A DNA stretch of 64,000 nucleotides from a virus. Where the stretch lies: positions 1-64,000 of IMG/VR virus record IMGVR_UViG_3300028829_003841; one strand, 5' to 3'. Made by a program: the position numbers and the translations under genes. This document shows, in pieces, positions 1-64,000 of this stretch (the first letter of the stretch is position 1; each line of letters starts with the position of its first letter). The notes beneath the pieces are model-generated. The model was not told where the DNA came from. It searched no databases and was given only the letters and a program-made list of their open reading frames with translations.

Positions 1-4
1 CATA

Positions 5-202
5 TTATCTTAATTTCTTGATGGTGTCGTTGATATCTGATAGTTGTGGAATAATTTTTCCAATATCTGAAGCGGTAGATTGCATAGAACTTTCCCGTTG
101 AATTTCTACAAGAGCATTTTGTAAATCCTTAACAAGTTTGCTTGCTTTCTTTTTCTTCGAATCTATAGTAGCTTCGTTTAGGAATTGTTTTACGGTTTTC
201 AT
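5..202 (-). CDS. Capsid-targeted internal head protein candidate (65 aa)
   Basis: Residues 1-10 (MKTVKQFLNE) match the T4 capsid-targeting sequence (IPIII begins MKTYQEFIAE). In T4 this tag sends internal proteins into the prohead and is cut after the Glu by the gp21 protease, so the mature protein should start at Ala11. The remainder is Lys-rich (KKKK at 16-19) and looks helical. The ATG directly follows the stop of the next tagged gene (TAAATG). Bases 3-1 of the minus strand are another ATG, so the array or operon continues beyond the window. The molecular function is unknown; the packaging role is inferred from the tag. Confidence 0.72.
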   Translation of the reverse strand: MKTVKQFLNEATIDSKKKKASKLVKDLQNALVEIQRESSMQSTASDIGKIIPQLSDINDTIKKLR

Positions 203-451
203 TTATAATTTTCTTGTTATGAAGTTGATAGCACCTTTTAAAGATGGATGTGTTCCCCAACCTTTAATCACTGTCATGTTTTTATCGACTATTACCATAA
301 TAAATTTATCTTGTGGTTTTGGCATCCCATCTATATCTCGTTTTATAACCAATCCTCGTTTGCCATTTTTTTCATCGGTACTATGTAGGATATGTTTTTG
401 GTCCCGTGTTGATAGAGACATTTCTGATAAAAGTTCTTTGTATGTTTTCAT
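203..451 (-). CDS. Capsid-targeted internal head protein candidate (82 aa)
   Basis: The N-terminus MKTYKELLSE is a near match to the T4 internal-protein capsid-targeting sequence, with predicted cleavage after Glu10. The rest is basic and looks like a small alpha/beta domain (a strand around KFIMVIVDKN, then a helix around LKGAINFI), unlike its neighbours. The ATG overlaps the stop of the upstream tagged gene (ATGA), indicating translational coupling. The first 29 coding bases are identical to those of the upstream gene (683-711). The function after ejection is unknown. Confidence 0.75.
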   Translation of the reverse strand: MKTYKELLSEMSLSTRDQKHILHSTDEKNGKRGLVIKRDIDGMPKPQDKFIMVIVDKNMTVIKGWGTHPSLKGAINFITRKL

Positions 452-711
452 ACATCCTCTAATTCTTTTCTAAGTTCTTGTTTTCTAGCGTTTGTGATCT
501 TCTTTTTAATCTTTATCCTCGGTTCTTCGCCATTAATAATACTGTTTAATGAACTGATTATAGCGTTCTTTGGCTTGTCTTTCATTCCTGTAATAACCGT
601 TTTAATTTTTGTACCATTGAGGATAGCTTTCATCATAGTTTGTAAAGGATCAGTTACATTCACTCCTTTACCGCCACCTGCTTCTGATAAAAGTTCTTTG
701 TATGTTTTCAT
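448..711 (-). CDS. Capsid-targeted internal head protein candidate (87 aa)
   Basis: It begins MKTYKELLSE, the same decapeptide as the next gene, followed by a Gly-rich linker (AGGGKG) that would become the new N-terminus after prohead-protease cleavage. The mature part is strongly basic, with a C-terminal Lys/Arg stretch (KIKKKITNARK), as expected for a protein packed against DNA. It sits 18 bases downstream of gp14 and overlaps the next gene by 4 bases. No known domain was recognised. Confidence 0.75.
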   Translation of the reverse strand: MKTYKELLSEAGGGKGVNVTDPLQTMMKAILNGTKIKTVITGMKDKPKNAIISSLNSIINGEEPRIKIKKKITNARKQELRKELEDV

Positions 712-729
712 TCTGCTAGTATTCCTTAT

Positions 730-1353
730 TTAAAATTTTTCACTCCAAGGATCGTTTTCGCTGAAGTCTATTACTCCCTGACCTTCCGTATCAAATTCTG
801 GATTGTCTGCAAATGGATCGTTAGTTATTGAATCGGCGTTTAAAAAGTCTTCCTCTATTTCATCTATTTGGGTTACACCAGTATCTAGAACTTCTCCAGA
901 ATATTGATACAACTCACATGATAGTTTGAATGTAGTTGTTTTTCCTCTTGGATAAAACGGTTGTTCGTCTTCTACAAATTTAATTTCAAACAATCCATCA
1001 GACAATGGAAAGTACACAAGATCGCCTTCGTTTGGTTTATCAAGACCAGTTGTATCTTGGAATTTTGATTGTGATACGGATAGATTTAATTCATCACGAA
1101 CTTCGTAACCAAATTTAGATATGATATCTGATTCACCTTCAAACCCATCAACCGAATCTATATACATATCGATTTCATAAGCTTGTTGGAAAGCATTTTG
1201 AGTATCTTCACCAAATAATTTATCTTTATTTAAAAATACTCTTGGAACATATATAATATCAATACCATTGAATGATATAGCTTCTCTGGTTAAGTCGTCT
1301 ATTAATCGTTGTTCGTTTTGGTTGTTGTAATTATTTACAAAAAAGTTGGACAT
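730..1353 (-). CDS. 14: Neck protein, T4 gp14-like
   Basis: A 207-aa homologue of T4 gp14, which with gp13 forms the neck that closes the filled head and receives the tail. Family-typical stretches are FFVNNYNNQNEQRLIDDL at the start, the YVPR block near residue 35, GEDTQNAF, the EIDMYIDSVDGFEG stretch and SKFGYEVRDEL. The C-terminal 50 residues are acidic. It lies in a minus-strand operon with gp13 but is separated from it by tagged internal-protein genes. A diverged copy of its first 20 codons persists at 1644-1715. Confidence 0.88.
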   Translation of the reverse strand: MSNFFVNNYNNQNEQRLIDDLTREAISFNGIDIIYVPRVFLNKDKLFGEDTQNAFQQAYEIDMYIDSVDGFEGESDIISKFGYEVRDELNLSVSQSKFQDTTGLDKPNEGDLVYFPLSDGLFEIKFVEDEQPFYPRGKTTTFKLSCELYQYSGEVLDTGVTQIDEIEEDFLNADSITNDPFADNPEFDTEGQGVIDFSENDPWSEKF

Positions 1354-1356
1354 TAT

Positions 1357-1647
1357 TTAAAATAATTCTCCATATAAACTACCTAATTTACCAATATCTT
1401 TTTTCATTTTGTCCATAGATGCTAGTAGTTCTTGATCTAATTTAATATATTCGTCAATAGCTTTTTTTCTTTCTATTGTTGTTAAATGTGATGTATTTTT
1501 TAGTCCACTCATTACATCACTAGAATGAATTCTATCTCTTTCAAAATTTTTAATATCTATTATCATTTTCATTGCTTTTTTTTTGTAATTATTTACAAGA
1601 TTGGATATATTTTTATCTTCATTTAAAAATTCTTTGTATGTTTTCAT
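1357..1647 (-). CDS. Capsid-targeted internal head protein candidate (96 aa)
   Basis: The N-terminal tag MKTYKEFLNE is nearly identical to T4 IPIII MKTYQEFIAE. The body is helical and Lys-rich. It is a diverged paralogue of the gene at 1715-1993: both have a Lys-rich helix, a DRI motif (ERDRIHSSD versus SKDRISTPE), and a C-terminal K.DI/LID.KK-type helix. The start ATG overlaps the stop of a 23-codon gp14 remnant. The pair looks like a tandem duplication by unequal crossing-over (see findings). Confidence 0.75.
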   Translation of the reverse strand: MKTYKEFLNEDKNISNLVNNYKKKAMKMIIDIKNFERDRIHSSDVMSGLKNTSHLTTIERKKAIDEYIKLDQELLASMDKMKKDIGKLGSLYGELF

Positions 1648-1715
1648 ATTAGTTTGTCGTCTATTAATCGTTGTTCGTTTTGGTTGTTGTAATTATTTAT
1701 GAAGTAGTTTGTCAT
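1644..1715 (-). pseudogene. 23-codon gp14 5' remnant fused to an internal-protein tail
   Basis: The reading frame starts MTNYFINNYNNQNEQRLIDD, which mirrors the first 20 residues of gp14 (MSNFFVNNYNNQNEQRLIDD). It then ends KLI-stop, the same last residues as the tagged gene at 1990-2295 (AIDDKLI). Both flanks overlap neighbouring genes (TAATG and ATGA), so it may still be translated. It reads as a recombination scar rather than a functional gene. Confidence 0.7.
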
Positions 1716-1993
1716 TATAAAACTCTAATAAAAGTCTTTAAATCTATTAACGCTTTTTTGTAATTAGTTTGTGTTGCTGATAGGGAATTTTGCAAATCTA
1801 TATATCTACTTCTAAAATTCTTTGCTTTTTTTTCATCTACCAATCTTCTATCTATTGTTGCAAAAGCTTCTGGTGTTGATATCCTATCTTTAGAAAATTG
1901 TTCTATAGTTTTTAACAATTTTTCAATAGTTTTTAGATCATTGAGTAAACTTTTTTTCTTTTCTTCTCTTATAAATTCTTTGTATGTTTTCAT
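1715..1993 (-). CDS. Capsid-targeted internal head protein candidate (92 aa)
   Basis: It begins MKTYKEFIRE, matching the T4 capsid-targeting decapeptide, with cleavage expected after Glu10. The mature portion is basic and helical (KKKSLLNDLKTIEKLL) with the DRISTPEAF segment shared with the neighbour at 1357-1647. It overlaps the stop of the upstream tagged gene by 4 bases. The 35 bases across its start are repeated across the start of the 1357-1647 gene, the expected footprint of a tandem duplication. Confidence 0.75.
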   Translation of the reverse strand: MKTYKEFIREEKKKSLLNDLKTIEKLLKTIEQFSKDRISTPEAFATIDRRLVDEKKAKNFRSRYIDLQNSLSATQTNYKKALIDLKTFIRVL

Positions 1994-2295
1994 ATTAGTT
2001 TGTCGTCTATGGCCTGTTGTACTAGTTCAATAATATCAACTTTTTTCATTTTTAATAACTGGTCTGGTTCTATTCTAATTTTTAAATCATCTAGTCGAAT
2101 CTCTTTTGTTCCCCATTGAAGAAATCCTCTAGGAACTCCTTTAATATCAGTAAAAATTCTAATGATAGTTGATCTACCTAATATTGTTCCAAATGATCTA
2201 TTCACACCACCTTTACCTACTTTTGAATTTGGGTTTATTATTTTTCTTGCTGTTGTAAATGGCGATTCTTTTATAAAATTTTTGAAATTTATCAT
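1990..2295 (-). CDS. Capsid-targeted internal head protein candidate (101 aa)
   Basis: The N-terminus MINFKNFIKE keeps the tag pattern (M-x-x-F/Y-K-x-F-I-x-E) with looser identity. The mature part has a Gly/Arg-rich region (GKGGVNRSFGTILGRS), a beta-like segment and a C-terminal helix ending AIDDKLI. It is coupled by 4-base overlaps to both neighbours. The function is unknown. This is the weakest but still credible member of the tagged set. Confidence 0.65.
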   Translation of the reverse strand: MINFKNFIKESPFTTARKIINPNSKVGKGGVNRSFGTILGRSTIIRIFTDIKGVPRGFLQWGTKEIRLDDLKIRIEPDQLLKMKKVDIIELVQQAIDDKLI

Positions 2296-2561
2296 TTTTC
2301 GATTACCTTTATTGGTTTTCTTTCGGTTTTACCTTTTTCATATCCTTTATAATATGCTTGTTCTAATTCTATCTTGTCAATTCGGTTTCGTAAGTTAGCA
2401 AGCAGTTCCCATTGTTTAATATTAACTCGGTTTGTGTTTCTGAGAGATGAAACTTCTCCATATAAATTTAACAGGCCAGCAATAGCCATAACAACAATAC
2501 CACCAACAATTGTTAGCATCCAATTTACAAAAGAATTTGAATGTTCTGGAGATTCTTTCAT
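2292..2561 (-). CDS. Small single-span membrane protein in the neck operon
   Basis: An 89-aa protein with one transmembrane segment at about residues 14-36 (NWMLTIVGGIVVMAIAGLL), then a coiled-coil-like charged region rich in Arg, Lys and Glu. I chose the ATG at 2561 (MKESPEHS) over a TTG 12 bases upstream, because it directly follows the gp13 stop. Topology and size would fit a holin- or spanin-like lysis accessory protein, but nothing diagnostic is present. It overlaps the next tagged gene by 4 bases. Confidence 0.7.
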   Translation of the reverse strand: MKESPEHSNSFVNWMLTIVGGIVVMAIAGLLNLYGEVSSLRNTNRVNIKQWELLANLRNRIDKIELEQAYYKGYEKGKTERKPIKVIEK

Positions 2562-2562
2562 A

Positions 2563-3297
2563 CTAGCCCACAAAATCTCTCGGCGGCAATTGGTATTCGT
2601 CTTTTAATTTTTGTTCAAGAGTTTCGATGTCTTGGGTAGCTTCGTCATATATATCTTTTCCGTTCAAGGTAACTCCACCAGTTAATTGAACCCCATCGAA
2701 TTTCTTTAGATTATTTCCCCATTGTTGTTTGATAAGTGCTGTTGTGTATTTTTTCAAGAACCAATCATCATATACATCGGTAAATGTTTCTGGATCAAGC
2801 ATTCTCCACGTTTCCATAACAAATACTTGATCCACTTGGAACTTAGAAGCCCAATCTTCTTCAATAAATAGTCGGTTCTGTTTTCGGTTGAATTGAATAG
2901 ACCGTTCATGATTAAAGAGAGATTGTATTAGACTTATGTTTTGTTGGAATTGGTAATATGGAATCAATCCAGAACCTACAAACGCATTCATATCATTGAG
3001 AAAAAATTGATATTCCTCATTAAAAATATCTCCAGAAAATCCAGAAGATATTGGAAGAACACGTATGACTGTGATTACTTCATTTGGAATTGGTATATAT
3101 TCATTATCAATATCTAGTTGGGTTATTGTATGTCTGAGATATACTTTTTCTACACCATCGAAATGATTCTCTCCAAAAAATTGCAAGGCTTCGTCCATAC
3201 GATCTTCAAGTTGTTGATCGTCAATTTCTATGTTGATAACAGGATCGCCTAGACTTCTTAGAGAGTAATCTATCAATTCTTGTCTAGTATTTGGCAT
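2563..3297 (-). CDS. 13: Neck protein, T4 gp13-like
   Basis: A 244-aa homologue of T4 gp13, the partner of gp14 in the head-tail neck. Family features are the N-terminal TRQELIDYSLRSLGDPVI, the EDRMDEALQFF helix, the HFDGVEKVYLRH segment, and the conserved DVYDDWFLKKYTTALIKQQWG-type helix in the C-terminal half, where the GVTLNGKDIYDEA stretch is also typical. The length is close to other distant T4 relatives (T4 gp13 is about 309 aa). It heads the neck gene cluster after the tagged genes at 3306-4474. Confidence 0.88.
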   Translation of the reverse strand: MPNTRQELIDYSLRSLGDPVINIEIDDQQLEDRMDEALQFFGENHFDGVEKVYLRHTITQLDIDNEYIPIPNEVITVIRVLPISSGFSGDIFNEEYQFFLNDMNAFVGSGLIPYYQFQQNISLIQSLFNHERSIQFNRKQNRLFIEEDWASKFQVDQVFVMETWRMLDPETFTDVYDDWFLKKYTTALIKQQWGNNLKKFDGVQLTGGVTLNGKDIYDEATQDIETLEQKLKDEYQLPPRDFVG

Positions 3298-3305
3298 TAA
3301 TTTAT

Positions 3306-3728
3306 TTACCCTACGATATTTAGTAATATTTTTTTGTTAGTGTCAAACCACTTAACAATAGATTGTACTGCTTTTTCTTTAGTTGCTTTAGATACTTTTC
3401 GGAATTTTTTTGGTTTTTCGGATGGATCAGCAAAATTAAAATTTTGTTGAAATGATTCAACTAAAAATCCATTTCGTTCTTTACTAATATGCCACCGCAT
3501 CCGTATTTTTGAATTATCTAAAATTCCATTTGAAACAGTTTCTTTTACACCAGATGCATAAGAAATTAGTAATGATCTATTATGTTCTCCACCAAGAGTT
3601 GATTGCCGGAATCCCATAGTGTGTCCTACTTTATATTCCATCAACTGTTTTTCTAATTGTTGTTGAATAAAATTCATCTCCATTGCTAATTCATCTTCTT
3701 CTTTTATATATTGTTTAAACGTTTTCAT
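3306..3728 (-). CDS. Capsid-targeted internal head protein candidate (140 aa)
   Basis: It starts MKTFKQYIKE, another match to the T4 internal-protein capsid-targeting sequence (predicted cut after Glu10, leaving EDELAMEM). The body mixes an N-terminal helix (FIQQQLEKQLMEY), a beta-rich centre and a basic C-terminus (KPKKFRKVSKATKEK). It lies 2 bases downstream of the packaged kinase gene and 8 bases upstream of gp13. The function is unknown. Confidence 0.72.
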   Translation of the reverse strand: MKTFKQYIKEEDELAMEMNFIQQQLEKQLMEYKVGHTMGFRQSTLGGEHNRSLLISYASGVKETVSNGILDNSKIRMRWHISKERNGFLVESFQQNFNFADPSEKPKKFRKVSKATKEKAVQSIVKWFDTNKKILLNIVG

Positions 3729-3730
3729 GG

Positions 3731-4474
3731 TTATCCCTTTTTAAACCAGATAGTGACTTTGCTAGATAATTCTGATTTTGACATTATTGATGGAATTAGT
3801 TCTTTACCAAGTTCCTTTACCAGTTGTTCTTTGATTTTTTTACCAGTTGGATTTTTGATATCAGAATTAAAGAATTTCGATAGTCTGTTAAATGCTTTTC
3901 CTATCACTTTATCTGTTAATTCTCCGTCATCATTATTTATCTCCATAAAAATACTGAATTTTGATCGAAACGCTGTTTTGTTCTCTTCTACTTTATCAAA
4001 TACTTTGCGTATGAACGCCTCTGGGACGCTCCTAGAGCGCAATTTAGCCCGTTTTAATGAAGTTTCGAGTGAAGTATTGACCCAGATCATTGCAGTATCG
4101 TAACCAAAGTCTTTTAATACTTTATTTCGATTTATTGTGTTGGTTATATCAGCCGAAGTTGAATCAATGATCATAGGAAGCATACCATTTATAGCCAATT
4201 CTAATTCGGCTCTTGTACTGTTTTTGGTGTCTTTGAATAGCTTGGCAAATTCTTTTGCTTCTTTATCAAATCCGGGTCCAATATCTATATTTCTTTTGTT
4301 GGATATAAATTCTATAAACTTATCCGAATTGATAATTTTTGGTTGAATAGAGCCACTTATTATTTTGGAACTTACATATGACTTTCCAGAGCCGGGAGTT
4401 CCACCAAGAAATACTGCTTTGAATATTCCTTTATCGTTTATACCTTCTTTTAAAAATTGTTTGAATGAGATCAT
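3731..4474 (-). CDS. Capsid-tagged P-loop kinase (zeta-toxin/AAA_33-like)
   Basis: A 247-aa protein. Residues 1-10 (MISFKQFLKE) fit the capsid-targeting pattern. It is followed by a P-loop kinase domain: Walker A GGTPGSGKS at 24-32, a substrate-side NSDKF motif near residue 50, a strand-ended MIIDSTSAD (Walker B-like) near 100, and an Arg-rich lid with LKRAKLRSRSVPEAF near 140. This arrangement resembles zeta toxins and AAA_33 small-molecule kinases. If packaged, an active kinase would enter the host with the DNA. The substrate is unknown. Alternatively it is an ordinary late kinase whose N-terminus resembles the tag by chance. Confidence 0.75.
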   Translation of the reverse strand: MISFKQFLKEGINDKGIFKAVFLGGTPGSGKSYVSSKIISGSIQPKIINSDKFIEFISNKRNIDIGPGFDKEAKEFAKLFKDTKNSTRAELELAINGMLPMIIDSTSADITNTINRNKVLKDFGYDTAMIWVNTSLETSLKRAKLRSRSVPEAFIRKVFDKVEENKTAFRSKFSIFMEINNDDGELTDKVIGKAFNRLSKFFNSDIKNPTGKKIKEQLVKELGKELIPSIMSKSELSSKVTIWFKKG

Positions 4475-5013
4475 TATAGTGTTCCGGGTATTAGTTTTGT
4501 TAGTTTATCGATATCTTGAACAAGTTTTCCAAATGTTGCATCGAGTTTGTGAACTGCCAAGCTTGCATTCCAAACATCGGCGGCTATACTACCGGGATCA
4601 GTATCGATTGTATCAATCAAATTAGAAGTCGATAGATTAGTTACGATGTTGTGATTTCCAATGGTTGGTACAAATGGATTATTACCATCAGAAGAGAATA
4701 AGTTTCCTTCTACAGTCAATCTATGATCACCTTCCCATGTTCGAATTTTCCAACCATTTTCTAGGAAGAATGTAGAACCTAAAAATCTACCTTGAATAGT
4801 TGGATCGCCTCCAACGCCTCGCATAGCTTGAATATATTTTGCATTATCTCGATTTAACAACCAATGTTTCCAAGACGAATATAAATCAGTTTTAATATCG
4901 ATAGTTGTTACTCCATCGTTGATTAAAATTAATCTGTTCGGTCCATCAAAAGTAACTTTGTGGTATAGAGTTAAATCCCAATAATCTTCCCATCCAAAAA
5001 CAGCTAATGTCAT
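4474..5013 (-). CDS. Virion structural protein, fibre/tail-surface module (179 aa)
   Basis: The N-terminal part is rich in Trp and aromatic residues (FGWEDYWDLTLYHKVTFDGPNRLILIN), followed by beta-rich sequence containing FLGSTFFLENGWKIRTWEGDHRLTVEGN. The C-terminal 35 residues form a helix (LAVHKLDATFGKLVQDIDKLTKLI) suitable for trimerisation. It overlaps both neighbours by one base (TAATG-type junctions). This type of protein is common in tail-fibre clusters of marine T4-like phages, but I cannot assign a T4 gene number. Confidence 0.6.
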   Translation of the reverse strand: MTLAVFGWEDYWDLTLYHKVTFDGPNRLILINDGVTTIDIKTDLYSSWKHWLLNRDNAKYIQAMRGVGGDPTIQGRFLGSTFFLENGWKIRTWEGDHRLTVEGNLFSSDGNNPFVPTIGNHNIVTNLSTSNLIDTIDTDPGSIAADVWNASLAVHKLDATFGKLVQDIDKLTKLIPGTL

Positions 5014-6590
5014 TATGCGATTTCATCCCAATGTAGTGATCCACGAATATTTGAAGTTCCAGTAACAGTTTCTGCGGCTAAAACATATTCATCTTGTGTA
5101 GTTCCATCTGCATCTAGTCTGATATATTCTCCTAAATAATCAAACGCATCAAAATGTTCTGTCATGGCACCTACTGGACAAAACCAAGTATCTAGAACAG
5201 TTCCACCTGTTATTGCTGTTGCTGAAATTTCATATTCTGTACCACTTTCAGTATTAGCAGAAGTCCATGACTCGCCTGTTAATGTTGCTGGGTTTTTTAT
5301 TAGTTGTATCATCGTAACTTCGGCAGAAGTATACATAGACATACGAACTGGAATTATAGCAACTCGATTTGGTTGAGTGCCAACCAAAGTTTTTGGTCTG
5401 ATACCTATAATAGGTTTTAATGTAGTTGTTCCAGAAACATTAGTAGATCGTACAGTACTAAAATGTCTTTTGTTTGGTCTAAAATCTCCCTCTGTTCGTA
5501 CTACTGCTGTTGTCGCTTTTATTTCACTAGAAGAAACTGCTACTCCGGTATTTTCTACTTCATATCGCATTGGTAGTGTTCCAGTTTTTGACCACGCTCT
5601 GTCTGTAGCATTTCCATTCTCAATTACATGAACAACAATTTCTACTCCATCGGGTCTGAAAATACCAAACGAAATAGTACCACCACCTAACCATTGTATA
5701 TCGATAGTGTAAATATTATTTTTTGTTAGGTCAAGAGTCATATCAGATATACCAGTTCCATCGAGTTTATCTTTGTTCCAACTTGATTGTGGTATTCGAG
5801 TTTCAACAACTGATCCTGTAACGGATGATCGTAGAACCACATATAGAGTTGTATCGTCTAGTTCAAAATAACATCCATCATTATCATCCATATACCCCCA
5901 ACGTCTTCGCACGTTAGTTTTTCCAGAATCACCAAGAACAGTAGTCATAAGAATTGAATGACCTACTCCCGGTTGATAGTGATGATATTTTTGTGTGGTC
6001 ATTCTAGCAAGCGCACCAGAAGCTGTTCCGGCGGTATCTAGAACAACCGATGAATCGTTTCCGCTATATGTTCTTGATCCTGTTCCAGAAAGATTTTCAC
6101 TCCATTGGGAATCTTGTGCATCTCGTAAGAAAGTATAATCACCAAGAATAACAGGCTGTGATGTTCGTAGTCGATTAAAGGAGTCAAATTGTGGCGAACC
6201 ATCTTCAAATCTAGTTTGTAAACTTCCACGTTCATCAATGGTAGCCATTCGACCAATTATATTACCATCGGTAATATTAACTGATTGTGATTCTAAACTA
6301 TTGGAACTGGTCGTTACAGTTGCTCTTGTTGTTGGTCCTGTAGCCTGTAAAAGATCATTGAGAACAAACGTTCCAGTAACATCTTTCAACCAAAGGTCTC
6401 CCTTGGTTGGGTCTATTCTATTAAATACTATACCAACTACAGTTCCGGTTGCGCCAGAAATTGATCCAGTAATTATTTCGTCTATGATAAATGATGTTAA
6501 AACCGTTCCGAATGGAACATGCTCTCTTCGTACAGAGAGTATTTTTTTCCCTGTAGAGTCTGGTGGTACTTGTATGAAAGAATCGCTCAT
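5013..6590 (-). CDS. Large virion structural protein (525 aa)
   Basis: A beta-rich protein. Residues 30-110 form a module typical of phage appendage proteins (ITGSISGATGTVVGIV, GDLWLKDVTGTFVLNDLLQ). The centre contains a jelly-roll-like section (HHYQPGVGHSILMTTVLGD, WGYMDDNDGCYFELDD). It has no signal peptide or membrane span. It is compactly arranged with its neighbours, 3 bases after the gene upstream in the operon. Probably part of the outer baseplate or fibre assembly; the exact role is unknown. Confidence 0.65.
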   Translation of the reverse strand: MSDSFIQVPPDSTGKKILSVRREHVPFGTVLTSFIIDEIITGSISGATGTVVGIVFNRIDPTKGDLWLKDVTGTFVLNDLLQATGPTTRATVTTSSNSLESQSVNITDGNIIGRMATIDERGSLQTRFEDGSPQFDSFNRLRTSQPVILGDYTFLRDAQDSQWSENLSGTGSRTYSGNDSSVVLDTAGTASGALARMTTQKYHHYQPGVGHSILMTTVLGDSGKTNVRRRWGYMDDNDGCYFELDDTTLYVVLRSSVTGSVVETRIPQSSWNKDKLDGTGISDMTLDLTKNNIYTIDIQWLGGGTISFGIFRPDGVEIVVHVIENGNATDRAWSKTGTLPMRYEVENTGVAVSSSEIKATTAVVRTEGDFRPNKRHFSTVRSTNVSGTTTLKPIIGIRPKTLVGTQPNRVAIIPVRMSMYTSAEVTMIQLIKNPATLTGESWTSANTESGTEYEISATAITGGTVLDTWFCPVGAMTEHFDAFDYLGEYIRLDADGTTQDEYVLAAETVTGTSNIRGSLHWDEIA

Positions 6591-6593
6591 TCT

Positions 6594-6929
6594 TTAAATT
6601 TCCTTAATTAAATTTTCAATCTTTTGTATACTATCCTCTAAATATTTATGTGTCTCTTTTAACTGTGGTGTGGTTTCATACAAAAAATCAAAATCTGAGG
6701 TAAATGGTTCTGCTTTTTCTAAATTGGTTTTTGATTTTCTCAAATTCGTTAAGATATCAAGAAAGGCTGACCCTGACAGAGATTTTTTCTCTGCCAGTGC
6801 CAACTCTCGCTCTTGAATACGTTGATTTGTTCTATCAATTTCGTTCTGTTCTAATTGGACTAATAATTCCCGATCCTTCATTGTTTCTTCGGCAGTTATT
6901 TTACGTCCAAATACAAAATCATTTTTCAA
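6594..6929 (-). CDS. Coiled-coil protein of the fibre cluster (111 aa)
   Basis: Highly helical with heptad-like spacing (EETMKDRELLVQLEQNEID, RTNQRIQERELALAEKKS, and a C-terminal LKETHKYLEDSIQKIENLI). It has no cysteines or membrane span. It sits between two large structural proteins. Possibly a fibre-attachment, chaperone or trimerisation protein; not recognised. Confidence 0.6.
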   Translation of the reverse strand: MKNDFVFGRKITAEETMKDRELLVQLEQNEIDRTNQRIQERELALAEKKSLSGSAFLDILTNLRKSKTNLEKAEPFTSDFDFLYETTPQLKETHKYLEDSIQKIENLIKEI

Positions 6930-6932
6930 CGG

Positions 6933-9701
6933 TTATACTCCTGCTGGATCAGAATAATTTCTTTCCAATGAGCTAACCATTGAGAAACTATTAGTTGTTG
7001 ATCTAGTAATAGTACCAGTAACGATAACGAATTGTGCGGTAGATAGTCCAATTCCTACAAGAGTAATTGGTGCGTTTGTTGCTGATGTTCTACCACCTTG
7101 AACGTTACCATCATAATCGAAATCGAATGCAATTGAACTCGATGCGGCAACTAGGCCAGCAATATCTACTCCAGAATTGTTGTCTACAATGATAGCATCA
7201 ACTGTTGAATACTGATTACCATTTGCATTAGTGAAGAACATTGTATATTCCGCATCAGAATCATTTTGCAAGTTGATGTTCGGAAGAATTGTTCCACCAG
7301 CTACGAATGGGAATACTCTGTTCGTTCCAGTGTTATCGTTGAAGGTCACGTTATTAACATCCGCAATAGCAAGGTCATCAATAATCATATTCAGACCAAT
7401 ACCGTTTGGAGAAGTGAAAGACATTAGAAGATCAACAACGTCACCATTACCAAGTTCTGTTACGTTTCCACCTTCATCAATATTTGCGGCTTCTCGAAGT
7501 CGTCTTTGAACATATTCAAAACATTCAGAAGCTAATCCTTGATTACCAAATAATCTCCATTTGAATCCGTAAGAATCAGAACCAACTGCTCTTACAAAAT
7601 TGATTTTACCAGTAAAGGTTGCTGTTGTGTCTGCGGCATTAGCAGTAACAATATCGGTTGATGCTAGTGTTAGAACTGTTGCAGATGTTCTTGCTTTAAC
7701 GGTATATGAAATATTGTTTGCGGCATCTTCAGCATTTGCAACCGTAATAACAGTACCAAGACCAATTCCTGCATCCCATGTACCACCAGTAGTTGTTATT
7801 TGATCTTCACCACCACCACCTGTACCGGATGAAAAGTTGATGCTAGTGTTACCCGGAACAACAGAAGCAATATCTTCATTTTTGTATTGGAGATACATTC
7901 CCGGTCCAACAACTACAAAGGTCATACCAGTTTCACCAGTGAATCCACCAGTTACGTCTGAAGTATCAAGAGTCAGAACTGTAGCAGAATCAACTGAAAC
8001 AATCTTATAAACTCCAATTGGTCCAGTACCAGCAGTAATTCTTACATAGTCTGTTGCGGCAACGCCAGCAGTTGTAAAGTTACCTGTTGTAGTTGTTAAT
8101 GTTCCTCTCGTTCCATCAAATGGTGTAGCATCAGCAAGAACACCATCTGTTTCAGAAGCATTTGTTACATCAACAACTGTCGAATACGCTTGGAAGTCAA
8201 GAGTGACTGTTAAATCTCCAAGAGTATTACCATCTTCAAGAATATTAATATCACAACCTGCGGCAATAATATTTCCTGAAACTGTATATCGTCCAGCATG
8301 ACCTGCTGGAGCAGTAATGTCAATCGTATCACCAACTGCTAAATCGGTTGCAGTATAATCTTGAGTTGCAGTAATTGTTGCTGTACCATCAAGATTATTT
8401 GTAAAAGCTTTTGAAGTTTCAGCAGAACCAACTGTGTCAACTGTCGCCCAAGGTGCTTCTCCGTTTTCCAATGAACCATCAAAAGTAACGATAGCGGGAT
8501 CGGCGGCAGAAGCAAGTGGAAATCTGTTTACGATTGTTTCTAGTGAAGATACACCAATATCTGAAATCTGTGATCCAGCATAAGTTTGACCTTTCGCTCT
8601 AGCAAACAATTTCAAAAATGCTCGGGTATTATCTGTTCCACCAAACTCTGTTGACCCAGCCTCAAAAATTTTGATGGCCTGATTCACCGGACCAGTTAAA
8701 ACAAAATTAACCTTTGTTGTAATAACCGACACTGGTTGGTAATAAACTTGAGTAGTTGTGGGCAACGTACCCAATGTAATAACTCCGGTATCTTCACGCT
8801 CGTTTGTGTTGGTTGCATCTTTAGAAGCCCACCCACCAGTTCGTACCAATCTTCGTGTTCGCTCTGAAAAGTAATCCCAATCAGCATGAGCAGAACCACC
8901 ACCAAGCTCCATCTGTTCACGAGTAATTCCCTCAAATGGGAATTCGTGTCTGATAAGATCATCGGCTGTTACAAATGGGTCTAAATCTTTTTTCCATTGT
9001 GTTTTAGAATATGAATATAGTGCCTGTTTTGTAACACCATCTAATAAACTGTATCGAGTGACTGTGAAAGTTGCACTTGATTGACCACCGTTTGGAAAAT
9101 CTGGTGTAATTGTCATTGAAGTATCAGAAGCAATTGCAGTAACTTCGTAGTCTCCAGCATCTGTTGTATCGGAGAGAACTAAAATATCTCCGGGCGAAAC
9201 TCCCTGTGTTGTCCATAGAGCAGATGCAGAAGTAAATGTTCCTGTGTCTCCACCACCTTGAGTTGTTGCACCATCTGTTCCAGTATCTAATTGGCGACCA
9301 TCCGTTTCATTTGGAGAACGAATATCCCATGATAGATTTGAATTTGTTCCAAAAGCGGTAAAGTTTGTTAATTCAGAACCACGATCAATTGTGTTTCCAT
9401 CTTGGTCTGTAGTGTTTACTGTAACAGTGGTTGCGGTTACTGATGCAATAACATAATGTCCTGCATCCGGTCCTTCATGAATACAAAGAATATCATTAGC
9501 TACTACCCCGGCAGTACTTGGATTCCCTGATCCAACTGTAAAAACTAACGAAGCCGCCGTTGATCCAGTTGTACCGGACATCTCATTAGCTCCACCAGCA
9601 TCTATTAGATCGCCAGTTGCCTCCAATGAAATTAATTGATTTGATGTGTTGTATATTACCTGATGTCTTGATAGACGATCAAGATCATTTACAATTGCCA
9701 T
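6933..9701 (-). CDS. Tail-fibre-like multidomain virion protein (922 aa)
   Basis: A beta-repeat protein. At least four modules of about 80-100 residues recur with the pattern V/G-D-x-L/V-x-I...D-A-G-x-Y-x-V-x-x-V, for example GDILVLSDTTDAGDYEVTAI, ANDILCIHEGPDAGHYVIAS, ATDYVRITAGTGPIGVYKIV and VGDTIDITAPAGHAGRYTVS. The C-terminus ends SDPAGV, matching the DPTGV end of the 853-aa protein at 10024-12585. Residues near 620-700 closely resemble an insertion in the gp8-like protein. Likely a distal appendage or receptor-binding structural protein. Confidence 0.7.
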   Translation of the reverse strand: MAIVNDLDRLSRHQVIYNTSNQLISLEATGDLIDAGGANEMSGTTGSTAASLVFTVGSGNPSTAGVVANDILCIHEGPDAGHYVIASVTATTVTVNTTDQDGNTIDRGSELTNFTAFGTNSNLSWDIRSPNETDGRQLDTGTDGATTQGGGDTGTFTSASALWTTQGVSPGDILVLSDTTDAGDYEVTAIASDTSMTITPDFPNGGQSSATFTVTRYSLLDGVTKQALYSYSKTQWKKDLDPFVTADDLIRHEFPFEGITREQMELGGGSAHADWDYFSERTRRLVRTGGWASKDATNTNEREDTGVITLGTLPTTTQVYYQPVSVITTKVNFVLTGPVNQAIKIFEAGSTEFGGTDNTRAFLKLFARAKGQTYAGSQISDIGVSSLETIVNRFPLASAADPAIVTFDGSLENGEAPWATVDTVGSAETSKAFTNNLDGTATITATQDYTATDLAVGDTIDITAPAGHAGRYTVSGNIIAAGCDINILEDGNTLGDLTVTLDFQAYSTVVDVTNASETDGVLADATPFDGTRGTLTTTTGNFTTAGVAATDYVRITAGTGPIGVYKIVSVDSATVLTLDTSDVTGGFTGETGMTFVVVGPGMYLQYKNEDIASVVPGNTSINFSSGTGGGGEDQITTTGGTWDAGIGLGTVITVANAEDAANNISYTVKARTSATVLTLASTDIVTANAADTTATFTGKINFVRAVGSDSYGFKWRLFGNQGLASECFEYVQRRLREAANIDEGGNVTELGNGDVVDLLMSFTSPNGIGLNMIIDDLAIADVNNVTFNDNTGTNRVFPFVAGGTILPNINLQNDSDAEYTMFFTNANGNQYSTVDAIIVDNNSGVDIAGLVAASSSIAFDFDYDGNVQGGRTSATNAPITLVGIGLSTAQFVIVTGTITRSTTNSFSMVSSLERNYSDPAGV

Positions 9702-9716
9702 TTAGTTATTTCTCCT

Positions 9717-10022
9717 TTAGGTGTAATCTTTTGGTACTAAAATATATGAGTTTTTTGTTTCTTCTATAATGATATTGTTTGTTACCAACATTGATATAAA
9801 TGCGTTAAATTCTTCTACATTTAAAGTTATTCCATCAGTTGTCATATTTTCATGTATATCTTTACAATCTCTAGCATAATCAACGCTAAAATAATCACGA
9901 ACATCACCACGATATACATTACAGTCGTTGTTATTATTTATGTTATTTTCGTTCTTAGCATCTCTGTTGTGTTTGTCTATAATTCGCTGTATTGCAATTA
10001 TTCCATCCGATTGTTTGTACAT
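9717..10022 (-). CDS. Small unknown protein between two fibre genes (101 aa)
   Basis: I start it at the ATG at 10022 (MYKQSDGI). An AGGAG ribosome-binding site precedes that ATG inside the end of the upstream gene, whereas a longer frame would overlap that gene by 130 bases. It is Asn/Asp-rich in the middle (NENNINNNNDCN), with a C-terminal alpha/beta segment (VEEFNAFISMLVTNNIIIE) that looks like a small winged-helix-type fold. The function is unknown. Confidence 0.65.
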   Translation of the reverse strand: MYKQSDGIIAIQRIIDKHNRDAKNENNINNNNDCNVYRGDVRDYFSVDYARDCKDIHENMTTDGITLNVEEFNAFISMLVTNNIIIEETKNSYILVPKDYT

Positions 10023-10023
10023 G

Positions 10024-12585
10024 TTATACTCCTGTAGGATCATTAAATATTCGATCAGTTCTTTGTTGAATTGGTATAGAGGAATCGGTTGCTGGTCTTG
10101 GAAGATCATCAATAAATTCATAATTCCAATCTTCGTGTAATATAACCACATCAATATTGGTTGCGCCAGATGCTTCGTAAGTATGATTGAATGTGGTTCC
10201 TGAACTTTCTATTCCATCTATTTCTGTATTTGTTCCTGTTTGTAATATTCTAACTTCTGAGCCTGTTTTCAAACCAGTGAAAGATATTACTGTTGAACTA
10301 TTTATATCTATTGCTCCGGGCGCAACGGGAATAGGATATGTATCAATACCCAACGATTCGTTTACGTCTGCATTTGATCCATTGGTTAAATTGATTATAA
10401 CTTTTCCTCCAGAGGTCAATAGAAAGGGGACATCAACTGGTTGGGCAACATATGTAGTTCCATCCCACGTGACTGCGTTCCCTGCATGAGATGAAGAAGA
10501 CCCATCATATCTCATTGTTATATTATTAGAAACATCTCCACCTGTTGCTGGAACTTCAATAACCCAAAAGTATGTTTGTGTGTTTGTAGGAACAAACCCA
10601 TCTTCGAATAAAAATTGTACTGCATTTGATCCTGTCCCTAATTTAGAAACGTCAATCTCATTTGATGTTGCTAAAATTGCGCCTGTTGGTTCTGCATTGG
10701 GATGGGTAGCATCATCAGAATCATAAATTTTACAAACCATGTTTCCAGTTGGTGCGCCAGTTTTCTTTAGAAGGACTTGTAATGCATCAACAACAACTCC
10801 CGTTCCAGTAAATTCTTGACCAACTCCCCGTGTCGTTCCATTATGAAATATTATATCGTTATCAGCATTTAAATATCCATATGAATCTATGACTGTCGCT
10901 GTCGTACTATTTAAAATTTGCCGTACATCATTAGTCATTGGTGGAAATTCACCAAAGAATTTTATATTGTCAAACGTATATGTCCCGGCGGCGGCAAACT
11001 CGATCATAGTTTGAGTTGATGGATCACCAGTTGAAACAATTGTCATATCAGAAATATTTGTAGTTGTTCCGGGCCATAGTAGTCCTATATTTTGATCGTT
11101 TGTTCTATCGTTTGGGTCGATTAAAGTACCCCCAAATAATTCTGCTCCGTTGCTAGTTGTTCCAACATCTATTTTTCCGTTAGTAATGAATGTAGTATCA
11201 ATAAGAGTGGTTTTTGTGCTATCATCAAACGAGATGCCTTCTCTCGCTCCAACAAATTCCGCTCCATAAAAGTTGACAGAAGATAAATGAGCAATATCAG
11301 TTGCGAAATCAACGGTATAAGTTTGATTTCCGGGGTCTTCTGTTAAAAATCTTGGTCCGTTAACACCTTTTCTATCATCTCCTGTTCCAACTAGAACACC
11401 CATTTCAACCGATGTAGTTTGACCGGAAGCACCTTGAGCATCAATGAAATATATGTCTTCATAATTTAGAAGATGGAGAACAGATGCTCGGTTTGCCCCG
11501 CCATAATATAAATACCGTTTAAAGATAATACTGTATGGAATTGTATCTAGAAATGTTAAAGGATTCGATTGAGTGTCGGAGCCAAATCTTATTGCTGAAC
11601 CAAACAGAACAGCACCAGAAGCCTGTTCAATCAATCCATTATTAGCCCCCTCCGAATGATTAATAAAATCTTCCCACGTTGCAGTTGTCGCACCACCTAT
11701 TGCATCGTCTGTAACTTCATAAATAGGAAATCCATTAAAACAAATATCCATAAAGGTATTTTCAGCTTTAACATTGGCAACAGTCGCAACATTTCTAACA
11801 CCAACCCCAAAACGCCTCACGGCTGTTAAATCGGCACCTTCTGGAGTAACTGTCCCAACCGTTGTTCCTGCACTAGATAAAATAACATCCGTTCCATCGT
11901 CATTAACAATTACAAAAGTAGTTGCTCCTGTGACTCGTATTTCCCAGTCTGCTCTATTGATTGTAGGAACAGCAGGGGTATTACCAGCAGTTGCAATATC
12001 AGAACTCGCAATTACAACCGTCTGCCCTGTCCAGAATCCATGAGATGCTGTTGTTGTAATTTCATTTGTTGATGTGCTACCAGAAGAAATATTTACAGCA
12101 GTTCCTGTTCCGGCTGTAAATGACGGAGCCTTTCTTGTATCTATAAGTACTTGTTTCCAGCCGTTTGTTCCTACATCTGACCCACCAATCCACCATTCAG
12201 AATAATCAGTTGGTGCGCCAGTTGTTTCTGTAGAAGACGAAACCCACATAAAGAGTCCACCAGCCGCCCGTGTCAACATTACAGCAGGGGTTAGCATTTG
12301 AATTATCGTTCCTAATAATTCATTTCCAGTGGCAGTCATATCCACTACGGTATTAGCAGTTTTTGTTCCACCAGCAGTCGAGGTATACCAATCAAACCCA
12401 AGTCCTGTTTTCCAACTGTTTCCGGCGGCTTTAACCGCATTTGCGGCAGTACCTTCAAACTTAACTTGTAAGTCTTGAACTACTCCGGCGAATTGACCAG
12501 TACCAGTCCACCGGAAACCATCCCAATTGGTAGTTGTATCCGCATCATCTATTTCAGTTAGATTTATGTCAAACTGTAAAGCCAT
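10024..12585 (-). CDS. Tail-fibre/adhesin-like virion protein (853 aa)
   Basis: A long beta-rich protein. The N-terminal half is globular (FDINLTEIDDADTTTNWDG). A central stretch at about 370-580 has short repeating strands resembling a beta-helix (LLNYEDIYFIDAQG, VNFYGAEFVGAREGISFDD, TLIDTTFITNGKIDVGT). The C-terminal third contains jelly-roll and Ig-like material (VQFLFEDGFVPTNTQTYFWV). It ends FNDPTGV, shared with the 922-aa protein. Beta-helical centres are common in phage receptor-binding or polysaccharide-binding fibres. Enzymatic activity is not demonstrable from the sequence. Confidence 0.65.
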   Translation of the reverse strand: MALQFDINLTEIDDADTTTNWDGFRWTGTGQFAGVVQDLQVKFEGTAANAVKAAGNSWKTGLGFDWYTSTAGGTKTANTVVDMTATGNELLGTIIQMLTPAVMLTRAAGGLFMWVSSSTETTGAPTDYSEWWIGGSDVGTNGWKQVLIDTRKAPSFTAGTGTAVNISSGSTSTNEITTTASHGFWTGQTVVIASSDIATAGNTPAVPTINRADWEIRVTGATTFVIVNDDGTDVILSSAGTTVGTVTPEGADLTAVRRFGVGVRNVATVANVKAENTFMDICFNGFPIYEVTDDAIGGATTATWEDFINHSEGANNGLIEQASGAVLFGSAIRFGSDTQSNPLTFLDTIPYSIIFKRYLYYGGANRASVLHLLNYEDIYFIDAQGASGQTTSVEMGVLVGTGDDRKGVNGPRFLTEDPGNQTYTVDFATDIAHLSSVNFYGAEFVGAREGISFDDSTKTTLIDTTFITNGKIDVGTTSNGAELFGGTLIDPNDRTNDQNIGLLWPGTTTNISDMTIVSTGDPSTQTMIEFAAAGTYTFDNIKFFGEFPPMTNDVRQILNSTTATVIDSYGYLNADNDIIFHNGTTRGVGQEFTGTGVVVDALQVLLKKTGAPTGNMVCKIYDSDDATHPNAEPTGAILATSNEIDVSKLGTGSNAVQFLFEDGFVPTNTQTYFWVIEVPATGGDVSNNITMRYDGSSSSHAGNAVTWDGTTYVAQPVDVPFLLTSGGKVIINLTNGSNADVNESLGIDTYPIPVAPGAIDINSSTVISFTGLKTGSEVRILQTGTNTEIDGIESSGTTFNHTYEASGATNIDVVILHEDWNYEFIDDLPRPATDSSIPIQQRTDRIFNDPTGV

Positions 12586-13515
12586 TTATTTATTGTTTTT
12601 TATTACTTCTATAATTTCTAATTTGTCATTATAGATAGCACCAGTGGATTGAAGAGGTGGAGTATATAACCCAAAATGCATTTGAGCCAACCCACCATTG
12701 TTAGGATAAGTAAAATTACATTGAGTATTTAACCAGTTATGATCAATTCCATCCCAACCAACAGCGCAAGGGGGAATTTCTTCTGGAAGATATGCAGACC
12801 CTACAATTTGAGGATTAAATTTTGATGCTGATACAAGTACACCATCTTGCCAAAGTGCAATTACTGGTGAGTTATAAACATTATTTGTAGTGTAATCTAT
12901 ATATACAGTAACTCGTACCCATTGGTTTCTTGGAAAAGATATTGTTGAATCATGGTAAATATCAGGAGCATTTTCACTGTGAACAGGAACATGTTGAAAA
13001 TGCATTTTGTAATTTTTATCTATATTTACCAAATAAGAATGAGGCCAATATATATCACTATATGATGAAAAAGTAGCCAAGCTTACCCAATCTTTATTAG
13101 CAACATTTGTAATATCAATATCAACATTCACATAAAAATCTACAACTACAGCAGTATTCTTAACACCAAAAGGATCGTTCATCATTTGGATTGTAGGATA
13201 TGCTCTGTGATTTGTATTTCCACCGGGAGCAGGAAGTGGATTAGCCCCGTATTGATATCCTTTGTGTGAGAAATTTCCTTCATAAACAGTAGTAGCTTCT
13301 AATGTGTGTGATGCCGTTCCTTGATTATTTTGGGGAACGATATAGAAATTACTAAAAGAAGCAATATCTTCAAATCCATTTGTGTAACTAGGACCAGCCG
13401 TTAAATCATAATCAGTAACTACTGATTGTACAAAAGGTGGAAGTGTTGCTGAAGTTGCGTTTGTTGTAAATACAAACAAACTGATTAACATAACTGCAAA
13501 TATTTTATTGAACAT
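12586..13515 (-). CDS. Secreted ConA/lyase-fold protein with Sec signal peptide (309 aa)
   Basis: Residues 1-23 form a classic signal peptide: Lys4, hydrophobic core FAVMLISLFVF, and a T-S-A cleavage site. The mature protein resembles concanavalin-like jelly rolls of the polysaccharide-lyase/LamG type: paired strands around WVRVTVYIDYTT, the VIALWQDGVLVSASKF hairpin, and a C-terminal MHFGLYTPP...NDKLEIIEV strand pair. An AGGAG site precedes the ATG. It sits among virion fibre genes yet should be exported from the infected cell. Catalytic residues cannot be assigned. Confidence 0.72.
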   Translation of the reverse strand: MFNKIFAVMLISLFVFTTNATSATLPPFVQSVVTDYDLTAGPSYTNGFEDIASFSNFYIVPQNNQGTASHTLEATTVYEGNFSHKGYQYGANPLPAPGGNTNHRAYPTIQMMNDPFGVKNTAVVVDFYVNVDIDITNVANKDWVSLATFSSYSDIYWPHSYLVNIDKNYKMHFQHVPVHSENAPDIYHDSTISFPRNQWVRVTVYIDYTTNNVYNSPVIALWQDGVLVSASKFNPQIVGSAYLPEEIPPCAVGWDGIDHNWLNTQCNFTYPNNGGLAQMHFGLYTPPLQSTGAIYNDKLEIIEVIKNNK

Positions 13516-13522
13516 GATACTC

Positions 13523-14065
13523 CTATATAGTATTGATTGTTTTTAAAGTTCCGTCTATGTTGTATGTAAACTCTTTTGTTAATGTTGCTGAATCAGAAAC
13601 TCTTGTTAATACGAGTTGAGTTAATTGCCCAGCTACATATGTAAAATCTTTATTGAATAATTTTGTAGTTTTTATTGGTGTTGTATATGTTGATAGATTT
13701 GTTAAAAGTCCATCTGTAAATATTGTTTCTTTGAAATTTGTTAGGTTGGATAATATGAATTCCATTTCGAGTTCAAGTGTATCTACATCGACAATACTAA
13801 TAGCACCATCAGAACCATCAGCCCCAGCAGGTCCAATTGGACCTTGTGGGCCAGTAAGCCCTTGTGGGCCAATATCTCCTTTAGTACCTTCTTTGGTTAC
13901 GACTCGTTGTTTTTCTTGACCCGGATCAATTACAACATTCTTTTCAACAGTTCCAGTTACAACTTTTTCTTTTGGTTGTGTACTATTAACTGTTATTTTT
14001 TTGTCGTTGTCTGTTACAACAACTCGTTGCTTTGGTTGTGTATCATCGATTACAACTTTAACCAT
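13523..14065 (-). CDS. Collagen-like virion protein (180 aa)
   Basis: Three imperfect copies of a (T/D)xxQPKxRVV-type repeat occupy residues 5-57 (DDTQPKQRVVV, NSTQPKEKVVT, DPGQEKQRVVT). A collagen-like Gly-X-Y run follows at about 61-88 (GTKGDIGPQGLTGPQGPIGP...). The C-terminal domain is beta-rich. Short collagen-like triple helices are common in phage tail fibres as trimeric stalks. It is probably a fibre component or adaptor. Confidence 0.7.
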   Translation of the reverse strand: MVKVVIDDTQPKQRVVVTDNDKKITVNSTQPKEKVVTGTVEKNVVIDPGQEKQRVVTKEGTKGDIGPQGLTGPQGPIGPAGADGSDGAISIVDVDTLELEMEFILSNLTNFKETIFTDGLLTNLSTYTTPIKTTKLFNKDFTYVAGQLTQLVLTRVSDSATLTKEFTYNIDGTLKTINTI

Positions 14066-14066
14066 T

Positions 14067-14648
14067 TTATTTTGTCACTTCTGGAGTTACAAGAATTCTT
14101 CCTTCTATTACTCGATCAATTTTCGATGTAGTTGGTGCAATAGATTCTACATCATAAACATATCTTCCATCTTTTATTGCAGATGTTTGTGTATCCGTTA
14201 ATGATATTTTTATTTTTCCGTCAGTAACATCTAGAACAGCCGTTGCGGTTGCTCCCGATCCACCACCACCAGTAAATCCTATTAGTGGTATGTTTGTATA
14301 TCCTACTCCCGGTTCATCCACAACAACTCCAGTTACAGACCCGGTTGTTAAATCTATCGTAGCGGTAGCGGTTGCTACTATGGTTGGAGTATCGCCCCCT
14401 TGAGGTGTTATAGTAACAGCCGGAGCCGATGTATATAATGTACCCCCAGCATCGAGAGTTATTCTTGATACACCAGTTCTAATTGCTACTGTCAAGGTTT
14501 CTGTTACTGCTACTGATCTATAATGTCGGCGCATTTGAGAACGAAAAGTATATCCTGTCAAATCTAAGGGAGTTGTAGCATCTTGATTTATAGTTAGATC
14601 AGTTTCAAATGTAGTCCCTTGATCAATTGTGAGATTTAATATAGCCAT
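14067..14648 (-). CDS. Virion protein with GxGY beta module (193 aa)
   Basis: The N-terminus (LNLTIDQGTTFETDLTINQD, DLTGYTFRSQMRR) is the pattern typical of small phage baseplate or fibre-adaptor domains. Residues about 70-140 insert a module (TPTIVATATATIDLTTG, EPGVGYTNIPLIGFTGGGG) that recurs in the 834-aa, gp8-like and 1855-aa proteins. The C-terminus resumes the first domain (DGRYVYDVESI, RVIEGRILVTPEVTK). Its ATG abuts the stop of the 57-aa gene upstream. Confidence 0.65.
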   Translation of the reverse strand: MAILNLTIDQGTTFETDLTINQDATTPLDLTGYTFRSQMRRHYRSVAVTETLTVAIRTGVSRITLDAGGTLYTSAPAVTITPQGGDTPTIVATATATIDLTTGSVTGVVVDEPGVGYTNIPLIGFTGGGGSGATATAVLDVTDGKIKISLTDTQTSAIKDGRYVYDVESIAPTTSKIDRVIEGRILVTPEVTK

Positions 14649-14822
14649 TTATTCTGTTTTTTTCTCGGTTGGTGTTTTTAATTCTTCTATTTCTTTGTTG
14701 GCAATTATTAGTTGGGTTTTTAATTGAATAATTGTAGCAGTAGCATTGTTCAATTCTCCTTGCATTACTTGTATTGCGATATCCTGTGTGTCATTTAATT
14801 TATTTCTTTTATCATCACTCAT
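14649..14822 (-). CDS. Small coiled-coil protein (57 aa)
   Basis: A short gene starting at the ATG at 14822 after a GGAG ribosome-binding site and ending exactly where the next gene starts (TAA-ATG). The product begins MSDDKRNKLNDTQDIAIQV and continues as one amphipathic helix (LKTQLIIANKEIEELK). A comparable helical mini-protein lies at 19130-19357. Probably a fibre-assembly helper or structural peptide; the function is unknown. Confidence 0.6.
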   Translation of the reverse strand: MSDDKRNKLNDTQDIAIQVMQGELNNATATIIQLKTQLIIANKEIEELKTPTEKKTE

Positions 14823-14845
14823 ATTTGATTCTCCAATCAGTTATA

Positions 14846-15904
14846 TTATTGTTTTCCTCTAAAATCTTTATACCCAGAAGTGGATATATTACTATTCCAA
14901 GTATTTGTATATTTGGTTGCTATTTCAGAACTTGTGTTAGTCAACACCGACATTTCAATAGTATTTATTCCCCCAACATCATTTCCAACCACCAATGTAT
15001 TTCGTACCGTTGAAGAGGGAGTTATATCAGAAAGGTCTGGATTATTAACTATTCCATATTGAGTCCCGACTGCTATTTGGTTGCTTATGTGTAGTATGGT
15101 TGCCACACAATTAACATCAATAGGTGTTGATACTGTTCTATTTGTTCTTGTTGTTGATGACGGCCCAACATAATCTAGTATAGGTGTGCTATAATAAACA
15201 TAATCTCCCATTTGAATGAATCGTCTATTTAATCCAACCTCTCTTCTAACAGAACCTATTCTTCTATATACATCATATGAAGAATCACTTAATAAATTAG
15301 TTGCTGTTAAGGATGTGTCGAACCCGGCATCAACAACACCAGAAGATATATGCTTTATTAAAAATACATGATACCAAGTATTGTCTTGAACCAAACCACC
15401 ACTAAGTCCAGAGGGAAATCCACCATTACCCGTACCAACTGCCCATGTAGCATCGATTCGTTTAGCCAACAAGGTTGTTAATATCATATTGTTTGTATTA
15501 GAACTGTCGGTACATTCTCCAATTGATATATCAATATCGTTGATTAAATCCCCAGCCGTATTTCCCAATTGTAATCCATCAATAAATCCTCGTTTCATAA
15601 CAGCTTCTGATTTCAATGCACTTTCAGAAACTGAATCTACAGCAGGAACTAATAAGTTTAATGATGACCCCAAAAACATAATCCATGTCACAATTCCAGT
15701 TTGTGGAGTGAATGTAAAAGTTATTGTTGATCCACCAGTATCATAATCAACACCCGGTTCTTGAATAATATCATTATAACTAACAACTACTGATTGAGAA
15801 TTAGGTACTTGAAAGTCTAAATTAAATGTAGTTAATATTGAATCTGGAGTTAACGTTTGTTTTTCGAATGCACCAAATTTTGGTGCTGGTCCTATGTATG
15901 ACAT
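14846..15904 (-). CDS. Fibre-cluster virion protein, tandem paralogue A (352 aa)
   Basis: A tandem paralogue of the next gene (15904-16977). Both begin M(S/A)YIGP, share KQTLTPxxxxTTF, VVYxGxPQEPG-type strands, the GGLVQDxTWYHxFxIK signature, DxSLTATNLL, and YRRIGSVRRE, and end near a YxDxRGxx motif (here SGYKDFRGKQ). The central TWYHVFLIKHISSGVVD segment is a domain common in phage tail fibres. The N-terminal third is more diverged. Probably an appendage protein; which copy binds what is unknown. Confidence 0.7.
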   Translation of the reverse strand: MSYIGPAPKFGAFEKQTLTPDSILTTFNLDFQVPNSQSVVVSYNDIIQEPGVDYDTGGSTITFTFTPQTGIVTWIMFLGSSLNLLVPAVDSVSESALKSEAVMKRGFIDGLQLGNTAGDLINDIDISIGECTDSSNTNNMILTTLLAKRIDATWAVGTGNGGFPSGLSGGLVQDNTWYHVFLIKHISSGVVDAGFDTSLTATNLLSDSSYDVYRRIGSVRREVGLNRRFIQMGDYVYYSTPILDYVGPSSTTRTNRTVSTPIDVNCVATILHISNQIAVGTQYGIVNNPDLSDITPSSTVRNTLVVGNDVGGINTIEMSVLTNTSSEIATKYTNTWNSNISTSGYKDFRGKQ

Positions 15905-16977
15905 TATAGTTGTCCTCTATTATCTATATATCCATGACAGATAATTCTTCTATTATTTATGGTTCCCGATACTCGTTCTGCAATTCTACTAGAGGTATCA
16001 GTTGTAACCAGAAGTTTGTTTGAATGATCCATGTCTATTGATGAAAAATCCCTTGCAGACATTGTATGCAATGATTGTGATGGTGGAGTATCAGCTAACA
16101 ATGGGTTATATATTAAACAATAATGTTCACCGTTATCAGTGACTCGCACATAGTATGTAATATCAGCCTCAACGTTTATTCCAGTTGGTACACTAATAGT
16201 CTGTAGTGTTCTTGTTGTGGGAGGAACCCCATTTAAATCTGAAATTGGAGTATCATACATAAATCTATTTCCAATTTGAAAAAATTGATTATTACTTGCC
16301 GTTTCTCTTCTAACAGAACCTATTCTTCTGTATTTATCATAAGTTGATGTGTTCAATAAATTAGTTGCTGTTAAGGATGCATCGAACCCGACATCAACAA
16401 CACCAGAATTAGTATCTTTGATTACGAATATATGATACCAAGTATCATCTTGAACTAATCCACCAGTCAATCCAGAAGGAAACCCACCTTGATTTGTTCC
16501 TGCTAACCAAGTTGCATTTATCTGTTTAATCAATGCACTAGATAGAACCATATTTGTAGTTCCATCCTCACTCACACACTCCCCAATACCAATATCAATA
16601 TCATTTGTGGGATTAGTTACATTATTTCCAAGCTGTAGACCGTGTATATAACCACCACGCAAAACGGCATTTGTATCTAATTTAGCTTCGGTAATTGTTC
16701 CATCACCGGGAACGCCAATTGGCACCTTGTCATTTAGATATATTACATACAATATAATTCCAGTGTTTGGAACAAATGTAAATGTAATAGTATTTCCTGC
16801 AACTGTGTACGCTAACCCCGGCTCTTGTGGAACCCCACCATATACAACCCGAATACTAGATGCAGATGCAACTTCGTTATCAAGTGTGAACGTTGTTTTA
16901 GCACCATTTGGTGTTAATGTTTGTTTTGTGAATTGTCCATGAATTTCAGTGACAACTTCTGGTCCTATATATGCCAT
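15904..16977 (-). CDS. Fibre-cluster virion protein, tandem paralogue B (357 aa)
   Basis: A paralogue of 14846-15904 with the same domain order: an N-terminal beta module (YIGPEVVTEI...QEPGLAYTV), the central TWYHIFVIKDTNSGVVDVG domain and a C-terminal tail ending IDNRGQL. The two genes overlap by one base. The C-terminal regions (after YRRIGSVRRE) differ most, as expected if that part contacts different ligands. The duplication is old, since the proteins are clearly diverged. Confidence 0.7.
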   Translation of the reverse strand: MAYIGPEVVTEIHGQFTKQTLTPNGAKTTFTLDNEVASASSIRVVYGGVPQEPGLAYTVAGNTITFTFVPNTGIILYVIYLNDKVPIGVPGDGTITEAKLDTNAVLRGGYIHGLQLGNNVTNPTNDIDIGIGECVSEDGTTNMVLSSALIKQINATWLAGTNQGGFPSGLTGGLVQDDTWYHIFVIKDTNSGVVDVGFDASLTATNLLNTSTYDKYRRIGSVRRETASNNQFFQIGNRFMYDTPISDLNGVPPTTRTLQTISVPTGINVEADITYYVRVTDNGEHYCLIYNPLLADTPPSQSLHTMSARDFSSIDMDHSNKLLVTTDTSSRIAERVSGTINNRRIICHGYIDNRGQL

Positions 16978-17534
16978 TAAATAATCCCGTAAAGTTTGAA
17001 TGATCCCGAAAATGTTCCTGATGGTGGTCCAATACCTATACCTTCAATAGCTCCATTTGTTTGTTGTTCTCCCCAAGCCCTTGATTCGAAATTTGCATTA
17101 TTTGTATATATTATATTTGATCTATACGTTGTATATGCACCAAAATTTTGTGCATCAAAAATATCAATATTTCCCCCGGATATTCCCTCATTGGTTAGGT
17201 TTCCAATACCCCATGTAGCCGTCGTGTCTCCTGCCAATTGCATTGAAGTAGTAGCCCCAACGTCATTATTAAAAGCACTAGTATCCTCAGCAGTTCGGAC
17301 AAAACTATGATATCCTGTTGTTATCATTCCAGCACCATAATCAAATTGCATTAGTAGTAAAGTATCGTCAGTATTGAACGTTACTGTTTCGAATACGATA
17401 TGTAGTCTATTGAATATTTTTGGTATTGTGTTAAATACTACGGATGAATTATTTGTGGCTGTATTTATTTCCAACAAAGTCATTCCTGCTGTTCCGTCTT
17501 CCAGTCCACCAAATTGTATTTTACTTTGTGGCAT
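16977..17534 (-). CDS. Virion structural protein of the fibre cluster (185 aa)
   Basis: A beta-rich protein without signal peptide or membrane span. It starts MPQSKIQFGGLEDGTAG, then contains jelly-roll-like strands (NRLHIVFETVTFNTDDTLLL, YTTYRSNIIYTNN) and ends FSGSFKLYGII. The FKLYG-type end is common in short phage tail proteins. It lies between paralogue B and a 106-aa structural protein with 1-2 base junctions. No specific role can be assigned. Confidence 0.6.
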   Translation of the reverse strand: MPQSKIQFGGLEDGTAGMTLLEINTATNNSSVVFNTIPKIFNRLHIVFETVTFNTDDTLLLMQFDYGAGMITTGYHSFVRTAEDTSAFNNDVGATTSMQLAGDTTATWGIGNLTNEGISGGNIDIFDAQNFGAYTTYRSNIIYTNNANFESRAWGEQQTNGAIEGIGIGPPSGTFSGSFKLYGII

Positions 17535-17535
17535 A

Positions 17536-17856
17536 TTATGTGATTTCCATGAATGAGAGTATTACATCACAATTTCCACCAGTGGAAGATACCTCAATTA
17601 ACTCTCCCGTTTGTAAAACAAGTTTTTCCCCCGATATTAATTGTAATGATGCTCCTTTTAATATGGGAGTATCTTTTACTATATTATACTCCAGAGCAGA
17701 TGCAGTAACCAATGCAGTAACATTTATGGTTGCTGATGCATCAACATTAGCTATGGTAAACCCAACACATACTGAAGTAGTAGATGCGGGAACTGTATAT
17801 ATTGTCGTTGCAGTTGAAACATTTCTAGCTGTTTCATTTTTAAATACGTTTGGCAT
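17536..17856 (-). CDS. Small virion structural protein (106 aa)
   Basis: A beta-sandwich-like protein: FKNETARNVSTATTIYTVPA, then CVGFTIANVDASATINVTAL, a hydrophobic strand pair, and a final region with GASLQLISGEKLVLQTGEL. This pattern (TIYTVPA...TSVCVGFTIAN...LVLQTGE) is widespread in phages as a small capsid-decoration or fibre protein. Here it sits inside the fibre operon. Its exact location in the particle is unknown. Confidence 0.65.
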   Translation of the reverse strand: MPNVFKNETARNVSTATTIYTVPASTTSVCVGFTIANVDASATINVTALVTASALEYNIVKDTPILKGASLQLISGEKLVLQTGELIEVSSTGGNCDVILSFMEIT

Positions 17857-17876
17857 TTATTATTTTCCTTTTATTA

Positions 17877-19130
17877 TTACCCTAGTGCTATGGCGAGTGC
17901 GACAACATCATCTATTGTTGCAATATCAGTCCATGTAGTTGAATTGCTTTGTGAAAATTTGTCAGAGTCTGTATCGTATATTAATAATCCTTGTGCTGGT
18001 GATGAAATTGCATCTCTTTGCGCTGTTGTCATTCTTGGAATTAATATTCCTTCTGTAGTTGATACTATATCAACAATTGAGGATATGTTTGGTGTTGCAT
18101 TATTGATTCCTATATTATCATTCCCGGCATCAACATGAAATAAACTTGGTAATGTTGATCCTTCAATTCGTGTATCTTGATCTAAACCATCTTCATTTAT
18201 TACTAATCCACCATAATGAATTGCGCTTCTATCAATATTGACACCAAACAAAGTTACTGCATTTGAGTGAAATCTAAATGAATCAGATGCAGTGTCGAAT
18301 GTTTTTGTTTGTGCCGTTTCACTCGAACCCGGATCAAATACTATTTCACCACCTTCGGTTCCATTTGCACCCATTATCAAAGGATTATCAAATTGTGCAA
18401 CACCGCTTGCGCCGTCTATGAAAAATGCACGACCTAAATCATAATCAACTTGAAAATTAGCATCTTCCTGTGCAGAATTAAAATAGATTTGTGTTTGGTC
18501 TATTCTTAATTTTTCAAGAAAAGTGATTGTGGTATCAATAGTTCCTGCTGGAGCAGTAAATAATCCAAACCCACTATCAGAATTATTTAATAGAGTGGGT
18601 GTATCTGTTCCTGTCTTATATTTCCATGTAGTATCAAAATAAGCATTTGAAACTAACCCAACAGATTTTGCTCCTGAATTATAATAAAGAGATGAATCGA
18701 TAGATTCTAATGCTTTATATGTTGCTCCCCATGCCTCAATATCTGAACTTGCTATACCAAAATTTCCGTTGTTATCAATTCTTAATCTTTCGGTAACAAT
18801 TGCATCGGCTGAATTAGTCGTACCGAATGATAGAGTTGTATTCGTATTTGCAAGGAATGTGTCAATATATCCAATATGAGCGGTATCATCATACTGAAAC
18901 CAAATTCCTTCGTTTGCGCCGGGACTTGAATCATACACACCATCAGAATCTATATTTAGTATATTTAATTTACCAGAACCAGAAGCTATATTATTAATAG
19001 CAGTTACAAGATCAGTAGCTGAAAAAACAGCATTTAATGTTGCAATATCACCAATATTAATGGAATTTGAATTAGTGTTTCTTCTCCATTGATCAAAGGT
19101 ATCGTCTATTGTTGTAGTTGCAATTGCCAT
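17877..19130 (-). CDS. Tail-fibre-like protein (417 aa)
   Basis: The N-terminus (DDTFDQWRRNTNSNS) resembles the attachment region of marine T4-like fibres. The middle has repeated RLRIDNNG / KLRIDQTQ segments typical of phage fibre shafts. The C-terminus has the GILIPRMTTAQRDAIS, then PAQGLLIYDTDS signature found at the ends of many fibre and adhesin-like proteins. It overlaps the small helical protein upstream by one base. Probably part of a long fibre. Confidence 0.75.
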   Translation of the reverse strand: MAIATTTIDDTFDQWRRNTNSNSINIGDIATLNAVFSATDLVTAINNIASGSGKLNILNIDSDGVYDSSPGANEGIWFQYDDTAHIGYIDTFLANTNTTLSFGTTNSADAIVTERLRIDNNGNFGIASSDIEAWGATYKALESIDSSLYYNSGAKSVGLVSNAYFDTTWKYKTGTDTPTLLNNSDSGFGLFTAPAGTIDTTITFLEKLRIDQTQIYFNSAQEDANFQVDYDLGRAFFIDGASGVAQFDNPLIMGANGTEGGEIVFDPGSSETAQTKTFDTASDSFRFHSNAVTLFGVNIDRSAIHYGGLVINEDGLDQDTRIEGSTLPSLFHVDAGNDNIGINNATPNISSIVDIVSTTEGILIPRMTTAQRDAISSPAQGLLIYDTDSDKFSQSNSTTWTDIATIDDVVALAIALG

Positions 19131-19357
19131 TAATTTTCCCTATTATATTTTTTTACTATATCTAGTATTTCTTGTTGTATATATTTAATTTCATTTATTT
19201 CTTCTTTCATATTATTTATATCACCATTTATCTGATTTTCTCGGTTACTTCTTTTTTTACTTGCTTCCAGAGCCTTTAAATTATTACTTAATAATGCTTT
19301 AGAATTTGGGTCTCGAACAAAATCAGAATCGTTATCTAGTTTAATAAAATTTTTCAT
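19130..19357 (-). CDS. Small helical protein (75 aa)
   Basis: A charged, helix-forming protein (KALEASKKRSNRENQINGD, then INNMKEEINEIKYIQQEIL) coupled to the fibre gene by a one-base overlap. It is similar in size and position to the 57-aa coiled-coil gene at 14649-14822. Bases 19213-19220 inside it read TATAAATA on the minus strand, a possible internal late promoter for the fibre gene. The function is unknown. Confidence 0.6.
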   Translation of the reverse strand: MKNFIKLDNDSDFVRDPNSKALLSNNLKALEASKKRSNRENQINGDINNMKEEINEIKYIQQEILDIVKKYNREN

Positions 19358-19367
19358 TAATATACCT

Positions 19368-22300
19368 TTAGGTTGCTAATGCTATTACACGTAAATCTTT
19401 AATTCTTGGTGGGTTCGTAGTCGATCCCTGCATAACCAGTTTAATAGCATAGGTTTTAAATGTGTTATAGGTTGCCGCACCACTTGTATATGTTATTGGT
19501 GAGGTTGTTGGAGTAAATTCAAACTCTTTAAAATCATCTTCTGTATCTGATACTACCGTTGATGCTGTAGTTTGTGTTGTCAATGTCCAATCTTTATCAT
19601 CAAAGTTTGCTGGATCGTCTGAGGATAGTACTTTGTAATATACTTTCACACTACCGCCATTAATGTTGTTTAATGTTAGAAATATTTTCAAATCTTTAGC
19701 ATCAAATTCATCTTGTAAAACAACTCTTCGTGTGATGTATCGAGAAACAGCATTTCCACCCGGTCCAATTTCTGTATCAAATGTTCCAGATGCGGCTGGT
19801 GGAGCCTCTCCTAGGTTTCCTGATAATGCTTCTCCTAATTTCAAAGTAATAGTATCCGTTCCAGCACCGGATTCAACAACATATGATCCATCATCAGCAA
19901 CCGATCCTGACACTGTCAACACACTACCTCTTGTTAAGTCCGTACTCCACACTCCACCACCATTAATACCAATACTATCTTGAACTCCAGCCCCATTATC
20001 GTTATAATCAATGGTTGTAACTGTTCCAGATGTGATTGGAGTAATATTTACAATCGTACTTGTTGTGTTTATTATATTTTCGGCAGTAATCAGCCCCATT
20101 CGTTCTTTGTCTATCACAGGTGATATATGTTGTGACCCAGAATTCATTGTTGCTCGTAGTACAAATGCACCAACAGTTGTGTTTACTTCCTTTTGTACAG
20201 GCATGGTGATATTTGTGTTTACGTTAAAATTTATAAATGCCGAATCTAATGATCCACCATTAGTAGTTGCTTTGTATGCCCACGCAATATTACTGGATGA
20301 AAATTCTACTGATTGTGCTTGTGTATGTATAACATCTGCAATTGAATCTGGACTTACAGATGGGTTTTTAAATATAGCAACTCCATTAGATGTGATATCA
20401 AACAAACATTTATGTATTTCAAACATTAAATCTTCTGTTTGTATTGGAGTCCATGTAGAAGCATTCTGCGATTTAAACAGAGACCCTGCATAAGGCTGTT
20501 CTGATACTTTTGAATCAGACCCAATTATTTGTTCTCCCATTTCTGCCACATAAGTTTGATATTCATTGGAGTTTGAAAGAACCACTAATGCATATTCTTC
20601 TCCCGGTTGTAAATATACAGGAGCATCAAATACAAAATCAGTTGATGTGGTAGCATCGGCAGAAATATTAACAGACGATGGTTGTAACGTTTTTGTAGAA
20701 AATGGAACTACTCGTTGTGCAGGGAATCCATTTTGTGTGTTTCTAATTTCAACGGTAACTGGCAACGTAGTAGTAGTTGGCTTTGCCGCAAAATATAATT
20801 TAACTCTACTTACAAAAATACCATCAGGATATATGTTATGATCAATCAAAAATGTTTGTGCAAGAGGATCATAATATATTGTGTTAGTTGTTCGTTCTGT
20901 TATCTGTCGTTCTTCTGTTACAGTTTCTGATCTAACAACTGGAACTCTAGTTGATACGATTGTATTTTGAACCGTATCTAACATTCCAGCCGCATGATAA
21001 ATATCTTCGGCTGTTGTTGATGCAGTTGTAATAGTGTTTGTTGTATTATCGATCAATCTAAATAATCTATCACCTGTTCTAAATTTAGTTGTTGCATCAT
21101 TTGGGATGGCAAATGATAGACCACTTAAAGAACCTGATGAATCTGTGTATATTGCATCTCCAGCCGAACCACCACTTGGAGTACAGAATGAAGATATATC
21201 TACATCATCAAAGAATGGATACATTCTAGTATTTGGTTTCATTCCATCACCAGAAATAACAACGGTAGATGCTCGAATGAATGGTATTATTGCTTGACTA
21301 ACAACTCTATCACCTAATTCTGTTGTGATAGTTTCTGGAACAACTGTTGTTCTAATACCAGTTCTAGATTGATCTAACCTTTGATCAAACATTTGTCGCA
21401 TTCCAAAAGGTCTAACTCCACCCGGTCTAGGAACTCTTCCTAAAAATTGTTGTCCAACAAATCGTTGTTCTCCAGCCCAATTGGTTTCCCAATCGTTCCA
21501 TTGTGTTTGTGTTGCTGATTCTGGAATCAATCGTTCCCACGCATCCATCTCTCCAGCAAGATTCAAAGTAATATCTGGAAGTGATGTTTTGTCGTGCCAC
21601 ATATCACTTGAAGGTACTAATGATAATGACCCTCTCCATGTTGTTACATTGAATGGATTTACTGATATAGATTTAGATGCTAACGCTTGAACAATAAATG
21701 GTTCTTCACTGTATGGTAAGGTAATTACATCACCAGTAACTTGATTTTGTGTATCATCCCCATCTATTGGATCGTGATCTAATGAAGTTTGATTGACATT
21801 GAATGGTGATCTTAATTCTGTGTTACTGAAATCAATCGAACATGAATAATCTGGATCATTAACATCACCAACTGAATGACCTTTGAAGGCATCAATTAAA
21901 ATACCATTTTTAAATCGATCATTTCCTGCGCCATCCGATATTAATAAATTTTTTGTATCGGCTTCTAGTAATGATAGAGAGGTGTAATATTCTAAATTAG
22001 AAAGACGTTGTTCCATAGAACCAATATCTCTCATAGTAAATCTTTTATTATCTATGAATTTTGTGTTTAAATCTTTTGTATCGAATGTGTATGGATTTAA
22101 TGTAAGTACATATAAAGTCATAGAATCTGGAAAGTCTACCGGAGTTAATGGTACAAGAGCAGAGTTACCAGACTTCACACCAAACACTTTATCTTTGTCT
22201 AGATATACCTTATCAATTCTTGCTAGATAAAAAGAATAGTCAGCCGTTATATTTGTATTTGGGATTGGAATTTCTGCACCAGTAATTGTAGATGCTCCAT

Positions 22301-24935
22301 CAACACGTCTTGGCCTGAAATCAAATACATCACTTAATTTTACGGTCAGTCCTGTAGCGGGAGATGTATATTCTGGAATATCTTCGTAATCCACAATTCC
22401 TGTGTACGAATCCACAGAAAAATATCCAGCACTGGCAGAGTGTGTGAAGAAATCATATACAACAACAATATCTGTTTGTGTTGGTGCTGTTCCGGTTAAC
22501 TGTAATCTTCCATGATCATAGAAATTATCTTTCTGTCCATTGTCTAGGATGTATGAAGTTGTTATGTCTGTTTGTGGAGTATATGTTAGAGGTACTGCAT
22601 CGGTAACTGCTCCCGAATCTCTACCAGTAATAATTCCTGATGTATCTGGTGTTCCTGAAATTACAATGAAATCTATATGAGATGAATCAACGGCCTCAAT
22701 TATCTGTAAGACCGCCCCAGATACAGCTTGATCCGCTAATTCATCAACATTGAACGTTCCTGTTATGGTTCCAATAGTGAATCTAGGAGGATTACCGTCC
22801 GTTGAATCATATACTGCTTTGAGAGCAAATATATCTGATTTTGTGATTGAATCATACTCTTGAGCATTTATATTTGGAGTATTGATTGTTGTTTTTTGGT
22901 TTGTAACCAATGTTTTAGTTTTAACTGGTTCGGCTGTCGTCTGGATTGTCGCAATAACATCACCAGTGAATGCGGCTGTTCCAGTAGTATCGATTGTTGC
23001 TGTTGTTCCAGATACATTGATAGCTATAGAAGAAACCTGTGCATCGGTCAACATATCACCGTCAGCAAATCCTGATGCACCAGCCGTTGTTACAAAAATT
23101 TGAAAATTAGTAACTTCGGTAGATGCATTCAATGTTGTATTGGCACCCGGAAATGTTTCCGTTCCAGACAATACAATAGAAGCAATACCAGAAGCATCAA
23201 AGGATACCCCTGATATCAATCTTCTGAATTGGTAATTTGTTGCAAGAGATGGGTCTTGTGTAGATTTAATAACATCATTAGGTATTTTGAATATCATTGA
23301 GTTTGAATCTGATTCAAACAAGATAGCATCCCCACCAACGGTATCCCCAACTTTACCAGAATCTGCGACATCTGCATACTGTGTCCCAGAAAGTCCAATT
23401 GATTCTAAGTTAGTAAATGTGTCAGATGTTAATTGAATATCATACAAATATACTTTGAGTGTTGTAGCATTGTTATATTCGACCTGTCTAATTCTAGCTG
23501 TACCAATTTGTGTGGTAGCCGCCGTTGCGCTATACAGGTTTATAGTTTCTTGTGTGTTGATATTGAACATGCCATCAAACGTAGAACCAGCCGCCTCTGT
23601 CCGTACTATGATATAATTACCATATTGAGCAATTGTGTTTCCACTAGAAACTAATTGTGAGTCTCTTGCTTTATCAACATCTAAAAATGTTGTAGAGATT
23701 GTTTCGTGTTCGAAACCTTTAACAAATCCTTTACCCGGTTCTAACCCAATTCGTAATTTTGTTGTGTCGGAAGGATGTTCTTTTACAGATAGTATAAAAG
23801 GTCTTACTGTGTAAGAACCAGATTCATCAAACGTTCTTCTAGCTATAGTTTTTTCCAGTTCTCCTAATAGAGGAACTGATTTAACCTGTTCTAATTTTCC
23901 GTTGTTTACTCGTACTAATTGTATAAAATCATCAAGGTCTTGTGATGTTAAATCTTTTTTTATTAAGGTAAGAGTGATCTTTAATCTATCTCCACCCGGA
24001 GAATTAAAATTGCTCGATCCTTGTGATGGATCAAGTAAGGTACTGTCTTCACTAGAATCAATTATTGTTTGAATGACATCGAAACCAACATTGAAGGTAG
24101 GAGTATTATTATATTTTTCTAATAGTATAGATTGTGCATCGTTTTTAACATAAAACCCATCTATGTAATATATTCCTTCATCCACTGAAAAACAAGATGC
24201 GTTTCCTGTTGGGATTTCGCTTGAAGCCTGTACGTTAGCCTGTATGGTTGTAGTTCCATCAGAAAGTCTTTCGTCAGCAGAAAATGATGAAGAGGTAGAA
24301 ATTGTTGCAGTTGCTGTTAATGATGTTCCAGTTCCACCAGTGTATCCAATTGTTGGTATTGAAGTGTATCCTGTTCCTGATGCGGTTACATCGATACCAA
24401 CGACTGTACCAGACCCATTGATTACTAAATCAGCACTAGCACCTGTTCCACCACCACCAGTAAATGTAACTGTTTCAGCCCCACTAAAATCTGATGAAGA
24501 TGCAGATACAGAAATTCCTTGCACTCCGTCAGTAACGGAATCCCCCGATAGATATCTAACAAAGATAGTATCAGGATCATTTGTAGTAGCTATTGTTGTG
24601 TTTAGTATTTCAGCTTTCGCCCCAGACGTTGACCCAACAATTATACTTCCAACTGGATATGTGGTTAAGTCAATATTGGCACCATCAAATGTTGCATTGA
24701 CTTTTATGTATTTAAACGTTTCAAAATCTGTATATGTACTTCCACCAATAACTTTAGACCCATTAGCTAGTAGAAAATCTCCAGTTCTCTTTATTTGATT
24801 TTGGAGAATATCTTGTAGCTGTGATAGTTCTCTGGCCTGTACAGCTTTAGTAGGATTAAACAGAATTTGATGAAATTTTTTGTTTTCATCATAATCATTG
24901 AAGTACGGATTTTGATTTGTGTTTATTTCAGTCAT
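19368..24935 (-). CDS. Giant virion structural protein, DUF4815-like (1855 aa)
   Basis: The N-terminus (NPYFNDYDENKKFHQILFNP, then KAVQARELSQLQ and QNQIKRTGDFL) is the signature of very large tail or baseplate proteins of marine T4-like phages (DUF4815-type). A GxGY module is inserted near residues 165-205 (ASGTGYTSIPTIGYTGG). The middle holds the MRDIGSMEQRLSNLEYYTSLS region typical of the family. The C-terminal half is jelly-roll and fibronectin-like. By position after gp8 it occupies the place of T4 gp9/gp10 baseplate periphery genes. It is unusually long but shows no internal frameshift. Confidence 0.75.
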   Translation of the reverse strand: MTEINTNQNPYFNDYDENKKFHQILFNPTKAVQARELSQLQDILQNQIKRTGDFLLANGSKVIGGSTYTDFETFKYIKVNATFDGANIDLTTYPVGSIIVGSTSGAKAEILNTTIATTNDPDTIFVRYLSGDSVTDGVQGISVSASSSDFSGAETVTFTGGGGTGASADLVINGSGTVVGIDVTASGTGYTSIPTIGYTGGTGTSLTATATISTSSSFSADERLSDGTTTIQANVQASSEIPTGNASCFSVDEGIYYIDGFYVKNDAQSILLEKYNNTPTFNVGFDVIQTIIDSSEDSTLLDPSQGSSNFNSPGGDRLKITLTLIKKDLTSQDLDDFIQLVRVNNGKLEQVKSVPLLGELEKTIARRTFDESGSYTVRPFILSVKEHPSDTTKLRIGLEPGKGFVKGFEHETISTTFLDVDKARDSQLVSSGNTIAQYGNYIIVRTEAAGSTFDGMFNINTQETINLYSATAATTQIGTARIRQVEYNNATTLKVYLYDIQLTSDTFTNLESIGLSGTQYADVADSGKVGDTVGGDAILFESDSNSMIFKIPNDVIKSTQDPSLATNYQFRRLISGVSFDASGIASIVLSGTETFPGANTTLNASTEVTNFQIFVTTAGASGFADGDMLTDAQVSSIAINVSGTTATIDTTGTAAFTGDVIATIQTTAEPVKTKTLVTNQKTTINTPNINAQEYDSITKSDIFALKAVYDSTDGNPPRFTIGTITGTFNVDELADQAVSGAVLQIIEAVDSSHIDFIVISGTPDTSGIITGRDSGAVTDAVPLTYTPQTDITTSYILDNGQKDNFYDHGRLQLTGTAPTQTDIVVVYDFFTHSASAGYFSVDSYTGIVDYEDIPEYTSPATGLTVKLSDVFDFRPRRVDGASTITGAEIPIPNTNITADYSFYLARIDKVYLDKDKVFGVKSGNSALVPLTPVDFPDSMTLYVLTLNPYTFDTKDLNTKFIDNKRFTMRDIGSMEQRLSNLEYYTSLSLLEADTKNLLISDGAGNDRFKNGILIDAFKGHSVGDVNDPDYSCSIDFSNTELRSPFNVNQTSLDHDPIDGDDTQNQVTGDVITLPYSEEPFIVQALASKSISVNPFNVTTWRGSLSLVPSSDMWHDKTSLPDITLNLAGEMDAWERLIPESATQTQWNDWETNWAGEQRFVGQQFLGRVPRPGGVRPFGMRQMFDQRLDQSRTGIRTTVVPETITTELGDRVVSQAIIPFIRASTVVISGDGMKPNTRMYPFFDDVDISSFCTPSGGSAGDAIYTDSSGSLSGLSFAIPNDATTKFRTGDRLFRLIDNTTNTITTASTTAEDIYHAAGMLDTVQNTIVSTRVPVVRSETVTEERQITERTTNTIYYDPLAQTFLIDHNIYPDGIFVSRVKLYFAAKPTTTTLPVTVEIRNTQNGFPAQRVVPFSTKTLQPSSVNISADATTSTDFVFDAPVYLQPGEEYALVVLSNSNEYQTYVAEMGEQIIGSDSKVSEQPYAGSLFKSQNASTWTPIQTEDLMFEIHKCLFDITSNGVAIFKNPSVSPDSIADVIHTQAQSVEFSSSNIAWAYKATTNGGSLDSAFINFNVNTNITMPVQKEVNTTVGAFVLRATMNSGSQHISPVIDKERMGLITAENIINTTSTIVNITPITSGTVTTIDYNDNGAGVQDSIGINGGGVWSTDLTRGSVLTVSGSVADDGSYVVESGAGTDTITLKLGEALSGNLGEAPPAASGTFDTEIGPGGNAVSRYITRRVVLQDEFDAKDLKIFLTLNNINGGSVKVYYKVLSSDDPANFDDKDWTLTTQTTASTVVSDTEDDFKEFEFTPTTSPITYTSGAATYNTFKTYAIKLVMQGSTTNPPRIKDLRVIALAT

Positions 24936-24961
24936 TTATAGTTTCTTTTGTGAGTTATAAT

Positions 24962-26347
24962 TTAAAAGGATAGAACGAGTTTTACATCTTCCGTTTGTGT
25001 TGCCCCTCTTAATACAGGAACTTTATTTTCTGTATATAATATTCTTCCAGTATATGCATCAACAGGATTTCCCGATACAACGGTTGCAGTTTCTTTTACA
25101 GAGGCGTTTAGTGGATTTACCATCAACCCAACTTTTCTAAAATCGTCACCAACTGCTAACGATCCACCTTCATCATCTACAAGTTTAACGTTTACCATTG
25201 CACAAACGCCACCAAGTTCTTCTATGGCATTTGATCCATGTCCACCTGTTGGAGCTAACATGATTGTTCCAGTTGCTAAGGTTCCACCACCAACCGGAGC
25301 GGGAAAAGTAACGGTTGATCCCTGTTTATATCCTGTATCAGACCCAGCCGGAACACCTTCATTGGTAATATTTATTCGTGTTACTGCACCACCAGAAACG
25401 GCGGCTATAGTTGCTACTGCCGGAGTTGTTATAGTTTGTCCCGGTCCAAGACCAAATGTTATACTTTCCCCAATATCTGCTGGAGCATATCCAGTTCCAC
25501 CACCATCAATTCTTACATGACCAATGGTTCCTTCTAGTGCGGCTGATTGAACAGTGGCATTTATTTTTACAGGTATCCATGAAGTAGATAAGAATTTTTC
25601 AGCATCCCCAGCATCAATGGTATACATATATTTCCATCGATAAAAATCTGCCGTTTCAACGATTGCAGTTGAAGTTCCAGTAGGTTCCACTGTGGAATTT
25701 GCTCCAGAAAAATTTCCAATACATTTATATACTTGGAATGAAGAGTTCATTACATAATGAGTTCCTGATATAGTTAAACCATTTACTTCCGAATCCCATT
25801 GAGTGTATGATACTCCACTTGTCCAATTTACTCTTGGTATTACGTGTGATACATCAGAAGCAGTTGCCCGTTTCATACCTATCATTTGTTCGTCATTAAT
25901 ATAGTCGGAAACTATGGTATCAAGTGGTATTGGGGGAGTTTCATCAGCAACATCTTGCTCTAAGGTTGCAACCGTATCAGTTGCATCGGCTGTTAATGAT
26001 CCTGTAGCAATATCGATGGTACTTGACGTTGCGGAAATTACTGTATAAGTTCCATCGTTAGCTGGAGTGTTTGCATCCGAAACAACAAGATCATTTCCGG
26101 TTGTTAGGTTCCACGTTGCTCCGGTAAGTGTAATTTGATCATTTCCACCACCACCATCGATGAAATTTATATTTGTTGGGGTTCCAACTGTTGCAGAATT
26201 TCTTATATATTCGCCAGCAGATGCACCAGAAAACGCATCATTCTTACCAATGAATATATAAAAAGTATCATTTCCTGTTTCTGAAAAAGCTTCTACAAAC
26301 TGTTCTGCATTGTACAGTCGTAGATCATTTGTTGCTATGCTTGGCAT
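24962..26347 (-). CDS. 8: Baseplate wedge protein, T4 gp8-like (461 aa)
   Basis: gp8-type landmarks: LRLYNAEQFVEAFSE at the N-terminus, FYIFIGKNDAF, a VIPRVNWTSGVSYTQWD block and the YRWKYMYTIDAGDAEKFLS block with the following WIPV. In T4, gp8 is a dimeric component of the baseplate wedge. It is longer than T4 gp8 (334 aa) because a beta module (residues about 60-115, GGGGNDQITLTGATWN) and a GxGY module (near 270-350) are inserted. A late promoter (26384-26391) lies 37 bases upstream. Confidence 0.78.
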   Translation of the reverse strand: MPSIATNDLRLYNAEQFVEAFSETGNDTFYIFIGKNDAFSGASAGEYIRNSATVGTPTNINFIDGGGGNDQITLTGATWNLTTGNDLVVSDANTPANDGTYTVISATSSTIDIATGSLTADATDTVATLEQDVADETPPIPLDTIVSDYINDEQMIGMKRATASDVSHVIPRVNWTSGVSYTQWDSEVNGLTISGTHYVMNSSFQVYKCIGNFSGANSTVEPTGTSTAIVETADFYRWKYMYTIDAGDAEKFLSTSWIPVKINATVQSAALEGTIGHVRIDGGGTGYAPADIGESITFGLGPGQTITTPAVATIAAVSGGAVTRINITNEGVPAGSDTGYKQGSTVTFPAPVGGGTLATGTIMLAPTGGHGSNAIEELGGVCAMVNVKLVDDEGGSLAVGDDFRKVGLMVNPLNASVKETATVVSGNPVDAYTGRILYTENKVPVLRGATQTEDVKLVLSF

Positions 26348-26383
26348 GTTTTTTAATTCTCCTTAATACTATTCGTTATCTAT

Positions 26384-26391
26384 TATTTATA
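26384..26391 (-). promoter_or_regulatory. T4-type late promoter before gp8
   Basis: TATAAATA on the minus strand, embedded in the longer TGTGCATATAAATA that also occurs before the 37-kb and 57.8-kb late operons. It lies in the 56-base gap between the gp7-like and gp8-like genes. Confidence 0.75.
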
Positions 26392-26403
26392 TGCACAATT
26401 TGA

Positions 26404-28908
26404 TTAAAAATTACTAACTACTCGTAAATTATCTATATATGAAATAAAGTTTGCGGCATCTCCACCAGAATGTCCTACTATTCGTCTATCGATTGCAGTT
26501 GGAGCAACTGATATAGTTCCTGTTTTAATGCTTTGTTCATTTATTTTAAATTCGTATGTAGAAGAATCAACGATCAACTCTATGTAGTACCATGTATCTT
26601 CTGTTATTTCGAAATCGTCTGTAGTAACTGCATCACTATTTGCTCCCAGATATTTAGAGCCAGATGTGTTTCTGATAGTTACTGTAGCACCTTTGAGACC
26701 AGTGTTTTCTATAATAGTTATTATGTTTGTAGTGTCATTATCTATATCGGTTCCAGTACTTGAAGAGTAGTACCACATTCCAATTTTAGTTTTTGATAAT
26801 GCTGTTACAGTATTTGTTTGTAATAATTCGGCACCACTAAATTTAAATGTTTGAGCATCGACTACCGTTTGTTCTGTTCCTCTTGTTCCCGTTGCAGTAG
26901 TGTTCCAAAATGTCACGTTGGGACTTGATGTTGTTTCAAAATCCTCGAAAGAATCTAAGACTTCAATGTATGTATCAAGTCCATCATTAATTCTATTAGC
27001 TGGAGTATCAATATATTTCCGTACTGTGTCGTTAGAATGATATTGAATTGTTCTAGAACTATCTATTCCAGAACCACCACCTTCAGTAAAGAATTTATAT
27101 TTTTCAAACGATCTATTGGTAGCTCCTAATCCAACTTCGGTATCACTATTTAATTCTGCTCGTAGATATAATGTTAATATAGGAATTACATTTACTGATA
27201 GATCAACTGTTTCCATAGTCTCTCCGGGTGGAGTGAGAATATAGTTAATTTCAGTATCCGTTGTTGTAACAGGTACGGATATTACTGTAACTCCAATAGA
27301 AGTTTCTGTTGATACCTGTCCGAACATTTTAGTTCCAGCCGGATGTGTAATTCTAGAAACAACATCTTCCCACGTTGAAAACGATATACCAGTTTTAATT
27401 ACATACGAATAGTCTTGGAAGAATAAATTATCTTGGAGTACTTTATCAGAACTTAAAAATCCGTCTGTGTTTGTCCATAGTCCTATTTCATCAATAACCA
27501 TTCCAGCAATTGTAGCGGTAGCGGTAGCGGTTCCATCTCCATCAAAAGCTAAACTTGGATTGGGAATAACAGATACGCCAGTTCCATGATTTAAAATATT
27601 TACTGATTTTATTCCATTGACACCGTTTGTATTTACAGTTATACTCAAACCAGAACCAGCCGTTCCGATTGGATCAGATATGGTTGGTATACCCGAATAT
27701 CCTTTTCCGGGGTTCTCTATATATAATTGTTGAATTTCTCCAGCCGTTGCACCACCAGAAACCGTTGCGGTAGCGGTTGCAACTATGGTTGGTGTCTCTC
27801 CAGCTTGTGGTGTAAATCCTATTGTTGGTGCTGAATTGTATCCTTCGCCATTGGTTATAATTTTTACAGCAACCACATTCCCTACATTATTTATAACAGA
27901 TTCTGCGACAGCTACTGTGGTTGGAGTACCACCAGTAAATGTAACTAGTGGGGGTATTATATATCCAGCCCCTTGATTTGTGACATCGATAGTTATTACT
28001 TCCTGTGCCACTCTAAATATTTTAGCGATTAATGGATGGCTTTCGTTATCAGTTAAGATATTAGTACTATCAACTGTTAAATATTCTCCAGAAGAATAAC
28101 CAGAACCACCAGCATTGATTGTTAATGAAGTAACAGTTCCTGTGGTTAGTGCATTCACTCTCGCTTGTATTGAAGATGATCCTGTTGTTGGTGGATCGAA
28201 TACAACAAGATCATCTATTACATAAGAATTTCCTTCATTGGTAATATTTATTTTATCTATCATAGAGTCTAATGTAATAACAACTGGATTTCCATCTATG
28301 TCGGTAGCCGTAGCGGTTTCCCCGGCATCAAAGGTTCCAAACACATGTACCAACTGGAATTGTGTTTGACCTGTTCCTACTTTGATGACTAAATCAATTA
28401 CCGCCGTTGCGCCTGTTGTGTTACCTGTAAGTAATCTACCTTGAATCGTTCTATATACATCTTGGAAATCTGATGTTTGTATGAAGATAGGTCTTGTCCA
28501 TTTACCATCAGATGTTCTTAGAATTTCTAGTGATGGATATCTGAAACTAACTTCATCATCAAATAGAATTCTAAATAGATATTGTAATGACTCTTCTGAT
28601 CCTCGTGTTCTATAAAAACTTCTTATATTCTTAATAAGAAATTCTTTATCAACTAATACTGTGTCAGGAATATCTATAGCAAATTGTGTATTGAAGAATC
28701 GTTGAACACCAACTATAGTTTTGTCAATATCTTTGTATTGTAATAGATTTCCAATTACTTCATAAGCTTCTCCCTGTTGTTCAAGGAATTCATAATACTT
28801 TTCCATGAACACAATAAACTCTGGATGATTTGTGTTTACAAAATCTGGAAGTCTAGATGCAACTTGTAGGGATATTTTTTCAGTAAGTGGGCTATGTATT
28901 GGTGCCAT
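26404..28908 (-). CDS. Baseplate wedge protein, gp7 position (834 aa)
   Basis: The N-terminal 130 residues are helical and conserved-looking (LPDFVNTNHPEFIVFMEKYY, then FYRTRGSEESLQYLFRILF). The middle is built of GxGY beta modules (QGAGYIIPPLVTFTGGTP, EGYNSAPTIGFTPQAG, GKGYSGIPTISDP). The C-terminal 190 residues look like a LamG/concanavalin domain (KIGMWYYSSSTG, ...DTWYYIELIVDSSTYEFKIN). T4 order is gp6-gp7-gp8 and this gene lies exactly between gp6 and gp8, so it is the gp7 counterpart by position. The sequence alone does not prove that. Confidence 0.68.
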   Translation of the reverse strand: MAPIHSPLTEKISLQVASRLPDFVNTNHPEFIVFMEKYYEFLEQQGEAYEVIGNLLQYKDIDKTIVGVQRFFNTQFAIDIPDTVLVDKEFLIKNIRSFYRTRGSEESLQYLFRILFDDEVSFRYPSLEILRTSDGKWTRPIFIQTSDFQDVYRTIQGRLLTGNTTGATAVIDLVIKVGTGQTQFQLVHVFGTFDAGETATATDIDGNPVVITLDSMIDKINITNEGNSYVIDDLVVFDPPTTGSSSIQARVNALTTGTVTSLTINAGGSGYSSGEYLTVDSTNILTDNESHPLIAKIFRVAQEVITIDVTNQGAGYIIPPLVTFTGGTPTTVAVAESVINNVGNVVAVKIITNGEGYNSAPTIGFTPQAGETPTIVATATATVSGGATAGEIQQLYIENPGKGYSGIPTISDPIGTAGSGLSITVNTNGVNGIKSVNILNHGTGVSVIPNPSLAFDGDGTATATATIAGMVIDEIGLWTNTDGFLSSDKVLQDNLFFQDYSYVIKTGISFSTWEDVVSRITHPAGTKMFGQVSTETSIGVTVISVPVTTTDTEINYILTPPGETMETVDLSVNVIPILTLYLRAELNSDTEVGLGATNRSFEKYKFFTEGGGSGIDSSRTIQYHSNDTVRKYIDTPANRINDGLDTYIEVLDSFEDFETTSSPNVTFWNTTATGTRGTEQTVVDAQTFKFSGAELLQTNTVTALSKTKIGMWYYSSSTGTDIDNDTTNIITIIENTGLKGATVTIRNTSGSKYLGANSDAVTTDDFEITEDTWYYIELIVDSSTYEFKINEQSIKTGTISVAPTAIDRRIVGHSGGDAANFISYIDNLRVVSNF

Positions 28909-28910
28909 GT

Positions 28911-30689
28911 TTATTTAATATCTTTAGTTAGGGTAAGTGTTAAACTATTTGCATCTGAAGAATCTATTGTGAAAATCTGTTCACGAATTGCTTCTAAATT
29001 ATTATTAGCAGGAGTCACAATAATTTTCATGACACCTCCTGCCGGGACTGATTCGAATGCCACATTAGTAATAATCACTGTTCCAGTTGCGTAGTCAATA
29101 GTCCCGGCAGTTTCTGATAAAATTACTTTCGATCCACTAACAGTTCGATAACATCTTACAATACCATCTAGATCATCCATGAATACATCGGAGAACCCAC
29201 CAATACCATGTTGGGAAGATATCAATGTTCCGGGTGTTATGATATTATTAAACTCTAGAGTGAATGTTCCCGCAACGTTTAATGTTGGTTGAAATCTTTT
29301 CTCTATTGTTATTGATGTATCGTTATTTATTATTGATGTATTGGAATCGTCTATACGTTTAGTAAGAATAGTATATCTAAATGACTCTTCAAATATATTT
29401 AGATCGTCTGCAAAATAATCTGTTATCGCATCTGATATTTGTGTTTGTAATTCTCCTAATGTATTTGTCAATGTTACTTCGTTGTAAAACACTTCACTGA
29501 TAATGTTTATATAAGTGAATTCTGGATCAACAAATATAGGTAGTATTGAAGTCACGTTTAAATTATCTAGGAATGTAACCATAGATGCTTTATCAAAATC
29601 AGAAAATGTTATTTGTCCTAATGGCTTTGCCGCAATGAATACCCTTCCAAATTGTGGTGGAACTTCTGTTTCTCCCCCCCAAACTGTTATTGATTCTATA
29701 TCTGATCTTTCATTTAGTAATAAGTTTTTATAATCAGAAGAAGTTACGGCTCTACCCTGTGTTGAAAATAATTTTGGAGCTAAGAACTTAACAGATTCAT
29801 CAGATTCTATATCAGCACCACCGGATGCAGATGTATTTGTTGTAATAGTGAATGATGTTTCTCCAGCTACGCTACCAATAGCAGTAAATATATTTGCCCC
29901 ATTGGATAGTGGTCCGTCAGTAACCAGATATTCTACTTTTAAAATGTTGCCATCTCTTAATGACTTACCAACAATATCGTTACCAAATGTTAATTCATAT
30001 CTTAAATCCTCTACCTCTTGAACCCAATAGACTTTATCGGTTGCAGAAATATTTGTTGATGTAGTTGCTTTTGTCCATGCTTCTGTGAATGTATCGGTAG
30101 AAGAGTTTTGAACAGTGACTACAAAGTTTGATAGATCAACATTTGCGTTTGGTATTACAAATCTTTGTGTTGGGTCTGATAAATCTACTGTGAAATTAAA
30201 ATTTAACAATGACCCCTGTTTGATTGGAACAGCAACCGCATCGTAATTGCCACCAGACTCAAGAACAGTAAATGATTCAGTTGTTACATATTTAAAAATA
30301 GCCCCATCGATTGTTGTATTGAATACTGTGTTCTTATCTATAAGGATAGATGGAGGCAATCCAGTAACCGCCGGGAAATTTATATCAACAGTGGCGGTTG
30401 GTGCATTTATAGACGATGGAGTATAGTTAAGATGTTTAGCGATTGATACAATAGAATCACGAACTACAGCCGAATCTATAAATGATTCGTTTGCTAATAG
30501 GTTAGCATAGAAAGCTATATAATGTGTGTTGTAGGCAAGTACGTTTAATAATACTTGCATACCAGACCCATCAAAGTCATAGTCTGTGAATTCGTCTTGT
30601 GTTTGTAAAAAAGCTTTTAGATTTTGTTTGATATTATCAAAATCTGTATCAACTATATTTAATTTATCCGATGGTGTTATGTGTGCCAT
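28911..30689 (-). CDS. 6: Baseplate wedge protein, T4 gp6-like (baseplate J family)
   Basis: A 592-aa protein with the family's N-terminal LNIVDTDFDNIKQNLKAFLQ, QDEFTDYDFDGSGMQVLLNV and AYNTHYIAFYANLLANESFI segments, and the central SSDYKNLL...VWGGE block of baseplate-J proteins. gp6 forms the inner ring that joins baseplate wedges. The ATG is one base after the upstream stop. The length is near T4 gp6 (660 aa). Confidence 0.85.
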   Translation of the reverse strand: MAHITPSDKLNIVDTDFDNIKQNLKAFLQTQDEFTDYDFDGSGMQVLLNVLAYNTHYIAFYANLLANESFIDSAVVRDSIVSIAKHLNYTPSSINAPTATVDINFPAVTGLPPSILIDKNTVFNTTIDGAIFKYVTTESFTVLESGGNYDAVAVPIKQGSLLNFNFTVDLSDPTQRFVIPNANVDLSNFVVTVQNSSTDTFTEAWTKATTSTNISATDKVYWVQEVEDLRYELTFGNDIVGKSLRDGNILKVEYLVTDGPLSNGANIFTAIGSVAGETSFTITTNTSASGGADIESDESVKFLAPKLFSTQGRAVTSSDYKNLLLNERSDIESITVWGGETEVPPQFGRVFIAAKPLGQITFSDFDKASMVTFLDNLNVTSILPIFVDPEFTYINIISEVFYNEVTLTNTLGELQTQISDAITDYFADDLNIFEESFRYTILTKRIDDSNTSIINNDTSITIEKRFQPTLNVAGTFTLEFNNIITPGTLISSQHGIGGFSDVFMDDLDGIVRCYRTVSGSKVILSETAGTIDYATGTVIITNVAFESVPAGGVMKIIVTPANNNLEAIREQIFTIDSSDANSLTLTLTKDIK

Positions 30690-30968
30690 TTAGTTTACCT
30701 TGAATTTTTTTATAAACGTTTTATCAACTGATTCATATTCTACATACTCCCCCAACTCTTTGTTTATGTAATACGATCCTTGTGGGGTATCCATTTTTAT
30801 TTTGTCATACTCTGAATCTATACTAACAAACTTTAATTCGTTATTATCAAATCTTGGTAACAATCCTATCGCCAATGATTTTACGTTGTAGTCCATATTG
30901 TCAAATAATCTAATCTTGTCTTCAACATCTTTTTTTGTGTTATTCTCATTCATATGTATAAGTAACAT
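30690..30968 (-). CDS. Small protein between gp25 and gp6 (92 aa)
   Basis: It overlaps gp25 by one base (TAATG) with AGGA upstream of the ATG. Charged helix (NENNTKKDVEDKIRLFDNMD), then an alpha/beta part with the YYINKELGEYVEYES strand. Its position in the baseplate operon suggests a wedge-assembly or minor structural role. No homologue recognised. Confidence 0.6.
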   Translation of the reverse strand: MLLIHMNENNTKKDVEDKIRLFDNMDYNVKSLAIGLLPRFDNNELKFVSIDSEYDKIKMDTPQGSYYINKELGEYVEYESVDKTFIKKFKVN

Positions 30969-31366
30969 TATCGAATCCTTTGTAAGTTAATATCCAATGT
31001 TTCTGGTTTTGGTGAATTGTTTATAGTAAATACCAAAGAGACTTCTAATGTATGTGTATCAGGAACTTCATTAATAAACACATCGAGTATTTGTACTCTT
31101 GGTTCAAAGTTTTCTATCAGAACCCCTATCTCGTTTTGTATTGCGAATCTAACTACATCACTAAAATTCTCGAACAATAGAGCATGTATAGTTGATCCTA
31201 TTTGTGGTTCAAATGGAAATTCATAATGAGATGTAGCTATCAAATTTGAAAGACTTTGTTTGATCGCATTTACATCGGTCTTCTTTACAACATCACCAGT
31301 AACGGGATGTGGTTGAAAATTCAAATCGATATCTTTATATGTTCTGTTTAGTTTTGATCCTGCCAT
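30968..31366 (-). CDS. 25: Baseplate wedge protein, T4 gp25-like
   Basis: A 132-aa protein of the gp25/gpW lysozyme-like-fold family, which nucleates the inner baseplate sheath contact. Characteristic elements: YKDIDLNFQPHPVTGDVV at the start, DVNAIKQSLSNLI, EFPFEPQIGSTIHALLFEN, and IENFEPRVQILDVFIN. The length equals T4 gp25 (132 aa). Tightly packed between the 293-aa gene and the 92-aa gene. Confidence 0.88.
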   Translation of the reverse strand: MAGSKLNRTYKDIDLNFQPHPVTGDVVKKTDVNAIKQSLSNLIATSHYEFPFEPQIGSTIHALLFENFSDVVRFAIQNEIGVLIENFEPRVQILDVFINEVPDTHTLEVSLVFTINNSPKPETLDINLQRIR

Positions 31367-32248
31367 TTATAATAATCCAGCTAATGTTTTTAATGCTGTG
31401 GATGATACACAATTTAACAATGGTAGTTTGAATGGATTATTTATCCAACCCACTACAGCGTTTGCGTTTATACATGCTAATAATTCTGTAGCTAATGCGG
31501 TATATGTATTTTCATCATTATCTATCAATGCTTGAACAGCCGTTATTCCAGTATCTATTGTTGTGCCGTCTAAACATGTTAAGTTTTGTATATCCGCTAT
31601 GATGCTTGCTTTGTCGGCTCCCGGCGTTCCACTGGATATTCTGTTTTGCACATCCATTGCAATTACAGACCCAACAGGAAGTTTATCAGTTTCTACTTTT
31701 ATTGCTGATAATATATCCCCACCATCATAGAGACCGCTAAACATATTTTCTGTTTCTGCCACTATTGGTTTGTTGAATTGTTTTCGTGTGATGTTTACAG
31801 CATCTTCTACACCAGACCTAGAAAATATATTTGGGGTTATGCCACTAGTAAGGTCAACTCCTGATAATACGTCAGTATGGCCTTGAAAATCTGTTCCCAA
31901 TTTTACTGACAAATTTGTCTGAGAAGTCTTTCTAGCATTCGCACAAGTTTCTTTTGCTTCCATCTCGGTTTTAATATCAGTCATATCTTGTGATGACCAA
32001 ATACCCGGCGGCGCACCTTCCCATGTTGTTAATTGGGAGATATCACTTCCCAGATCAGCCAATTCAGTTGTTATGATCGCACTAGATGTATTGATAGAAG
32101 CAATTCCATCTGAAATATCAGATGATAGGGGGTTTACAAAAGCACCACCCTGTTCTATAAGTTTACATACATCTATGTTTAGTTCATCTAAATTTAATAT
32201 CCCAGATAAATCTGGAAGTAATCCAGCAGGAAATTCACATCCAGCCAT
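31367..32248 (-). CDS. Unknown baseplate-operon protein (293 aa)
   Basis: A Cys-containing protein starting MAGCEFPAGLLPDLSGILN, largely helical with Ser/Thr/Ile-rich stretches and no membrane span. It abuts gp25 (one base) and the 81-aa DNA-binding-like gene. Proteins in this place in marine T4-like phages are conserved but uncharacterised. Likely a virion or assembly protein by context only. Confidence 0.65.
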   Translation of the reverse strand: MAGCEFPAGLLPDLSGILNLDELNIDVCKLIEQGGAFVNPLSSDISDGIASINTSSAIITTELADLGSDISQLTTWEGAPPGIWSSQDMTDIKTEMEAKETCANARKTSQTNLSVKLGTDFQGHTDVLSGVDLTSGITPNIFSRSGVEDAVNITRKQFNKPIVAETENMFSGLYDGGDILSAIKVETDKLPVGSVIAMDVQNRISSGTPGADKASIIADIQNLTCLDGTTIDTGITAVQALIDNDENTYTALATELLACINANAVVGWINNPFKLPLLNCVSSTALKTLAGLL

Positions 32249-32493
32249 TACACACCTCCAAAATATTGTATGTCATATTGTCGCCACGAATCATAGGTTC
32301 CATCTAACACTCGATACATCCCAGCCCGTGATACAGAATTTTCTCTACAAAATTTTCTTAAATTATTAGTTACTGTCATATAACCATTGGGGAGTGTAAT
32401 CATATACGATGCTTTCTTTCCCGGTATACCAGCATTCGGAGATGACTTGCTTCCCTTTGGTCTTCCTTGATTATATTTTCTTCTATCTACCAT
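32248..32493 (-). CDS. Small DNA-binding-like protein with NUMOD-type helix (81 aa)
   Basis: The N-terminus is basic with a GRPKGSKSS AT-hook/NUMOD3-like stretch (residues 10-18). It is followed by TNNLRKFCRENSVSRAGMYR, which matches the NUMOD/IENR1-type helix-turn-helix found beside homing endonucleases (N-L-x-x-F-C-x-x-x-x-x-S-x-x-x-M). No HNH or GIY-YIG nuclease is present. It lies between PAAR and the 293-aa gene. It may be a stranded homing-element domain or a regulator. Confidence 0.6.
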   Translation of the reverse strand: MVDRRKYNQGRPKGSKSSPNAGIPGKKASYMITLPNGYMTVTNNLRKFCRENSVSRAGMYRVLDGTYDSWRQYDIQYFGGV

Positions 32494-32494
32494 G

Positions 32495-32779
32495 TTACCC
32501 TATAAAAACGTTTGAACTTCCGGTTACTCTTTTATGACTACACGAATCATTATCGTTTACTCTTACTGCTGGAATACCACTAATAAAAACTGTTGATGAT
32601 CCAGTTACCACCGTAGCTACACAGTGAGTTGGTGGTATTGGGCATGATACGTGTGGAGTTATTGCAGACCCAACTACACTAGCCAATTGTCCATTTATAA
32701 GAACCGTTGATTGAAGAGTTGTTATGATCGCACCACCGCCATCATTGGTGTCTCCCATTCGAACTGCAAGCATTCCCAT
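32495..32779 (-). CDS. PAAR-domain spike tip protein (94 aa)
   Basis: A PAAR-type protein that caps the tail-spike tip and helps puncture the outer membrane. Visible features: MGDTNDGGGAI near the N-terminus, repeated V(F/L)ING/VFISG hairpins (TVLINGQLASVVGS, STVFISGIPAVRVND), and the His/Cys ligands expected to hold a metal at the tip (TPHVSC, PTHC, CSH). The length is typical of the family. It lies downstream of gp5 in the spike/baseplate operon. Confidence 0.85.
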   Translation of the reverse strand: MGMLAVRMGDTNDGGGAIITTLQSTVLINGQLASVVGSAITPHVSCPIPPTHCVATVVTGSSTVFISGIPAVRVNDNDSCSHKRVTGSSNVFIG

Positions 32780-32933
32780 GTTTGTTACCTTTATATTTTA
32801 TTAATGCGTATTTATTGTTGATTAAATTTTCTTGGTATTCTTGATTCTGTTTGGTTATTATAAAACTGCCATAATGTCTCTGGTATTCATTTCCAATGAA
32901 TGCTAATTTAATGGCTTCCTTTGGTATCTTCAT
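32742..32933 (-). CDS. Small unknown protein overlapping the PAAR start (63 aa)
   Basis: I start at the ATG at 32933 (MKIPKEAIKLAFIGNEYQRH), which has AAGAGAAG just upstream; an ATG 15 bases earlier is less well placed. It overlaps the PAAR gene by 38 bases and the gene upstream by 26. Basic and probably mostly alpha/beta. The function is unknown. Confidence 0.55.
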   Translation of the reverse strand: MKIPKEAIKLAFIGNEYQRHYGSFIITKQNQEYQENLINNKYALIKYKGNKHGNACSSNGRHQ

Positions 32934-33138
32934 TAGACTTCTCTTCATCCTTTAATCGTAATTGTTCTGATAGTTCTTCCACTGTCATTCCACTGTTAGA
33001 TACATATCCATTATGTAATAGAAATATAGCATCTGCATAGTAATTGCCAGATGGCTCTTTTGATTTGTATGTTTTGCTAGATATTACATCATGATCTGTT
33101 ATCATAGGATGTAAGTAATGATCGTTTTCTTCTGTCAT
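32908..33138 (-). CDS. Small acidic/charged unknown protein (76 aa)
   Basis: The product starts MTEENDHYLHPMITDHDVIS and contains EPSGNYYADAIFLLHNGY followed by a charged helix (VEELSEQLRLKDEEKS). A TATAAATA box lies only two bases upstream of the ATG, so a transcript from it would begin inside the start codon. Translation from the longer gp5 transcript or from Met12 is possible. The function is unknown. Confidence 0.55.
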   Translation of the reverse strand: MTEENDHYLHPMITDHDVISSKTYKSKEPSGNYYADAIFLLHNGYVSNSGMTVEELSEQLRLKDEEKSNEDTKGSH

Positions 33139-33140
33139 AT

Positions 33141-33148
33141 TATTTATA
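33141..33148 (-). promoter_or_regulatory. Late-promoter-like TATAAATA downstream of gp5
   Basis: TATAAATA on the minus strand in the 13-base gap after gp5. It lacks the TGTGCA extension of the three strongest late promoters. It would feed the PAAR-gp25-gp6 part of the operon. Confidence 0.5.
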
Positions 33149-33151
33149 TGA

Positions 33152-34108
33152 CTAATTGATAGTCACAATTTCTCCTTTTAATATTAATAATCCACCACCA
33201 TCTATCGTTGCCTGTTCGGTTGCTCTTACGTTGATATTTGGTGCTGATACATCCATATCTCCTATCGAAGTTATTGTTGTTCCCCCAAGTACTGTTATAG
33301 TTGAATTCCCTTTGACTAATACACTGGACCCACCATCTATAGTAACGTCAGAATCCCCATTGACAACTACCGATTCGTTTCCAGTGAGAATGGTATTGAA
33401 ATTTCCATCCACGTATAAATTTTTATCTGATACAATTATTTCCCAATCTGTTCCCACTATCTTTGTAATCCGTTCTCCCGATGGTCCTATCTCTTCATAT
33501 GTACCCGACTTGTGATATGTATGAAGTCTTTCCGCACCTTCTGTATCATCAACTTCTATAACATGACCGCCTTCTGTTTGCCATACGTGATTGTTTGGAT
33601 ATGTACCTGCATATGTTGGTTTTGGTTCTTCAAACCTATTTTTTTTATCAGTAGTAGCATTTTCTAATTTATCAACAAGTATGGTGTCAAGCTTATTTAT
33701 TTCTTTTCCCGAAACTTCCTCGAATGTATCAGTATCAATAATACCCTTTGACCGGGCCAGTCTTGGTGTATCGGATTCCCCCGTACTTGTATTTATACCA
33801 CCAATAGTTCCCATGATAATAGGCTCTTGGCAAGATTCAGCACCATCAGAAAAGAAACCTACAACATTAGTTCCTATGTTAGCTCCCGTTGGTGAACGAC
33901 CAACACCATCCAATGATTGAGTTGTTATAGGTTGTATGACGTGCGCCCAAGGTAAGTCTTCGGTTGGAACCAAACTCTTTGACTCATTATGGTATCCATT
34001 TATACGAACCCGCAACCGTCCTATTTCAAGAGGATCATCCCGATCTTCGACTACACCAGTGAACCATGCCATTTGTGGGTATAATGCTTCAGTACTCATT
34101 ACGTCCAA
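33152..34108 (-). CDS. 5: Baseplate spike protein, T4 gp5-like without lysozyme (318 aa)
   Basis: The N-terminal OB-fold (WFTGVVEDRDDPLEIGRLRV, then RINGYHNE, WAHVIQP) matches gp5/VgrG-type spike proteins. The C-terminal 110 residues are a run of short beta-strands (NLYVDGNFNTILTGNESVVV, NGDSDVTIDGGSSVLVKGNS) forming the triple-stranded needle. T4 gp5 carries a lysozyme domain between these parts and is 575 aa. Here it is absent, so penetration must use another hydrolase. It overlaps the hub gene by 10 bases. Confidence 0.82.
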   Translation of the reverse strand: MDVMSTEALYPQMAWFTGVVEDRDDPLEIGRLRVRINGYHNESKSLVPTEDLPWAHVIQPITTQSLDGVGRSPTGANIGTNVVGFFSDGAESCQEPIIMGTIGGINTSTGESDTPRLARSKGIIDTDTFEEVSGKEINKLDTILVDKLENATTDKKNRFEEPKPTYAGTYPNNHVWQTEGGHVIEVDDTEGAERLHTYHKSGTYEEIGPSGERITKIVGTDWEIIVSDKNLYVDGNFNTILTGNESVVVNGDSDVTIDGGSSVLVKGNSTITVLGGTTITSIGDMDVSAPNINVRATEQATIDGGGLLILKGEIVTIN

Positions 34109-35442
34109 TTCCTTCTAGGTGAATTTGATTTAGCACTAACAACATTATCAACAGTGACGGTAAATGGTGTTTGTGTATATGAATCTTTAATTATAGTTAA
34201 TACTGTTACATAGGATGTTATCTCTACCTTATGTCTTACTGTCAATACTAAAAAGTTTCCCGACAATATTTCATCAACTGAATCAGATACTGATGGATCA
34301 ATTTGTGGTTCGTTGTTTGGTAAAGAAAATTCCACAACATCACCAACAGCTATTGTAGTATTCCCCGGTAAATGTACTTGAATTTTTATATTATTAGTTT
34401 CTTGTAATCGTGATACCCGCCTTTGTATAACATCTGGCTCTGGAGATAATATAGGGGTAGTTGTTGCATCATTAACTTTACTCGATGCACATATAAAAAA
34501 TAGTTTATGTGGGTCAACCGTTGATGGATTAAATTGTGCATTGAATAATCTACCATCTTCTAAATGTGAAAGCTTCCCATCGAATGTATAATCATATGTA
34601 AACGAATTAGTGTCAACCGTTTTCAATGTTAAATTATGTGTCAATAATTTTGAGTGTAACATCCCTCTACTAGAATTATTTAGAGAGTTATACATGGAAT
34701 CAAACTTGTATGTTGTTATTGAATTTTTACCAGATAGCTCGTTAGCATCTGTATTCAATGGTTCGTACACTAACAAATGTTTTGGTTTTTGTGTAGCCAG
34801 TGATTCAATGGGTTTGAAATGATACCCTCTTGCATTTTCATAAAACTTATAACCAACCCCTTCATGTTGTTCGTTAGACTTCGCTCTAGATGCTAACCAA
34901 TTGATACCATCAAAGGGTGTCCAGTGTGAAGGGAATATAACATTGACTCCGTTAGAACATTCCTCTGATTCAAAACTGGTAGTTGAATCAAGGTATGTAT
35001 CAAATATATTAGTTGCTATTTTATTTGGTTGTTTATCCTTGTTCGATACATACGATCTATTTATTTTTGTATGTAGGTCCGTAAATCGTTCTGGAGTTAT
35101 CCCGTGTAAAACATACGCCTGTGTTTTGTCTTTGTAATTATGTCTATTCGATACATTGTATATAGTAAACACCATATCAATATCATCGGTTGATGATGAA
35201 AATGAATCTACTAAGGGTGAGTTTATTATTACATGTATTTGAGTTTCACCACCAATGATAGGGACATTTTTAAATAAATTCAATGAGTCTATAATAGAAA
35301 CATCAAACGTCATTGAGTTTTCTACCAGCGATTCATATATATTAAATTCAAGGAATAATTTTGTTATGTCTACTGTTTCATTAGAGCCAATTATTTCTAA
35401 TACTCCCAAATGATATTCGTGTGCTGATCTTCCAAAGGACAT
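34099..35442 (-). CDS. Baseplate hub protein, gp27/gpD-like (447 aa)
   Basis: The protein begins GRSAHEYHLGVLEIIGSNE and contains beta-rich tube-like domains of the hub family (EFNIYESLVENSMTFDVSII, HGITPERFTDLHTKI, WTPFDGINWLASRAKS). The latter pattern (F..INWL..RA) is typical of gp27/gpD/VgrG-N hub proteins that hold the spike. The position between gp53 and gp5 agrees. The T4 counterpart is gp27 (391 aa). Confidence 0.72.
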   Translation of the reverse strand: MSFGRSAHEYHLGVLEIIGSNETVDITKLFLEFNIYESLVENSMTFDVSIIDSLNLFKNVPIIGGETQIHVIINSPLVDSFSSSTDDIDMVFTIYNVSNRHNYKDKTQAYVLHGITPERFTDLHTKINRSYVSNKDKQPNKIATNIFDTYLDSTTSFESEECSNGVNVIFPSHWTPFDGINWLASRAKSNEQHEGVGYKFYENARGYHFKPIESLATQKPKHLLVYEPLNTDANELSGKNSITTYKFDSMYNSLNNSSRGMLHSKLLTHNLTLKTVDTNSFTYDYTFDGKLSHLEDGRLFNAQFNPSTVDPHKLFFICASSKVNDATTTPILSPEPDVIQRRVSRLQETNNIKIQVHLPGNTTIAVGDVVEFSLPNNEPQIDPSVSDSVDEILSGNFLVLTVRHKVEITSYVTVLTIIKDSYTQTPFTVTVDNVVSAKSNSPRRNWT

Positions 35443-35444
35443 TG

Positions 35445-35948
35445 TTACCTACCTATAAGAGTTCTAAACTCTTTTACAAAATCAGTTATAAATTCAGGCT
35501 TGAGTATTTTTATAGACCTCTTAGCATCATTGAGTGTTGTTTCGTGTTCTAAATTTGTTATAGGATTCGCACCAACTTCAGTAGAGTTTACTTGAAAGCC
35601 ATCATCATTTTCATAGTGATGGATATCTGACAGACTTCCATATTTACTATTTACAAACTTTATTAACTCTTGTTGTGACATAGGAAAGCCAAAGAATGGG
35701 TTCAATGTTTTATTGATTAATATTATCACCCAATGTAATTGAGAGTCGCCATAGAATCTATGAGCAATTATATCAACCCTATCAACATCTTCCCATTCAT
35801 ATTTTTCATATATAACTTTATTGTCTAATGTATTAGAATGAACACGTATTCGTTTAAGAATATCTGTTACTAATTTTTCTTCTCCGCTTCCGGTAACATC
35901 ATATTGCAATGTTGGGAATTGAGCAAAAAATCTATTTGAAAATCCCAT
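35445..35948 (-). CDS. 53: Baseplate wedge protein, T4 gp53-like
   Basis: A 167-aa protein with gp53/LysM-like landmarks: DILKRIRVHSNTLDNKVIYE, DVDRVDIIAHRFYGDSQLHW and VIILINKTLNPFFGFPMSQQ. The WVIILIN-N-PFFGFPMS section is family-typical. gp53 joins wedges around the hub. Size is similar to T4 gp53 (196 aa). It lies one base downstream of gp48. Confidence 0.88.
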   Translation of the reverse strand: MGFSNRFFAQFPTLQYDVTGSGEEKLVTDILKRIRVHSNTLDNKVIYEKYEWEDVDRVDIIAHRFYGDSQLHWVIILINKTLNPFFGFPMSQQELIKFVNSKYGSLSDIHHYENDDGFQVNSTEVGANPITNLEHETTLNDAKRSIKILKPEFITDFVKEFRTLIGR

Positions 35949-36986
35949 TTAAAATCCCTCGTTAATTCTTGATTTAGTCATGATTTCGACCTCTGAAAAT
36001 GAAACACTCAATTCTACATCCACTGGCGCACCAGAATTAAATGCAGACCACAACCCGGACGATGTATAATTGACAGTAACATCAGTACAAACGCATTGAG
36101 ATATTTTAGGTAAAAACTGATTGTCCTTTACTGTTCCGTTGCTATCGTTTTTGTGTAAAAATTGTATTTGAAATTCAGAAGGATACACTAAGAAATTTTG
36201 TGTTGAATCTCGTGTTAAGTCTGGTGCCGCATGAAACTTAAAAAGTTTTATGATGTTGGCGATTCTAATAACTTCCGATTCGCTTCTAGGACTTATCTTC
36301 CATGCAAAGGTAAATTTTCTAAAATCTGTTCCTTGAAATCTAACTTCGGCGTGTGGGTTTAATATAAATCTATTTGAGGTTTCGTTTACAACATCACCAT
36401 TAGCACCTGTAGACGATACCGCTAAGTTTGCCAATTTAGATAATAATGTTGTTCCTATGTTACCACCAACTCCAGAACCTAAATCAGTTCTTTTTAATAA
36501 GTCTGTAATCGATCCTATTGGATCGTTCACGTTAATACCTCCACGAATAGCACCACCAACAAACCCCAACTCTGCATTATCCCATCCAACAGTATTATTA
36601 ATACTCAATGCACTAGGCATAGGTAATACAATATCAGTAGACACCGTAAATTGTTTATTTCGTCTGTTAATCTTAGTTGGTCTTTCTCCTTGAAGTGTCT
36701 TAGGAGCAACTTGTGATTTAAACACATTTGGATTTCGTTGTTGTATAGTCTGATTAGATTTTGTTATAGGATCATAATCTACTTCGCTTATCGTATTTAT
36801 ATTTGTGTTCTCGAATTCAACTATACCAAACCGCATCCAATCTTTATATTCTTCCTTTGATATATCTTCTGGAAATGTATATATGGGATGTTCTCGATAT
36901 TTAGCTGTAGTTTTAACACCTTCCAAACTCACTGGAGTTTGTTGAGATGTAGACTGGTCTGGTTTTATATCTTTAAATTCTGGCAT
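35949..36986 (-). CDS. Baseplate tail-tube cap protein, gp48/gp54-like (345 aa)
   Basis: The length is close to T4 gp48 (364 aa) and gp54 (320 aa). The C-terminal half carries the tube-fold signature: FTFAWKISPRSESEVIRIAN, IIKLFKFHAAPDLT, FLVYPSEFQIQFLHKN, and a final VDVELSVSFSEVEIMTK strand. These proteins start the tail tube on the baseplate. The gene is first in the minus-strand late operon behind the promoter at 37033-37040. I cannot separate gp48 from gp54 by sequence alone. Confidence 0.78.
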   Translation of the reverse strand: MPEFKDIKPDQSTSQQTPVSLEGVKTTAKYREHPIYTFPEDISKEEYKDWMRFGIVEFENTNINTISEVDYDPITKSNQTIQQRNPNVFKSQVAPKTLQGERPTKINRRNKQFTVSTDIVLPMPSALSINNTVGWDNAELGFVGGAIRGGINVNDPIGSITDLLKRTDLGSGVGGNIGTTLLSKLANLAVSSTGANGDVVNETSNRFILNPHAEVRFQGTDFRKFTFAWKISPRSESEVIRIANIIKLFKFHAAPDLTRDSTQNFLVYPSEFQIQFLHKNDSNGTVKDNQFLPKISQCVCTDVTVNYTSSGLWSAFNSGAPVDVELSVSFSEVEIMTKSRINEGF

Positions 36987-37006
36987 ATGTATTCGATTCT
37001 CTGGTA

Positions 37007-37014
37007 TATAAATA
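37007..37014 (+). promoter_or_regulatory. Late-promoter-like TATAAATA, plus strand
   Basis: TATAAATA reading toward gp4, 294 bases upstream of its start. It is followed by the TGAAAGTTA hairpin, so its transcript may be attenuated. Weaker candidate than 37167. Confidence 0.45.
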
Positions 37015-37032
37015 GTATTATGGCTTGTATAT

Positions 37033-37040
37033 TATTTATA
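37033..37040 (-). promoter_or_regulatory. T4-type late promoter for the gp48-gp53-gp5 operon
   Basis: TATAAATA in the extended form TGTGCATATAAATA on the minus strand, 47 bases upstream of the gp48/54-like start. The same extension is present at 26384 and 57822. Confidence 0.8.
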
Positions 37041-37073
37041 TGCACATTTAGAACATTTCTATAATATTTGAAA

Positions 37074-37109
37074 TGAAAGTTAAGTGTTACTTAGCACCCG
37101 TAACTTTCA
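37074..37109. repeat. TGAAAGTTA hairpin, copy 1
   Basis: TGAAAGTTA (37074-37082) and its exact complement TAACTTTCA (37101-37109) form a 9-bp stem. A run of T follows on the plus strand, as in an intrinsic terminator. The same stem recurs at 46269-46293 and 47812-47837. Confidence 0.75.
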
Positions 37110-37166
37110 CTTTTTAAACAACTGTGTTATATGTGCTACTAGTTACTACTAGTAACCACTAGTTAG

Positions 37167-37174
37167 TATAAATA
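37167..37174 (+). promoter_or_regulatory. T4-type late promoter before gp4
   Basis: TATAAATA on the plus strand, 134 bases upstream of the gp4 ATG and flanked on both sides by ACTAGT repeat clusters. Confidence 0.65.
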
Positions 37175-37307
37175 CCACACTATATAACACTACTATTGTA
37201 GAGTTATATTAGTAGTTATTTCTAGTAGTTACTAGTAGTAACTAGTAGTTAGATGTAGGTTTGTATTATAAAAGTGTTATTTATTAATTATAACTTTCGT
37301 TAGGACT

Positions 37308-37808
37308 ATGAAAAAGAAAAAGAGCAAATATCATCAAGGAAAATTTACTCCAAAGAATCCAGATAAGTATATGGGAGATGTTAATAATATTATATATAGG
37401 TCTGGTTGGGAATTGCGGTATATGAGATTTTTAGACTCTTCTAGCTCTATTAAGAAATGGTGTTCGGAACCATTCTATATTCCATACATATCCGAAGTGG
37501 ATGACTGTAAGCACAGATACTTCCCAGATTTCTTGGTATACACAAGAGAGGGGCATGGATATATAGTGGAAGTAAAGCCGTTGAGAGAGACTAAACCACC
37601 ACGTAAGACATCAAGGAAGGATACTTACCTAGAAGAACGAAAGCGAAGGTATAGAGAAACGAAACGTTGGGTTACATGGAGAACAAATAAATCTAAGTGG
37701 GGAGCGGCTGAAGCATTTTGTCAGAGGAATGGATTGCAGTTTAAATTGGTAACAGAGAAATCATTGGGCATCGATGGGAAAACATATAAAAAAAAGAAAA
37801 GACTTTAA
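37308..37808 (+). CDS. 4: Head-completion nuclease, T4 gp4-like
   Basis: A 166-aa protein of the gp4/TnsA-like PD-(D/E)XK nuclease family that acts on the DNA end at the portal during head completion. The N-terminus KKKSKYHQGKFTPKNPDKYM, the YRSGWELRYMRFLD helix, the active-site FPDF (Asp) and VEVKP (Glu-x-Lys) motifs, and the RRYRETKRWVTW helix are all present. The basic C-terminus ends YKKKKRL. It is the only gene of this plus-strand unit and ends within the left arm of a strong terminator. Confidence 0.88.
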   Translation: MKKKKSKYHQGKFTPKNPDKYMGDVNNIIYRSGWELRYMRFLDSSSSIKKWCSEPFYIPYISEVDDCKHRYFPDFLVYTREGHGYIVEVKPLRETKPPRKTSRKDTYLEERKRRYRETKRWVTWRTNKSKWGAAEAFCQRNGLQFKLVTEKSLGIDGKTYKKKKRL

Positions 37809-37839
37809 CCATTGGTTGCGACTCCGGTTAAAGTCTTTT
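37797..37839. terminator. Bidirectional intrinsic terminator after gp4
   Basis: Perfect 14-bp inverted repeat AAAAGACTTTAACC (37797-37810) / GGTTAAAGTCTTTT (37826-37839) with a 15-base loop. A/T tracts on both sides fit termination in both directions, between gp4 (plus) and the early region (minus). The gp4 stop codon lies in the left arm. Confidence 0.9.
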
Positions 37840-38009
37840 CGTTGATCTTTCTATCATTTTAATTATCCATTTTTCGCCTCTTATGGTGTTCCTGTTCCGC
37901 AACATTAGATTATCTAATGAAGGTTACTGGCATCTGAGTTTACATGGCTTCCTCCAATTGATTAATAAGTTTTAAAGGTTATTAAAATTCATTGTTAAAA
38001 CTAATACTA

Positions 38010-38216
38010 TCACATAAAATCGATGTTGTCAATCTTTTTTATATATTTTTCATTTGTTTTGTACATGCCAATACAACCGTATCCAATATAAATACCAGCT
38101 ACGACATTAAATAGACAAATCCAATAATTACCTATAATTAACAGAATTATAGCCGACACAAAATTAGCGGAAGCTAAAGCAATACAAATAGTGTACTCCA
38201 ATAAATATTTCATTTC
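38010..38216 (-). CDS. Small multi-span membrane protein (68 aa)
   Basis: I start at the ATG at 38216 (MKYLLEYTICIALASANFVS), preceded by AGAGA, rather than eight codons upstream, which overlaps the neighbour more. Two or three hydrophobic segments (YTICIALASANFVSAIILLI, then YWICLFNVVAGIYIGYGCIG) are followed by a Lys-rich tail. It is the last gene of an early operon. An inner-membrane location is likely; function unknown. Confidence 0.65.
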   Translation of the reverse strand, partial: EMKYLLEYTICIALASANFVSAIILLIIGNYWICLFNVVAGIYIGYGCIGMYKTNEKYIKKIDNIDFM

Positions 38217-38527
38217 ATTAATTCTCTTTCTTTCAACCAATCTTTTGCAAACGTTACTGGATCGCCATCATATTGTTCAGTAGCGATTTTTTGTAAAATC
38301 ACAATCGCCTGTTGTCCATAAAAATTAATCATATGTTGCCTATCCTTTGTATTATAGTGTTCCATAGTTTTCTGTCTTCGTTTTTCTACAGAATCAGGAT
38401 GGTGTTGTTTACAATATCCATCTTTAACATGTTTACGTTTGCATTGTGCAACTCTACCCCAATTCCCCCAAGCGACCTCTTCTTTACATTGTTCCGGGTT
38501 TATTTTGAAAACTGATTTATTATACAT
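38210..38527 (-). CDS. Zinc-finger-like small protein (105 aa)
   Basis: Conserved-looking metal ligands are C14, C29, C39 and H42-H43 in EQCKEEVAWGNWGRVAQC and KDGYCKQHH, resembling a treble-clef finger often seen in phage DNA-associated proteins. The remainder is helical and basic. It overlaps both neighbours by a few bases, indicating coupled translation. Possibly DNA- or RNA-binding. Confidence 0.68.
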   Translation of the reverse strand: MYNKSVFKINPEQCKEEVAWGNWGRVAQCKRKHVKDGYCKQHHPDSVEKRRQKTMEHYNTKDRQHMINFYGQQAIVILQKIATEQYDGDPVTFAKDWLKERELMK

Positions 38528-38714
38528 GTTTAGTATCTCCTATTGTATTGGAACACCCATCGGAGTTTTTATCAGTCTCACCAAACAAATCATAATTGTT
38601 TAGCACCTTGTCCAGATTCTTTTCAGTGATATCAACATCACACGGAGTAACTGGATTTTCGATGATCTCTTTTAGTTCGCCATTCTTTCCGAATACTTTT
38701 ACTCGATGTGCCAT
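38520..38714 (-). CDS. Small acidic early protein (64 aa)
   Basis: The product starts MAHRVKVFGKNGELKEIIEN, likely a two-strand hairpin, and ends with an acidic/polar tail. Its ATG overlaps the stop of the 56-aa gene upstream (TAATG), and its 3' end overlaps the zinc-finger gene by 8 bases. The function is unknown. Confidence 0.6.
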   Translation of the reverse strand: MAHRVKVFGKNGELKEIIENPVTPCDVDITEKNLDKVLNNYDLFGETDKNSDGCSNTIGDTKHV

Positions 38715-38884
38715 TATTCGATATCTCCAAATTGTATTTCATCATTCCAGTCATCTTCCCCGATCTCGATATCTTGGAATTCTTCATCCGAAGGTTCATC
38801 ACCCATCAATTCCACTTCGATCAAGTCCGGTAAAATGTCCGATTCGTTTGCTTCGTTTAATACTTGTGCTAGAGTCTTTTCCAT
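38714..38884 (-). CDS. Very acidic small protein (56 aa)
   Basis: A short gene starting at the ATG at 38884 behind a GGAG site. The product begins MEKTLAQVLNEANESDILPD and is nearly half Asp/Glu afterwards (DEPSDEEFQDIEIGEDDWND). Such DNA-mimic-like charge is often seen in phage anti-restriction or host-takeover proteins, but there is no direct evidence for that here. Confidence 0.65.
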   Translation of the reverse strand: MEKTLAQVLNEANESDILPDLIEVELMGDEPSDEEFQDIEIGEDDWNDEIQFGDIE

Positions 38885-38921
38885 CAGTTGGTCTCCAATT
38901 AATGTCCGGTTAAATGTTTGG

Positions 38922-39242
38922 TTATCTCATGTAGAAGATGTGATATCCATGTCTGTCGATAGCTTCTTCTCCATGCTGGTCGGAAAGAATATTTCCCCTT
39001 GCATGTTTCGCTGGTACTTTCCATGATGCGGCTTTGTAAACATTTCCGTTATCAAGATCAACAAACGAATGGACCGAACCAGAAATATTAATTTTTGCAT
39101 ATCGTCTACCCATACTCAGATTCATTTCTTCAATTCGAATCTGATTCTCGTAACCCATTCGATTCATATATTCAAGGTATCGGCGTTTGATCATCTCGAA
39201 ATAATGGTCCAGATTTTCGGCTACTTGATTTCGCAGTTCCAT
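38922..39242 (-). CDS. Unknown early protein (106 aa)
   Basis: I start at the ATG at 39242 (MELRNQVAENLDHYFEMIKR), which has AGGAG at ideal spacing. An ATG at 39281 coincides with the predicted +1 and would add 13 residues. N-terminal helix with a Tyr/Arg-rich region (RRYLEYMNRMGYE), then an alpha/beta domain (VHSFVDLDNGNVYKAASWKV) reminiscent of small phage proteins that read DNDN/GxVxKxxSWK. The function is unknown. Confidence 0.65.
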   Translation of the reverse strand: MELRNQVAENLDHYFEMIKRRYLEYMNRMGYENQIRIEEMNLSMGRRYAKINISGSVHSFVDLDNGNVYKAASWKVPAKHARGNILSDQHGEEAIDRHGYHIFYMR

Positions 39243-39287
39243 TTCTTGATCTCCTGAAGAATGTGAGTTGTTATCAATCATGTAAAC

Positions 39288-39315
39288 AGTATATCAGAGT
39301 TTTATTCGATGTCAA
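39288..39315 (-). promoter_or_regulatory. Early sigma-70-type promoter, copy 1
   Basis: TTGACA at 39310-39315, 16-bp spacer, TATACT at 39288-39293 with an upstream TG (extended -10). The TGA stop of the upstream gene lies inside the -35 box. It drives genes 39242 down to 38010. Confidence 0.8.
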
Positions 39316-39653
39316 GCAGATTCGTCAATAAAATCATGTTTAATTCGTGAAAATCTACCGTATATTTTCGGGCTTGGTCTTTCAGAGTGCTTTTTCTCTT
39401 CACCAGTGACTTTATCAAGCGTTACGAACCATACATCTTTATCAAATTTTCTATTAGATTCTTGTCTGAACAGGATATATTTATCATTGACACCAACAGC
39501 AACTCCACCCATATTTCCGGCTCGAACACCATCAACCATCTGGATTGTCCAGACTAGCTTGGGATCGCCGTATACGAACAGTTCCGTACCTTGATAAAGA
39601 AGTTCGTATTTGTCTTTGAGTTTGATTATTTTCTTTGGTTTCGTGTCATTCAT
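39312..39653 (-). CDS. Unknown early protein, candidate leaderless mRNA (113 aa)
   Basis: The ATG at 39653 lies exactly six bases after the TATACT -10 box (39660-39665), and no ribosome-binding site is present, so the mRNA may start at the A of the ATG. Basic N-terminus (KPKKIIKLKDKYELLYQG), central beta-rich part (GVAVGVNDKYILFRQESN), basic C-terminus. The stop TGA is part of the next promoter's -35. The function is unknown. Confidence 0.6.
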   Translation of the reverse strand: MNDTKPKKIIKLKDKYELLYQGTELFVYGDPKLVWTIQMVDGVRAGNMGGVAVGVNDKYILFRQESNRKFDKDVWFVTLDKVTGEEKKHSERPSPKIYGRFSRIKHDFIDESA

Positions 39654-39659
39654 AAGTAA

Positions 39660-39687
39660 AGTATACCAGAGTTTTATTCGATGTCAA
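39660..39687 (-). promoter_or_regulatory. Early sigma-70-type promoter, copy 2
   Basis: TTGACA at 39682-39687, 16-bp spacer, extended TGGTATACT with the -10 at 39660-39665. The spacer is nearly identical to copy 1 and to the copy at 45672. Confidence 0.82.
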
Positions 39688-39707
39688 CATTTATTTTTTA
39701 TATAGAT

Positions 39708-40112
39708 TTACACCATCTTGCAATCTGTGTGTTTGGTGATTTGATCGGCAATCCAATCTGCATGTATGGCAATCGATTCAGGAGTTGCCAATCCATAATC
39801 CTCTGTTGGGTTTCCCTTGGTATCTTTCAAATTGATTTTTCGAACGCCAGCATGACAAACTTTATTATTTTGTCTAGAGGAACTTAATGGACAATTAGCA
39901 CACATGGTAGACATTGGAGAAATTTCAGTACTGGCATCACACATAAAGCAATTATAATAATCTTTTGGTGGGAATTTACTAAACCTTGCTGTGAATGAAT
40001 CATTGAAATATGCCTGTCTTGTTTTATCATCCATCTCTGCCATTCTATCCAACTGTTCGAGATGTTGTTCATAGAAATCCCGCATTGCTTTTGTTGTTTC
40101 AATCAATTTCAT
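39708..40112 (-). CDS. Cys-rich zinc-binding early protein (134 aa)
   Basis: Two CxxC pairs (CFMCDA and CANCPL) plus a further Cys/His (VCHAG) in the middle suggest a zinc ribbon. The N-terminus is helical (KLIETTKAMRDFYEQHLEQL). The C-terminus (TPESIAIHADWIADQITKH) resembles a short helical hairpin. It overlaps the next gene by 4 bases. Possibly nucleic-acid-binding. Confidence 0.62.
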   Translation of the reverse strand: MKLIETTKAMRDFYEQHLEQLDRMAEMDDKTRQAYFNDSFTARFSKFPPKDYYNCFMCDASTEISPMSTMCANCPLSSSRQNNKVCHAGVRKINLKDTKGNPTEDYGLATPESIAIHADWIADQITKHTDCKMV

Positions 40113-40408
40113 TTAGTTCTCCCAAATCTATTCGGAAACATAATAGAATCCATATCAGATGTTGATATTTGTTTAAATTCTAATCCCAATCTACATATAG
40201 CCTGTTCGGTCAATTTCTGTTCATTACATGGACTTGGCCTGTCGTTTGGTTTTTGTTTTTCCATCAATACATTATGACTGTTGACAATTTCCCGTGCAAC
40301 GAAATGGTCAACGTCTTTCGCAACAACAGCACCATTTGAGTCAATAATACTACACCGTCCAAATTCATTGTTTGTTACCCATGCCCAATTACCTGTTCGT
40401 ATCGTCAT
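40109..40408 (-). CDS. Unknown early protein (99 aa)
   Basis: A beta-hairpin-like N-terminus (GNWAWVTNNEFGRCSIIDSN, then GAVVAKDVDHFVAREIVNSH), a pattern frequent in small phage proteins, followed by a polar C-terminal half. It belongs to the operon from the promoter at 41173-41200. The function is unknown. Confidence 0.6.
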   Translation of the reverse strand: MTIRTGNWAWVTNNEFGRCSIIDSNGAVVAKDVDHFVAREIVNSHNVLMEKQKPNDRPSPCNEQKLTEQAICRLGLEFKQISTSDMDSIMFPNRFGRTK

Positions 40409-40417
40409 GATATATTC

Positions 40418-40609
40418 CTATTCATCACAAGTAGAACACACTGGTTCACCATTTTCATTAAAATTACAATCTATTTCTAACTCACCACATTCAAAACATT
40501 CCCAATATTTATCAAGACATTTCACACAAACAAATCCTGATAATTCATTATTGTATGTAATATCATCAGGATTTTGATTGCCACAATCAATACATTGGTC
40601 GTTTTCCAT
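40418..40609 (-). CDS. Double zinc-ribbon-like protein (63 aa)
   Basis: Starting at the ATG at 40609 (MENDQCIDCGNQNP), four CxxC pairs are visible: CIDC, CVKC, CFEC and CSTC. Spacing fits two small zinc ribbons in tandem. Possibly binds nucleic acid or RNA polymerase, as many phage zinc mini-proteins do, but this is inference. Confidence 0.68.
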   Translation of the reverse strand: MENDQCIDCGNQNPDDITYNNELSGFVCVKCLDKYWECFECGELEIDCNFNENGEPVCSTCDE

Positions 40610-40611
40610 AA

Positions 40612-40860
40612 TCAATTCTCCTTCTTTTTTTCATATTCGTATTTTTCGATTTCTCTACCTGTTACCTTTCGACCTAATATTTCTTCGAGTAGTTCCCAAG
40701 CTTTGTTCAGTATCAGAACTTCTTTACAAATCTCTGCTGAAGTTGCTTTGTCGTCATTACATAGGCTTTCTGGATTTAGTCGTTTCTTTACTTCGACAAA
40801 TGTATCGAGTATTTCATCATCAGTAGCTGGTAAAGTGATAAACAATTTCTTCATCATCAT
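40612..40860 (-). CDS. Degenerate J-domain-like helical protein (82 aa)
   Basis: Three-helix pattern DDEILDTFVEVKKRLNPES..., EICKEVLILNKAWELLEE, then a basic tail. The order resembles DnaJ J-domains (helix II ending in HPD, helix III NKAWELL), but HPD is replaced by NPE, so Hsp70 stimulation is doubtful. The first Met codons (MMMK) follow a gene overlap of one base. It might titrate or mimic a chaperone contact. Confidence 0.55.
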   Translation of the reverse strand: MMMKKLFITLPATDDEILDTFVEVKKRLNPESLCNDDKATSAEICKEVLILNKAWELLEEILGRKVTGREIEKYEYEKKKEN

Positions 40861-41126
40861 TATCCTTTCAAGAATTTGGGAGCATTCTTAACAGTCCCAT
40901 CAGGATTGATACAAATTGATCCAGCACGTTTTACAAAATTAGTGTCACCAATAAACTTAGAAACGGATGCGGTAATTCGCCCATCGTCTTTTTCATCACC
41001 AACTTCAAACAGGTATCGATTTCCCTTAACATCCTTCCAAACATTGGTGCAACCAGAGTTAGCATAACATTTGTCTTGCATTTTTCGAAGAGTATCTCCT
41101 GCTTTTGCAGTACATGACCAGCCCAT
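40860..41126 (-). CDS. Conserved small phage protein of unknown role (88 aa)
   Basis: The product starts MGWSCTAKAGDTLRKMQDKC and has Cys residues at 5, 20 and 26. A beta-rich middle (GNRYLFEVGDEKDDGRITAS) ends with INPDGTVKNAPKF. This combination is recognisable in several phages, but the function is unknown. First gene after the promoter at 41173-41200. Confidence 0.65.
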   Translation of the reverse strand: MGWSCTAKAGDTLRKMQDKCYANSGCTNVWKDVKGNRYLFEVGDEKDDGRITASVSKFIGDTNFVKRAGSICINPDGTVKNAPKFLKG

Positions 41127-41172
41127 GATTTATATCTCCTTAGTGATGGTTAACATTTAATCTTATATATAC

Positions 41173-41200
41173 ATAATACTAGAATAAAATCAAATGTCAA
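41173..41200 (-). promoter_or_regulatory. Early sigma-70-type promoter, copy 3
   Basis: TTGACA at 41195-41200, 16-bp spacer, TATTAT at 41173-41178. It precedes the operon 41126 to 39708. The -10 is weaker than in the other copies. Confidence 0.72.
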
Positions 41201-41208
41201 GAGAAAAC

Positions 41209-41586
41209 TTATGATTCGAATTTCTTTAACATCTTTAACGCTTCGGATTCACTACCAAGCATAACTTCATCCATGATAGCTTGTTTGGCAGTTTTCATCT
41301 GCTTCATTTTTTTGTGGTATTCTGGTTCGAATCCGGCTTCCTGTTCGTATGCAGAAAAATCCCAAACATCCTCTAATGGAACAGAAAAGCAATACGAGTC
41401 ATCAAATATTTTATTAATCTTTTTGTTGCTGTTCATTTTCACAGTGCCATTGCGAATCATGCGTATTTTCTGTTTTGCTGATAGTCTTTTTCTAGGGATT
41501 TGGTATTTCTTGTGCAATTCTCCTTCTTTTTTATCACAAATATAATATAGACGGTTTTTTAAATACTCCAATTGTGCTGGTTTCAT
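41209..41586 (-). CDS. Basic helical early protein (125 aa)
   Basis: Lys/Arg-rich N-terminal half (KNRLYYICDKKEGELHKKY, IPRKRLSAKQKIRMIRNG), then DVWDFSAYEQEAGFEPEYHK and a C-terminal helix. The basic stretch suggests nucleic-acid contact. It lies after the 41601 gene with a short gap. No homologue recognised. Confidence 0.58.
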   Translation of the reverse strand: MKPAQLEYLKNRLYYICDKKEGELHKKYQIPRKRLSAKQKIRMIRNGTVKMNSNKKINKIFDDSYCFSVPLEDVWDFSAYEQEAGFEPEYHKKMKQMKTAKQAIMDEVMLGSESEALKMLKKFES

Positions 41587-41600
41587 AATATAATCTCCTG

Positions 41601-42050
41601 TTAAAAGTCATAAATTAATTCATATCCAAGTGCATTTACTTCGGCAATCAAATCAAGATCAATACATACACTGGTATGATGTTTCATATCATCAAAGTCG
41701 CCATCAACAGCTTTTTTGATATCATCAAGATAAATCTTTTGTGATTCTTCATTATAAGGTGCGTACTTGTACTCGTTTGTTTTTACGTCACTGTACAGCT
41801 TATAGATCGCCATTCCATTAAGCTTCGGATATAACTTGACCTGTGGATTGGTTTCGAGAAAAGATATCAACTTGAATAAATCATGGTCGCCAGAACAGAT
41901 TTCAGTGCCACGTTTCCAGATGATTAAATCACCTTTTGACCATGACATATAATTCCATGCATACAGTCGTTGAAATTTATATCCACGTTTCTTGAGTTTG
42001 GAGAAATCACCAGTGAATTTCACGTAACCGGGTCTTTTTTTAAAAGTCAT
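41601..42050 (-). CDS. Unknown early protein (149 aa)
   Basis: I use the ATG at 42050 (MTFKKRPGYVKFTGDFSKLK), which overlaps the end of the upstream gene by 11 bases; a start eight codons earlier would lie deep inside that gene. Aromatic-rich and basic at the start (GYKFQRLYAWNYMSWSKGD), then an alpha/beta region. It ends ELIYDF, echoing the YDF end of its upstream neighbour. The function is unknown. Confidence 0.58.
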   Translation of the reverse strand: MTFKKRPGYVKFTGDFSKLKKRGYKFQRLYAWNYMSWSKGDLIIWKRGTEICSGDHDLFKLISFLETNPQVKLYPKLNGMAIYKLYSDVKTNEYKYAPYNEESQKIYLDDIKKAVDGDFDDMKHHTSVCIDLDLIAEVNALGYELIYDF

Positions 42051-42279
42051 ATCGTAACCTTCTTTTCTTTTCACACTTATTTAATAATTCTCGTGCCTCA
42101 GACTCCAAAGCAAACGCTTCCTCAATAGATGTTCGACATGCCCACGAAAGCCTCAAAGACATCCGAGCCAACTGATCACCAAGACTATCAGGCTCAGAAC
42201 AATCCATGTAAATTAGTCGGGTTTTGATTTGTGATTGAAGAACAGCTAAATCAAGTATTTTATCACGAGTAGTTTTCAT
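42040..42279 (-). CDS. Unknown helical early protein (79 aa)
   Basis: It starts MKTTRDKILDLAVLQSQIKT and consists mostly of helices with a Cys-containing middle (YMDCSEPDSLGDQLARMSLR) and basic end (KCEKKRRLRYDF). It sits three bases after the papain-like gene 42283-42711. The MKTT start resembles its neighbour but is not the capsid tag. The function is unknown. Confidence 0.58.
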   Translation of the reverse strand: MKTTRDKILDLAVLQSQIKTRLIYMDCSEPDSLGDQLARMSLRLSWACRTSIEEAFALESEARELLNKCEKKRRLRYDF

Positions 42280-42282
42280 TGT

Positions 42283-42711
42283 TTACAGTACCTCAAGAAC
42301 GTTTTTAATGAATTTGCCTCTTCCCCAATACTCATTGACAGGTTTCACCCCACGCTGATCGATAACCAAAGAACCGTTTTCAACGACTTGAACATGTCGA
42401 GTAGTAGTAACAATGTAGGTCTTGGACGGATCAGCATGTTTAGTCATCCAAGTCTTTAACGATTTACGACCAGACATCTCTACCTTCTTAACGGCAACAT
42501 CAAGAAAATCCAGCATAAGAAGTCTTTCCGAATGGTAAGTACCGCCATCCCATCGTTCGGGCATATCAAAGAGAATCTTAAAATCAGAAGTTACTACATC
42601 AAGTGACTTTTTAGCTACATACGCCATAGCCACAACTCCACAATTTCGTTTGTTCACTACCAATCCAAGTTCGTCCAGAGTGTCGGTAATTTTGGCTGTT
42701 GTCGTTTTCAT
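42283..42711 (-). CDS. Papain-like cysteine-protease-fold candidate A (142 aa)
   Basis: The start is placed at the ATG at 42711, after a GAGG site and two overlapping ATGs. Cys24 in RNCGVVAMAYVAKK, His106 in TTTRHVQVV and Asp118 in VIDQRG form the order and spacing of a Cys-His-Asp triad, and the GNxxxxxxYxxxK context resembles C39/papain-like folds. The same pattern occurs in the paralogue at 44867-45307 (C28, H111, D122). The target is unknown; protease or deamidase/transglutaminase chemistry is possible. Confidence 0.62.
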   Translation of the reverse strand: MKTTTAKITDTLDELGLVVNKRNCGVVAMAYVAKKSLDVVTSDFKILFDMPERWDGGTYHSERLLMLDFLDVAVKKVEMSGRKSLKTWMTKHADPSKTYIVTTTRHVQVVENGSLVIDQRGVKPVNEYWGRGKFIKNVLEVL

Positions 42712-42753
42712 CATCATCCTCAAAAGAATTAATATCATCATCAATATGTACAT

Positions 42754-42781
42754 AGAATACCAGAATCTATGTGGATGTCAA
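42754..42781 (-). promoter_or_regulatory. Early sigma-70-type promoter, copy 4
   Basis: TTGACA at 42776-42781, 16-bp spacer, TATTCT at 42754-42759. The 50-base leader after it is closely repeated after the copy at 45936. Confidence 0.75.
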
Positions 42782-42810
42782 GAGAAATCGTATATCATAA
42801 TATAAAGTTA

Positions 42811-43242
42811 TTAATCTTTAAAATCACTTGGATCAGCAGTAACACCATATCCATCTTTGTATGTCCAGATGGGGATATAAAAGTCTTCAATAAAGGAGTC
42901 ACCAAATTCATCGTTACGAAAGGCATGAACAGACTCGTATCCATCGTATCGTCCAGAGAAACCAACTTCTAGGCTCATAACATCCACATTAGGACTAGCA
43001 TGTATCGCCTTCATAGCATCGTTAACCATGTCCTGAACGTCTTTCTTGGAAAACTTGCTCAATGATTGTTCTTCATTACCAGCAAACTTGATATTGACAC
43101 CAGCACGATCATATAAATTACCATCACGATCAGATGCAACCAGATCAACACCACCAACAACAAACCCATAGGTCTTCTTAGCTCGTTTGTAGTGCTTACT
43201 TACAATCTTAGCAACCGCTTGTTTGATAGGTGAGTATTTCAT
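42811..43242 (-). CDS. Unknown early protein (143 aa)
   Basis: Basic N-terminal helix (KYSPIKQAVAKIVSKHYKRA), a GFVVGGVDLVASDRDGNLYD strand region and a second half with VEVGFSGRYDGYESVHAFRN-like sequence. A GGAG site precedes the ATG. It is the single gene behind promoter copy 5 before promoter copy 4. The function is unknown. Confidence 0.6.
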   Translation of the reverse strand: MKYSPIKQAVAKIVSKHYKRAKKTYGFVVGGVDLVASDRDGNLYDRAGVNIKFAGNEEQSLSKFSKKDVQDMVNDAMKAIHASPNVDVMSLEVGFSGRYDGYESVHAFRNDEFGDSFIEDFYIPIWTYKDGYGVTADPSDFKD

Positions 43243-43284
43243 CAGTTATAATCTCCAATTAATAGAATCATTAACAACAAGAGC

Positions 43285-43312
43285 AGTATACCAGAATCTA
43301 TGTGGATGTCAA
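43285..43312 (-). promoter_or_regulatory. Early sigma-70-type promoter, copy 5
   Basis: TTGACA at 43307-43312, 16-bp spacer, extended TGGTATACT with the -10 at 43285-43290. The -35 and following bases also encode the last residues of the upstream gene (LTST-stop). Confidence 0.82.
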
Positions 43313-43894
43313 GGCATTTTCTTCAAAATATCCACTTACATATCCATGACTATTAACGACCAAACGTAGAACAGCAGAGTTACTATGATCATACAAAATC
43401 TTATCAGCACTAGACAAAGATATCGGAACCCACTGTCCAAAGGCTTCGATATGAATTTTGTAATCATATTTGATATAACGATCAACCACATATTTCATAT
43501 CAGCACGATCCTGAAACACAATAGGATTTGTCATTACAATAGGATTTCCGGGGGCAACAATCTGAAACTCAGAACAAATAACAGTTCCGGGTGGGCATTG
43601 TCCAATTGTCCAAGACGTTTTCGATCCGTATTCAGTAAAATATAAAACAGTTTTCTTTGACTTGCGTATATCTACTTCATAGGCAACAATATTTGATTGT
43701 TCCTTATTAGACAAAGTAGGCGCAATCAGGTTATAGAACAAACACAAATGATCAATACTCTTGAATGCTGTAAACGGTCCACAACCATCAGCAGGTGTCA
43801 CAATGTATTTCGGATCGTACACCAGTTCGTTCCAAGTTGAAATTGGTCCAAGTTTATTATTAGGTAATTTTCTAAATAATTTGTATGCTTTCAT
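43298..43894 (-). CDS. Unknown early protein (198 aa)
   Basis: I start at the ATG at 43894 (MKAYKLFRKLPNNKLGPIST) with AGGAG upstream. The N-terminal hydrophobic strand plus GPFTAFKSIDHLCLF, VAYEVDIRKSKKTVLYFTEYGS and CPPGTVICSEFQIVAPG give a beta-rich domain of a kind common in phage early genes (DUF7666-like layout). Its 3' end overlaps promoter copy 5. The function is unknown. Confidence 0.6.
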   Translation of the reverse strand: MKAYKLFRKLPNNKLGPISTWNELVYDPKYIVTPADGCGPFTAFKSIDHLCLFYNLIAPTLSNKEQSNIVAYEVDIRKSKKTVLYFTEYGSKTSWTIGQCPPGTVICSEFQIVAPGNPIVMTNPIVFQDRADMKYVVDRYIKYDYKIHIEAFGQWVPISLSSADKILYDHSNSAVLRLVVNSHGYVSGYFEENALTST

Positions 43895-43914
43895 ATGTAT
43901 GTCTCCTTTAATTA

Positions 43915-44163
43915 TTAATGATCGAGAACAGCATAATAACGACACATGTGAAAATTATGTTGTTCTTTTTTTCGGCCCTCTAGAACATCCATCGAACCAC
44001 GTTCAGGAAACGAACTCCAACCACTTGCAAAATTTGACATAGCAACACTCTTGGAAACGGCAGTATCATGCCAGTCAAAATACGGGTCATCACGAAAAAT
44101 ATCATCCAGAAATTCTTCCAGTTCTTCGTCACCTTCGTATATGTTCATCCATTTATCAAACAT
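43915..44163 (-). CDS. Unknown small acidic early protein (82 aa)
   Basis: The start is placed at the ATG at 44163 (MFDKWMNIYEGDEELEEFLD) after GGGAG, giving 82 aa. Acidic N-terminal helix followed by WHDTAVSKSVAMSNFASGWS and a Cys-His end. It overlaps the 60-aa zinc gene by 8 bases. The function is unknown. Confidence 0.58.
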   Translation of the reverse strand: MFDKWMNIYEGDEELEEFLDDIFRDDPYFDWHDTAVSKSVAMSNFASGWSSFPERGSMDVLEGRKKEQHNFHMCRYYAVLDH

Positions 44164-44338
44164 GATACTCCCAATAAGATCGATCAGACATGTTATTATC
44201 AGCAACAGCACAAGACCGATGTGCCAGTTCGATATAATCAAGATCACCTTCTATATCCAGTACAATATGATCAGCAACCATATCAGAGGAATACATATAA
44301 TCCAGAATAGCGGAACCACAAAGCGCACAATAAGTCAT
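44156..44338 (-). CDS. Small CxxC protein (60 aa)
   Basis: The product starts MTYCALCGSAILDYMYSSDM; C4 and C7 with C43 (HRSCAV) could coordinate zinc. The ATG follows a CGGAG site. It is the first gene after promoter copy 6. The function is unknown. Confidence 0.62.
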   Translation of the reverse strand: MTYCALCGSAILDYMYSSDMVADHIVLDIEGDLDYIELAHRSCAVADNNMSDRSYWEYHV

Positions 44339-44391
44339 GAGAGTTTCTCCGTGAAAATAGGTTATCTAAACAACATCATCAAAACAAGATC

Positions 44392-44419
44392 AGTATACCA
44401 GAATCCAAATGGATGTCAA
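44392..44419 (-). promoter_or_regulatory. Early sigma-70-type promoter, copy 6
   Basis: TTGACA at 44414-44419, 16-bp spacer, extended TGGTATACT with the -10 at 44392-44397. The TGA stop of the 44416-44682 gene lies inside the -35 box. Confidence 0.82.
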
Positions 44420-44682
44420 GAGAAATCGTATATATCATAATCAACAACAATTTCATAGTCGTCATTATCTTCTAGTTCAAGATTTAACTGCATCTTCAAA
44501 TACTTGTCACTTAATACTCGTTCTCCACAGTGGTATGCATGACAAGAAACCTTCGAATAAAAATCATATAGTTCATTTGTTTTAATATGGGGGGTCCAAC
44601 TTGGAAGTGTGGCTCGGTCTTGGTCTCGTAACATTTTGTCGTGTGCGATTGCTGTTGTATCGTAATTATATAACATCATCAT
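44416..44682 (-). CDS. Unknown early protein (88 aa)
   Basis: I start at the ATG at 44682 (MMMLYNYDTTAIAHDKMLRD), after GGAGG. Helical N-terminal half (DQDRATLPSWTPHIKTNELY), a YSKVSCHAYHCGERVLSDK stretch with Cys/His, and an acidic end. Overlaps the stop of the 55-aa gene upstream. The function is unknown. Confidence 0.58.
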   Translation of the reverse strand: MMMLYNYDTTAIAHDKMLRDQDRATLPSWTPHIKTNELYDFYSKVSCHAYHCGERVLSDKYLKMQLNLELEDNDDYEIVVDYDIYDFS

Positions 44683-44846
44683 TGCCTCCAAATGAGTTTG
44701 AATGATTCACACTGAAGATCACGAAAGGTATCATAACCATATTTCGCAATCAACTTTTCACGGTATTCATTGTAAGAGTTATGAGTATATTCACCAATTA
44801 ACAGCGTATAAAGCGTTTCGATTTCTACTTGTCGTTTAATAAACAT
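44679..44846 (-). CDS. Small unknown early protein (55 aa)
   Basis: A gene starting at the ATG at 44846 after AGAGGAAC. The product begins MFIKRQVEIETLYTLLIGEY and is helical and aromatic-rich (SYNEYREKLIAKYGYDTFRD). The end carries the GGAGG ribosome-binding site of the next gene. The function is unknown. Confidence 0.6.
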   Translation of the reverse strand: MFIKRQVEIETLYTLLIGEYTHNSYNEYREKLIAKYGYDTFRDLQCESFKLIWRQ

Positions 44847-44866
44847 GTTGTTCCTCTCTATATATA

Positions 44867-45307
44867 TTAGACAATTTCAAAGATATGTACGAGTTTCTTG
44901 TTACGTCCATTATAATCAGATATTACAGAAGTATTATTTTGATCAGCAACAATTCCTGATTGAACAACCTGTGCATGGCCCGTAGTAACAACAAGATATT
45001 TCTTGTTCGGATCAGCTTCACACATAGCCCATTTTTTAAGTGTGTTATTGCGAAAGAACCAACTACGGGATTCATGTTTGATATTGAAGTGTTTCATCAA
45101 TTCCAGTAGCAAGTTCATAGAAACCGATCCTTTCCAGTTACCACGTTTGTTTCCAAGCTTTTTACATACATTCGTTACATGATTAATAGGAGTTTTCGTA
45201 ATAATGGCAACAGAAGCCAAAGCACAATTTCCTTGCCCACCAAAAACTCCAAGATTTTCTTTCAACACATGCATATCATCAATTGCTAATGTATTTTCAA
45301 CATTCAT
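44867..45307 (-). CDS. Papain-like cysteine-protease-fold candidate B (146 aa)
   Basis: A paralogue of 42283-42711. C28 in GNCALASVAIITK, H111 in TTGHAQVVQSG and D122 in VADQNN are the likely triad; the nucleophile sits at the start of a helix as in C39/papain-like peptidases, and H precedes a Q-V-V strand in both copies. It overlaps the next gene by one base. The mature role (protease, deamidase, deubiquitinase-like) is unknown. Confidence 0.62.
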   Translation of the reverse strand: MNVENTLAIDDMHVLKENLGVFGGQGNCALASVAIITKTPINHVTNVCKKLGNKRGNWKGSVSMNLLLELMKHFNIKHESRSWFFRNNTLKKWAMCEADPNKKYLVVTTGHAQVVQSGIVADQNNTSVISDYNGRNKKLVHIFEIV

Positions 45308-45624
45308 TATTTTTGATCTCCTTCCATTCTGAAATTAACTTGATCAGCAACAAACTTCTCATAACCAGCAACAGAAACTTCGTATCCACCATCACGCAAC
45401 CATTTTTTGATACTATCAGCAACATAACCTTTGGATTTAAGAATGCCGTGAGGAGATTCACCAGCATCATATCGCTCGAAGTATTCAGCCGGAGAAAAGT
45501 TTTTGATTAGGAAAGAAAGAAATCCGGGTTTGTTGGACCTCATGTGTTTGAACCGGGCAACAAATTTGTCACCGTACATCAGATATCCACCATGATAGTT
45601 GAAGTTTTTTCGGTCAAATTTCAT
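45307..45624 (-). CDS. Unknown early protein (105 aa)
   Basis: The ATG at 45624 (MKFDRKNFNYHGGYLMYGDK) has AGGAG at good spacing. An upstream ATG exists near the transcription start as in the 39-kb operon. N-terminal beta strands (KFVARFKHMRSNKPGFLSFL), then helices (GYVADSIKKWLRDGGYEVSV). The leader shows a repeat of the copy 1 leader. The function is unknown. Confidence 0.6.
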   Translation of the reverse strand: MKFDRKNFNYHGGYLMYGDKFVARFKHMRSNKPGFLSFLIKNFSPAEYFERYDAGESPHGILKSKGYVADSIKKWLRDGGYEVSVAGYEKFVADQVNFRMEGDQK

Positions 45625-45671
45625 CGTGTTTTGATCTCCTGTAGTTGAATCGTTATCAATCATGTTCAACA

Positions 45672-45699
45672 AGTATACCAGAGTTTTATTCGATGTCAA
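45672..45699 (-). promoter_or_regulatory. Early sigma-70-type promoter, copy 7
   Basis: TTGACA at 45694-45699, 16-bp spacer, extended TGGTATACT with the -10 at 45672-45677. TTGACATCGAATAA also encodes L-D-I-E-stop of the upstream gene. Confidence 0.85.
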
Positions 45700-45898
45700 G
45701 GTCTAAATCAATGCCCTGCATAATTTCTTTTTTCGTTCCACCAGAATATTTTGATCGCATATCAGAATGCTCTCTACTGGTCCATGCATTCCAGTATTTG
45801 GGTGGAACATTGTGATGACGATATATCGTAACGCCACGATAGAGATAGATGCCTGATTCGATTTTTTTAGCACTGTTTTTGTTTTTCATCATCGTCAT
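45686..45898 (-). CDS. Unknown small early protein (70 aa)
   Basis: The product starts MTMMKNKNSAKKIESGIYLY (an alternative start at the third Met is possible). Core: RGVTIYRHHNVPPKYWNAWT, a pattern of short phage proteins with Y-R-G/H and W. Its last codons double as the -35 region of promoter copy 7. First gene of the leftward run after the gene-poor island. Confidence 0.62.
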   Translation of the reverse strand: MTMMKNKNSAKKIESGIYLYRGVTIYRHHNVPPKYWNAWTSREHSDMRSKYSGGTKKEIMQGIDLDLDIE

Positions 45899-45935
45899 CT
45901 CTCATCATCCTCATCAAAAGAATTAATATGTACAT

Positions 45936-45963
45936 AGAATACCAGAATCCTAGAAGATGTCAA
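45936..45963 (-). promoter_or_regulatory. Early sigma-70-type promoter, copy 8
   Basis: TTGACA at 45958-45963, 16-bp spacer, TATTCT at 45936-45941, like copy 4. It precedes the 45686-45898 gene. Confidence 0.78.
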
Positions 45964-46074
45964 GCAGAATCGGAGAATAATTCGGGGTTCAAAAAGTGCT
46001 ACATTTTGTAGCATATTTATTTAATGGTCCAGAATAGTCGAAGTGGGTAAATGTGCTTGTTGATAGTGCATAGA

Positions 46075-46114
46075 GGAAATGACAGGAAATGATAGGTAAT
46101 GACAGGTAATGACA
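46075..46114. repeat. Four-copy 10-bp tandem repeat
   Basis: Direct units GGAAATGACA, GGAAATGATA, GGTAATGACA and GGTAATGACA abut one another and end at a TAGTCG site. It could bind a protein or arise by slippage; it encodes nothing evident. Confidence 0.85.
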
Positions 46115-46268
46115 GGAATAGTCGAAGTTACCTATCCTTCCTCTGCAAAACCCGACTATTCTCAGAACTACGCCCAAAATAACTCATAGCCCAAAATAAC
46201 TCATCACGCCTAATTTAGCATATATATACCTGCTTTATCATAGATAGTCGGGTTTGTCAAGCTTTAAA

Positions 46269-46293
46269 TGAAAGTTACGGGTGATAACTTTCA
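46269..46293. repeat. TGAAAGTTA hairpin, copy 2
   Basis: TGAAAGTTA (46269-46277) and TAACTTTCA (46285-46293) enclose a 7-base loop. It directly abuts the -35 of the plus-strand promoter at 46295. Confidence 0.8.
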
Positions 46294-46294
46294 C

Positions 46295-46323
46295 TTGACA
46301 CTGAACAACTCCTGTGATATACT
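46295..46323 (+). promoter_or_regulatory. Sigma-70-type promoter, plus strand
   Basis: TTGACA (46295-46300), 17-bp spacer, TATACT (46318-46323) with extended TG upstream. The transcript would run through the island; no protein gene follows within 300 bases, so a non-coding RNA is possible. Confidence 0.6.
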
Positions 46324-46459
46324 GTAGGTTTATAGTTATGCATATACCAGAAACTGTGCGCTCCATTCCCATTATATATTATATATTCGAAGTTGTCAAG
46401 TGGAAATATTCGTGTAACATTAACTGTTAATGTAAATCTATGCTACGACTTAAACCTAC

Positions 46460-46488
46460 AGTATAGCACATAAAAACCATGATGTAAA
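46460..46488 (-). promoter_or_regulatory. Facing sigma-70-type promoter, minus strand
   Basis: TTTACA (46483-46488), 17-bp spacer, TATACT (46460-46465). It shares TATACTGTAGGTTTA with the opposite promoter at 46295 and would produce an antisense or short RNA running toward it. Confidence 0.5.
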
Positions 46489-46500
46489 GAAAATTCCGGC

Positions 46501-46602
46501 CTATTCTATGTGGCTTCCCTGTATGTGGTTGACCAACTCCGTAAATAACCGCACTTTGGCTCGATCAGTTTACGTGTGCTTATCTTACACTACATAGAAT
46601 AG
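46501..46602. repeat. Long-range 11-bp inverted repeat
   Basis: CTATTCTATGT (46501-46511) and ACATAGAATAG (46592-46602) would pair around an 80-base loop, directly 3' of the tRNA-like gene on its strand. It may be part of a structured RNA processed with that tRNA-like element. Confidence 0.65.
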
Positions 46603-46611
46603 TCGGGTTTT

Positions 46612-46690
46612 TGGACCGCTATCAGAGACTCGAACTCTGAATTGTAACCCGGATTTACAGAGCGTATCGATGCAAATCGTGTTATAGCGG
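46612..46690 (-). tRNA. tRNA-like gene, apparent anticodon CCG (Arg)
   Basis: The acceptor arms CCGCTAT (5' at 46690) and ATAGCGG pair perfectly, followed by T and an encoded CCA. The T arm is CAGAG-TTCGAGT-CTCTG. The anticodon arm is TGTAA-ATCCGGG-TTACA, giving anticodon CCG after U33. Total length is 79 bases. The D region (24 bases) lacks the usual G18-G19 and stable stem, and the variable loop has only about 3 bases. A good promoter lies 22 bases upstream. It may be a decayed or atypical tRNA-Arg, or a tRNA-like RNA. Confidence 0.62.
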
Positions 46691-46711
46691 ATATTTTCAC
46701 TATATTTTTAT

Positions 46712-46740
46712 ATACTATCACACATATTCGGGTTTGTCAA
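46712..46740 (-). promoter_or_regulatory. Sigma-70-type promoter for the tRNA-like gene
   Basis: TTGACA (46735-46740), 17-bp spacer, TAGTAT (46712-46717) with TGA upstream. The expected start is about 15 bases before the 5' end of the tRNA-like gene. Confidence 0.7.
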
Positions 46741-46824
46741 GAGGGTTTTTGTAAAAACCGAATATCGTTATTCCTGCACTCTCAGCCAATATCTCCCTAG
46801 CTGAAAGTTGGTAAAAAGTCCTTA

Positions 46825-46992
46825 TCAATCCATCAAGAATAGTACTCCAGCCAAAACATAACCAAGCTGTCCGGTGGCTATTCCATACACAACGAGAATC
46901 CATCCTAATATATCCAAAGTCATGATTTCCTCTCTCGGTTCACCACAGAGCAAATAAGCAACGAGAATACATCCTAATATATCCCAAATCAT
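46825..46992 (-). CDS. Two-segment membrane protein with internal repeat (55 aa)
   Basis: It starts at the ATG at 46992 (MIWDILGCILVAYLLCGEPR). A second in-frame ATG follows a GAGAGGA site and gives MTLDILGWILVVYGIATGQL. The 28 bases after each Met are repeated (26 of 28 identical). Products are hydrophobic, one or two membrane spans, and the second could be made independently. It overlaps the 68-aa gene upstream by 4 bases. The function is unknown. Confidence 0.6.
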   Translation of the reverse strand: MIWDILGCILVAYLLCGEPREEIMTLDILGWILVVYGIATGQLGYVLAGVLFLMD

Positions 46993-47195
46993 GGTTCGAA
47001 GCTCAGATGCCCACAATTCGGGTCAAGATCACATACTTTCAATGATGTTGGTGGACATCGGCGCAAAATATAATGTAGAGATGTTTCTTTTATTGGTATC
47101 CAGATGTCCGTACCTTTCACCTCTACATATACTTCTCTGAGATTAATAATAACAGGTAAGATTTCATCACCAACATATATAGTCGAGTTATCCAT
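46989..47195 (-). CDS. Unknown small protein (68 aa)
   Basis: The product starts MDNSTIYVGDEILPVIINLR after a GGAGGTG site and has beta-rich sequence (EVYVEVKGTDIWIPIKETSL). Two Cys pairs toward the end (RRCPP, VCDLDPNCGH) might bind a metal. Coupled to the membrane protein downstream. The function is unknown. Confidence 0.6.
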   Translation of the reverse strand: MDNSTIYVGDEILPVIINLREVYVEVKGTDIWIPIKETSLHYILRRCPPTSLKVCDLDPNCGHLSFEP

Positions 47196-47199
47196 AATG

Positions 47200-47355
47200 T
47201 TACCACACCTCCATAGTTACAGGTCCAGTTGGCAATTTGTTCCACTGGTGCGCTACATCAGGCCAGAGCATCAATGGCTCACCATAGTGTAAGACGCTCT
47301 CAAACCAAAAATTAGCTAGGTTAATCTGGTGTGCCAGCAAAGTAGTCGGGTTCAT
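47200..47355 (-). CDS. Unknown small protein (51 aa)
   Basis: A short gene starting at the ATG at 47355 after GGAG. The product begins MNPTTLLAHQINLANFWFES and is Trp-rich (MLWPDVAHQWNKLPTGP). The TAGTCGGG repeat lies within its first codons, so that repeat is not solely intergenic. It ends within the ribosome-binding site of the next gene. The function is unknown. Confidence 0.6.
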   Translation of the reverse strand: MNPTTLLAHQINLANFWFESVLHYGEPLMLWPDVAHQWNKLPTGPVTMEVW

Positions 47356-47384
47356 CTTATTAACTCCGTTTTAAAGCTCGTTTA

Positions 47385-47546
47385 TTATAGTTCAACTACG
47401 ACTATGTTTGGGGAATATCCGTTCAACATCTCGTGGGCTTCGTCTTTACCGAAGTAACCAACTAGCTTCGTACCGGACCAATGTTCAGTAACTCCAGCTT
47501 CCAACCAAGTCACTTCGTATGTTTTTCTCGGTTTTACTTTCATCAT
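47385..47546 (-). CDS. Unknown small protein (53 aa)
   Basis: Starting at the ATG at 47546 (MMKVKPRKTYEVTWLEAGVT) with AGGAG upstream. Compact alpha/beta sequence (TEHWSGTKLVGYFGKDEAHE, then LNGYSPNIVVVEL) of the size of small phage host-interaction proteins. First gene behind promoter copy 9. The function is unknown. Confidence 0.62.
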   Translation of the reverse strand: MMKVKPRKTYEVTWLEAGVTEHWSGTKLVGYFGKDEAHEMLNGYSPNIVVVEL

Positions 47547-47584
47547 TCGATTAACTCCTATAAGCAATCGTTTATCATGTAACC

Positions 47585-47612
47585 AGTATACCAGAGTTTT
47601 GTCTGGTGTCAA
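47585..47612 (-). promoter_or_regulatory. Early sigma-70-type promoter, copy 9
   Basis: TTGACA at 47607-47612, 16-bp spacer, extended TGGTATACT with the -10 at 47585-47590. It precedes the genes 47546 to 46825. Confidence 0.82.
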
Positions 47613-47683
47613 GAGAAATATGTATATAAGTTTGAGCATAGATTTACATTAACAGTGAGTGTAATAACATCAGAAGATAGCTC

Positions 47684-47713
47684 TTGACAGATGTATAATA
47701 TATGTGCTATACT
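47684..47713 (+). promoter_or_regulatory. Sigma-70-type promoter, plus strand
   Basis: TTGACA (47684-47689), 18-bp spacer, TATACT (47708-47713). The predicted transcript covers the TGAAAGTTA hairpin and the TAGTCG hairpin repeats; a non-coding RNA is the likeliest product. Confidence 0.6.
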
Positions 47714-47811
47714 GAGAGTGGAAACTGATTCTTAGATTTACAGTGAATGTTCTGGTATATAAACATGTCACGTAAAGTACTATAAGAGATTAGTCGGGTT
47801 TTGTTTTGAAG

Positions 47812-47837
47812 TGAAAGTTAAGTCGTGCTAACTTTCA
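47812..47837. repeat. TGAAAGTTA hairpin, copy 3
   Basis: TGAAAGTTA (47812-47820) and TAACTTTCA (47829-47837) enclose an 8-base loop. Same stem as at 37074 and 46269. Confidence 0.8.
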
Positions 47838-47907
47838 TTTGGAGTAGACAATTCAGGATTGAGTCGGACCTGTCATGTTGGGCTTGACTTGGAGAGAGAG
47901 CTTGCAA

Positions 47908-47957
47908 AGCCTAGTCGGGCTACTAGAGCCAGCATGGACACAGAGCCTAGTCGGGCT
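47908..47957. repeat. Two 14-bp TAGTCG hairpin repeats
   Basis: AGCCTAGTCGGGCT occurs exactly at 47908-47921 and 47944-47957. Each can fold as AGCC/GGCT with a TAGTCG loop, and flanking CAAAGCC/GGCTTTG can close both into one structure. Confidence 0.8.
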
Positions 47958-48165
47958 TTGCCCAAACCGGAAAAAAAACATTGGGCGAAAGTAGTCGAAG
48001 TTAGAAGCTATTTTGTAACAACTTTTTTATTAGTGTTTTATTCTGTAGGTTTTTCGGTGGGAAACTTCGAATATCTCTCTATCTACCAAATCAAATTCAA
48101 CTATTCTAAAACCGGAAAATCAAAATTTTTTTCGAGCTATATTTTTAGGTTCTGAGAACTTTACT

Positions 48166-48663
48166 TCAGTTGTTGTCTCGTAGTAGTATATCATCTTCTA
48201 TCATTAATTCTATACATCTTGGACAAGTTATCCATTGAGCCATTTGTCTATACGAGATATATGGATATTCCTCTCCATATAGTTTTCCATCTATGGTATA
48301 ACACATAGAAACCAAGTCATACTTACCATCCACAGTAGTCCATGTCTTGATTCCTTTATGATTATATTCTGGTTCTTTCACCTCTTCGTCTGTAGTATAA
48401 TGATCAAAGGCTTTATTAAAATGTTCCTGTCGCAACGAGTCCAGTCTACCAGCAATATCATTAAGTATATCGGATATTAATAAGTCATTATTATTAAGAA
48501 ATATTTCAGGTATGGTAACATCTACCAGTTCACCCGAACATTTATCATATATGAATTTGATATTATGAGTCACATGGTTTTGGATATTATATAATTCATC
48601 AAACTTATCTTTTGACATGTTTTCTAATTCTTCGTTAGTGTAGTCGTCTAAAGTTTTTTCCAT
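48166..48663 (-). CDS. Unknown early protein (165 aa)
   Basis: I start at the ATG at 48663 (MEKTLDDYTNEELENMSKDK) following GGAG; earlier Met codons lie in the preceding small gene. Acidic helical N-terminus, alpha/beta middle (DVTIPEIFLNNNDLLISDIL) and an end with C-x2-C (ITCPRCIELMI). It is the last gene of the long leftward early run. The function is unknown. Confidence 0.62.
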   Translation of the reverse strand: MEKTLDDYTNEELENMSKDKFDELYNIQNHVTHNIKFIYDKCSGELVDVTIPEIFLNNNDLLISDILNDIAGRLDSLRQEHFNKAFDHYTTDEEVKEPEYNHKGIKTWTTVDGKYDLVSMCYTIDGKLYGEEYPYISYRQMAQWITCPRCIELMIEDDILLRDNN

Positions 48664-48667
48664 GATA

Positions 48668-48763
48668 TTATGCTCCATATTTTTCACCTGTTTCAATTGT
48701 TTCCAGTGCGAGTTCATTTGTTAGCATCATTACGCCTAACGCTATGATCTGTTGTTTGGTCAT
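48668..48763 (-). CDS. Very small early peptide (31 aa)
   Basis: ATG at 48763 after AGGAAAAAG; product MTKQQIIALGVMMLTNELAL with an acidic end. It is coupled by an ATGA overlap to the 38-aa membrane peptide. Its small size makes it uncertain, but start signals and tight packing support translation. Confidence 0.5.
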   Translation of the reverse strand: MTKQQIIALGVMMLTNELALETIETGEKYGA

Positions 48764-48876
48764 TTCTTTTTCCTATCTTTTAGGTATATTTGAATAACGT
48801 AATTCAATTCAACCAAAAAATTACCAATGGCAAAAACTCCAATAACCAGAAGTATTTGCAAATAATGATTATCCAT
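48760..48876 (-). CDS. Small membrane peptide (38 aa)
   Basis: ATG at 48876 after a strong GGAGGAG site. One hydrophobic span (LQILLVIGVFAIGNFLVELN), then a basic tail (YLKDRKKK), which predicts the tail in the cytoplasm. The function is unknown. Confidence 0.58.
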   Translation of the reverse strand: MDNHYLQILLVIGVFAIGNFLVELNYVIQIYLKDRKKK

Positions 48877-48877
48877 C

Positions 48878-49066
48878 TCACTCCTCCATTTCTCCGGTTT
48901 GCTTCCTGACTAATTCAGTTTTGCACTCAAAATTCATATCAGCATATTTCTTTATAGCTTTGGCCTCACCTATCATTTCACCAAAAGGAATTATATAAAT
49001 AAAGAGCCAGCCTATAATTAGAAGGGTAAAAAACATTTGCAATATTATTTTAGATTGTTCGCTCAT
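48878..49066 (-). CDS. Small membrane protein (62 aa)
   Basis: The product begins MSEQSKIILQMFFTLLIIGW; one span at about 7-28 (ILQMFFTLLIIGWLFIYIIP), then a charged end finishing QTGEMEE. The DNA at its end repeats the end of the upstream gene and includes the ribosome-binding site for the next gene. The function is unknown. Confidence 0.6.
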   Translation of the reverse strand: MSEQSKIILQMFFTLLIIGWLFIYIIPFGEMIGEAKAIKKYADMNFECKTELVRKQTGEMEE

Positions 49067-49460
49067 CCATTTCTCCGGTTTGTTCGACTGCCTTCCAGAA
49101 GGCTATAAATTCGTTTTTGTTAATCTCACCTTTCTGATATGGCTCTAATGCTTTATCCATTTGCGCCCAATAACCTTTCCGGCGGGAATCAGTCTTCCAA
49201 GCAAACCCCCGCTTCTCCATCTCCCGCTTTCCAAGGTGCATTAGGATGGGGGCAATTCTAGTGTCATCAAATAGGTACGATTTCCATTGGTCGATATTAA
49301 TAACGCCAGTAGTCGCAGGCCAAGCTAATCCTATATTTTTATTTTTCCATGCAACAGGAAAGCTCCAGTGGTCTGCACCCATCCCATAATCAGGATCAAT
49401 TTCAGCATCAAAAAACTTCGCTACCTTCTCCGCAAGTTGTTTTTGTTCTGAGGGTTTCAT
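49050..49460 (-). CDS. Unknown early protein (136 aa)
   Basis: Helical N-terminus (EQKQLAEKVAKFFDAEIDPD), an aromatic-rich middle (ADHWSFPVAWKNKNIGLAWP) and a C-terminal helix ending EQTGEMDERTI. The last 17 bases overlap the next gene and contain its GGAGAAATGG start region. The function is unknown. Confidence 0.62.
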   Translation of the reverse strand: MKPSEQKQLAEKVAKFFDAEIDPDYGMGADHWSFPVAWKNKNIGLAWPATTGVINIDQWKSYLFDDTRIAPILMHLGKREMEKRGFAWKTDSRRKGYWAQMDKALEPYQKGEINKNEFIAFWKAVEQTGEMDERTI

Positions 49461-50113
49461 TATTTACCTTTAAATTTTATCTTACTTAGGTTGCTATTAA
49501 TTTCAAAGTGAGCAACTTTCACTTCCAACTCCTTACCCCGCTTCTCACTAGCTTTGAGTTTTGCTTTGTATTTCAAAAGTTGTGCATCCATTGTAAGGTT
49601 TTTATCTTCTTCCTCTACATACTGTGCATTTATAAAACTCAATTCGCCTTGAGCTTCTTCAAGTTTCTGCTTGAGGTCTTTGATTTCATAAGCGTGATTA
49701 AATTTATCATCTATTAATTCATCAAATGTTTTGCGATATTTTTCCTTCAACTCCGCATTTTCAGCTTCGAGTTTTTTTGCCTCGTTTACTTTATAGCTGT
49801 GTATGCCAATCAGATCAACAAGCTCCCCCTTCACCTTCTCCAGTTCGGCTTGGAGTTTTTCTTTTTGCTCTACTTGGAATCTTACATTGGTATCTAGCCT
49901 TCCTGCTTCCTCATACCAGTAATCCAACTTACCCTTCACCTGCTCCAGTTCAGCTTGGAGGGATTCGATTTCTTGGTCACGCCAAGCCAACTGAATCGCT
50001 ATGTCTGATTTGCTGTGCAACTTTTCAACGGTCATTGCAGAAACATGGTTAAGGTAGTGCTGGCCTAGCTCTTGCGCATCTTTTTCGGGATAATATTGAT
50101 TCGTTTCACTCAT
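49460..50113 (-). CDS. Long coiled-coil protein (217 aa)
   Basis: Almost entirely heptad-patterned: WRDQEIESLQAELEQVKGKL, EKLQAELEKVKGELVDL, AKKLEAENAELKEKYRKTF, IKDLKQKLEEAQGELSFI, with a final basic stretch (KIKFKGK). Two tandem QAELE(Q/K)VKG(K/E)L repeats are visible. Rod-like scaffold or host-structure mimic; no motor or SMC ATPase motifs are present. Confidence 0.65.
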   Translation of the reverse strand: MSETNQYYPEKDAQELGQHYLNHVSAMTVEKLHSKSDIAIQLAWRDQEIESLQAELEQVKGKLDYWYEEAGRLDTNVRFQVEQKEKLQAELEKVKGELVDLIGIHSYKVNEAKKLEAENAELKEKYRKTFDELIDDKFNHAYEIKDLKQKLEEAQGELSFINAQYVEEEDKNLTMDAQLLKYKAKLKASEKRGKELEVKVAHFEINSNLSKIKFKGK

Positions 50114-50115
50114 AA

Positions 50116-50568
50116 TTACTTATCCTCCGTTATTATTCTTCCTTTGTTATTTGTTTGGATAAATGTATTCCTTGGTAATGATGGTTCTAAGTATAAAATT
50201 CCATCAGCACAAATGGTTCCTATTATCCAATTACTCTGTAGTCTGCTACCGTCTTGACCTATTTGTATATTAATATCTATTTCTGAATTTGATTTTCTTG
50301 GATTCAAAGACAAATACGCTTCTCTTTCATGAATATTAGGAAGCACGTGGCCATTATGGTTTACATATAATTCTATATAATTATCATTTCTTTGCGATTC
50401 ATTATCCGGGGTATTATTCAGACCATCTTTATATACAATCTGTTCTTTGGGAATGAGCATCGATTCGCCTTTATAGAAATCGATTAGCTTGGATATGACT
50501 TCCAATTGCTCTTGATCGAACTCCGATATATTTTCTTCGTACCATTCATTCAAGTATTGAATATTCAT
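50116..50568 (-). CDS. WYEE-family protein, beta-type C-terminus (150 aa)
   Basis: The N-terminal ~35 residues carry the family motif: YLNEWYEENISEFDQEQLEV, then a helix ISKLIDFYK. The C-terminal part is beta-rich (EIDINIQIGQDGSRLQSNWI, IGTICADGILYLEPSL) and resembles the C-terminus of the 53618 paralogue. No catalytic motif is evident. This is the most downstream member of the family (see findings). Confidence 0.7.
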   Translation of the reverse strand: MNIQYLNEWYEENISEFDQEQLEVISKLIDFYKGESMLIPKEQIVYKDGLNNTPDNESQRNDNYIELYVNHNGHVLPNIHEREAYLSLNPRKSNSEIDINIQIGQDGSRLQSNWIIGTICADGILYLEPSLPRNTFIQTNNKGRIITEDK

Positions 50569-51026
50569 TATTTTTTTCTCTCCACTGGTTTAATATATTT
50601 ATTCGATGTAATAAATTTATTATCGTGTATAGCAAGCCGATGATTGATTTTTCTATAATATTCGTAATGTTCCCGTTTTTTAAATGCCACAGGGGAGTAC
50701 TTGTTCTTGTGGGATAGTTTATATCTTCGTACCATTCTCTTTATAGGTGATAATTTTATTCTTGAATCTTTTAGTACGCAACTATCACAAGAACATCTTG
50801 ATATATATTCTTTTATTTTATGTTCTATATTAATCAGATGGCGAAATGCCAATACATGACTTCCCGTATATTTGTTCTGCCATTTCGGTTTTAATTTTAC
50901 GATATATATACCATCAGTACCATCATCATTATATTTGGCAGTATTATAATCGATGTCAAGTATAATAGTTGACATAGATTTTTTTAATTCTTGGATTCGG
51001 GATTTGTTGTTGTTGATGTTGTTCAT
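50568..51026 (-). CDS. CxCxxC basic protein, paralogue 1 (152 aa)
   Basis: Start at the ATG at 51026 (MNNINNNKSRIQELKKSM) after GGGAG. A C-x-C-x2-C motif (ISRCSCDSCVLK) lies near residue 85, and the C-terminal half is very basic (RRYKLSHKNKYSPVAFKKRE). Related to 51433-51765, which has VRCFCSKCTTT at the same place. Possibly metal- and nucleic-acid-binding. Confidence 0.62.
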   Translation of the reverse strand: MNNINNNKSRIQELKKSMSTIILDIDYNTAKYNDDGTDGIYIVKLKPKWQNKYTGSHVLAFRHLINIEHKIKEYISRCSCDSCVLKDSRIKLSPIKRMVRRYKLSHKNKYSPVAFKKREHYEYYRKINHRLAIHDNKFITSNKYIKPVERKK

Positions 51027-51436
51027 TATTTTAACCACTCCCAGACTTTCCACCAAGGAACTTCTTTTTTAATATAGTATGGTCCGGGGTATTCTCCGGG
51101 CTTGTGGGGATTTCCAAATCCCTGCTCTCTTTCTGGTCCACAATCATGAAACAATTGCCAATATTCGGGTTTTACATAACTATAGAATGCTCCTTGGGGT
51201 CGTGAGCCTACCTTCCTTGCACAAAAAAGTTCTCCAGCCATAAACATATTAGATTGATCGAGATCATCAAATGCTTTCTGATACGCTTCCATATCTTCGT
51301 TTGGTCGGAACACTACTCCATCAGCGCAACCCCACGAAAACAAGTCGTTGGTGATTATTTCATATTCGTCCATCTCTGCATCATAATCAACTACATCATA
51401 GTCTACTAAGTCTTGGAATGTTAGTTTTGTATTCAT
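51026..51436 (-). CDS. Unknown acidic/aromatic early protein (136 aa)
   Basis: Acidic N-terminal half (DLVDYDVVDYDAEMDEYEII), then FSWGCADGVVFRPNEDMEAY, FYSYVKPEYWQLFHDCGPER, and a Trp-rich end (VPWWKVWEWLK). The pattern is distinctive, but no known family was recognised. It lies between the two CxCxxC paralogues. Confidence 0.6.
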   Translation of the reverse strand: MNTKLTFQDLVDYDVVDYDAEMDEYEIITNDLFSWGCADGVVFRPNEDMEAYQKAFDDLDQSNMFMAGELFCARKVGSRPQGAFYSYVKPEYWQLFHDCGPEREQGFGNPHKPGEYPGPYYIKKEVPWWKVWEWLK

Positions 51437-51765
51437 TTTATCACCTTTTGTAGTTTTATAAATTTATAAGTTGTGGTGCATTTAGAACAAAAACATCGTA
51501 CAATATATTTTGATAACAGCCTATCTAAAGTACCCAAACACAAAGATGTTATTTCATGTTGCTCATAGTCTTTAACAGTCCATCCCATTCTTAGTTTTAT
51601 TGTATGAATTGTAGTGTCTGATGTTTTATTATAAATTTCTTGCACTTTATTTCGGTGTTTGTGTTTTATATAATCTATTGATAACACAAACTTCTTCTTA
51701 TGTTCCCTGTGTATTAGTCGGAACCTTTTTTCATTATCTTCATAGTCGGTGAATTTATTTCTCAT
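51433..51765 (-). CDS. CxCxxC basic protein, paralogue 2 (110 aa)
   Basis: A paralogue of 50568-51026: KLRMGWTVKDYEQHEITSL and LLSKYIVRCFCSKCTTTYK line up with KLKPKWQNKYTGSHVLAF and IKEYISRCSCDSCVLKD. Basic N-terminus (RLIHREHKKKFVLSIDYIKH). It overlaps its neighbour by 4 bases. Zinc-binding is likely; function unknown. Confidence 0.62.
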   Translation of the reverse strand: MRNKFTDYEDNEKRFRLIHREHKKKFVLSIDYIKHKHRNKVQEIYNKTSDTTIHTIKLRMGWTVKDYEQHEITSLCLGTLDRLLSKYIVRCFCSKCTTTYKFIKLQKVIK

Positions 51766-51784
51766 GTTTATAATCCATAATCAC

Positions 51785-52054
51785 TTACCCGATATCAAAT
51801 ATATCATAATCATCAACTTTTTGTCTGTACTTGGATGCTCTTATACATTTTACTCTGCCACGACTCATAGTGCGTATTTTAATGAATTTATAATAACGAA
51901 CTCGACCATGTACCCGGCCTCGTGAATATTTATTTTTTGGACTTTTTCTCCCAGCCATCAATTTCAATTTATTTTTTGGGATTTTTTGGGATTTTTTTCC
52001 ATTTTGATCAATAGAAAATATGACAGACGGTTCAACTATTAATTCCATTGTCAT
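51785..52054 (-). CDS. Strongly basic protein (89 aa)
   Basis: After a hydrophobic start (TMELIVEPSVIFSIDQNG) comes a Lys/Arg-rich stretch (GRKSPKNKYSRGRVHGRVRY, RTMSRGRVKCIRASKYRQK) and an acidic tip (DDYDIFDIG). Two SRGRV motifs recur. Such proteins often bind DNA or RNA. Coupled to the membrane WYEE protein upstream by one base. Confidence 0.58.
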   Translation of the reverse strand: MTMELIVEPSVIFSIDQNGKKSQKIPKNKLKLMAGRKSPKNKYSRGRVHGRVRYYKFIKIRTMSRGRVKCIRASKYRQKVDDYDIFDIG

Positions 52055-52560
52055 TATATTTCACAAAAAAATGAATGGATTAAAATAACTACAGCAACTA
52101 TTCCATATATAACGAATACCCAATATATAGGAACCATAGAAGTAACAAAAATGAATAAAATACTATTGATAATAAATATAGGTATTAACCCAAACAATAT
52201 TACTCCAAGCCCTTGTCCGATGTAATCTAAACGCTCTTTCTTAAAATTGCTTGGTCTAAATTGATCGATGATTTCTTTGAATGTTTTTTTAATTCCACCC
52301 ATAACACTTTGGTATATAGATTCGGAGTGGTTTTCTATTCTTCTGTCATCATAAGAAACCAACTCGTTATATTTATTAATATATTTTGCTTTTTCTTTTT
52401 CCAATTTCTTAATATATTTTTTGAGATTTTTGGTATTACATTGTTCTTTTGATAACTGAATAAGATAGTCAATTATCTCTATAGAATCAGAGTCTAATTC
52501 GAGAATAAACGAATCATACCACTCTTCTATTTCTTTATATGTTGGCTCTTTATTAAACAT
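52054..52560 (-). CDS. WYEE-family protein, two membrane spans (168 aa)
   Basis: N-terminal family motif in divergent form (IEEWYDSFILELDSDSIEII), then a coiled-coil region (KKYIKKLEKEKAKYINKYNE). The C-terminal 60 residues contain two transmembrane segments (LGVILFGLIPIFIINSILFI and VPIYWVFVIYGIVAVVILI). Predicted to anchor the family's N-terminal domain on the membrane. Possible effector of membrane-targeting defence or exclusion; no homologue recognised. Confidence 0.66.
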   Translation of the reverse strand: MFNKEPTYKEIEEWYDSFILELDSDSIEIIDYLIQLSKEQCNTKNLKKYIKKLEKEKAKYINKYNELVSYDDRRIENHSESIYQSVMGGIKKTFKEIIDQFRPSNFKKERLDYIGQGLGVILFGLIPIFIINSILFIFVTSMVPIYWVFVIYGIVAVVILIHSFFCEI

Positions 52561-52623
52561 TATTATTCTCCTATTACTTTCAATACATTGTATAAAAAAT
52601 TCTTTATTATGGATTCCCCCATA

Positions 52624-53211
52624 TCACAATTTATTGATTCTTTTTCTGGTATTTCTTTTGATTTTCTTTTCTTCACATTTTTTAATTCTCTCAAGTTCGG
52701 TTTCAATAGCAATAGTTTGTATCCGTTCCTCATATTCCCTTTTTTCCTGCCAGAGTTCTTTCTCAAGTTCTTCTTTGAGTAATCTATCTCTATCCCTTTC
52801 TTCTCGAATAACAATATCTTGCCAAGACTCATTACCTAGATGGGAAGAAGAATAATTAAGAAATCCTAAATGAGAAATCTGTTTACGATCATGATATTCG
52901 TTGTCTATTGAACTAACAACACCTCTATAAAAATCATCAACAACAGCTAATTTCTCGTGAATATTTTTATCCCCAATATTTTGTTTGTTATAAAACTCAA
53001 ATGAAAGTTGTTGTAAGGTCTCCCCCAAACGTTTGATCATGTATTGATCTTTTTTTTGCTCAGACCTCATAGTTTTTATATCGTTTTCATCTTTAGTTGA
53101 TATAAAATTTTGTTTAGCCAGTTCAAAAATTTTATCTAAGTGAGTTGTATTTTGTGCATCTAGATCAAGAATAATATCTTCGTACCACTCTTCAATATCA
53201 GAAATATTCAT
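52624..53211 (-). CDS. WYEE-family protein, coiled-coil/basic C-terminus (195 aa)
   Basis: N-terminal family motif (ISDIEEWYEDIILDLDAQNT), a helical middle and a very charged coiled-coil end (REERDRDRLLKEELEKELWQ, EKREYEERIQTIAIETELER) finishing KKIKRNTRKRINKL. A smaller frame in another phase covers its 3' end but lacks support. It overlaps the next family gene by 4 bases. Confidence 0.66.
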   Translation of the reverse strand: MNISDIEEWYEDIILDLDAQNTTHLDKIFELAKQNFISTKDENDIKTMRSEQKKDQYMIKRLGETLQQLSFEFYNKQNIGDKNIHEKLAVVDDFYRGVVSSIDNEYHDRKQISHLGFLNYSSSHLGNESWQDIVIREERDRDRLLKEELEKELWQEKREYEERIQTIAIETELERIKKCEEKKIKRNTRKRINKL

Positions 53212-53621
53212 TTTCGATTCTCCGTTTCTAATGCTTTCTCTACTTGTATAATTGCCCGATCCAATTTATGGTCTGGTATGATGGCAGTTCCCCCATACAA
53301 TCTTTTGAAAGTTTTTATTGTTTGAGCATTACATAAATTCAATCGCTCTACTAAAATTTTTCTCTTGTCAGATGAACTAGTTTCTTTATCTATTTTCAGA
53401 TCAACAAGACGAACATTTTCTTCTTCTAGTACTTTTATAATCTTCTTTAGATTTCTGTTTTCCCCTTTAAGGTCTTCTAAATTTGGTATTTTATTGTTGG
53501 TGAATCCAATAAAGTACTCCTTAGCAGTATCCACTAAAAAATCAATGACCTCGATTTGTTCTGCATCAAACTCTGGTAAATTTTCTTCATACCAGATATC
53601 TAAATCTTCTATAGTTTTCAT
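53208..53621 (-). CDS. WYEE-family protein, coiled-coil C-terminus (137 aa)
   Basis: N-terminal family motif (DLDIWYEENLPEFDAEQIEV), helix DFLVDTAKEYFIG, then a heptad-patterned helix (LKGENRNLKKIIKVLEEENV) and a final alpha/beta segment. The 4-base overlap with both neighbours indicates a single transcript of the family. The function is unknown. Confidence 0.68.
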   Translation of the reverse strand: MKTIEDLDIWYEENLPEFDAEQIEVIDFLVDTAKEYFIGFTNNKIPNLEDLKGENRNLKKIIKVLEEENVRLVDLKIDKETSSSDKRKILVERLNLCNAQTIKTFKRLYGGTAIIPDHKLDRAIIQVEKALETENRK

Positions 53622-54157
53622 TCCATATTACCAATTCCAACAAACCATGATGGTTTATCTAATCTTAGCGTTTTCTGATTTAAGTTATTTCCTGAACGAC
53701 TAGAATCTCTAATCAAGATGGTGTTATTGTTACTAATGCTTATCGGAGCATGTGTGCCATTTGAATATTTAGATTGGTCTGTAAATTCAAAACTACCATC
53801 TTGATATATTCTTCCTATAGCAACTGTTACCGCCGGACTAGAAATTCCAAATTCAATAAAAGATTTGTCTGGACATATATGATCATTACTAACATAAAAT
53901 ACCGGGTGAAAAATATCAGGAGCCTGTTCTGTTTTAGCTAAAGATGCAGAGATAAATTTATCAATAGGAATTTTTTTTGCAAAGCATTCAGTATTTTCCT
54001 GAAAAAAGTTATCCGCATATTCCAATTTAGCATCAACTTCCGGTCCTATATAATTCGTCTTATAATTCTCTACAAGATGGTTTATCATGTCAACTTGGTC
54101 TACATCAAATTCTGATAAATTTTCGTTATACCATTTATTTAATTGATTAATATCCAT
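53618..54157 (-). CDS. WYEE-family protein, beta-type C-terminus (179 aa)
   Basis: N-terminal family motif (QLNKWYNENLSEFDVDQVDM, then NHLVENYKTNYIG). The C-terminal half (PDIFHPVFYVSNDHICPDKS, AVTVAIGRIYQDGSFEFTDQ) resembles the C-terminus of 50116-50568 (IGTICADGILYLEP). Thus both halves were shared within the family. It is followed by an 87-base gap to the next member upstream. Confidence 0.7.
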   Translation of the reverse strand: MDINQLNKWYNENLSEFDVDQVDMINHLVENYKTNYIGPEVDAKLEYADNFFQENTECFAKKIPIDKFISASLAKTEQAPDIFHPVFYVSNDHICPDKSFIEFGISSPAVTVAIGRIYQDGSFEFTDQSKYSNGTHAPISISNNNTILIRDSSRSGNNLNQKTLRLDKPSWFVGIGNME

Positions 54158-54244
54158 TATAATATCCTATGCACTGGTGCCTGTTTTTGGTTTTATGGCC
54201 TATATGACCGTTACAGAGCCTCATATGGTGTCTTGTTGATCCCA

Positions 54245-54682
54245 CTAGAACGGAGAATCTTCATCATCGTCATCTTCATCAGCTTCCGATCTACCAGAAA
54301 ATTCGAACATTCGTTCATCCAACATACACGTTGGTTTTTTTGGTTTATTCGGAGTTAGTGGAATAACATTTTCGGGTTCTCCCATCAAATCACATAATTT
54401 ATTGTTAATATGGATTCTATCCGACTCAATTTCATACGACATTTTCCGTAACAAATATTGAATAGATTTTTCCATGTTAATAAATTCTTTTTTGATATTG
54501 GCTTGTTTTTCCACTACATCTTTTTTGATATAGTCGAATGTGTCTTCTCTTGATTCTGTATTATCTTCCGATTCAATCGGAGGATTATAATTTTCTACCA
54601 ATTTTTCAATTATGATAGATTGTTCTTGATCGAAATCACCAATAGCCTCTTCATACCACGCTTGAACTTGTTTTTTATTCAT
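54245..54682 (-). CDS. WYEE-family protein with SSB-like acidic tail (145 aa)
   Basis: N-terminal family motif (QVQAWYEEAIGDFDQEQSII, then EKLVENYNPPIE), a helical centre (KKEFINMEKSIQYLLRKMSY), and an acidic C-terminus EADEDDDDEDSPF. The last residues resemble the bacterial SSB tip (DDDIPF-type), which recruits host repair proteins. It could intercept such partners, although no OB-fold is visible. Confidence 0.66.
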   Translation of the reverse strand: MNKKQVQAWYEEAIGDFDQEQSIIIEKLVENYNPPIESEDNTESREDTFDYIKKDVVEKQANIKKEFINMEKSIQYLLRKMSYEIESDRIHINNKLCDLMGEPENVIPLTPNKPKKPTCMLDERMFEFSGRSEADEDDDDEDSPF

Positions 54683-54691
54683 GATAAAATC

Positions 54692-55258
54692 CTATTTAGT
54701 TTTCAAGTTTTTAATTCTATAGGTTCCCGATACACATTCAAGAGATTTTTTACCGGGAATTGCTGAGTCAGCACTATATTTGTATAAATCTAAACCAACC
54801 TCTTCTACCTCATTACCCTTGCGTACATCACACCCCAACCCCGGAACTTCGGTTGTTTCTGTAATTATAGGTTCTCTCGATCCCAAATATATAGGCACCA
54901 ACGAAACAATAATTAAAATTATAATAAAAATAGTATTCAAATTAGTAAAAAACCAACCCCCCAAAGTGATTTTAAAAGTGGTTTTTCGGGGAGTACTTAT
55001 AGTTTGAGTATTTAAGTTGTGCAATAATTCATGTACTTCGGTTCTTAAATCTATATTCGATAATACCACACTCCTAAGTTCAATTTTTAATTGTTCGTTT
55101 TCTTCTTCAGCATGTTCCATTCGTATTTTAATATCACCAATGTTATTTACAAGATAATTTTCTTTTAAAACTTCAATTATTTCAGCTTGGTTCTGATCAA
55201 ATTCCCCAATATTTTCTTCATACCAAGAATTTAACTCAGTGTTGTTTAGATTATTCAT
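54692..55258 (-). CDS. WYEE-family protein, membrane-anchored (188 aa)
   Basis: N-terminal family motif (ELNSWYEENIGEFDQNQAEI, then IEVLKENYLVNNIG), coiled-coil (EHAEEENEQLKIELRSVVLS), one transmembrane segment (TIFIIILIIVSLVPIYLG) near 110-127, and an outer C-terminal part with two Cys (GLGCDVR, SLECVSG). It combines the family domain with an exported C-terminus. First of the contiguous family run. Confidence 0.7.
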   Translation of the reverse strand: MNNLNNTELNSWYEENIGEFDQNQAEIIEVLKENYLVNNIGDIKIRMEHAEEENEQLKIELRSVVLSNIDLRTEVHELLHNLNTQTISTPRKTTFKITLGGWFFTNLNTIFIIILIIVSLVPIYLGSREPIITETTEVPGLGCDVRKGNEVEEVGLDLYKYSADSAIPGKKSLECVSGTYRIKNLKTK

Positions 55259-55269
55259 AGTGATACTTT

Positions 55270-55446
55270 CTATTTAGTTTTATTTTGATAAAATTCCAAG
55301 GAACATTTTGCACTACAAAACACAATATCAATTTCTTGTGTTTTGACACCTTCTACAAATAAGGAAGTGTGATAGAGTGGTTTGTGGTTTTCTTTTTCAT
55401 GTTCCCTCATAGTTATTTTATCAGTCCCGCATATTTGACAATTCAT
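55270..55446 (-). CDS. TRASH/YHS-like zinc mini-protein (58 aa)
   Basis: A short gene with ATG at 55446 after CTGGAG. The product starts MNCQICGTDKITMREHEKEN and has a second site VFCSAKCSLEFYQNK. The C-x2-C ... C-x3-C-x3-F pattern is typical of TRASH/MYM/YHS zinc domains. It lies directly behind promoter copy 10. Possibly metal sensing or nucleic-acid contact. Confidence 0.66.
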   Translation of the reverse strand: MNCQICGTDKITMREHEKENHKPLYHTSLFVEGVKTQEIDIVFCSAKCSLEFYQNKTK

Positions 55447-55460
55447 TTATTTCTCCAGTT

Positions 55461-55488
55461 ATTATATGACATATATAGATTTTGTCAA
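55461..55488 (-). promoter_or_regulatory. Early sigma-70-type promoter, copy 10
   Basis: TTGACA (55483-55488), 16-bp spacer, TATAAT (55461-55466), the best consensus match of the set. The TGA stop of the upstream gene lies inside the -35. It likely drives the zinc gene, the WYEE run and genes down to 48166. Confidence 0.82.
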
Positions 55489-55835
55489 GTATTTTTTTCG
55501 TACTTGGCTTTTAGTCGTTCATATTCGAGAAGGTCTCGTTTCTCTTTTTTCTCTTTTCGCTTTGCATCTGATTTTTTCTTGGCAATTTTTGCAGAACGAT
55601 TTCTTTTCATTCTAGTAGCCAATTCTTCGTCTGTTTCTTCTCTGTTATAAAAGACGTTGAATGCACCTACTCCATCATCATAATTATATTCGGTAAAATA
55701 ATCTAATGTAGAATCTTCCCCATATGTTTTACGGATGTCTTGTATTAATATAATAATTTCATTAAGTGATTTTCCATCAAAGAGAGAATAACAAGTTCCT
55801 AAATATTTACTCTCTTTAATTATTTTCTTTTTCAT
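55485..55835 (-). CDS. Basic early protein with coiled-coil tail (116 aa)
   Basis: The start is placed at the ATG at 55835 (MKKKIIKESKYLGTCYSLFD), with AGGTGAAG upstream. Alpha/beta first half (EIIILIQDIRKTYGEDSTLD) and a very charged helical second half (TRMKRNRSAKIAKKKSDAKR, KEKKEKRDLLEYERLKAKYE). The stop is part of promoter copy 10. Possibly nucleic-acid-binding; function unknown. Confidence 0.6.
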   Translation of the reverse strand: MKKKIIKESKYLGTCYSLFDGKSLNEIIILIQDIRKTYGEDSTLDYFTEYNYDDGVGAFNVFYNREETDEELATRMKRNRSAKIAKKKSDAKRKEKKEKRDLLEYERLKAKYEKNT

Positions 55836-56073
55836 AATCTTCACCTTTTGTTTTTGTATATCCATGATTAAAAATATCAAAATAGTTATTAATCAATACG
55901 AACTCTTCATCATCAATATTTTTAATAATTACCCGGTTGTCTGCATAGTGTGGACTATAATAGGTTTTACCTTCTAGCTGGATTTTTTCAAAATCCTCTT
56001 TTACTGCATCCATTCTTTCGACAGTTGGATTTTCTACAATCCACACTCCATTTTTATTTTCTGTTTTTTCCAT
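55816..56073 (-). CDS. Unknown early protein (85 aa)
   Basis: The product begins MEKTENKNGVWIVENPTVER and has an alpha/beta layout (KEDFEKIQLEGKTYYSPHYA, NRVIIKNIDDEEFVLINNYF). Its 3' end overlaps the next gene by 20 bases. The function is unknown. Confidence 0.6.
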   Translation of the reverse strand: MEKTENKNGVWIVENPTVERMDAVKEDFEKIQLEGKTYYSPHYADNRVIIKNIDDEEFVLINNYFDIFNHGYTKTKGEDYEKENN

Positions 56074-56088
56074 TATAGATTCCTTTCG

Positions 56089-56658
56089 TTACCACGAAGT
56101 TTTAGAGTAAGCATTTTTATATGGGTTATATTCTTCTTCATCATCATCAGGTTCTTCTTTTTCAATTTCCACTATCGTATCAGTTTCTTCAACGATATTG
56201 AGTGATTTTTTTATATCCTCCCCAGAGATAGTGTTTACTTGTTTTGTAAATGATTCAGTATGATTTTCGTCCGGTTCCGGCTGATGTTCATGTTTTGGGG
56301 GAGCATGTTCATCATGCATTTTTTGAATTTCATTGTGATATGATTGTGGAATCTTATCATAAAATTCCGAAAATTCATCTTCAAATAATTCCCAAGTACA
56401 AATCTTAGCGAAATTTTTGTATGAAACTTTCTCCCAACATATATTATCAATATTCCATAACTCAATACCATCATCATGTATTAAACTTTCTACGGAAAGT
56501 TTTCTATCTCCAAGTGGTATAAACGGGTCTTCACACAACGTAAGAATATTATTCTTTGCATTCAACCTGAAACTGTCTAGAAAATGTTTCAGGTTATCAT
56601 ACAATATTTCTTTTGGTGATGGATTACTATAATTTTTTCTAACAGGAAATTTAATCAT
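56089..56658 (-). CDS. Unknown early protein with acidic tail (189 aa)
   Basis: N-terminal helices (NPSPKEILYDNLKHFLDSFR), a beta/aromatic middle (DGIELWNIDNICWEKVSYKN), a His/Pro-rich linker (HDEHAPPKHEHQPEPDENHT) and an acidic end (IEKEEPDDDEEEYNPYKNAY). The His-rich stretch might bind metal. The function is unknown. Confidence 0.6.
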   Translation of the reverse strand: MIKFPVRKNYSNPSPKEILYDNLKHFLDSFRLNAKNNILTLCEDPFIPLGDRKLSVESLIHDDGIELWNIDNICWEKVSYKNFAKICTWELFEDEFSEFYDKIPQSYHNEIQKMHDEHAPPKHEHQPEPDENHTESFTKQVNTISGEDIKKSLNIVEETDTIVEIEKEEPDDDEEEYNPYKNAYSKTSW

Positions 56659-56664
56659 AAAATA

Positions 56665-56967
56665 TTAACTCCAGTATACATAGTTTGGTGTGATATCGTT
56701 AATAATAAAATCCCGAACAGAAATACGAACACTACCATCATAACCCAAAAATATATTATACTGCATATTATTAACCAATTCAAATTCAAGATAAAACGCT
56801 TCTGCTGGATGTTCGTTTCCATTATATTTACAGTCCATCAATTCTTCGGTACAAACCTTTCTAGTGATACCAACTTTCGAAAGGTGTTTCATAATTGGTT
56901 TGAGGCTTTCCAATTGATTTTTGTTAAAATCGTTTTTATATTTTCCGTCAAAGTCTGAAGTTTTCAT
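56665..56967 (-). CDS. Possible distant WYEE-family member (100 aa)
   Basis: The start MKTSDFDGKYKNDFNKNQLE, then SLKPIMKHL is a weak match to the WYEEN..EFD..Q..I pattern. The C-terminus (MQYNIFLGYDGSVRISVRDF) resembles the beta motif of 50116-50568. If related, the family has eight members. The function is unknown. Confidence 0.6.
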   Translation of the reverse strand: MKTSDFDGKYKNDFNKNQLESLKPIMKHLSKVGITRKVCTEELMDCKYNGNEHPAEAFYLEFELVNNMQYNIFLGYDGSVRISVRDFIINDITPNYVYWS

Positions 56968-56969
56968 AA

Positions 56970-57719
56970 TTAGAGTTTCTCCGTTTGGGAAATGTGAAAT
57001 ACCGTTACCATCTTACGACCAGTCTTGATTTTTTCATCTCCATTTTCATCAAGCTTTTTGGTTTTGAAGTACGTTCCGATCTTAACACCCTTCTCACCTT
57101 TTTTAACGATGCGATCAAATTTATGTTTCCAGATATTGAAAGTAAAAACATCTTCTCTCGGAGTAGCTTCGATCCCTCGATTTTCAAAAGCGGAAATTAC
57201 GATGTTATCATTTTCTTCCGACATATTCATTCTGGCTTTAACAAAAGAATCTTCTGCTTCAACTTTTTTTGCTTTGGTACTTTCAGAAACTTTTTTCGGA
57301 GCAGATTTTTTCTTTGCTTTGGCAACTGGTTTCTTTTTCTCTACCATCTTGTAAGGTTTGTTCCAATCACCAATTTTCAGGCTGTAGTAAAATGCACAAT
57401 GGAAATAATCGGTCATGGAATCAGATTCATCCCAATGCTCTTTTGCAATGATATCAATCATCTTTCTAAGTTTGTCTTGATGAGAATGGGGAAGAATATT
57501 TTCACCAGCATGATTAGTAACAACATTGTCAGTTTCAAACCAATGCTGATTTACTTCACGATGATCTTTTCCGTTCAACTCAAAATCATACGGGCTTTCT
57601 AAAATCGTTACATGCACCCACGAATGGTTTTCGTTTCGAACTGAAAATTTGACTTCGGGGAAAGCTTTTTTCAGATTGTTTCGAATAACTCTAACTTCAT
57701 CAGCACTAATATAAGCCAT
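56970..57719 (-). CDS. LPD29/ArdC-N-like putative anti-restriction protein (249 aa)
   Basis: The N-terminal domain (AYISADEVRVIRNNLKKAFP, EVKFSVRNENHSWVHV) matches the LPD29 pattern of large polyvalent proteins. A Lys/Ala-rich linker (KKKPVAKAKKKSAPKKVSES) at about 127-155 leads to a C-terminal part (IWKHKFDRIVKKGEKGVKIG, then MVTVFHISQTEKL) that looks like the ArdC N-terminal single-strand DNA-binding domain. ArdC-type proteins protect incoming DNA from restriction. The zinc-protease part of ArdC is absent. First gene after promoter copy 11. Confidence 0.66.
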   Translation of the reverse strand: MAYISADEVRVIRNNLKKAFPEVKFSVRNENHSWVHVTILESPYDFELNGKDHREVNQHWFETDNVVTNHAGENILPHSHQDKLRKMIDIIAKEHWDESDSMTDYFHCAFYYSLKIGDWNKPYKMVEKKKPVAKAKKKSAPKKVSESTKAKKVEAEDSFVKARMNMSEENDNIVISAFENRGIEATPREDVFTFNIWKHKFDRIVKKGEKGVKIGTYFKTKKLDENGDEKIKTGRKMVTVFHISQTEKL

Positions 57720-57772
57720 TTTGAAATTCCTTTGTTAAGTTGTTTTTAGATGTCTCACTCACTTACAAAGAT

Positions 57773-57800
57773 AGTATATCATATAATATTGCATTGTCAA
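57773..57800 (-). promoter_or_regulatory. Early sigma-70-type promoter, copy 11
   Basis: TTGACA (57795-57800), 16-bp spacer, TATACT (57773-57778) with extended TG. Diverges from the late promoter at 57822. Confidence 0.82.
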
Positions 57801-57821
57801 GTAAAAATCCGAAAATGTGCA

Positions 57822-57829
57822 TATAAATA
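57822..57829 (+). promoter_or_regulatory. T4-type late promoter for the hub/tape-measure operon
   Basis: TATAAATA in the extended TGTGCATATAAATA form on the plus strand, 41 bases before the first ATG. ACTAGGTAACTAGTAA follows directly, recalling the ACTAGT repeats near 37.15 kb. Confidence 0.85.
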
Positions 57830-57870
57830 CTAGGTAACTAGTAATTTATTCACCTATAAACCACCAAAAT

Positions 57871-58464
57871 ATGTCGATTTTTACCAATATTAAAGAACTC
57901 GCTTCGAAACGGGGTATAAGCTTCCAGAAAAATGCTCGACAAGCCAAAACATGGTTTGCCAATAAAGCTAAATCTTTAGGAGGGAATATATCCGGTTCTA
58001 GGTTAATGTCTCAGACCAGAACCAGACAAGTTGGACGAAGACCGGATAGGGGAAACATGGTTCATTTTGTATATGATCCAAAGACCAAAAAACAGCTTCC
58101 GTTCTATGACAAATTTCCGTTAATATTTATTGTCGAAGTATATAAAGATGGCTTCTTAGGAATTAATCTACATTATTTACCACCCGGACTTCGATTAAAA
58201 TTACTAGAAAAATTAACATCATTACAAACAAATAAAAAGTACGATGATCGAACAAAATTGCGTTTGTCATATCGTGTATTAACTGCAACAAGCAGGTTCA
58301 AAGAATTTCAACCAACTATCAAACGATATTTAACTTCACACGTAAGAAGTAGATTTTTAAAAATAGATGCTAACGAATGGCATATGGCGATTTTCTTACC
58401 CACTTCAAATTTTGCAAAAGCATCAAACCGTACCGTATGGAATGATTCAAGGAGAAAGATATAG
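57871..58464 (+). CDS. Late tail/head-completion protein, possible gp2-like (197 aa)
   Basis: Basic N-terminus (IKELASKRGISFQKNARQAK), then the conserved VHFVYDPKTKKQLPFYDKFP, GFLGINLHYLPPGLRLKLLE, and the NEWHMAIFLPTSNF block near the end. This sequence type is conserved in marine T4-like phages; I recall it being labelled DNA end protector gp2 in some annotations, but I cannot confirm the match. Position first in a hub/tape-measure operon would equally fit a baseplate-hub component. Confidence 0.55.
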   Translation: MSIFTNIKELASKRGISFQKNARQAKTWFANKAKSLGGNISGSRLMSQTRTRQVGRRPDRGNMVHFVYDPKTKKQLPFYDKFPLIFIVEVYKDGFLGINLHYLPPGLRLKLLEKLTSLQTNKKYDDRTKLRLSYRVLTATSRFKEFQPTIKRYLTSHVRSRFLKIDANEWHMAIFLPTSNFAKASNRTVWNDSRRKI

Positions 58465-59016
58465 ATGTCATTAAAAGATTTCACTACATTAGTTACCGGA
58501 GAGCCGGGATTAAATTCGCCAACAAGATATAGAGTTGACATATTTCCACCAGAATTATTATTAGCACAAGATTTAGAAAACGATGCTAATAACACAAATC
58601 CTCTTCGAGTAAATCAGACGATGCAAAAACAAATATCTATGTATTGTGCAGAGTTTGGGTTTCCTTCACAAAATTTAGCAACAGTGGAAAGTAGATATAT
58701 CGGTAACACTAGAAAACTCCCATACCTAAAAACATACGAAGATTTGACCGCTATATTTTATTGTTCTAAAGACCTAAGAGAATATAGATTTTTTCTGAAA
58801 TGGCAAGAGTTAGCTATCGGAAAAGATCACGGAGTTAATTTTTATAATGATTATATTGGAACAATAGAAGTATCACAATTAGATAAAGCAGATAAAGAAC
58901 TTTATAAATTTCCAGCAATACAGGAAGTTTATCCTCTAACCGTTGCGGCTGTTCCAGTTGCGTATGTTAGAAATAATGAATTTTCACGTTGCGTAGTTAC
59001 TTTCAACTGGCGTTAA
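58465..59016 (+). CDS. Tail-tube-fold protein (183 aa)
   Basis: A strong AGGAG site precedes the ATG. Tube-like features: TRYRVDIFPPELL, CAEFGFPSQNLATVESRYIG, the RFFLKWQELAIGKDHGVNFY block and the YNDYIGTIEVSQLDKADK block, and a final CVVTFNWR strand. These match the gp19/gp54-type tail-tube fold. The true gp19 is expected beside gp18, which is not in this window, so this may be a tube initiator or hub-tube adapter. Confidence 0.68.
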   Translation: MSLKDFTTLVTGEPGLNSPTRYRVDIFPPELLLAQDLENDANNTNPLRVNQTMQKQISMYCAEFGFPSQNLATVESRYIGNTRKLPYLKTYEDLTAIFYCSKDLREYRFFLKWQELAIGKDHGVNFYNDYIGTIEVSQLDKADKELYKFPAIQEVYPLTVAAVPVAYVRNNEFSRCVVTFNWR

Positions 59017-59043
59017 TATATTAATTAAATATGGAGAATTAAA

Positions 59044-59754
59044 ATGTTACCACAATTACAACACCCAACTTATAAAATTAAGTTACCATCCAATAACAAA
59101 GAAATAAAATTTAGACCGTTCTTAGTTGGAGAAGAAAAAATATTACTAATGGCTATGGAAAGTAACAACCCAAATGAAGTTGTTACTGCGATAGAACAAA
59201 TTATTAGAGCGTGTGTTATTACTGATATTGATGTATCAGATATGCCGATCCTCGATGCTGAATATTTTTTCCTTCACCTACGGGCTAAGAGTAAGGGCGA
59301 AGTTTTAGAATTAAAATACATGTGTACACATTGCGATAAACCGATTGAATTTGATTTGAATATCGAAGATGTAAAAATTAAGAAGAATAAAAAACATAAT
59401 AAAAAAATTCCTATTGAAGGTGATATAGGAATGGTTATGAAATATCCAACATTACAATTAGGAAATATGATCACAGAAGATAGTGATGATGTAAACAAAG
59501 TTGAACTTCAATTTAATATGATTAAATCTTGTATAGATTATGTATATGATAAAGAAGAACTTCATTACTTTAAGGATCAAACCGCCGAAGAAATAGACCA
59601 GTTCATAAATAATCTTCCAGAGAAACCTATAGTAGAAGCTACTAATTTTCTAAATACCATACCAGAAGTTGTGTATAAAGATGAATTAATATGTTCTCAT
59701 TGTTCTTTGAAAAACGATATAGTGATTAAAGGACTACAAAATTTTTTCGGATAA
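59044..59754 (+). CDS. 26: Baseplate hub protein, T4 gp26-like (236 aa)
   Basis: The N-terminus MLPQLQHPTYKIKLPSNNKE, then KFRPFLVGEEKILL is the gp26 family signature (T4 gp26, baseplate hub; 208 aa). Two CxxC pairs (MCTHCD near residue 95 and ICSHCS near 217) suggest a zinc ribbon, a feature of distant T4-like members. GGAG precedes the ATG. Located with gp51-like and the tape measure as in other T4-like phages. Confidence 0.85.
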   Translation: MLPQLQHPTYKIKLPSNNKEIKFRPFLVGEEKILLMAMESNNPNEVVTAIEQIIRACVITDIDVSDMPILDAEYFFLHLRAKSKGEVLELKYMCTHCDKPIEFDLNIEDVKIKKNKKHNKKIPIEGDIGMVMKYPTLQLGNMITEDSDDVNKVELQFNMIKSCIDYVYDKEELHYFKDQTAEEIDQFINNLPEKPIVEATNFLNTIPEVVYKDELICSHCSLKNDIVIKGLQNFFG

Positions 59755-59774
59755 GCCTTGGAGAAACTTCTTTA

Positions 59775-59948
59775 ATGAATATGTATATTTCAAATTTCAA
59801 TATGATGCAAAATCATAATTATTCATTAACAGAATTAGAAAATATGTTACCTTGGGAAAGAGAAGTTTATATGAACTTACTTTCGGAACATATTAAAGAA
59901 GAGAATAGATTGATCAGTGAACAAAAACTGAAAATGAAATCTCACTAA
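59775..59948 (+). CDS. Baseplate hub assembly protein, gp51-like (57 aa)
   Basis: A short gene after GGAG. The product starts MNMYISNFNMMQNHNYSLTE and continues LENMLPWEREVYMNLLSEHI. The YSLTELENMLPWEREVY block is the recognisable signature of small hub-assembly proteins between gp26 and the tape measure in marine T4-like phages (gp51 position). The length agrees. It probably acts in hub assembly rather than in the particle. Confidence 0.7.
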   Translation: MNMYISNFNMMQNHNYSLTELENMLPWEREVYMNLLSEHIKEENRLISEQKLKMKSH

Positions 59949-59979
59949 AATCTTCAAGGCTATTACTAAAAGGAGAGTA

Positions 59980-60288
59980 ATGGAAACGATACAAGAACAA
60001 CAGGTAAAAAATTCTGATCTAGAAAAAGCTAAAATAGAACTTGCTTTATTCAAGAGAAAATCAGAAGCGGAGTTTCAAAGAGATAAAGCTAAATGGACAA
60101 ACCGCCGGAGGATGGCATGGGTGTCACTTAGTCTTCTTATATTGATGACTGTATATTTATTTCATTATATGGAATTGCCCAGAATAGAAGCACTTAAAGG
60201 AATTATAGAATGGACATATACAGTGTTCGCAACTGTTGTACTTGCTTATTTAGGATTTGCAACATGGCAGGATGTTAAAAAGGGATAA
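59980..60288 (+). CDS. Two-span membrane protein (102 aa)
   Basis: Charged coiled-coil N-terminus (DLEKAKIELALFKRKSEAEF), a basic RRR, then spans WVSLSLLILMTVYLFHYM and WTYTVFATVVLAYLGFATW. GGAGAG precedes the ATG. Small two-span proteins beside the tape measure may be holins or membrane-attachment factors; nothing diagnostic is present. Confidence 0.62.
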   Translation: METIQEQQVKNSDLEKAKIELALFKRKSEAEFQRDKAKWTNRRRMAWVSLSLLILMTVYLFHYMELPRIEALKGIIEWTYTVFATVVLAYLGFATWQDVKKG

Positions 60289-60291
60289 CTA

Positions 60292-62010
60292 ATGGCAGAG
60301 CCGAAAAAAACTTTATTAGAACGTGACGTAGAAGCTACGTCTAAAACACTTAAAAAAGTTACAGAAAAATTAAATGTTCTATTACCAAAACAACAAGTTG
60401 GTTTTGAATCCATTGCTGAATCTATCAAGGAAGCAAATAAACTAACTAAGAAATCTGGTAAGGATTTTTCTGATGCTGGAAAAGAATTTAATAGCCAGTT
60501 AGATGATATTGTTAAGACTTCCAAGAGTGCAAGCCGGGACGATTTGATTGTTCAAAGAAAACGCCTCAACGAAATTCTTGGAACTATTAAAGATACTGTT
60601 ACTGATGAATCAGAACGCCAAGCTATCCTTGATAATTTTGACTCTGTTAAAAAACAAATACAAACTAACATATCCTTTCAATCACAAGTATTTGAACAAC
60701 TTGAGAAAGGAATTTCTAGACAAGTAACAGATGGTATTGCTATTATATCTTCTATTGCTTCTGATAGTCCGTTGGTTGGGTTTGTGTTTAATAATATAAT
60801 TGCCGCAACTGGTTCTTTGTTTAATACAATACGAGAAAAACGAAAAAGAGATAAAGAAATTGCTATTGCTGATTTAAAACAAATTAAGGATAGATCAAAA
60901 CAAACTCTTGCTGAAAAAAAGAAGTTACTGAAAGACGAACAAGAAAAGAAAGAAGAAAAGAAAGAAGAAAAAGAAGAACGAAAAAGAAGAAAAGAATCAG
61001 ATGAAAAAAGAACTAGAATAAGAACTACCAACAAAGTTATATTAAGTGAAATAAAATTAGAAACAATAAACACAAATTCATTGTTAGAAAATATTTCTAG
61101 TATGTTTGGTATGCAACAAAAACGTGAAGAACGAGTGTTGTCTACTACACGGGCGAGAGCATCCGAAGAGAAATTAGAATCTTCTACTGAAGAAGTTTCT
61201 TCACCAGCCACATCATCTATTATACAACAAAAAATAGCTGGTGGTGGAGATGGTATTTTAGGATTTTTTGGAATCAGTCTAGCTGGATTGATGACCGGAA
61301 TAATGTCTGTTATGGGAGGTATAGGAGCATTGTTAATTAGTGGTCCTGTGTTGGTTGCTCTTGCTGGATTGGCTACGGCTGGGATTGCTACGTTATTCAA
61401 AGATGAAATTCTTGGATTTGGTAAGGGAGTAAAAGAATTTATTAACGAAACTTTTGGAGTGAACTTAACATTTATAGATGATCTTCTAGAAGGGTTCGAA
61501 AAATTTGCAGATGGAATTACTAATTTCTTTCAAGGAAATTTTCTAAAAGGAATTGGACAAGTTCTGGAGTCGGTATTTACAACGGCAGGTAATACAATGA
61601 TACGTGCTATTTCTAGAATGCTTGGTAAAATCGCCGGGACATTAGGATTGGATAATAGTTTTATAATGGACATTATAGAAAAGGGTAAGAAATTTAGTAT
61701 TGGTGATAGTATCAAAAATTTGTTTGGTATTACTCCAGATAATATTAGTTCTAAAACTACCAACCCAAAAACACCAACACCTGTTAGTGCGAATCAAGAA
61801 AAATCTATCAACAAATTAATTGATGATCTAGCCAACCTTTCTGCAAAACGAGATACAGAAATTCAATCTTTAGTTGGTAGAACTCAAGGTCAATTGGCAA
61901 ATATAATCGATAGTAAAACTATCAATACAAACAACATCAGTAATAGTTCCACAATTACATCTTCACCAATCAACACATCTAACAACGAAACAGACGTACT
62001 TAAAAACTAA
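60292..62010 (+). CDS. Tape-measure protein, T4 gp29-like position (572 aa)
   Basis: Helical and coiled-coil N-terminal half (KLNVLLPKQQVGFESIAESI, ..., very charged KKEEKKEEKEERKRRKESDE). A hydrophobic Gly-rich centre at about 320-365 (GISLAGLMTGIMSVMGGIGA, LLISGPVLVALAGLATAG) is followed by an amphipathic part and a polar Ser/Thr/Asn tail. This layout and position after gp26/gp51 fit a tape measure that sets tail length. T4 gp29 is 590 aa, so tail length may be similar. Confidence 0.8.
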   Translation: MAEPKKTLLERDVEATSKTLKKVTEKLNVLLPKQQVGFESIAESIKEANKLTKKSGKDFSDAGKEFNSQLDDIVKTSKSASRDDLIVQRKRLNEILGTIKDTVTDESERQAILDNFDSVKKQIQTNISFQSQVFEQLEKGISRQVTDGIAIISSIASDSPLVGFVFNNIIAATGSLFNTIREKRKRDKEIAIADLKQIKDRSKQTLAEKKKLLKDEQEKKEEKKEEKEERKRRKESDEKRTRIRTTNKVILSEIKLETINTNSLLENISSMFGMQQKREERVLSTTRARASEEKLESSTEEVSSPATSSIIQQKIAGGGDGILGFFGISLAGLMTGIMSVMGGIGALLISGPVLVALAGLATAGIATLFKDEILGFGKGVKEFINETFGVNLTFIDDLLEGFEKFADGITNFFQGNFLKGIGQVLESVFTTAGNTMIRAISRMLGKIAGTLGLDNSFIMDIIEKGKKFSIGDSIKNLFGITPDNISSKTTNPKTPTPVSANQEKSINKLIDDLANLSAKRDTEIQSLVGRTQGQLANIIDSKTINTNNISNSSTITSSPINTSNNETDVLKN

Positions 62011-62049
62011 AAAGACGGTAGTAGGGACTTGGCCCTTGCTACCGTCTTT
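62011..62049. terminator. Intrinsic terminator between tape measure and gp32
   Basis: AAAGACGGTAG (62011-62021) pairs with CTACCGTCTTT (62039-62049) and ends in T on the plus strand and A/T on the other. A second small hairpin TGTAGG/CCTACA (62057-62072) follows. Works for the plus-strand operon and possibly for gp32. Confidence 0.85.
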
Positions 62050-62075
62050 AGTATCATGTAGGATTCCCTACACGA

Positions 62076-62987
62076 TTATTTTGCTGTTCTTTGTGCTAAC
62101 TCTTCAAACTCTTCCATATTAAAATCCTGTTCATCTAAATCAGAATCAGCCTCACTAACAGGTGCTGGTGTTTCTAATTGTGGTTTAGCCATAGGTACAT
62201 TAGCCATAGGTACACTCATGTCTAATCCATGAGGATTTTCCCCCAACACTTTAGTCAATCTAGCTTTAAGTTCCTCGTAAGTTTTAAAATTACTAGGCTC
62301 TGTAAACTCGGTCAAACTAACTAATTGTGGTTCGATTACAGCTTGATCTTCTAAGCTAACCGGAGTACAAGGTTGAAAGTCTGATGAATCATAGTTAACA
62401 AACTTATTAACCATTTTTGCTTCTAAGGTAAAGTTAGCTCCTGTGTCATAATCAAACGGAATAAATGCTTTCACCCCTTTGTGTTTTTTTGCATATTCAT
62501 CGGGGTTCATTACATCGTTAATCTTATTAAATATTTTCTTTCCATATTTATAAAGAAAAACTTTTCCCTCGTTTTGGGGATTTTCTGGGTCTTCTATAAC
62601 CAATATATTAGAGATAAAAACTTGTTTTCGTTTTTGCTCTCTTGCAATATTTTGATTAGATTCCAACCCGGTATCCCATAGTCGAGAATTTAATTCTCCA
62701 CAAGGATCAGCTATACCATTTCCCAAACTAGTTCTAGAGTTCTCAATATACCATTGACCATTATTCTTATTCTTGAACGAATGGGTATAGTATTTGACAA
62801 TTGGCAACGAGTCATCTTCGTGCGGAGGTAAAAATCTAATTACCGCATAACCATTTCCGGTTGCTTTGTCTCTTGTTAATGTCCAGAATCTTTCATCTGT
62901 GAAATTTTTCTTACCAGAAGAAATCTTAGTGCATTCTTCTATCATACCTTTTTTCCATGCATCTTTGTCTTGCTTACGTGTACTCAT
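62076..62987 (-). CDS. 32: Single-stranded DNA-binding protein, T4 gp32-like (303 aa)
   Basis: Basic N-terminus (STRKQDKDAWKKGMIEECTK), core block FWTLTRDKATGNGYAVIRFL and LPIVKYYTHSFKNKNNGQWY, VFISNILVIEDPENPQNEGK, VFLYKYGKKIFNKI, and an acidic C-terminus (EADSDLDEQDFNMEEFEELA), all typical of gp32. Length equals T4 gp32 (301 aa). In the zinc region only one of the three T4 Cys ligands is obvious (IADPCGELN), as in marine relatives, so zinc binding is doubtful. GGAG precedes the ATG. Confidence 0.88.
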   Translation of the reverse strand: MSTRKQDKDAWKKGMIEECTKISSGKKNFTDERFWTLTRDKATGNGYAVIRFLPPHEDDSLPIVKYYTHSFKNKNNGQWYIENSRTSLGNGIADPCGELNSRLWDTGLESNQNIAREQKRKQVFISNILVIEDPENPQNEGKVFLYKYGKKIFNKINDVMNPDEYAKKHKGVKAFIPFDYDTGANFTLEAKMVNKFVNYDSSDFQPCTPVSLEDQAVIEPQLVSLTEFTEPSNFKTYEELKARLTKVLGENPHGLDMSVPMANVPMAKPQLETPAPVSEADSDLDEQDFNMEEFEELAQRTAK

Positions 62988-63062
62988 TTAATTCTCCGTT
63001 AATGTTTGTATTAGTTCGTAATTGATTGATACAGACATAACAAAGATACTGCTTTCATCACT

Positions 63063-63368
63063 TCATAATATAGGTACTTTTTCCTTCTTTTGCTCTTGAT
63101 AAAACTTGGTTGTGGTATCAGTTACTCTAACCGGAATTGGTTTATTGTAAAGTGTTCGAATATTTTTTGGAATGGGACTTGCACCCAATCTATGACCTCG
63201 ATCACGCATTACAATAAAATTAAACAATCTAAATGGATCGTCAGTTTTACGTTCCGTGTTGAATGGCTTGTTCAATTCGTCACGGGAAGCTTTTGCATCC
63301 ATCTTGTTTACAAATCCAGCTTGAATAACTGTACCACTTGCAACACTCACAACTCTAAATAAACTCAT
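63063..63368 (-). CDS. Unknown early/replication-region protein (101 aa)
   Basis: The product begins MSLFRVVSVASGTVIQAGFV with a GAGAGG site upstream, an N-terminal beta hairpin, then helix and basic residues (SRDELNKPFNTERKTDDPFR, FNFIVMRDRGHRLGASPIPK). It lies upstream of gp32 on the same strand, where T4-like phages often carry replication accessory genes. No family assigned. Confidence 0.58.
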   Translation of the reverse strand: MSLFRVVSVASGTVIQAGFVNKMDAKASRDELNKPFNTERKTDDPFRLFNFIVMRDRGHRLGASPIPKNIRTLYNKPIPVRVTDTTTKFYQEQKKEKVPIL

Positions 63369-63383
63369 AATATAATTCCTCTC

Positions 63384-63956
63384 TCAATTCATACATAATG
63401 TACTTACAATATTATCATTCGTCAATTGTTTTCCATAATCACTTACATCAAAATCTATAAAAGTTTCTTCAATATTTGTAATAAACATATGGGAATCAGT
63501 TTCATCTTGATCCTTTATTTCTATGATCCCTTCCCGCCGGAAAGATTCAAATTGTATTGCTATCTGGAAACTACTCATATACTTCATAACAAGGGTCGTA
63601 TCTAATTCCATATCAGGCTTTTCTTTCATCATACATTTTACACCCAATGTCAAGAATATACGAATAATATCATTAGATAAACTCTCTTCCGCTAATTCCA
63701 AAACATCTTCTTTGGCTTTACCTTGTGCGTTAACAACAGATTCCATAAATCCCAACGACCCTTCGATCAAGGCACCCAATTGGGAATCTGTTATTGTGGT
63801 CAGATATAATCCTGTTCCAATATCCCCACCAATACAATAAAATTCATCGGTAAAATAACTATTATACAATTCGTTATTTTTTAATGGATGATTTTCATCA
63901 TCTGGATTATCGTTAAAATTAAACATATTTTTCCATAAATGGTCTGTATTTTTCAC
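63384..63956 (-). CDS. Unknown protein near gp32, start uncertain (190 aa)
   Basis: Starts with GTG at 63956 in this call. The frame stays open to the window end, and an internal ATG at 63926 (MFNFNDNPDDENHPLK) is another option. Features: GGDIGTGLYLTTITDSQLGA, AKEDVLELAEESLSNDIIRI, helical C-terminal half and a final FIDFDVSDYGKQLTNDN. Position upstream of gp32 suggests a replication or late-transcription accessory, but no family was recognised. Confidence 0.5.
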   Translation of the reverse strand: MKNTDHLWKNMFNFNDNPDDENHPLKNNELYNSYFTDEFYCIGGDIGTGLYLTTITDSQLGALIEGSLGFMESVVNAQGKAKEDVLELAEESLSNDIIRIFLTLGVKCMMKEKPDMELDTTLVMKYMSSFQIAIQFESFRREGIIEIKDQDETDSHMFITNIEETFIDFDVSDYGKQLTNDNIVSTLCMN

Positions 63957-64000
63957 AGCGTAGTTTATATTTTTTCCATAAAAACGGTTCCGGCATACTG

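Follow-up and report, generated by a model that had tools for sequence, protein, structure and literature searches.

A clustered, conserved TAGTCG motif in a promoter-rich island of a T4-like virus genome, a putative regulator-binding array

In the early region of a viral genome fragment, IMG/VR record IMGVR_UViG_3300028829_003841, is an island of about 2 kb in which the hexamer TAGTCG recurs as part of a conserved motif. The best reading of these copies, although one to which we give somewhat less than an even chance, is that they form a putative regulator-binding (operator or roadblock) array controlling the island. The record comprises 70,849 bp, and the window, the whole stretch of DNA analysed here, is its first 64,000 bases; the G+C content is 34.8%. 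As the record is a fragment, further motif copies may be present in the remainder of the genome. PHROG matches to a gp32-type single-strand binding protein, a baseplate wedge protein, a DNA end protector, a head closure protein and a tail tube protein are the basis on which the virus is assigned to the T4 superfamily as a myovirus; the baseplate wedge protein shares 38–39% identity with its counterparts in T4-like phages of Pelagibacter and Methylophilales. Overlapping the far end of the record is a 21.7-kb IMG/VR contig, L066 (96.6% identity over 323 bases), which appears to be its continuation in a sister strain.

All eleven TAGTCG positions listed in the original prediction are exact, including the inverted copy at 46153, as are the longer forms described there (seven TAGTCGGGYT, three TAGTCGAAGT and one TAGTCGAGTT). 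A twelfth TAGTCG, absent from that list, is located at 47399, inverted, within a small gene. In minus-strand orientation the fuller motif reads AAMYYCGAMTAT and is concentrated in the non-coding parts of the island. Of the eight instances of its core, CCCGACTA, in the record, seven are in the island; L066 has none. Two near-variants of the same family, likewise missing from the earlier list, are TATTCGGGTT at 46725 and TATTCGAAGT at 46384. The copies and variants are as follows.

46035–46044, plus strand, motif copy TAGTCGAAGT
46119–46128, plus strand, motif copy TAGTCGAAGT
46149–46158, minus strand, inverted motif copy TAGTCGGGTT
46245–46254, plus strand, motif copy TAGTCGGGTT, directly after the minus-strand TTGACA at 46260–46255, with a poor −10 box (TAAAGC)
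46384–46393, plus strand, motif variant TATTCGAAGT, in the spacer of the minus-strand promoter 46399–46371
46600–46609, plus strand, motif copy TAGTCGGGTT, adjoining the 3′ end of a tRNA-like element
46725–46734, plus strand, motif variant TATTCGGGTT, in the spacer of the minus-strand promoter 46740–46712
47180–47189, plus strand, motif copy TAGTCGAGTT, within the start of a small gene
47343–47352, plus strand, motif copy TAGTCGGGTT, within the start of a small gene
47791–47800, plus strand, motif copy TAGTCGGGTT, followed by the hairpin 47812–47837
47912–47921, plus strand, motif copy TAGTCGGGCT
47948–47957, plus strand, motif copy TAGTCGGGCT, 36 bp from the copy at 47912
47992–48001, plus strand, motif copy TAGTCGAAGT

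The window contains 32 TAGTCG, compared with 14.8 ± 3.4 in dinucleotide shuffles (maximum of 100 shuffles, 25), and for the 1,963 bp originally cited the shuffle-based expectation is about 0.45. The hexamer is not equally dense elsewhere: in the 70,849-bp record, 12 occurrences fall within 46035–48000 (1,966 bp) and 20 in the remaining 68.9 kb. Among all hexamers of the record TAGTCG is the most strongly clustered (Poisson p 2e-10); across 20 Markov genomes, the strongest cluster of any hexamer reached only 2.5e-8. CTTGAC is also among the clustered words of the record.

Identity between copies is 78% across the motif and 27–28% over about 25 bases on each side, the latter being the random level. 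The motif is a conserved 10–12-bp core, kept while all of its surroundings differ, and the random flanks therefore mark it as a conserved site and rule out recent duplication of the copies. A weight matrix constructed from ten non-coding motif copies places 10 of its 11 best matches in the island's non-coding DNA (1,349 bp), and the ~5,600 non-coding bp outside yield next to no match of similar quality; because the matrix came from these very sites, only the absence elsewhere is informative. A conserved peptide (frame AAA CCC GAC TAT) was considered as a coding explanation and rejected, because a stop codon interrupts this frame in three of the ten non-coding copies and one copy runs in the opposite orientation.

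The island is formed by two non-coding blocks, at about 45,999–46,824 and 47,640–48,165, flanking four small minus-strand genes. It had been described as gene-poor, which holds for the two blocks but not for 46825–47546, where the four ORFs lie; the sites at 47180, 47343 and 47399 are within these small ORFs. An evident or plausible ribosome-binding site precedes three of the four.

47546–47385, minus strand, small gene, 53 aa
47355–47200, minus strand, small gene, 51 aa
47195–46989, minus strand, small gene, 68 aa
46992–46825, minus strand, small gene, 55 aa

The 55-aa product of the last of these (46825–46992) is hydrophobic and composed of two similar halves, with an underlying DNA repeat that is 86% identical over 43 bases.

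The small genes sit behind a minus-strand early promoter at 47612–47585, one of nine in the early region that share the pattern TTGACATC-N5-RRAYTCTGG-TATACT with a 16-base spacer, a class found also in L066. The non-coding blocks carry a different set of promoters, strong and sigma70-like, on both strands and with 17- or 18-base spacers. Promoters and terminators are identified here as consensus matches; promoter-like sites as a class number 28 in the region and 20 in shuffles, only about two standard deviations higher, and the best of them score far better than the threshold of the promoter scan.

47612, 45963, 45699, 44419, 43312, 42781, 41200, 39687 and 39315, all minus strand, nine early promoters
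46295–46323, plus strand, sigma70-like promoter TTGACA-17-TATACT, opposite in direction to the minus-strand ones
46371–46399, minus strand, sigma70-like promoter with a 12/12 match, motif variant in the spacer
46460–46488, minus strand, sigma70-like promoter TTTACA-17-TATACT
46712–46740, minus strand, sigma70-like promoter that precedes the tRNA-like element and has a motif variant in its spacer
47684–47713, plus strand, sigma70-like promoter TTGACA-18-TATACT; the block upstream of it, 47627–47662, is an inverted copy of 46417–46452
45997–46013, minus strand, terminator-like hairpin where the left non-coding block ends, just upstream of the early promoter 45963

Terminator-like sites are no commoner than in shuffles, and motif copies are not part of the hairpin 46013–45997. 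At three places on the minus strand the motif begins exactly after TTGACA: at 46399, at 46740 and, with the poor −10 box, at 46260. Most other copies are not linked to a promoter. As a promoter element with a fixed −10 box the motif was rejected, the −10 being good at 46399 and 46740, partial at 47796 and absent at the other copies.

What leads us to the operator-array reading is a short asymmetric site with unrelated flanks, concentrated where non-coding DNA carries promoters and placed three times just within a −35 box. A single protein that recognises this sequence, encoded by phage or host, would bind the copies across the promoter-rich non-coding part of the early region. Bound to a copy between the −35 and −10 boxes, it would block RNA polymerase, and copies away from promoters may serve as roadblocks or as anchors of DNA loops, much as mycobacteriophage stoperators do (PMC9283540), such that the promoters of the island could all be silenced at some point during infection; protein binding, repression as its effect and the timing are what we infer from the arrangement of the sites. 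Counting against this reading, for at least seven copies the matching position holds no promoter, and one of the three TTGACA-linked copies has the poor −10 box. Among about 30 neighbouring proteins scanned, most of them without a family, there is no clear DNA-binding protein, and searches of the phage collection and IMG/VR found no second genome with the array. Operator arrays of this kind are not known from T4-type phages.

Also located in the island are several RNA-like and repeated elements.

46612–46690, minus strand, tRNA-like element with acceptor CCGCTAT/ATAGCGG, T arm CAGAG-TTCGAGT-CTCTG and a TCCA end, lacking a normal D arm
46491–46612, minus strand, inverted-repeat-bounded segment, predicted branched RNA with the copy at 46600 in its closing stem (z −3.4)
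46269–46293, first of two hairpins TGAAAGTTA...TAACTTTCA
47812–47837, second of two hairpins TGAAAGTTA...TAACTTTCA, with the same stem
46074–46118, 10-bp tandem repeat AGGAAATGAC / AGGTAATGAC, 4.5 copies

The tRNA-like element has a perfect seven-base acceptor stem and a canonical T arm, and lies directly behind the strong promoter at 46740. It does not form the tRNA cloverleaf with D, anticodon and T arms and is not predicted as a tRNA by ARAGORN, and Rfam returns only a weak, partial match to the T arm of mascRNA; a decayed tRNA or a tRNA mimic is suggested. With a copy situated just after the end of this element, the motif was considered as a tRNA-processing signal and rejected, because L066, which carries tRNAs and a tmRNA, has no CCCGACTA.

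The original prediction had left the choice among a replication origin, a regulator-binding array and a small-RNA locus; the array fits best, the small-RNA proposal is partly supported, and the evidence for an origin is generic. A possible, though distinctly less probable, alternative to the array is that the island encodes non-coding RNAs and that the motif acts in RNA, either through copies of opposite orientation pairing into the closing stems of structured RNAs or through transcripts of the two strands pairing, UAGUCGGG with CCCGACUA. In its favour are promoters with no gene behind them, the tRNA-like element that follows one of these, and the presence of tRNAs and a permuted tmRNA in L066. 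Segments bounded by oppositely oriented motif pairs fold better than shuffles (46487–46612, z −3.4; 46147–46256, z −3.3; 46030–46163, z −3.0), and the pairing of 46592–46612 with 46491–46511 continues past the motif. In most pairs, however, complementarity ends at the motif, as expected of any inverted pair of DNA sites, and folds that include the copies at 47912 and 47948 are no better than shuffles (z −0.9 and −0.7). Several copies are located in promoter spacers, ahead of the transcript that starts from the promoter concerned, and the curated covariance models of Rfam give no match to a known RNA family. In a sampled genome-wide fold scan, z falls below −3 in 7 of 120 overlapping scan windows in the island versus 10 of 488 elsewhere, a modest excess. 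The two functions may also be combined, in an RNA island with its own promoter class, tRNA-like and branched RNAs, and a motif that is both operator and RNA-pairing surface, coordinating an early RNA programme; we consider this improbable, and such an early-infection RNA programme is not described for the T4-like phage group.

That the island is a replication origin, with the copies as iterons bound by an initiator or with the promoters making priming RNA as in T4-type R-loop origins, is unlikely. It would account for the clustered short repeats, mostly in the same orientation, for the 10-bp tandem repeat and inverted repeats, and for very strong promoters in largely non-coding DNA, but the island is no turning point of the GC skew, which instead tracks gene direction, and iterons need not abut −35 boxes as three copies do. 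Iterons are not known to be used by T4-type phages. There is likewise only a small chance that the copies are functionless leftovers of shuffled or duplicated regulatory cassettes. Duplications are indeed present: a 36-base block occurs in inverted copies at 46417–46452 and 47627–47662, the TGAAAGTTA hairpin occurs twice, and the stretches at 47912 and 47948 are duplicates of each other. Unselected duplication would lose motif and flanks together, however, whereas the flanks are random and the motif retains 78% identity; cassette shuffling explains the duplicated blocks, not the survival of the motif alone.

A T4 middle promoter has a −10 box and, near −30, a MotA box. At three places the motif resembles MotA boxes in adjoining the −35 position or lying just within it; unlike in MotA-type middle promoters, most copies lack a −10 box at constant spacing. 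The mobile regulatory cassettes of T4-type phages reportedly consist of an early promoter and a stem-loop. Similar to these, the island has repeated early promoters, hairpins between small early genes, and duplicated blocks; unlike them, TAGTCG motif copies persist while the DNA around them does not, and neither promoter nor hairpin accompanies most of them. Shuffling of such cassettes in T4-type phages was reported by Arbiol et al. 2010, as cited in PMC4177764. The stoperators of Cluster A mycobacteriophages, which are repressor sites, are distributed across the phage genome (PMC9283540). The island shares with stoperators a short asymmetric site with many non-coding copies, of which some overlap a promoter and the majority stand by themselves. 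It differs in that its sites are confined to 46.0–48.0 kb of a 70.8-kb T4-like record, with the core absent from L066, and in that no repressor was found among the approximately 30 neighbouring proteins scanned.

No DNA relative of the island was found in the phage collection, and no relatives of the flanking proteins in IMG/VR; because no relative with the island was found, its function is proposed here by inference. The 16-mer AGAATAGTCGGGTTTT is present at ten loci in IMG/VR, none of which has a cluster. Promoters of the TTGACAAACYCGAMTAT type were found in bacterial genomes at four clostridial loci, one of them before a tRNA gene, and were judged to be a chance similarity of strong promoters, as were matches in L010 and L011. 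The block CATAGATTTACATTAACAGT matched part of a coding region in L069 and another contig, L068. The latter contains a terminase gene with a T7-type domain, followed downstream (3337–3690) by at least seven diverged copies of AGATTTACANTNACNGTNANTGT; this array resembles the block duplicated in the island, and the contig is otherwise unrelated.

The timing of early genes in T4-type phages of environmental bacteria is poorly known; a study of the related phage Melnitz recognised early and late promoters and none of the middle class (PMC9004378). A multi-copy site within a single promoter-rich island would provide a concrete probe sequence for fishing out a regulator of phage or host origin. Should the RNA reading be correct, a small-RNA island would be added to phages that also have tRNAs, a permuted tmRNA and the RNA ligase RtcB. 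Genes for RtcB and for a tRNA nucleotidyltransferase-like protein are present in the record past the end of the window. In the T4-like phage sequence L009, 6146–7384, 7777–8682 and 9813–10439 (minus strand) encode RtcB and an apparently split tRNA nucleotidyltransferase, the head-like part and the RNA-binding/HD part of the latter being separate ORFs. Several tRNA genes are present in L066, along with a permuted, two-piece tmRNA (11278–11566; Rfam RF04321, 112.6 bits) with the tag ANDYDLALAA; Melnitz is also reported to have a two-piece tmRNA (PMC9004378).
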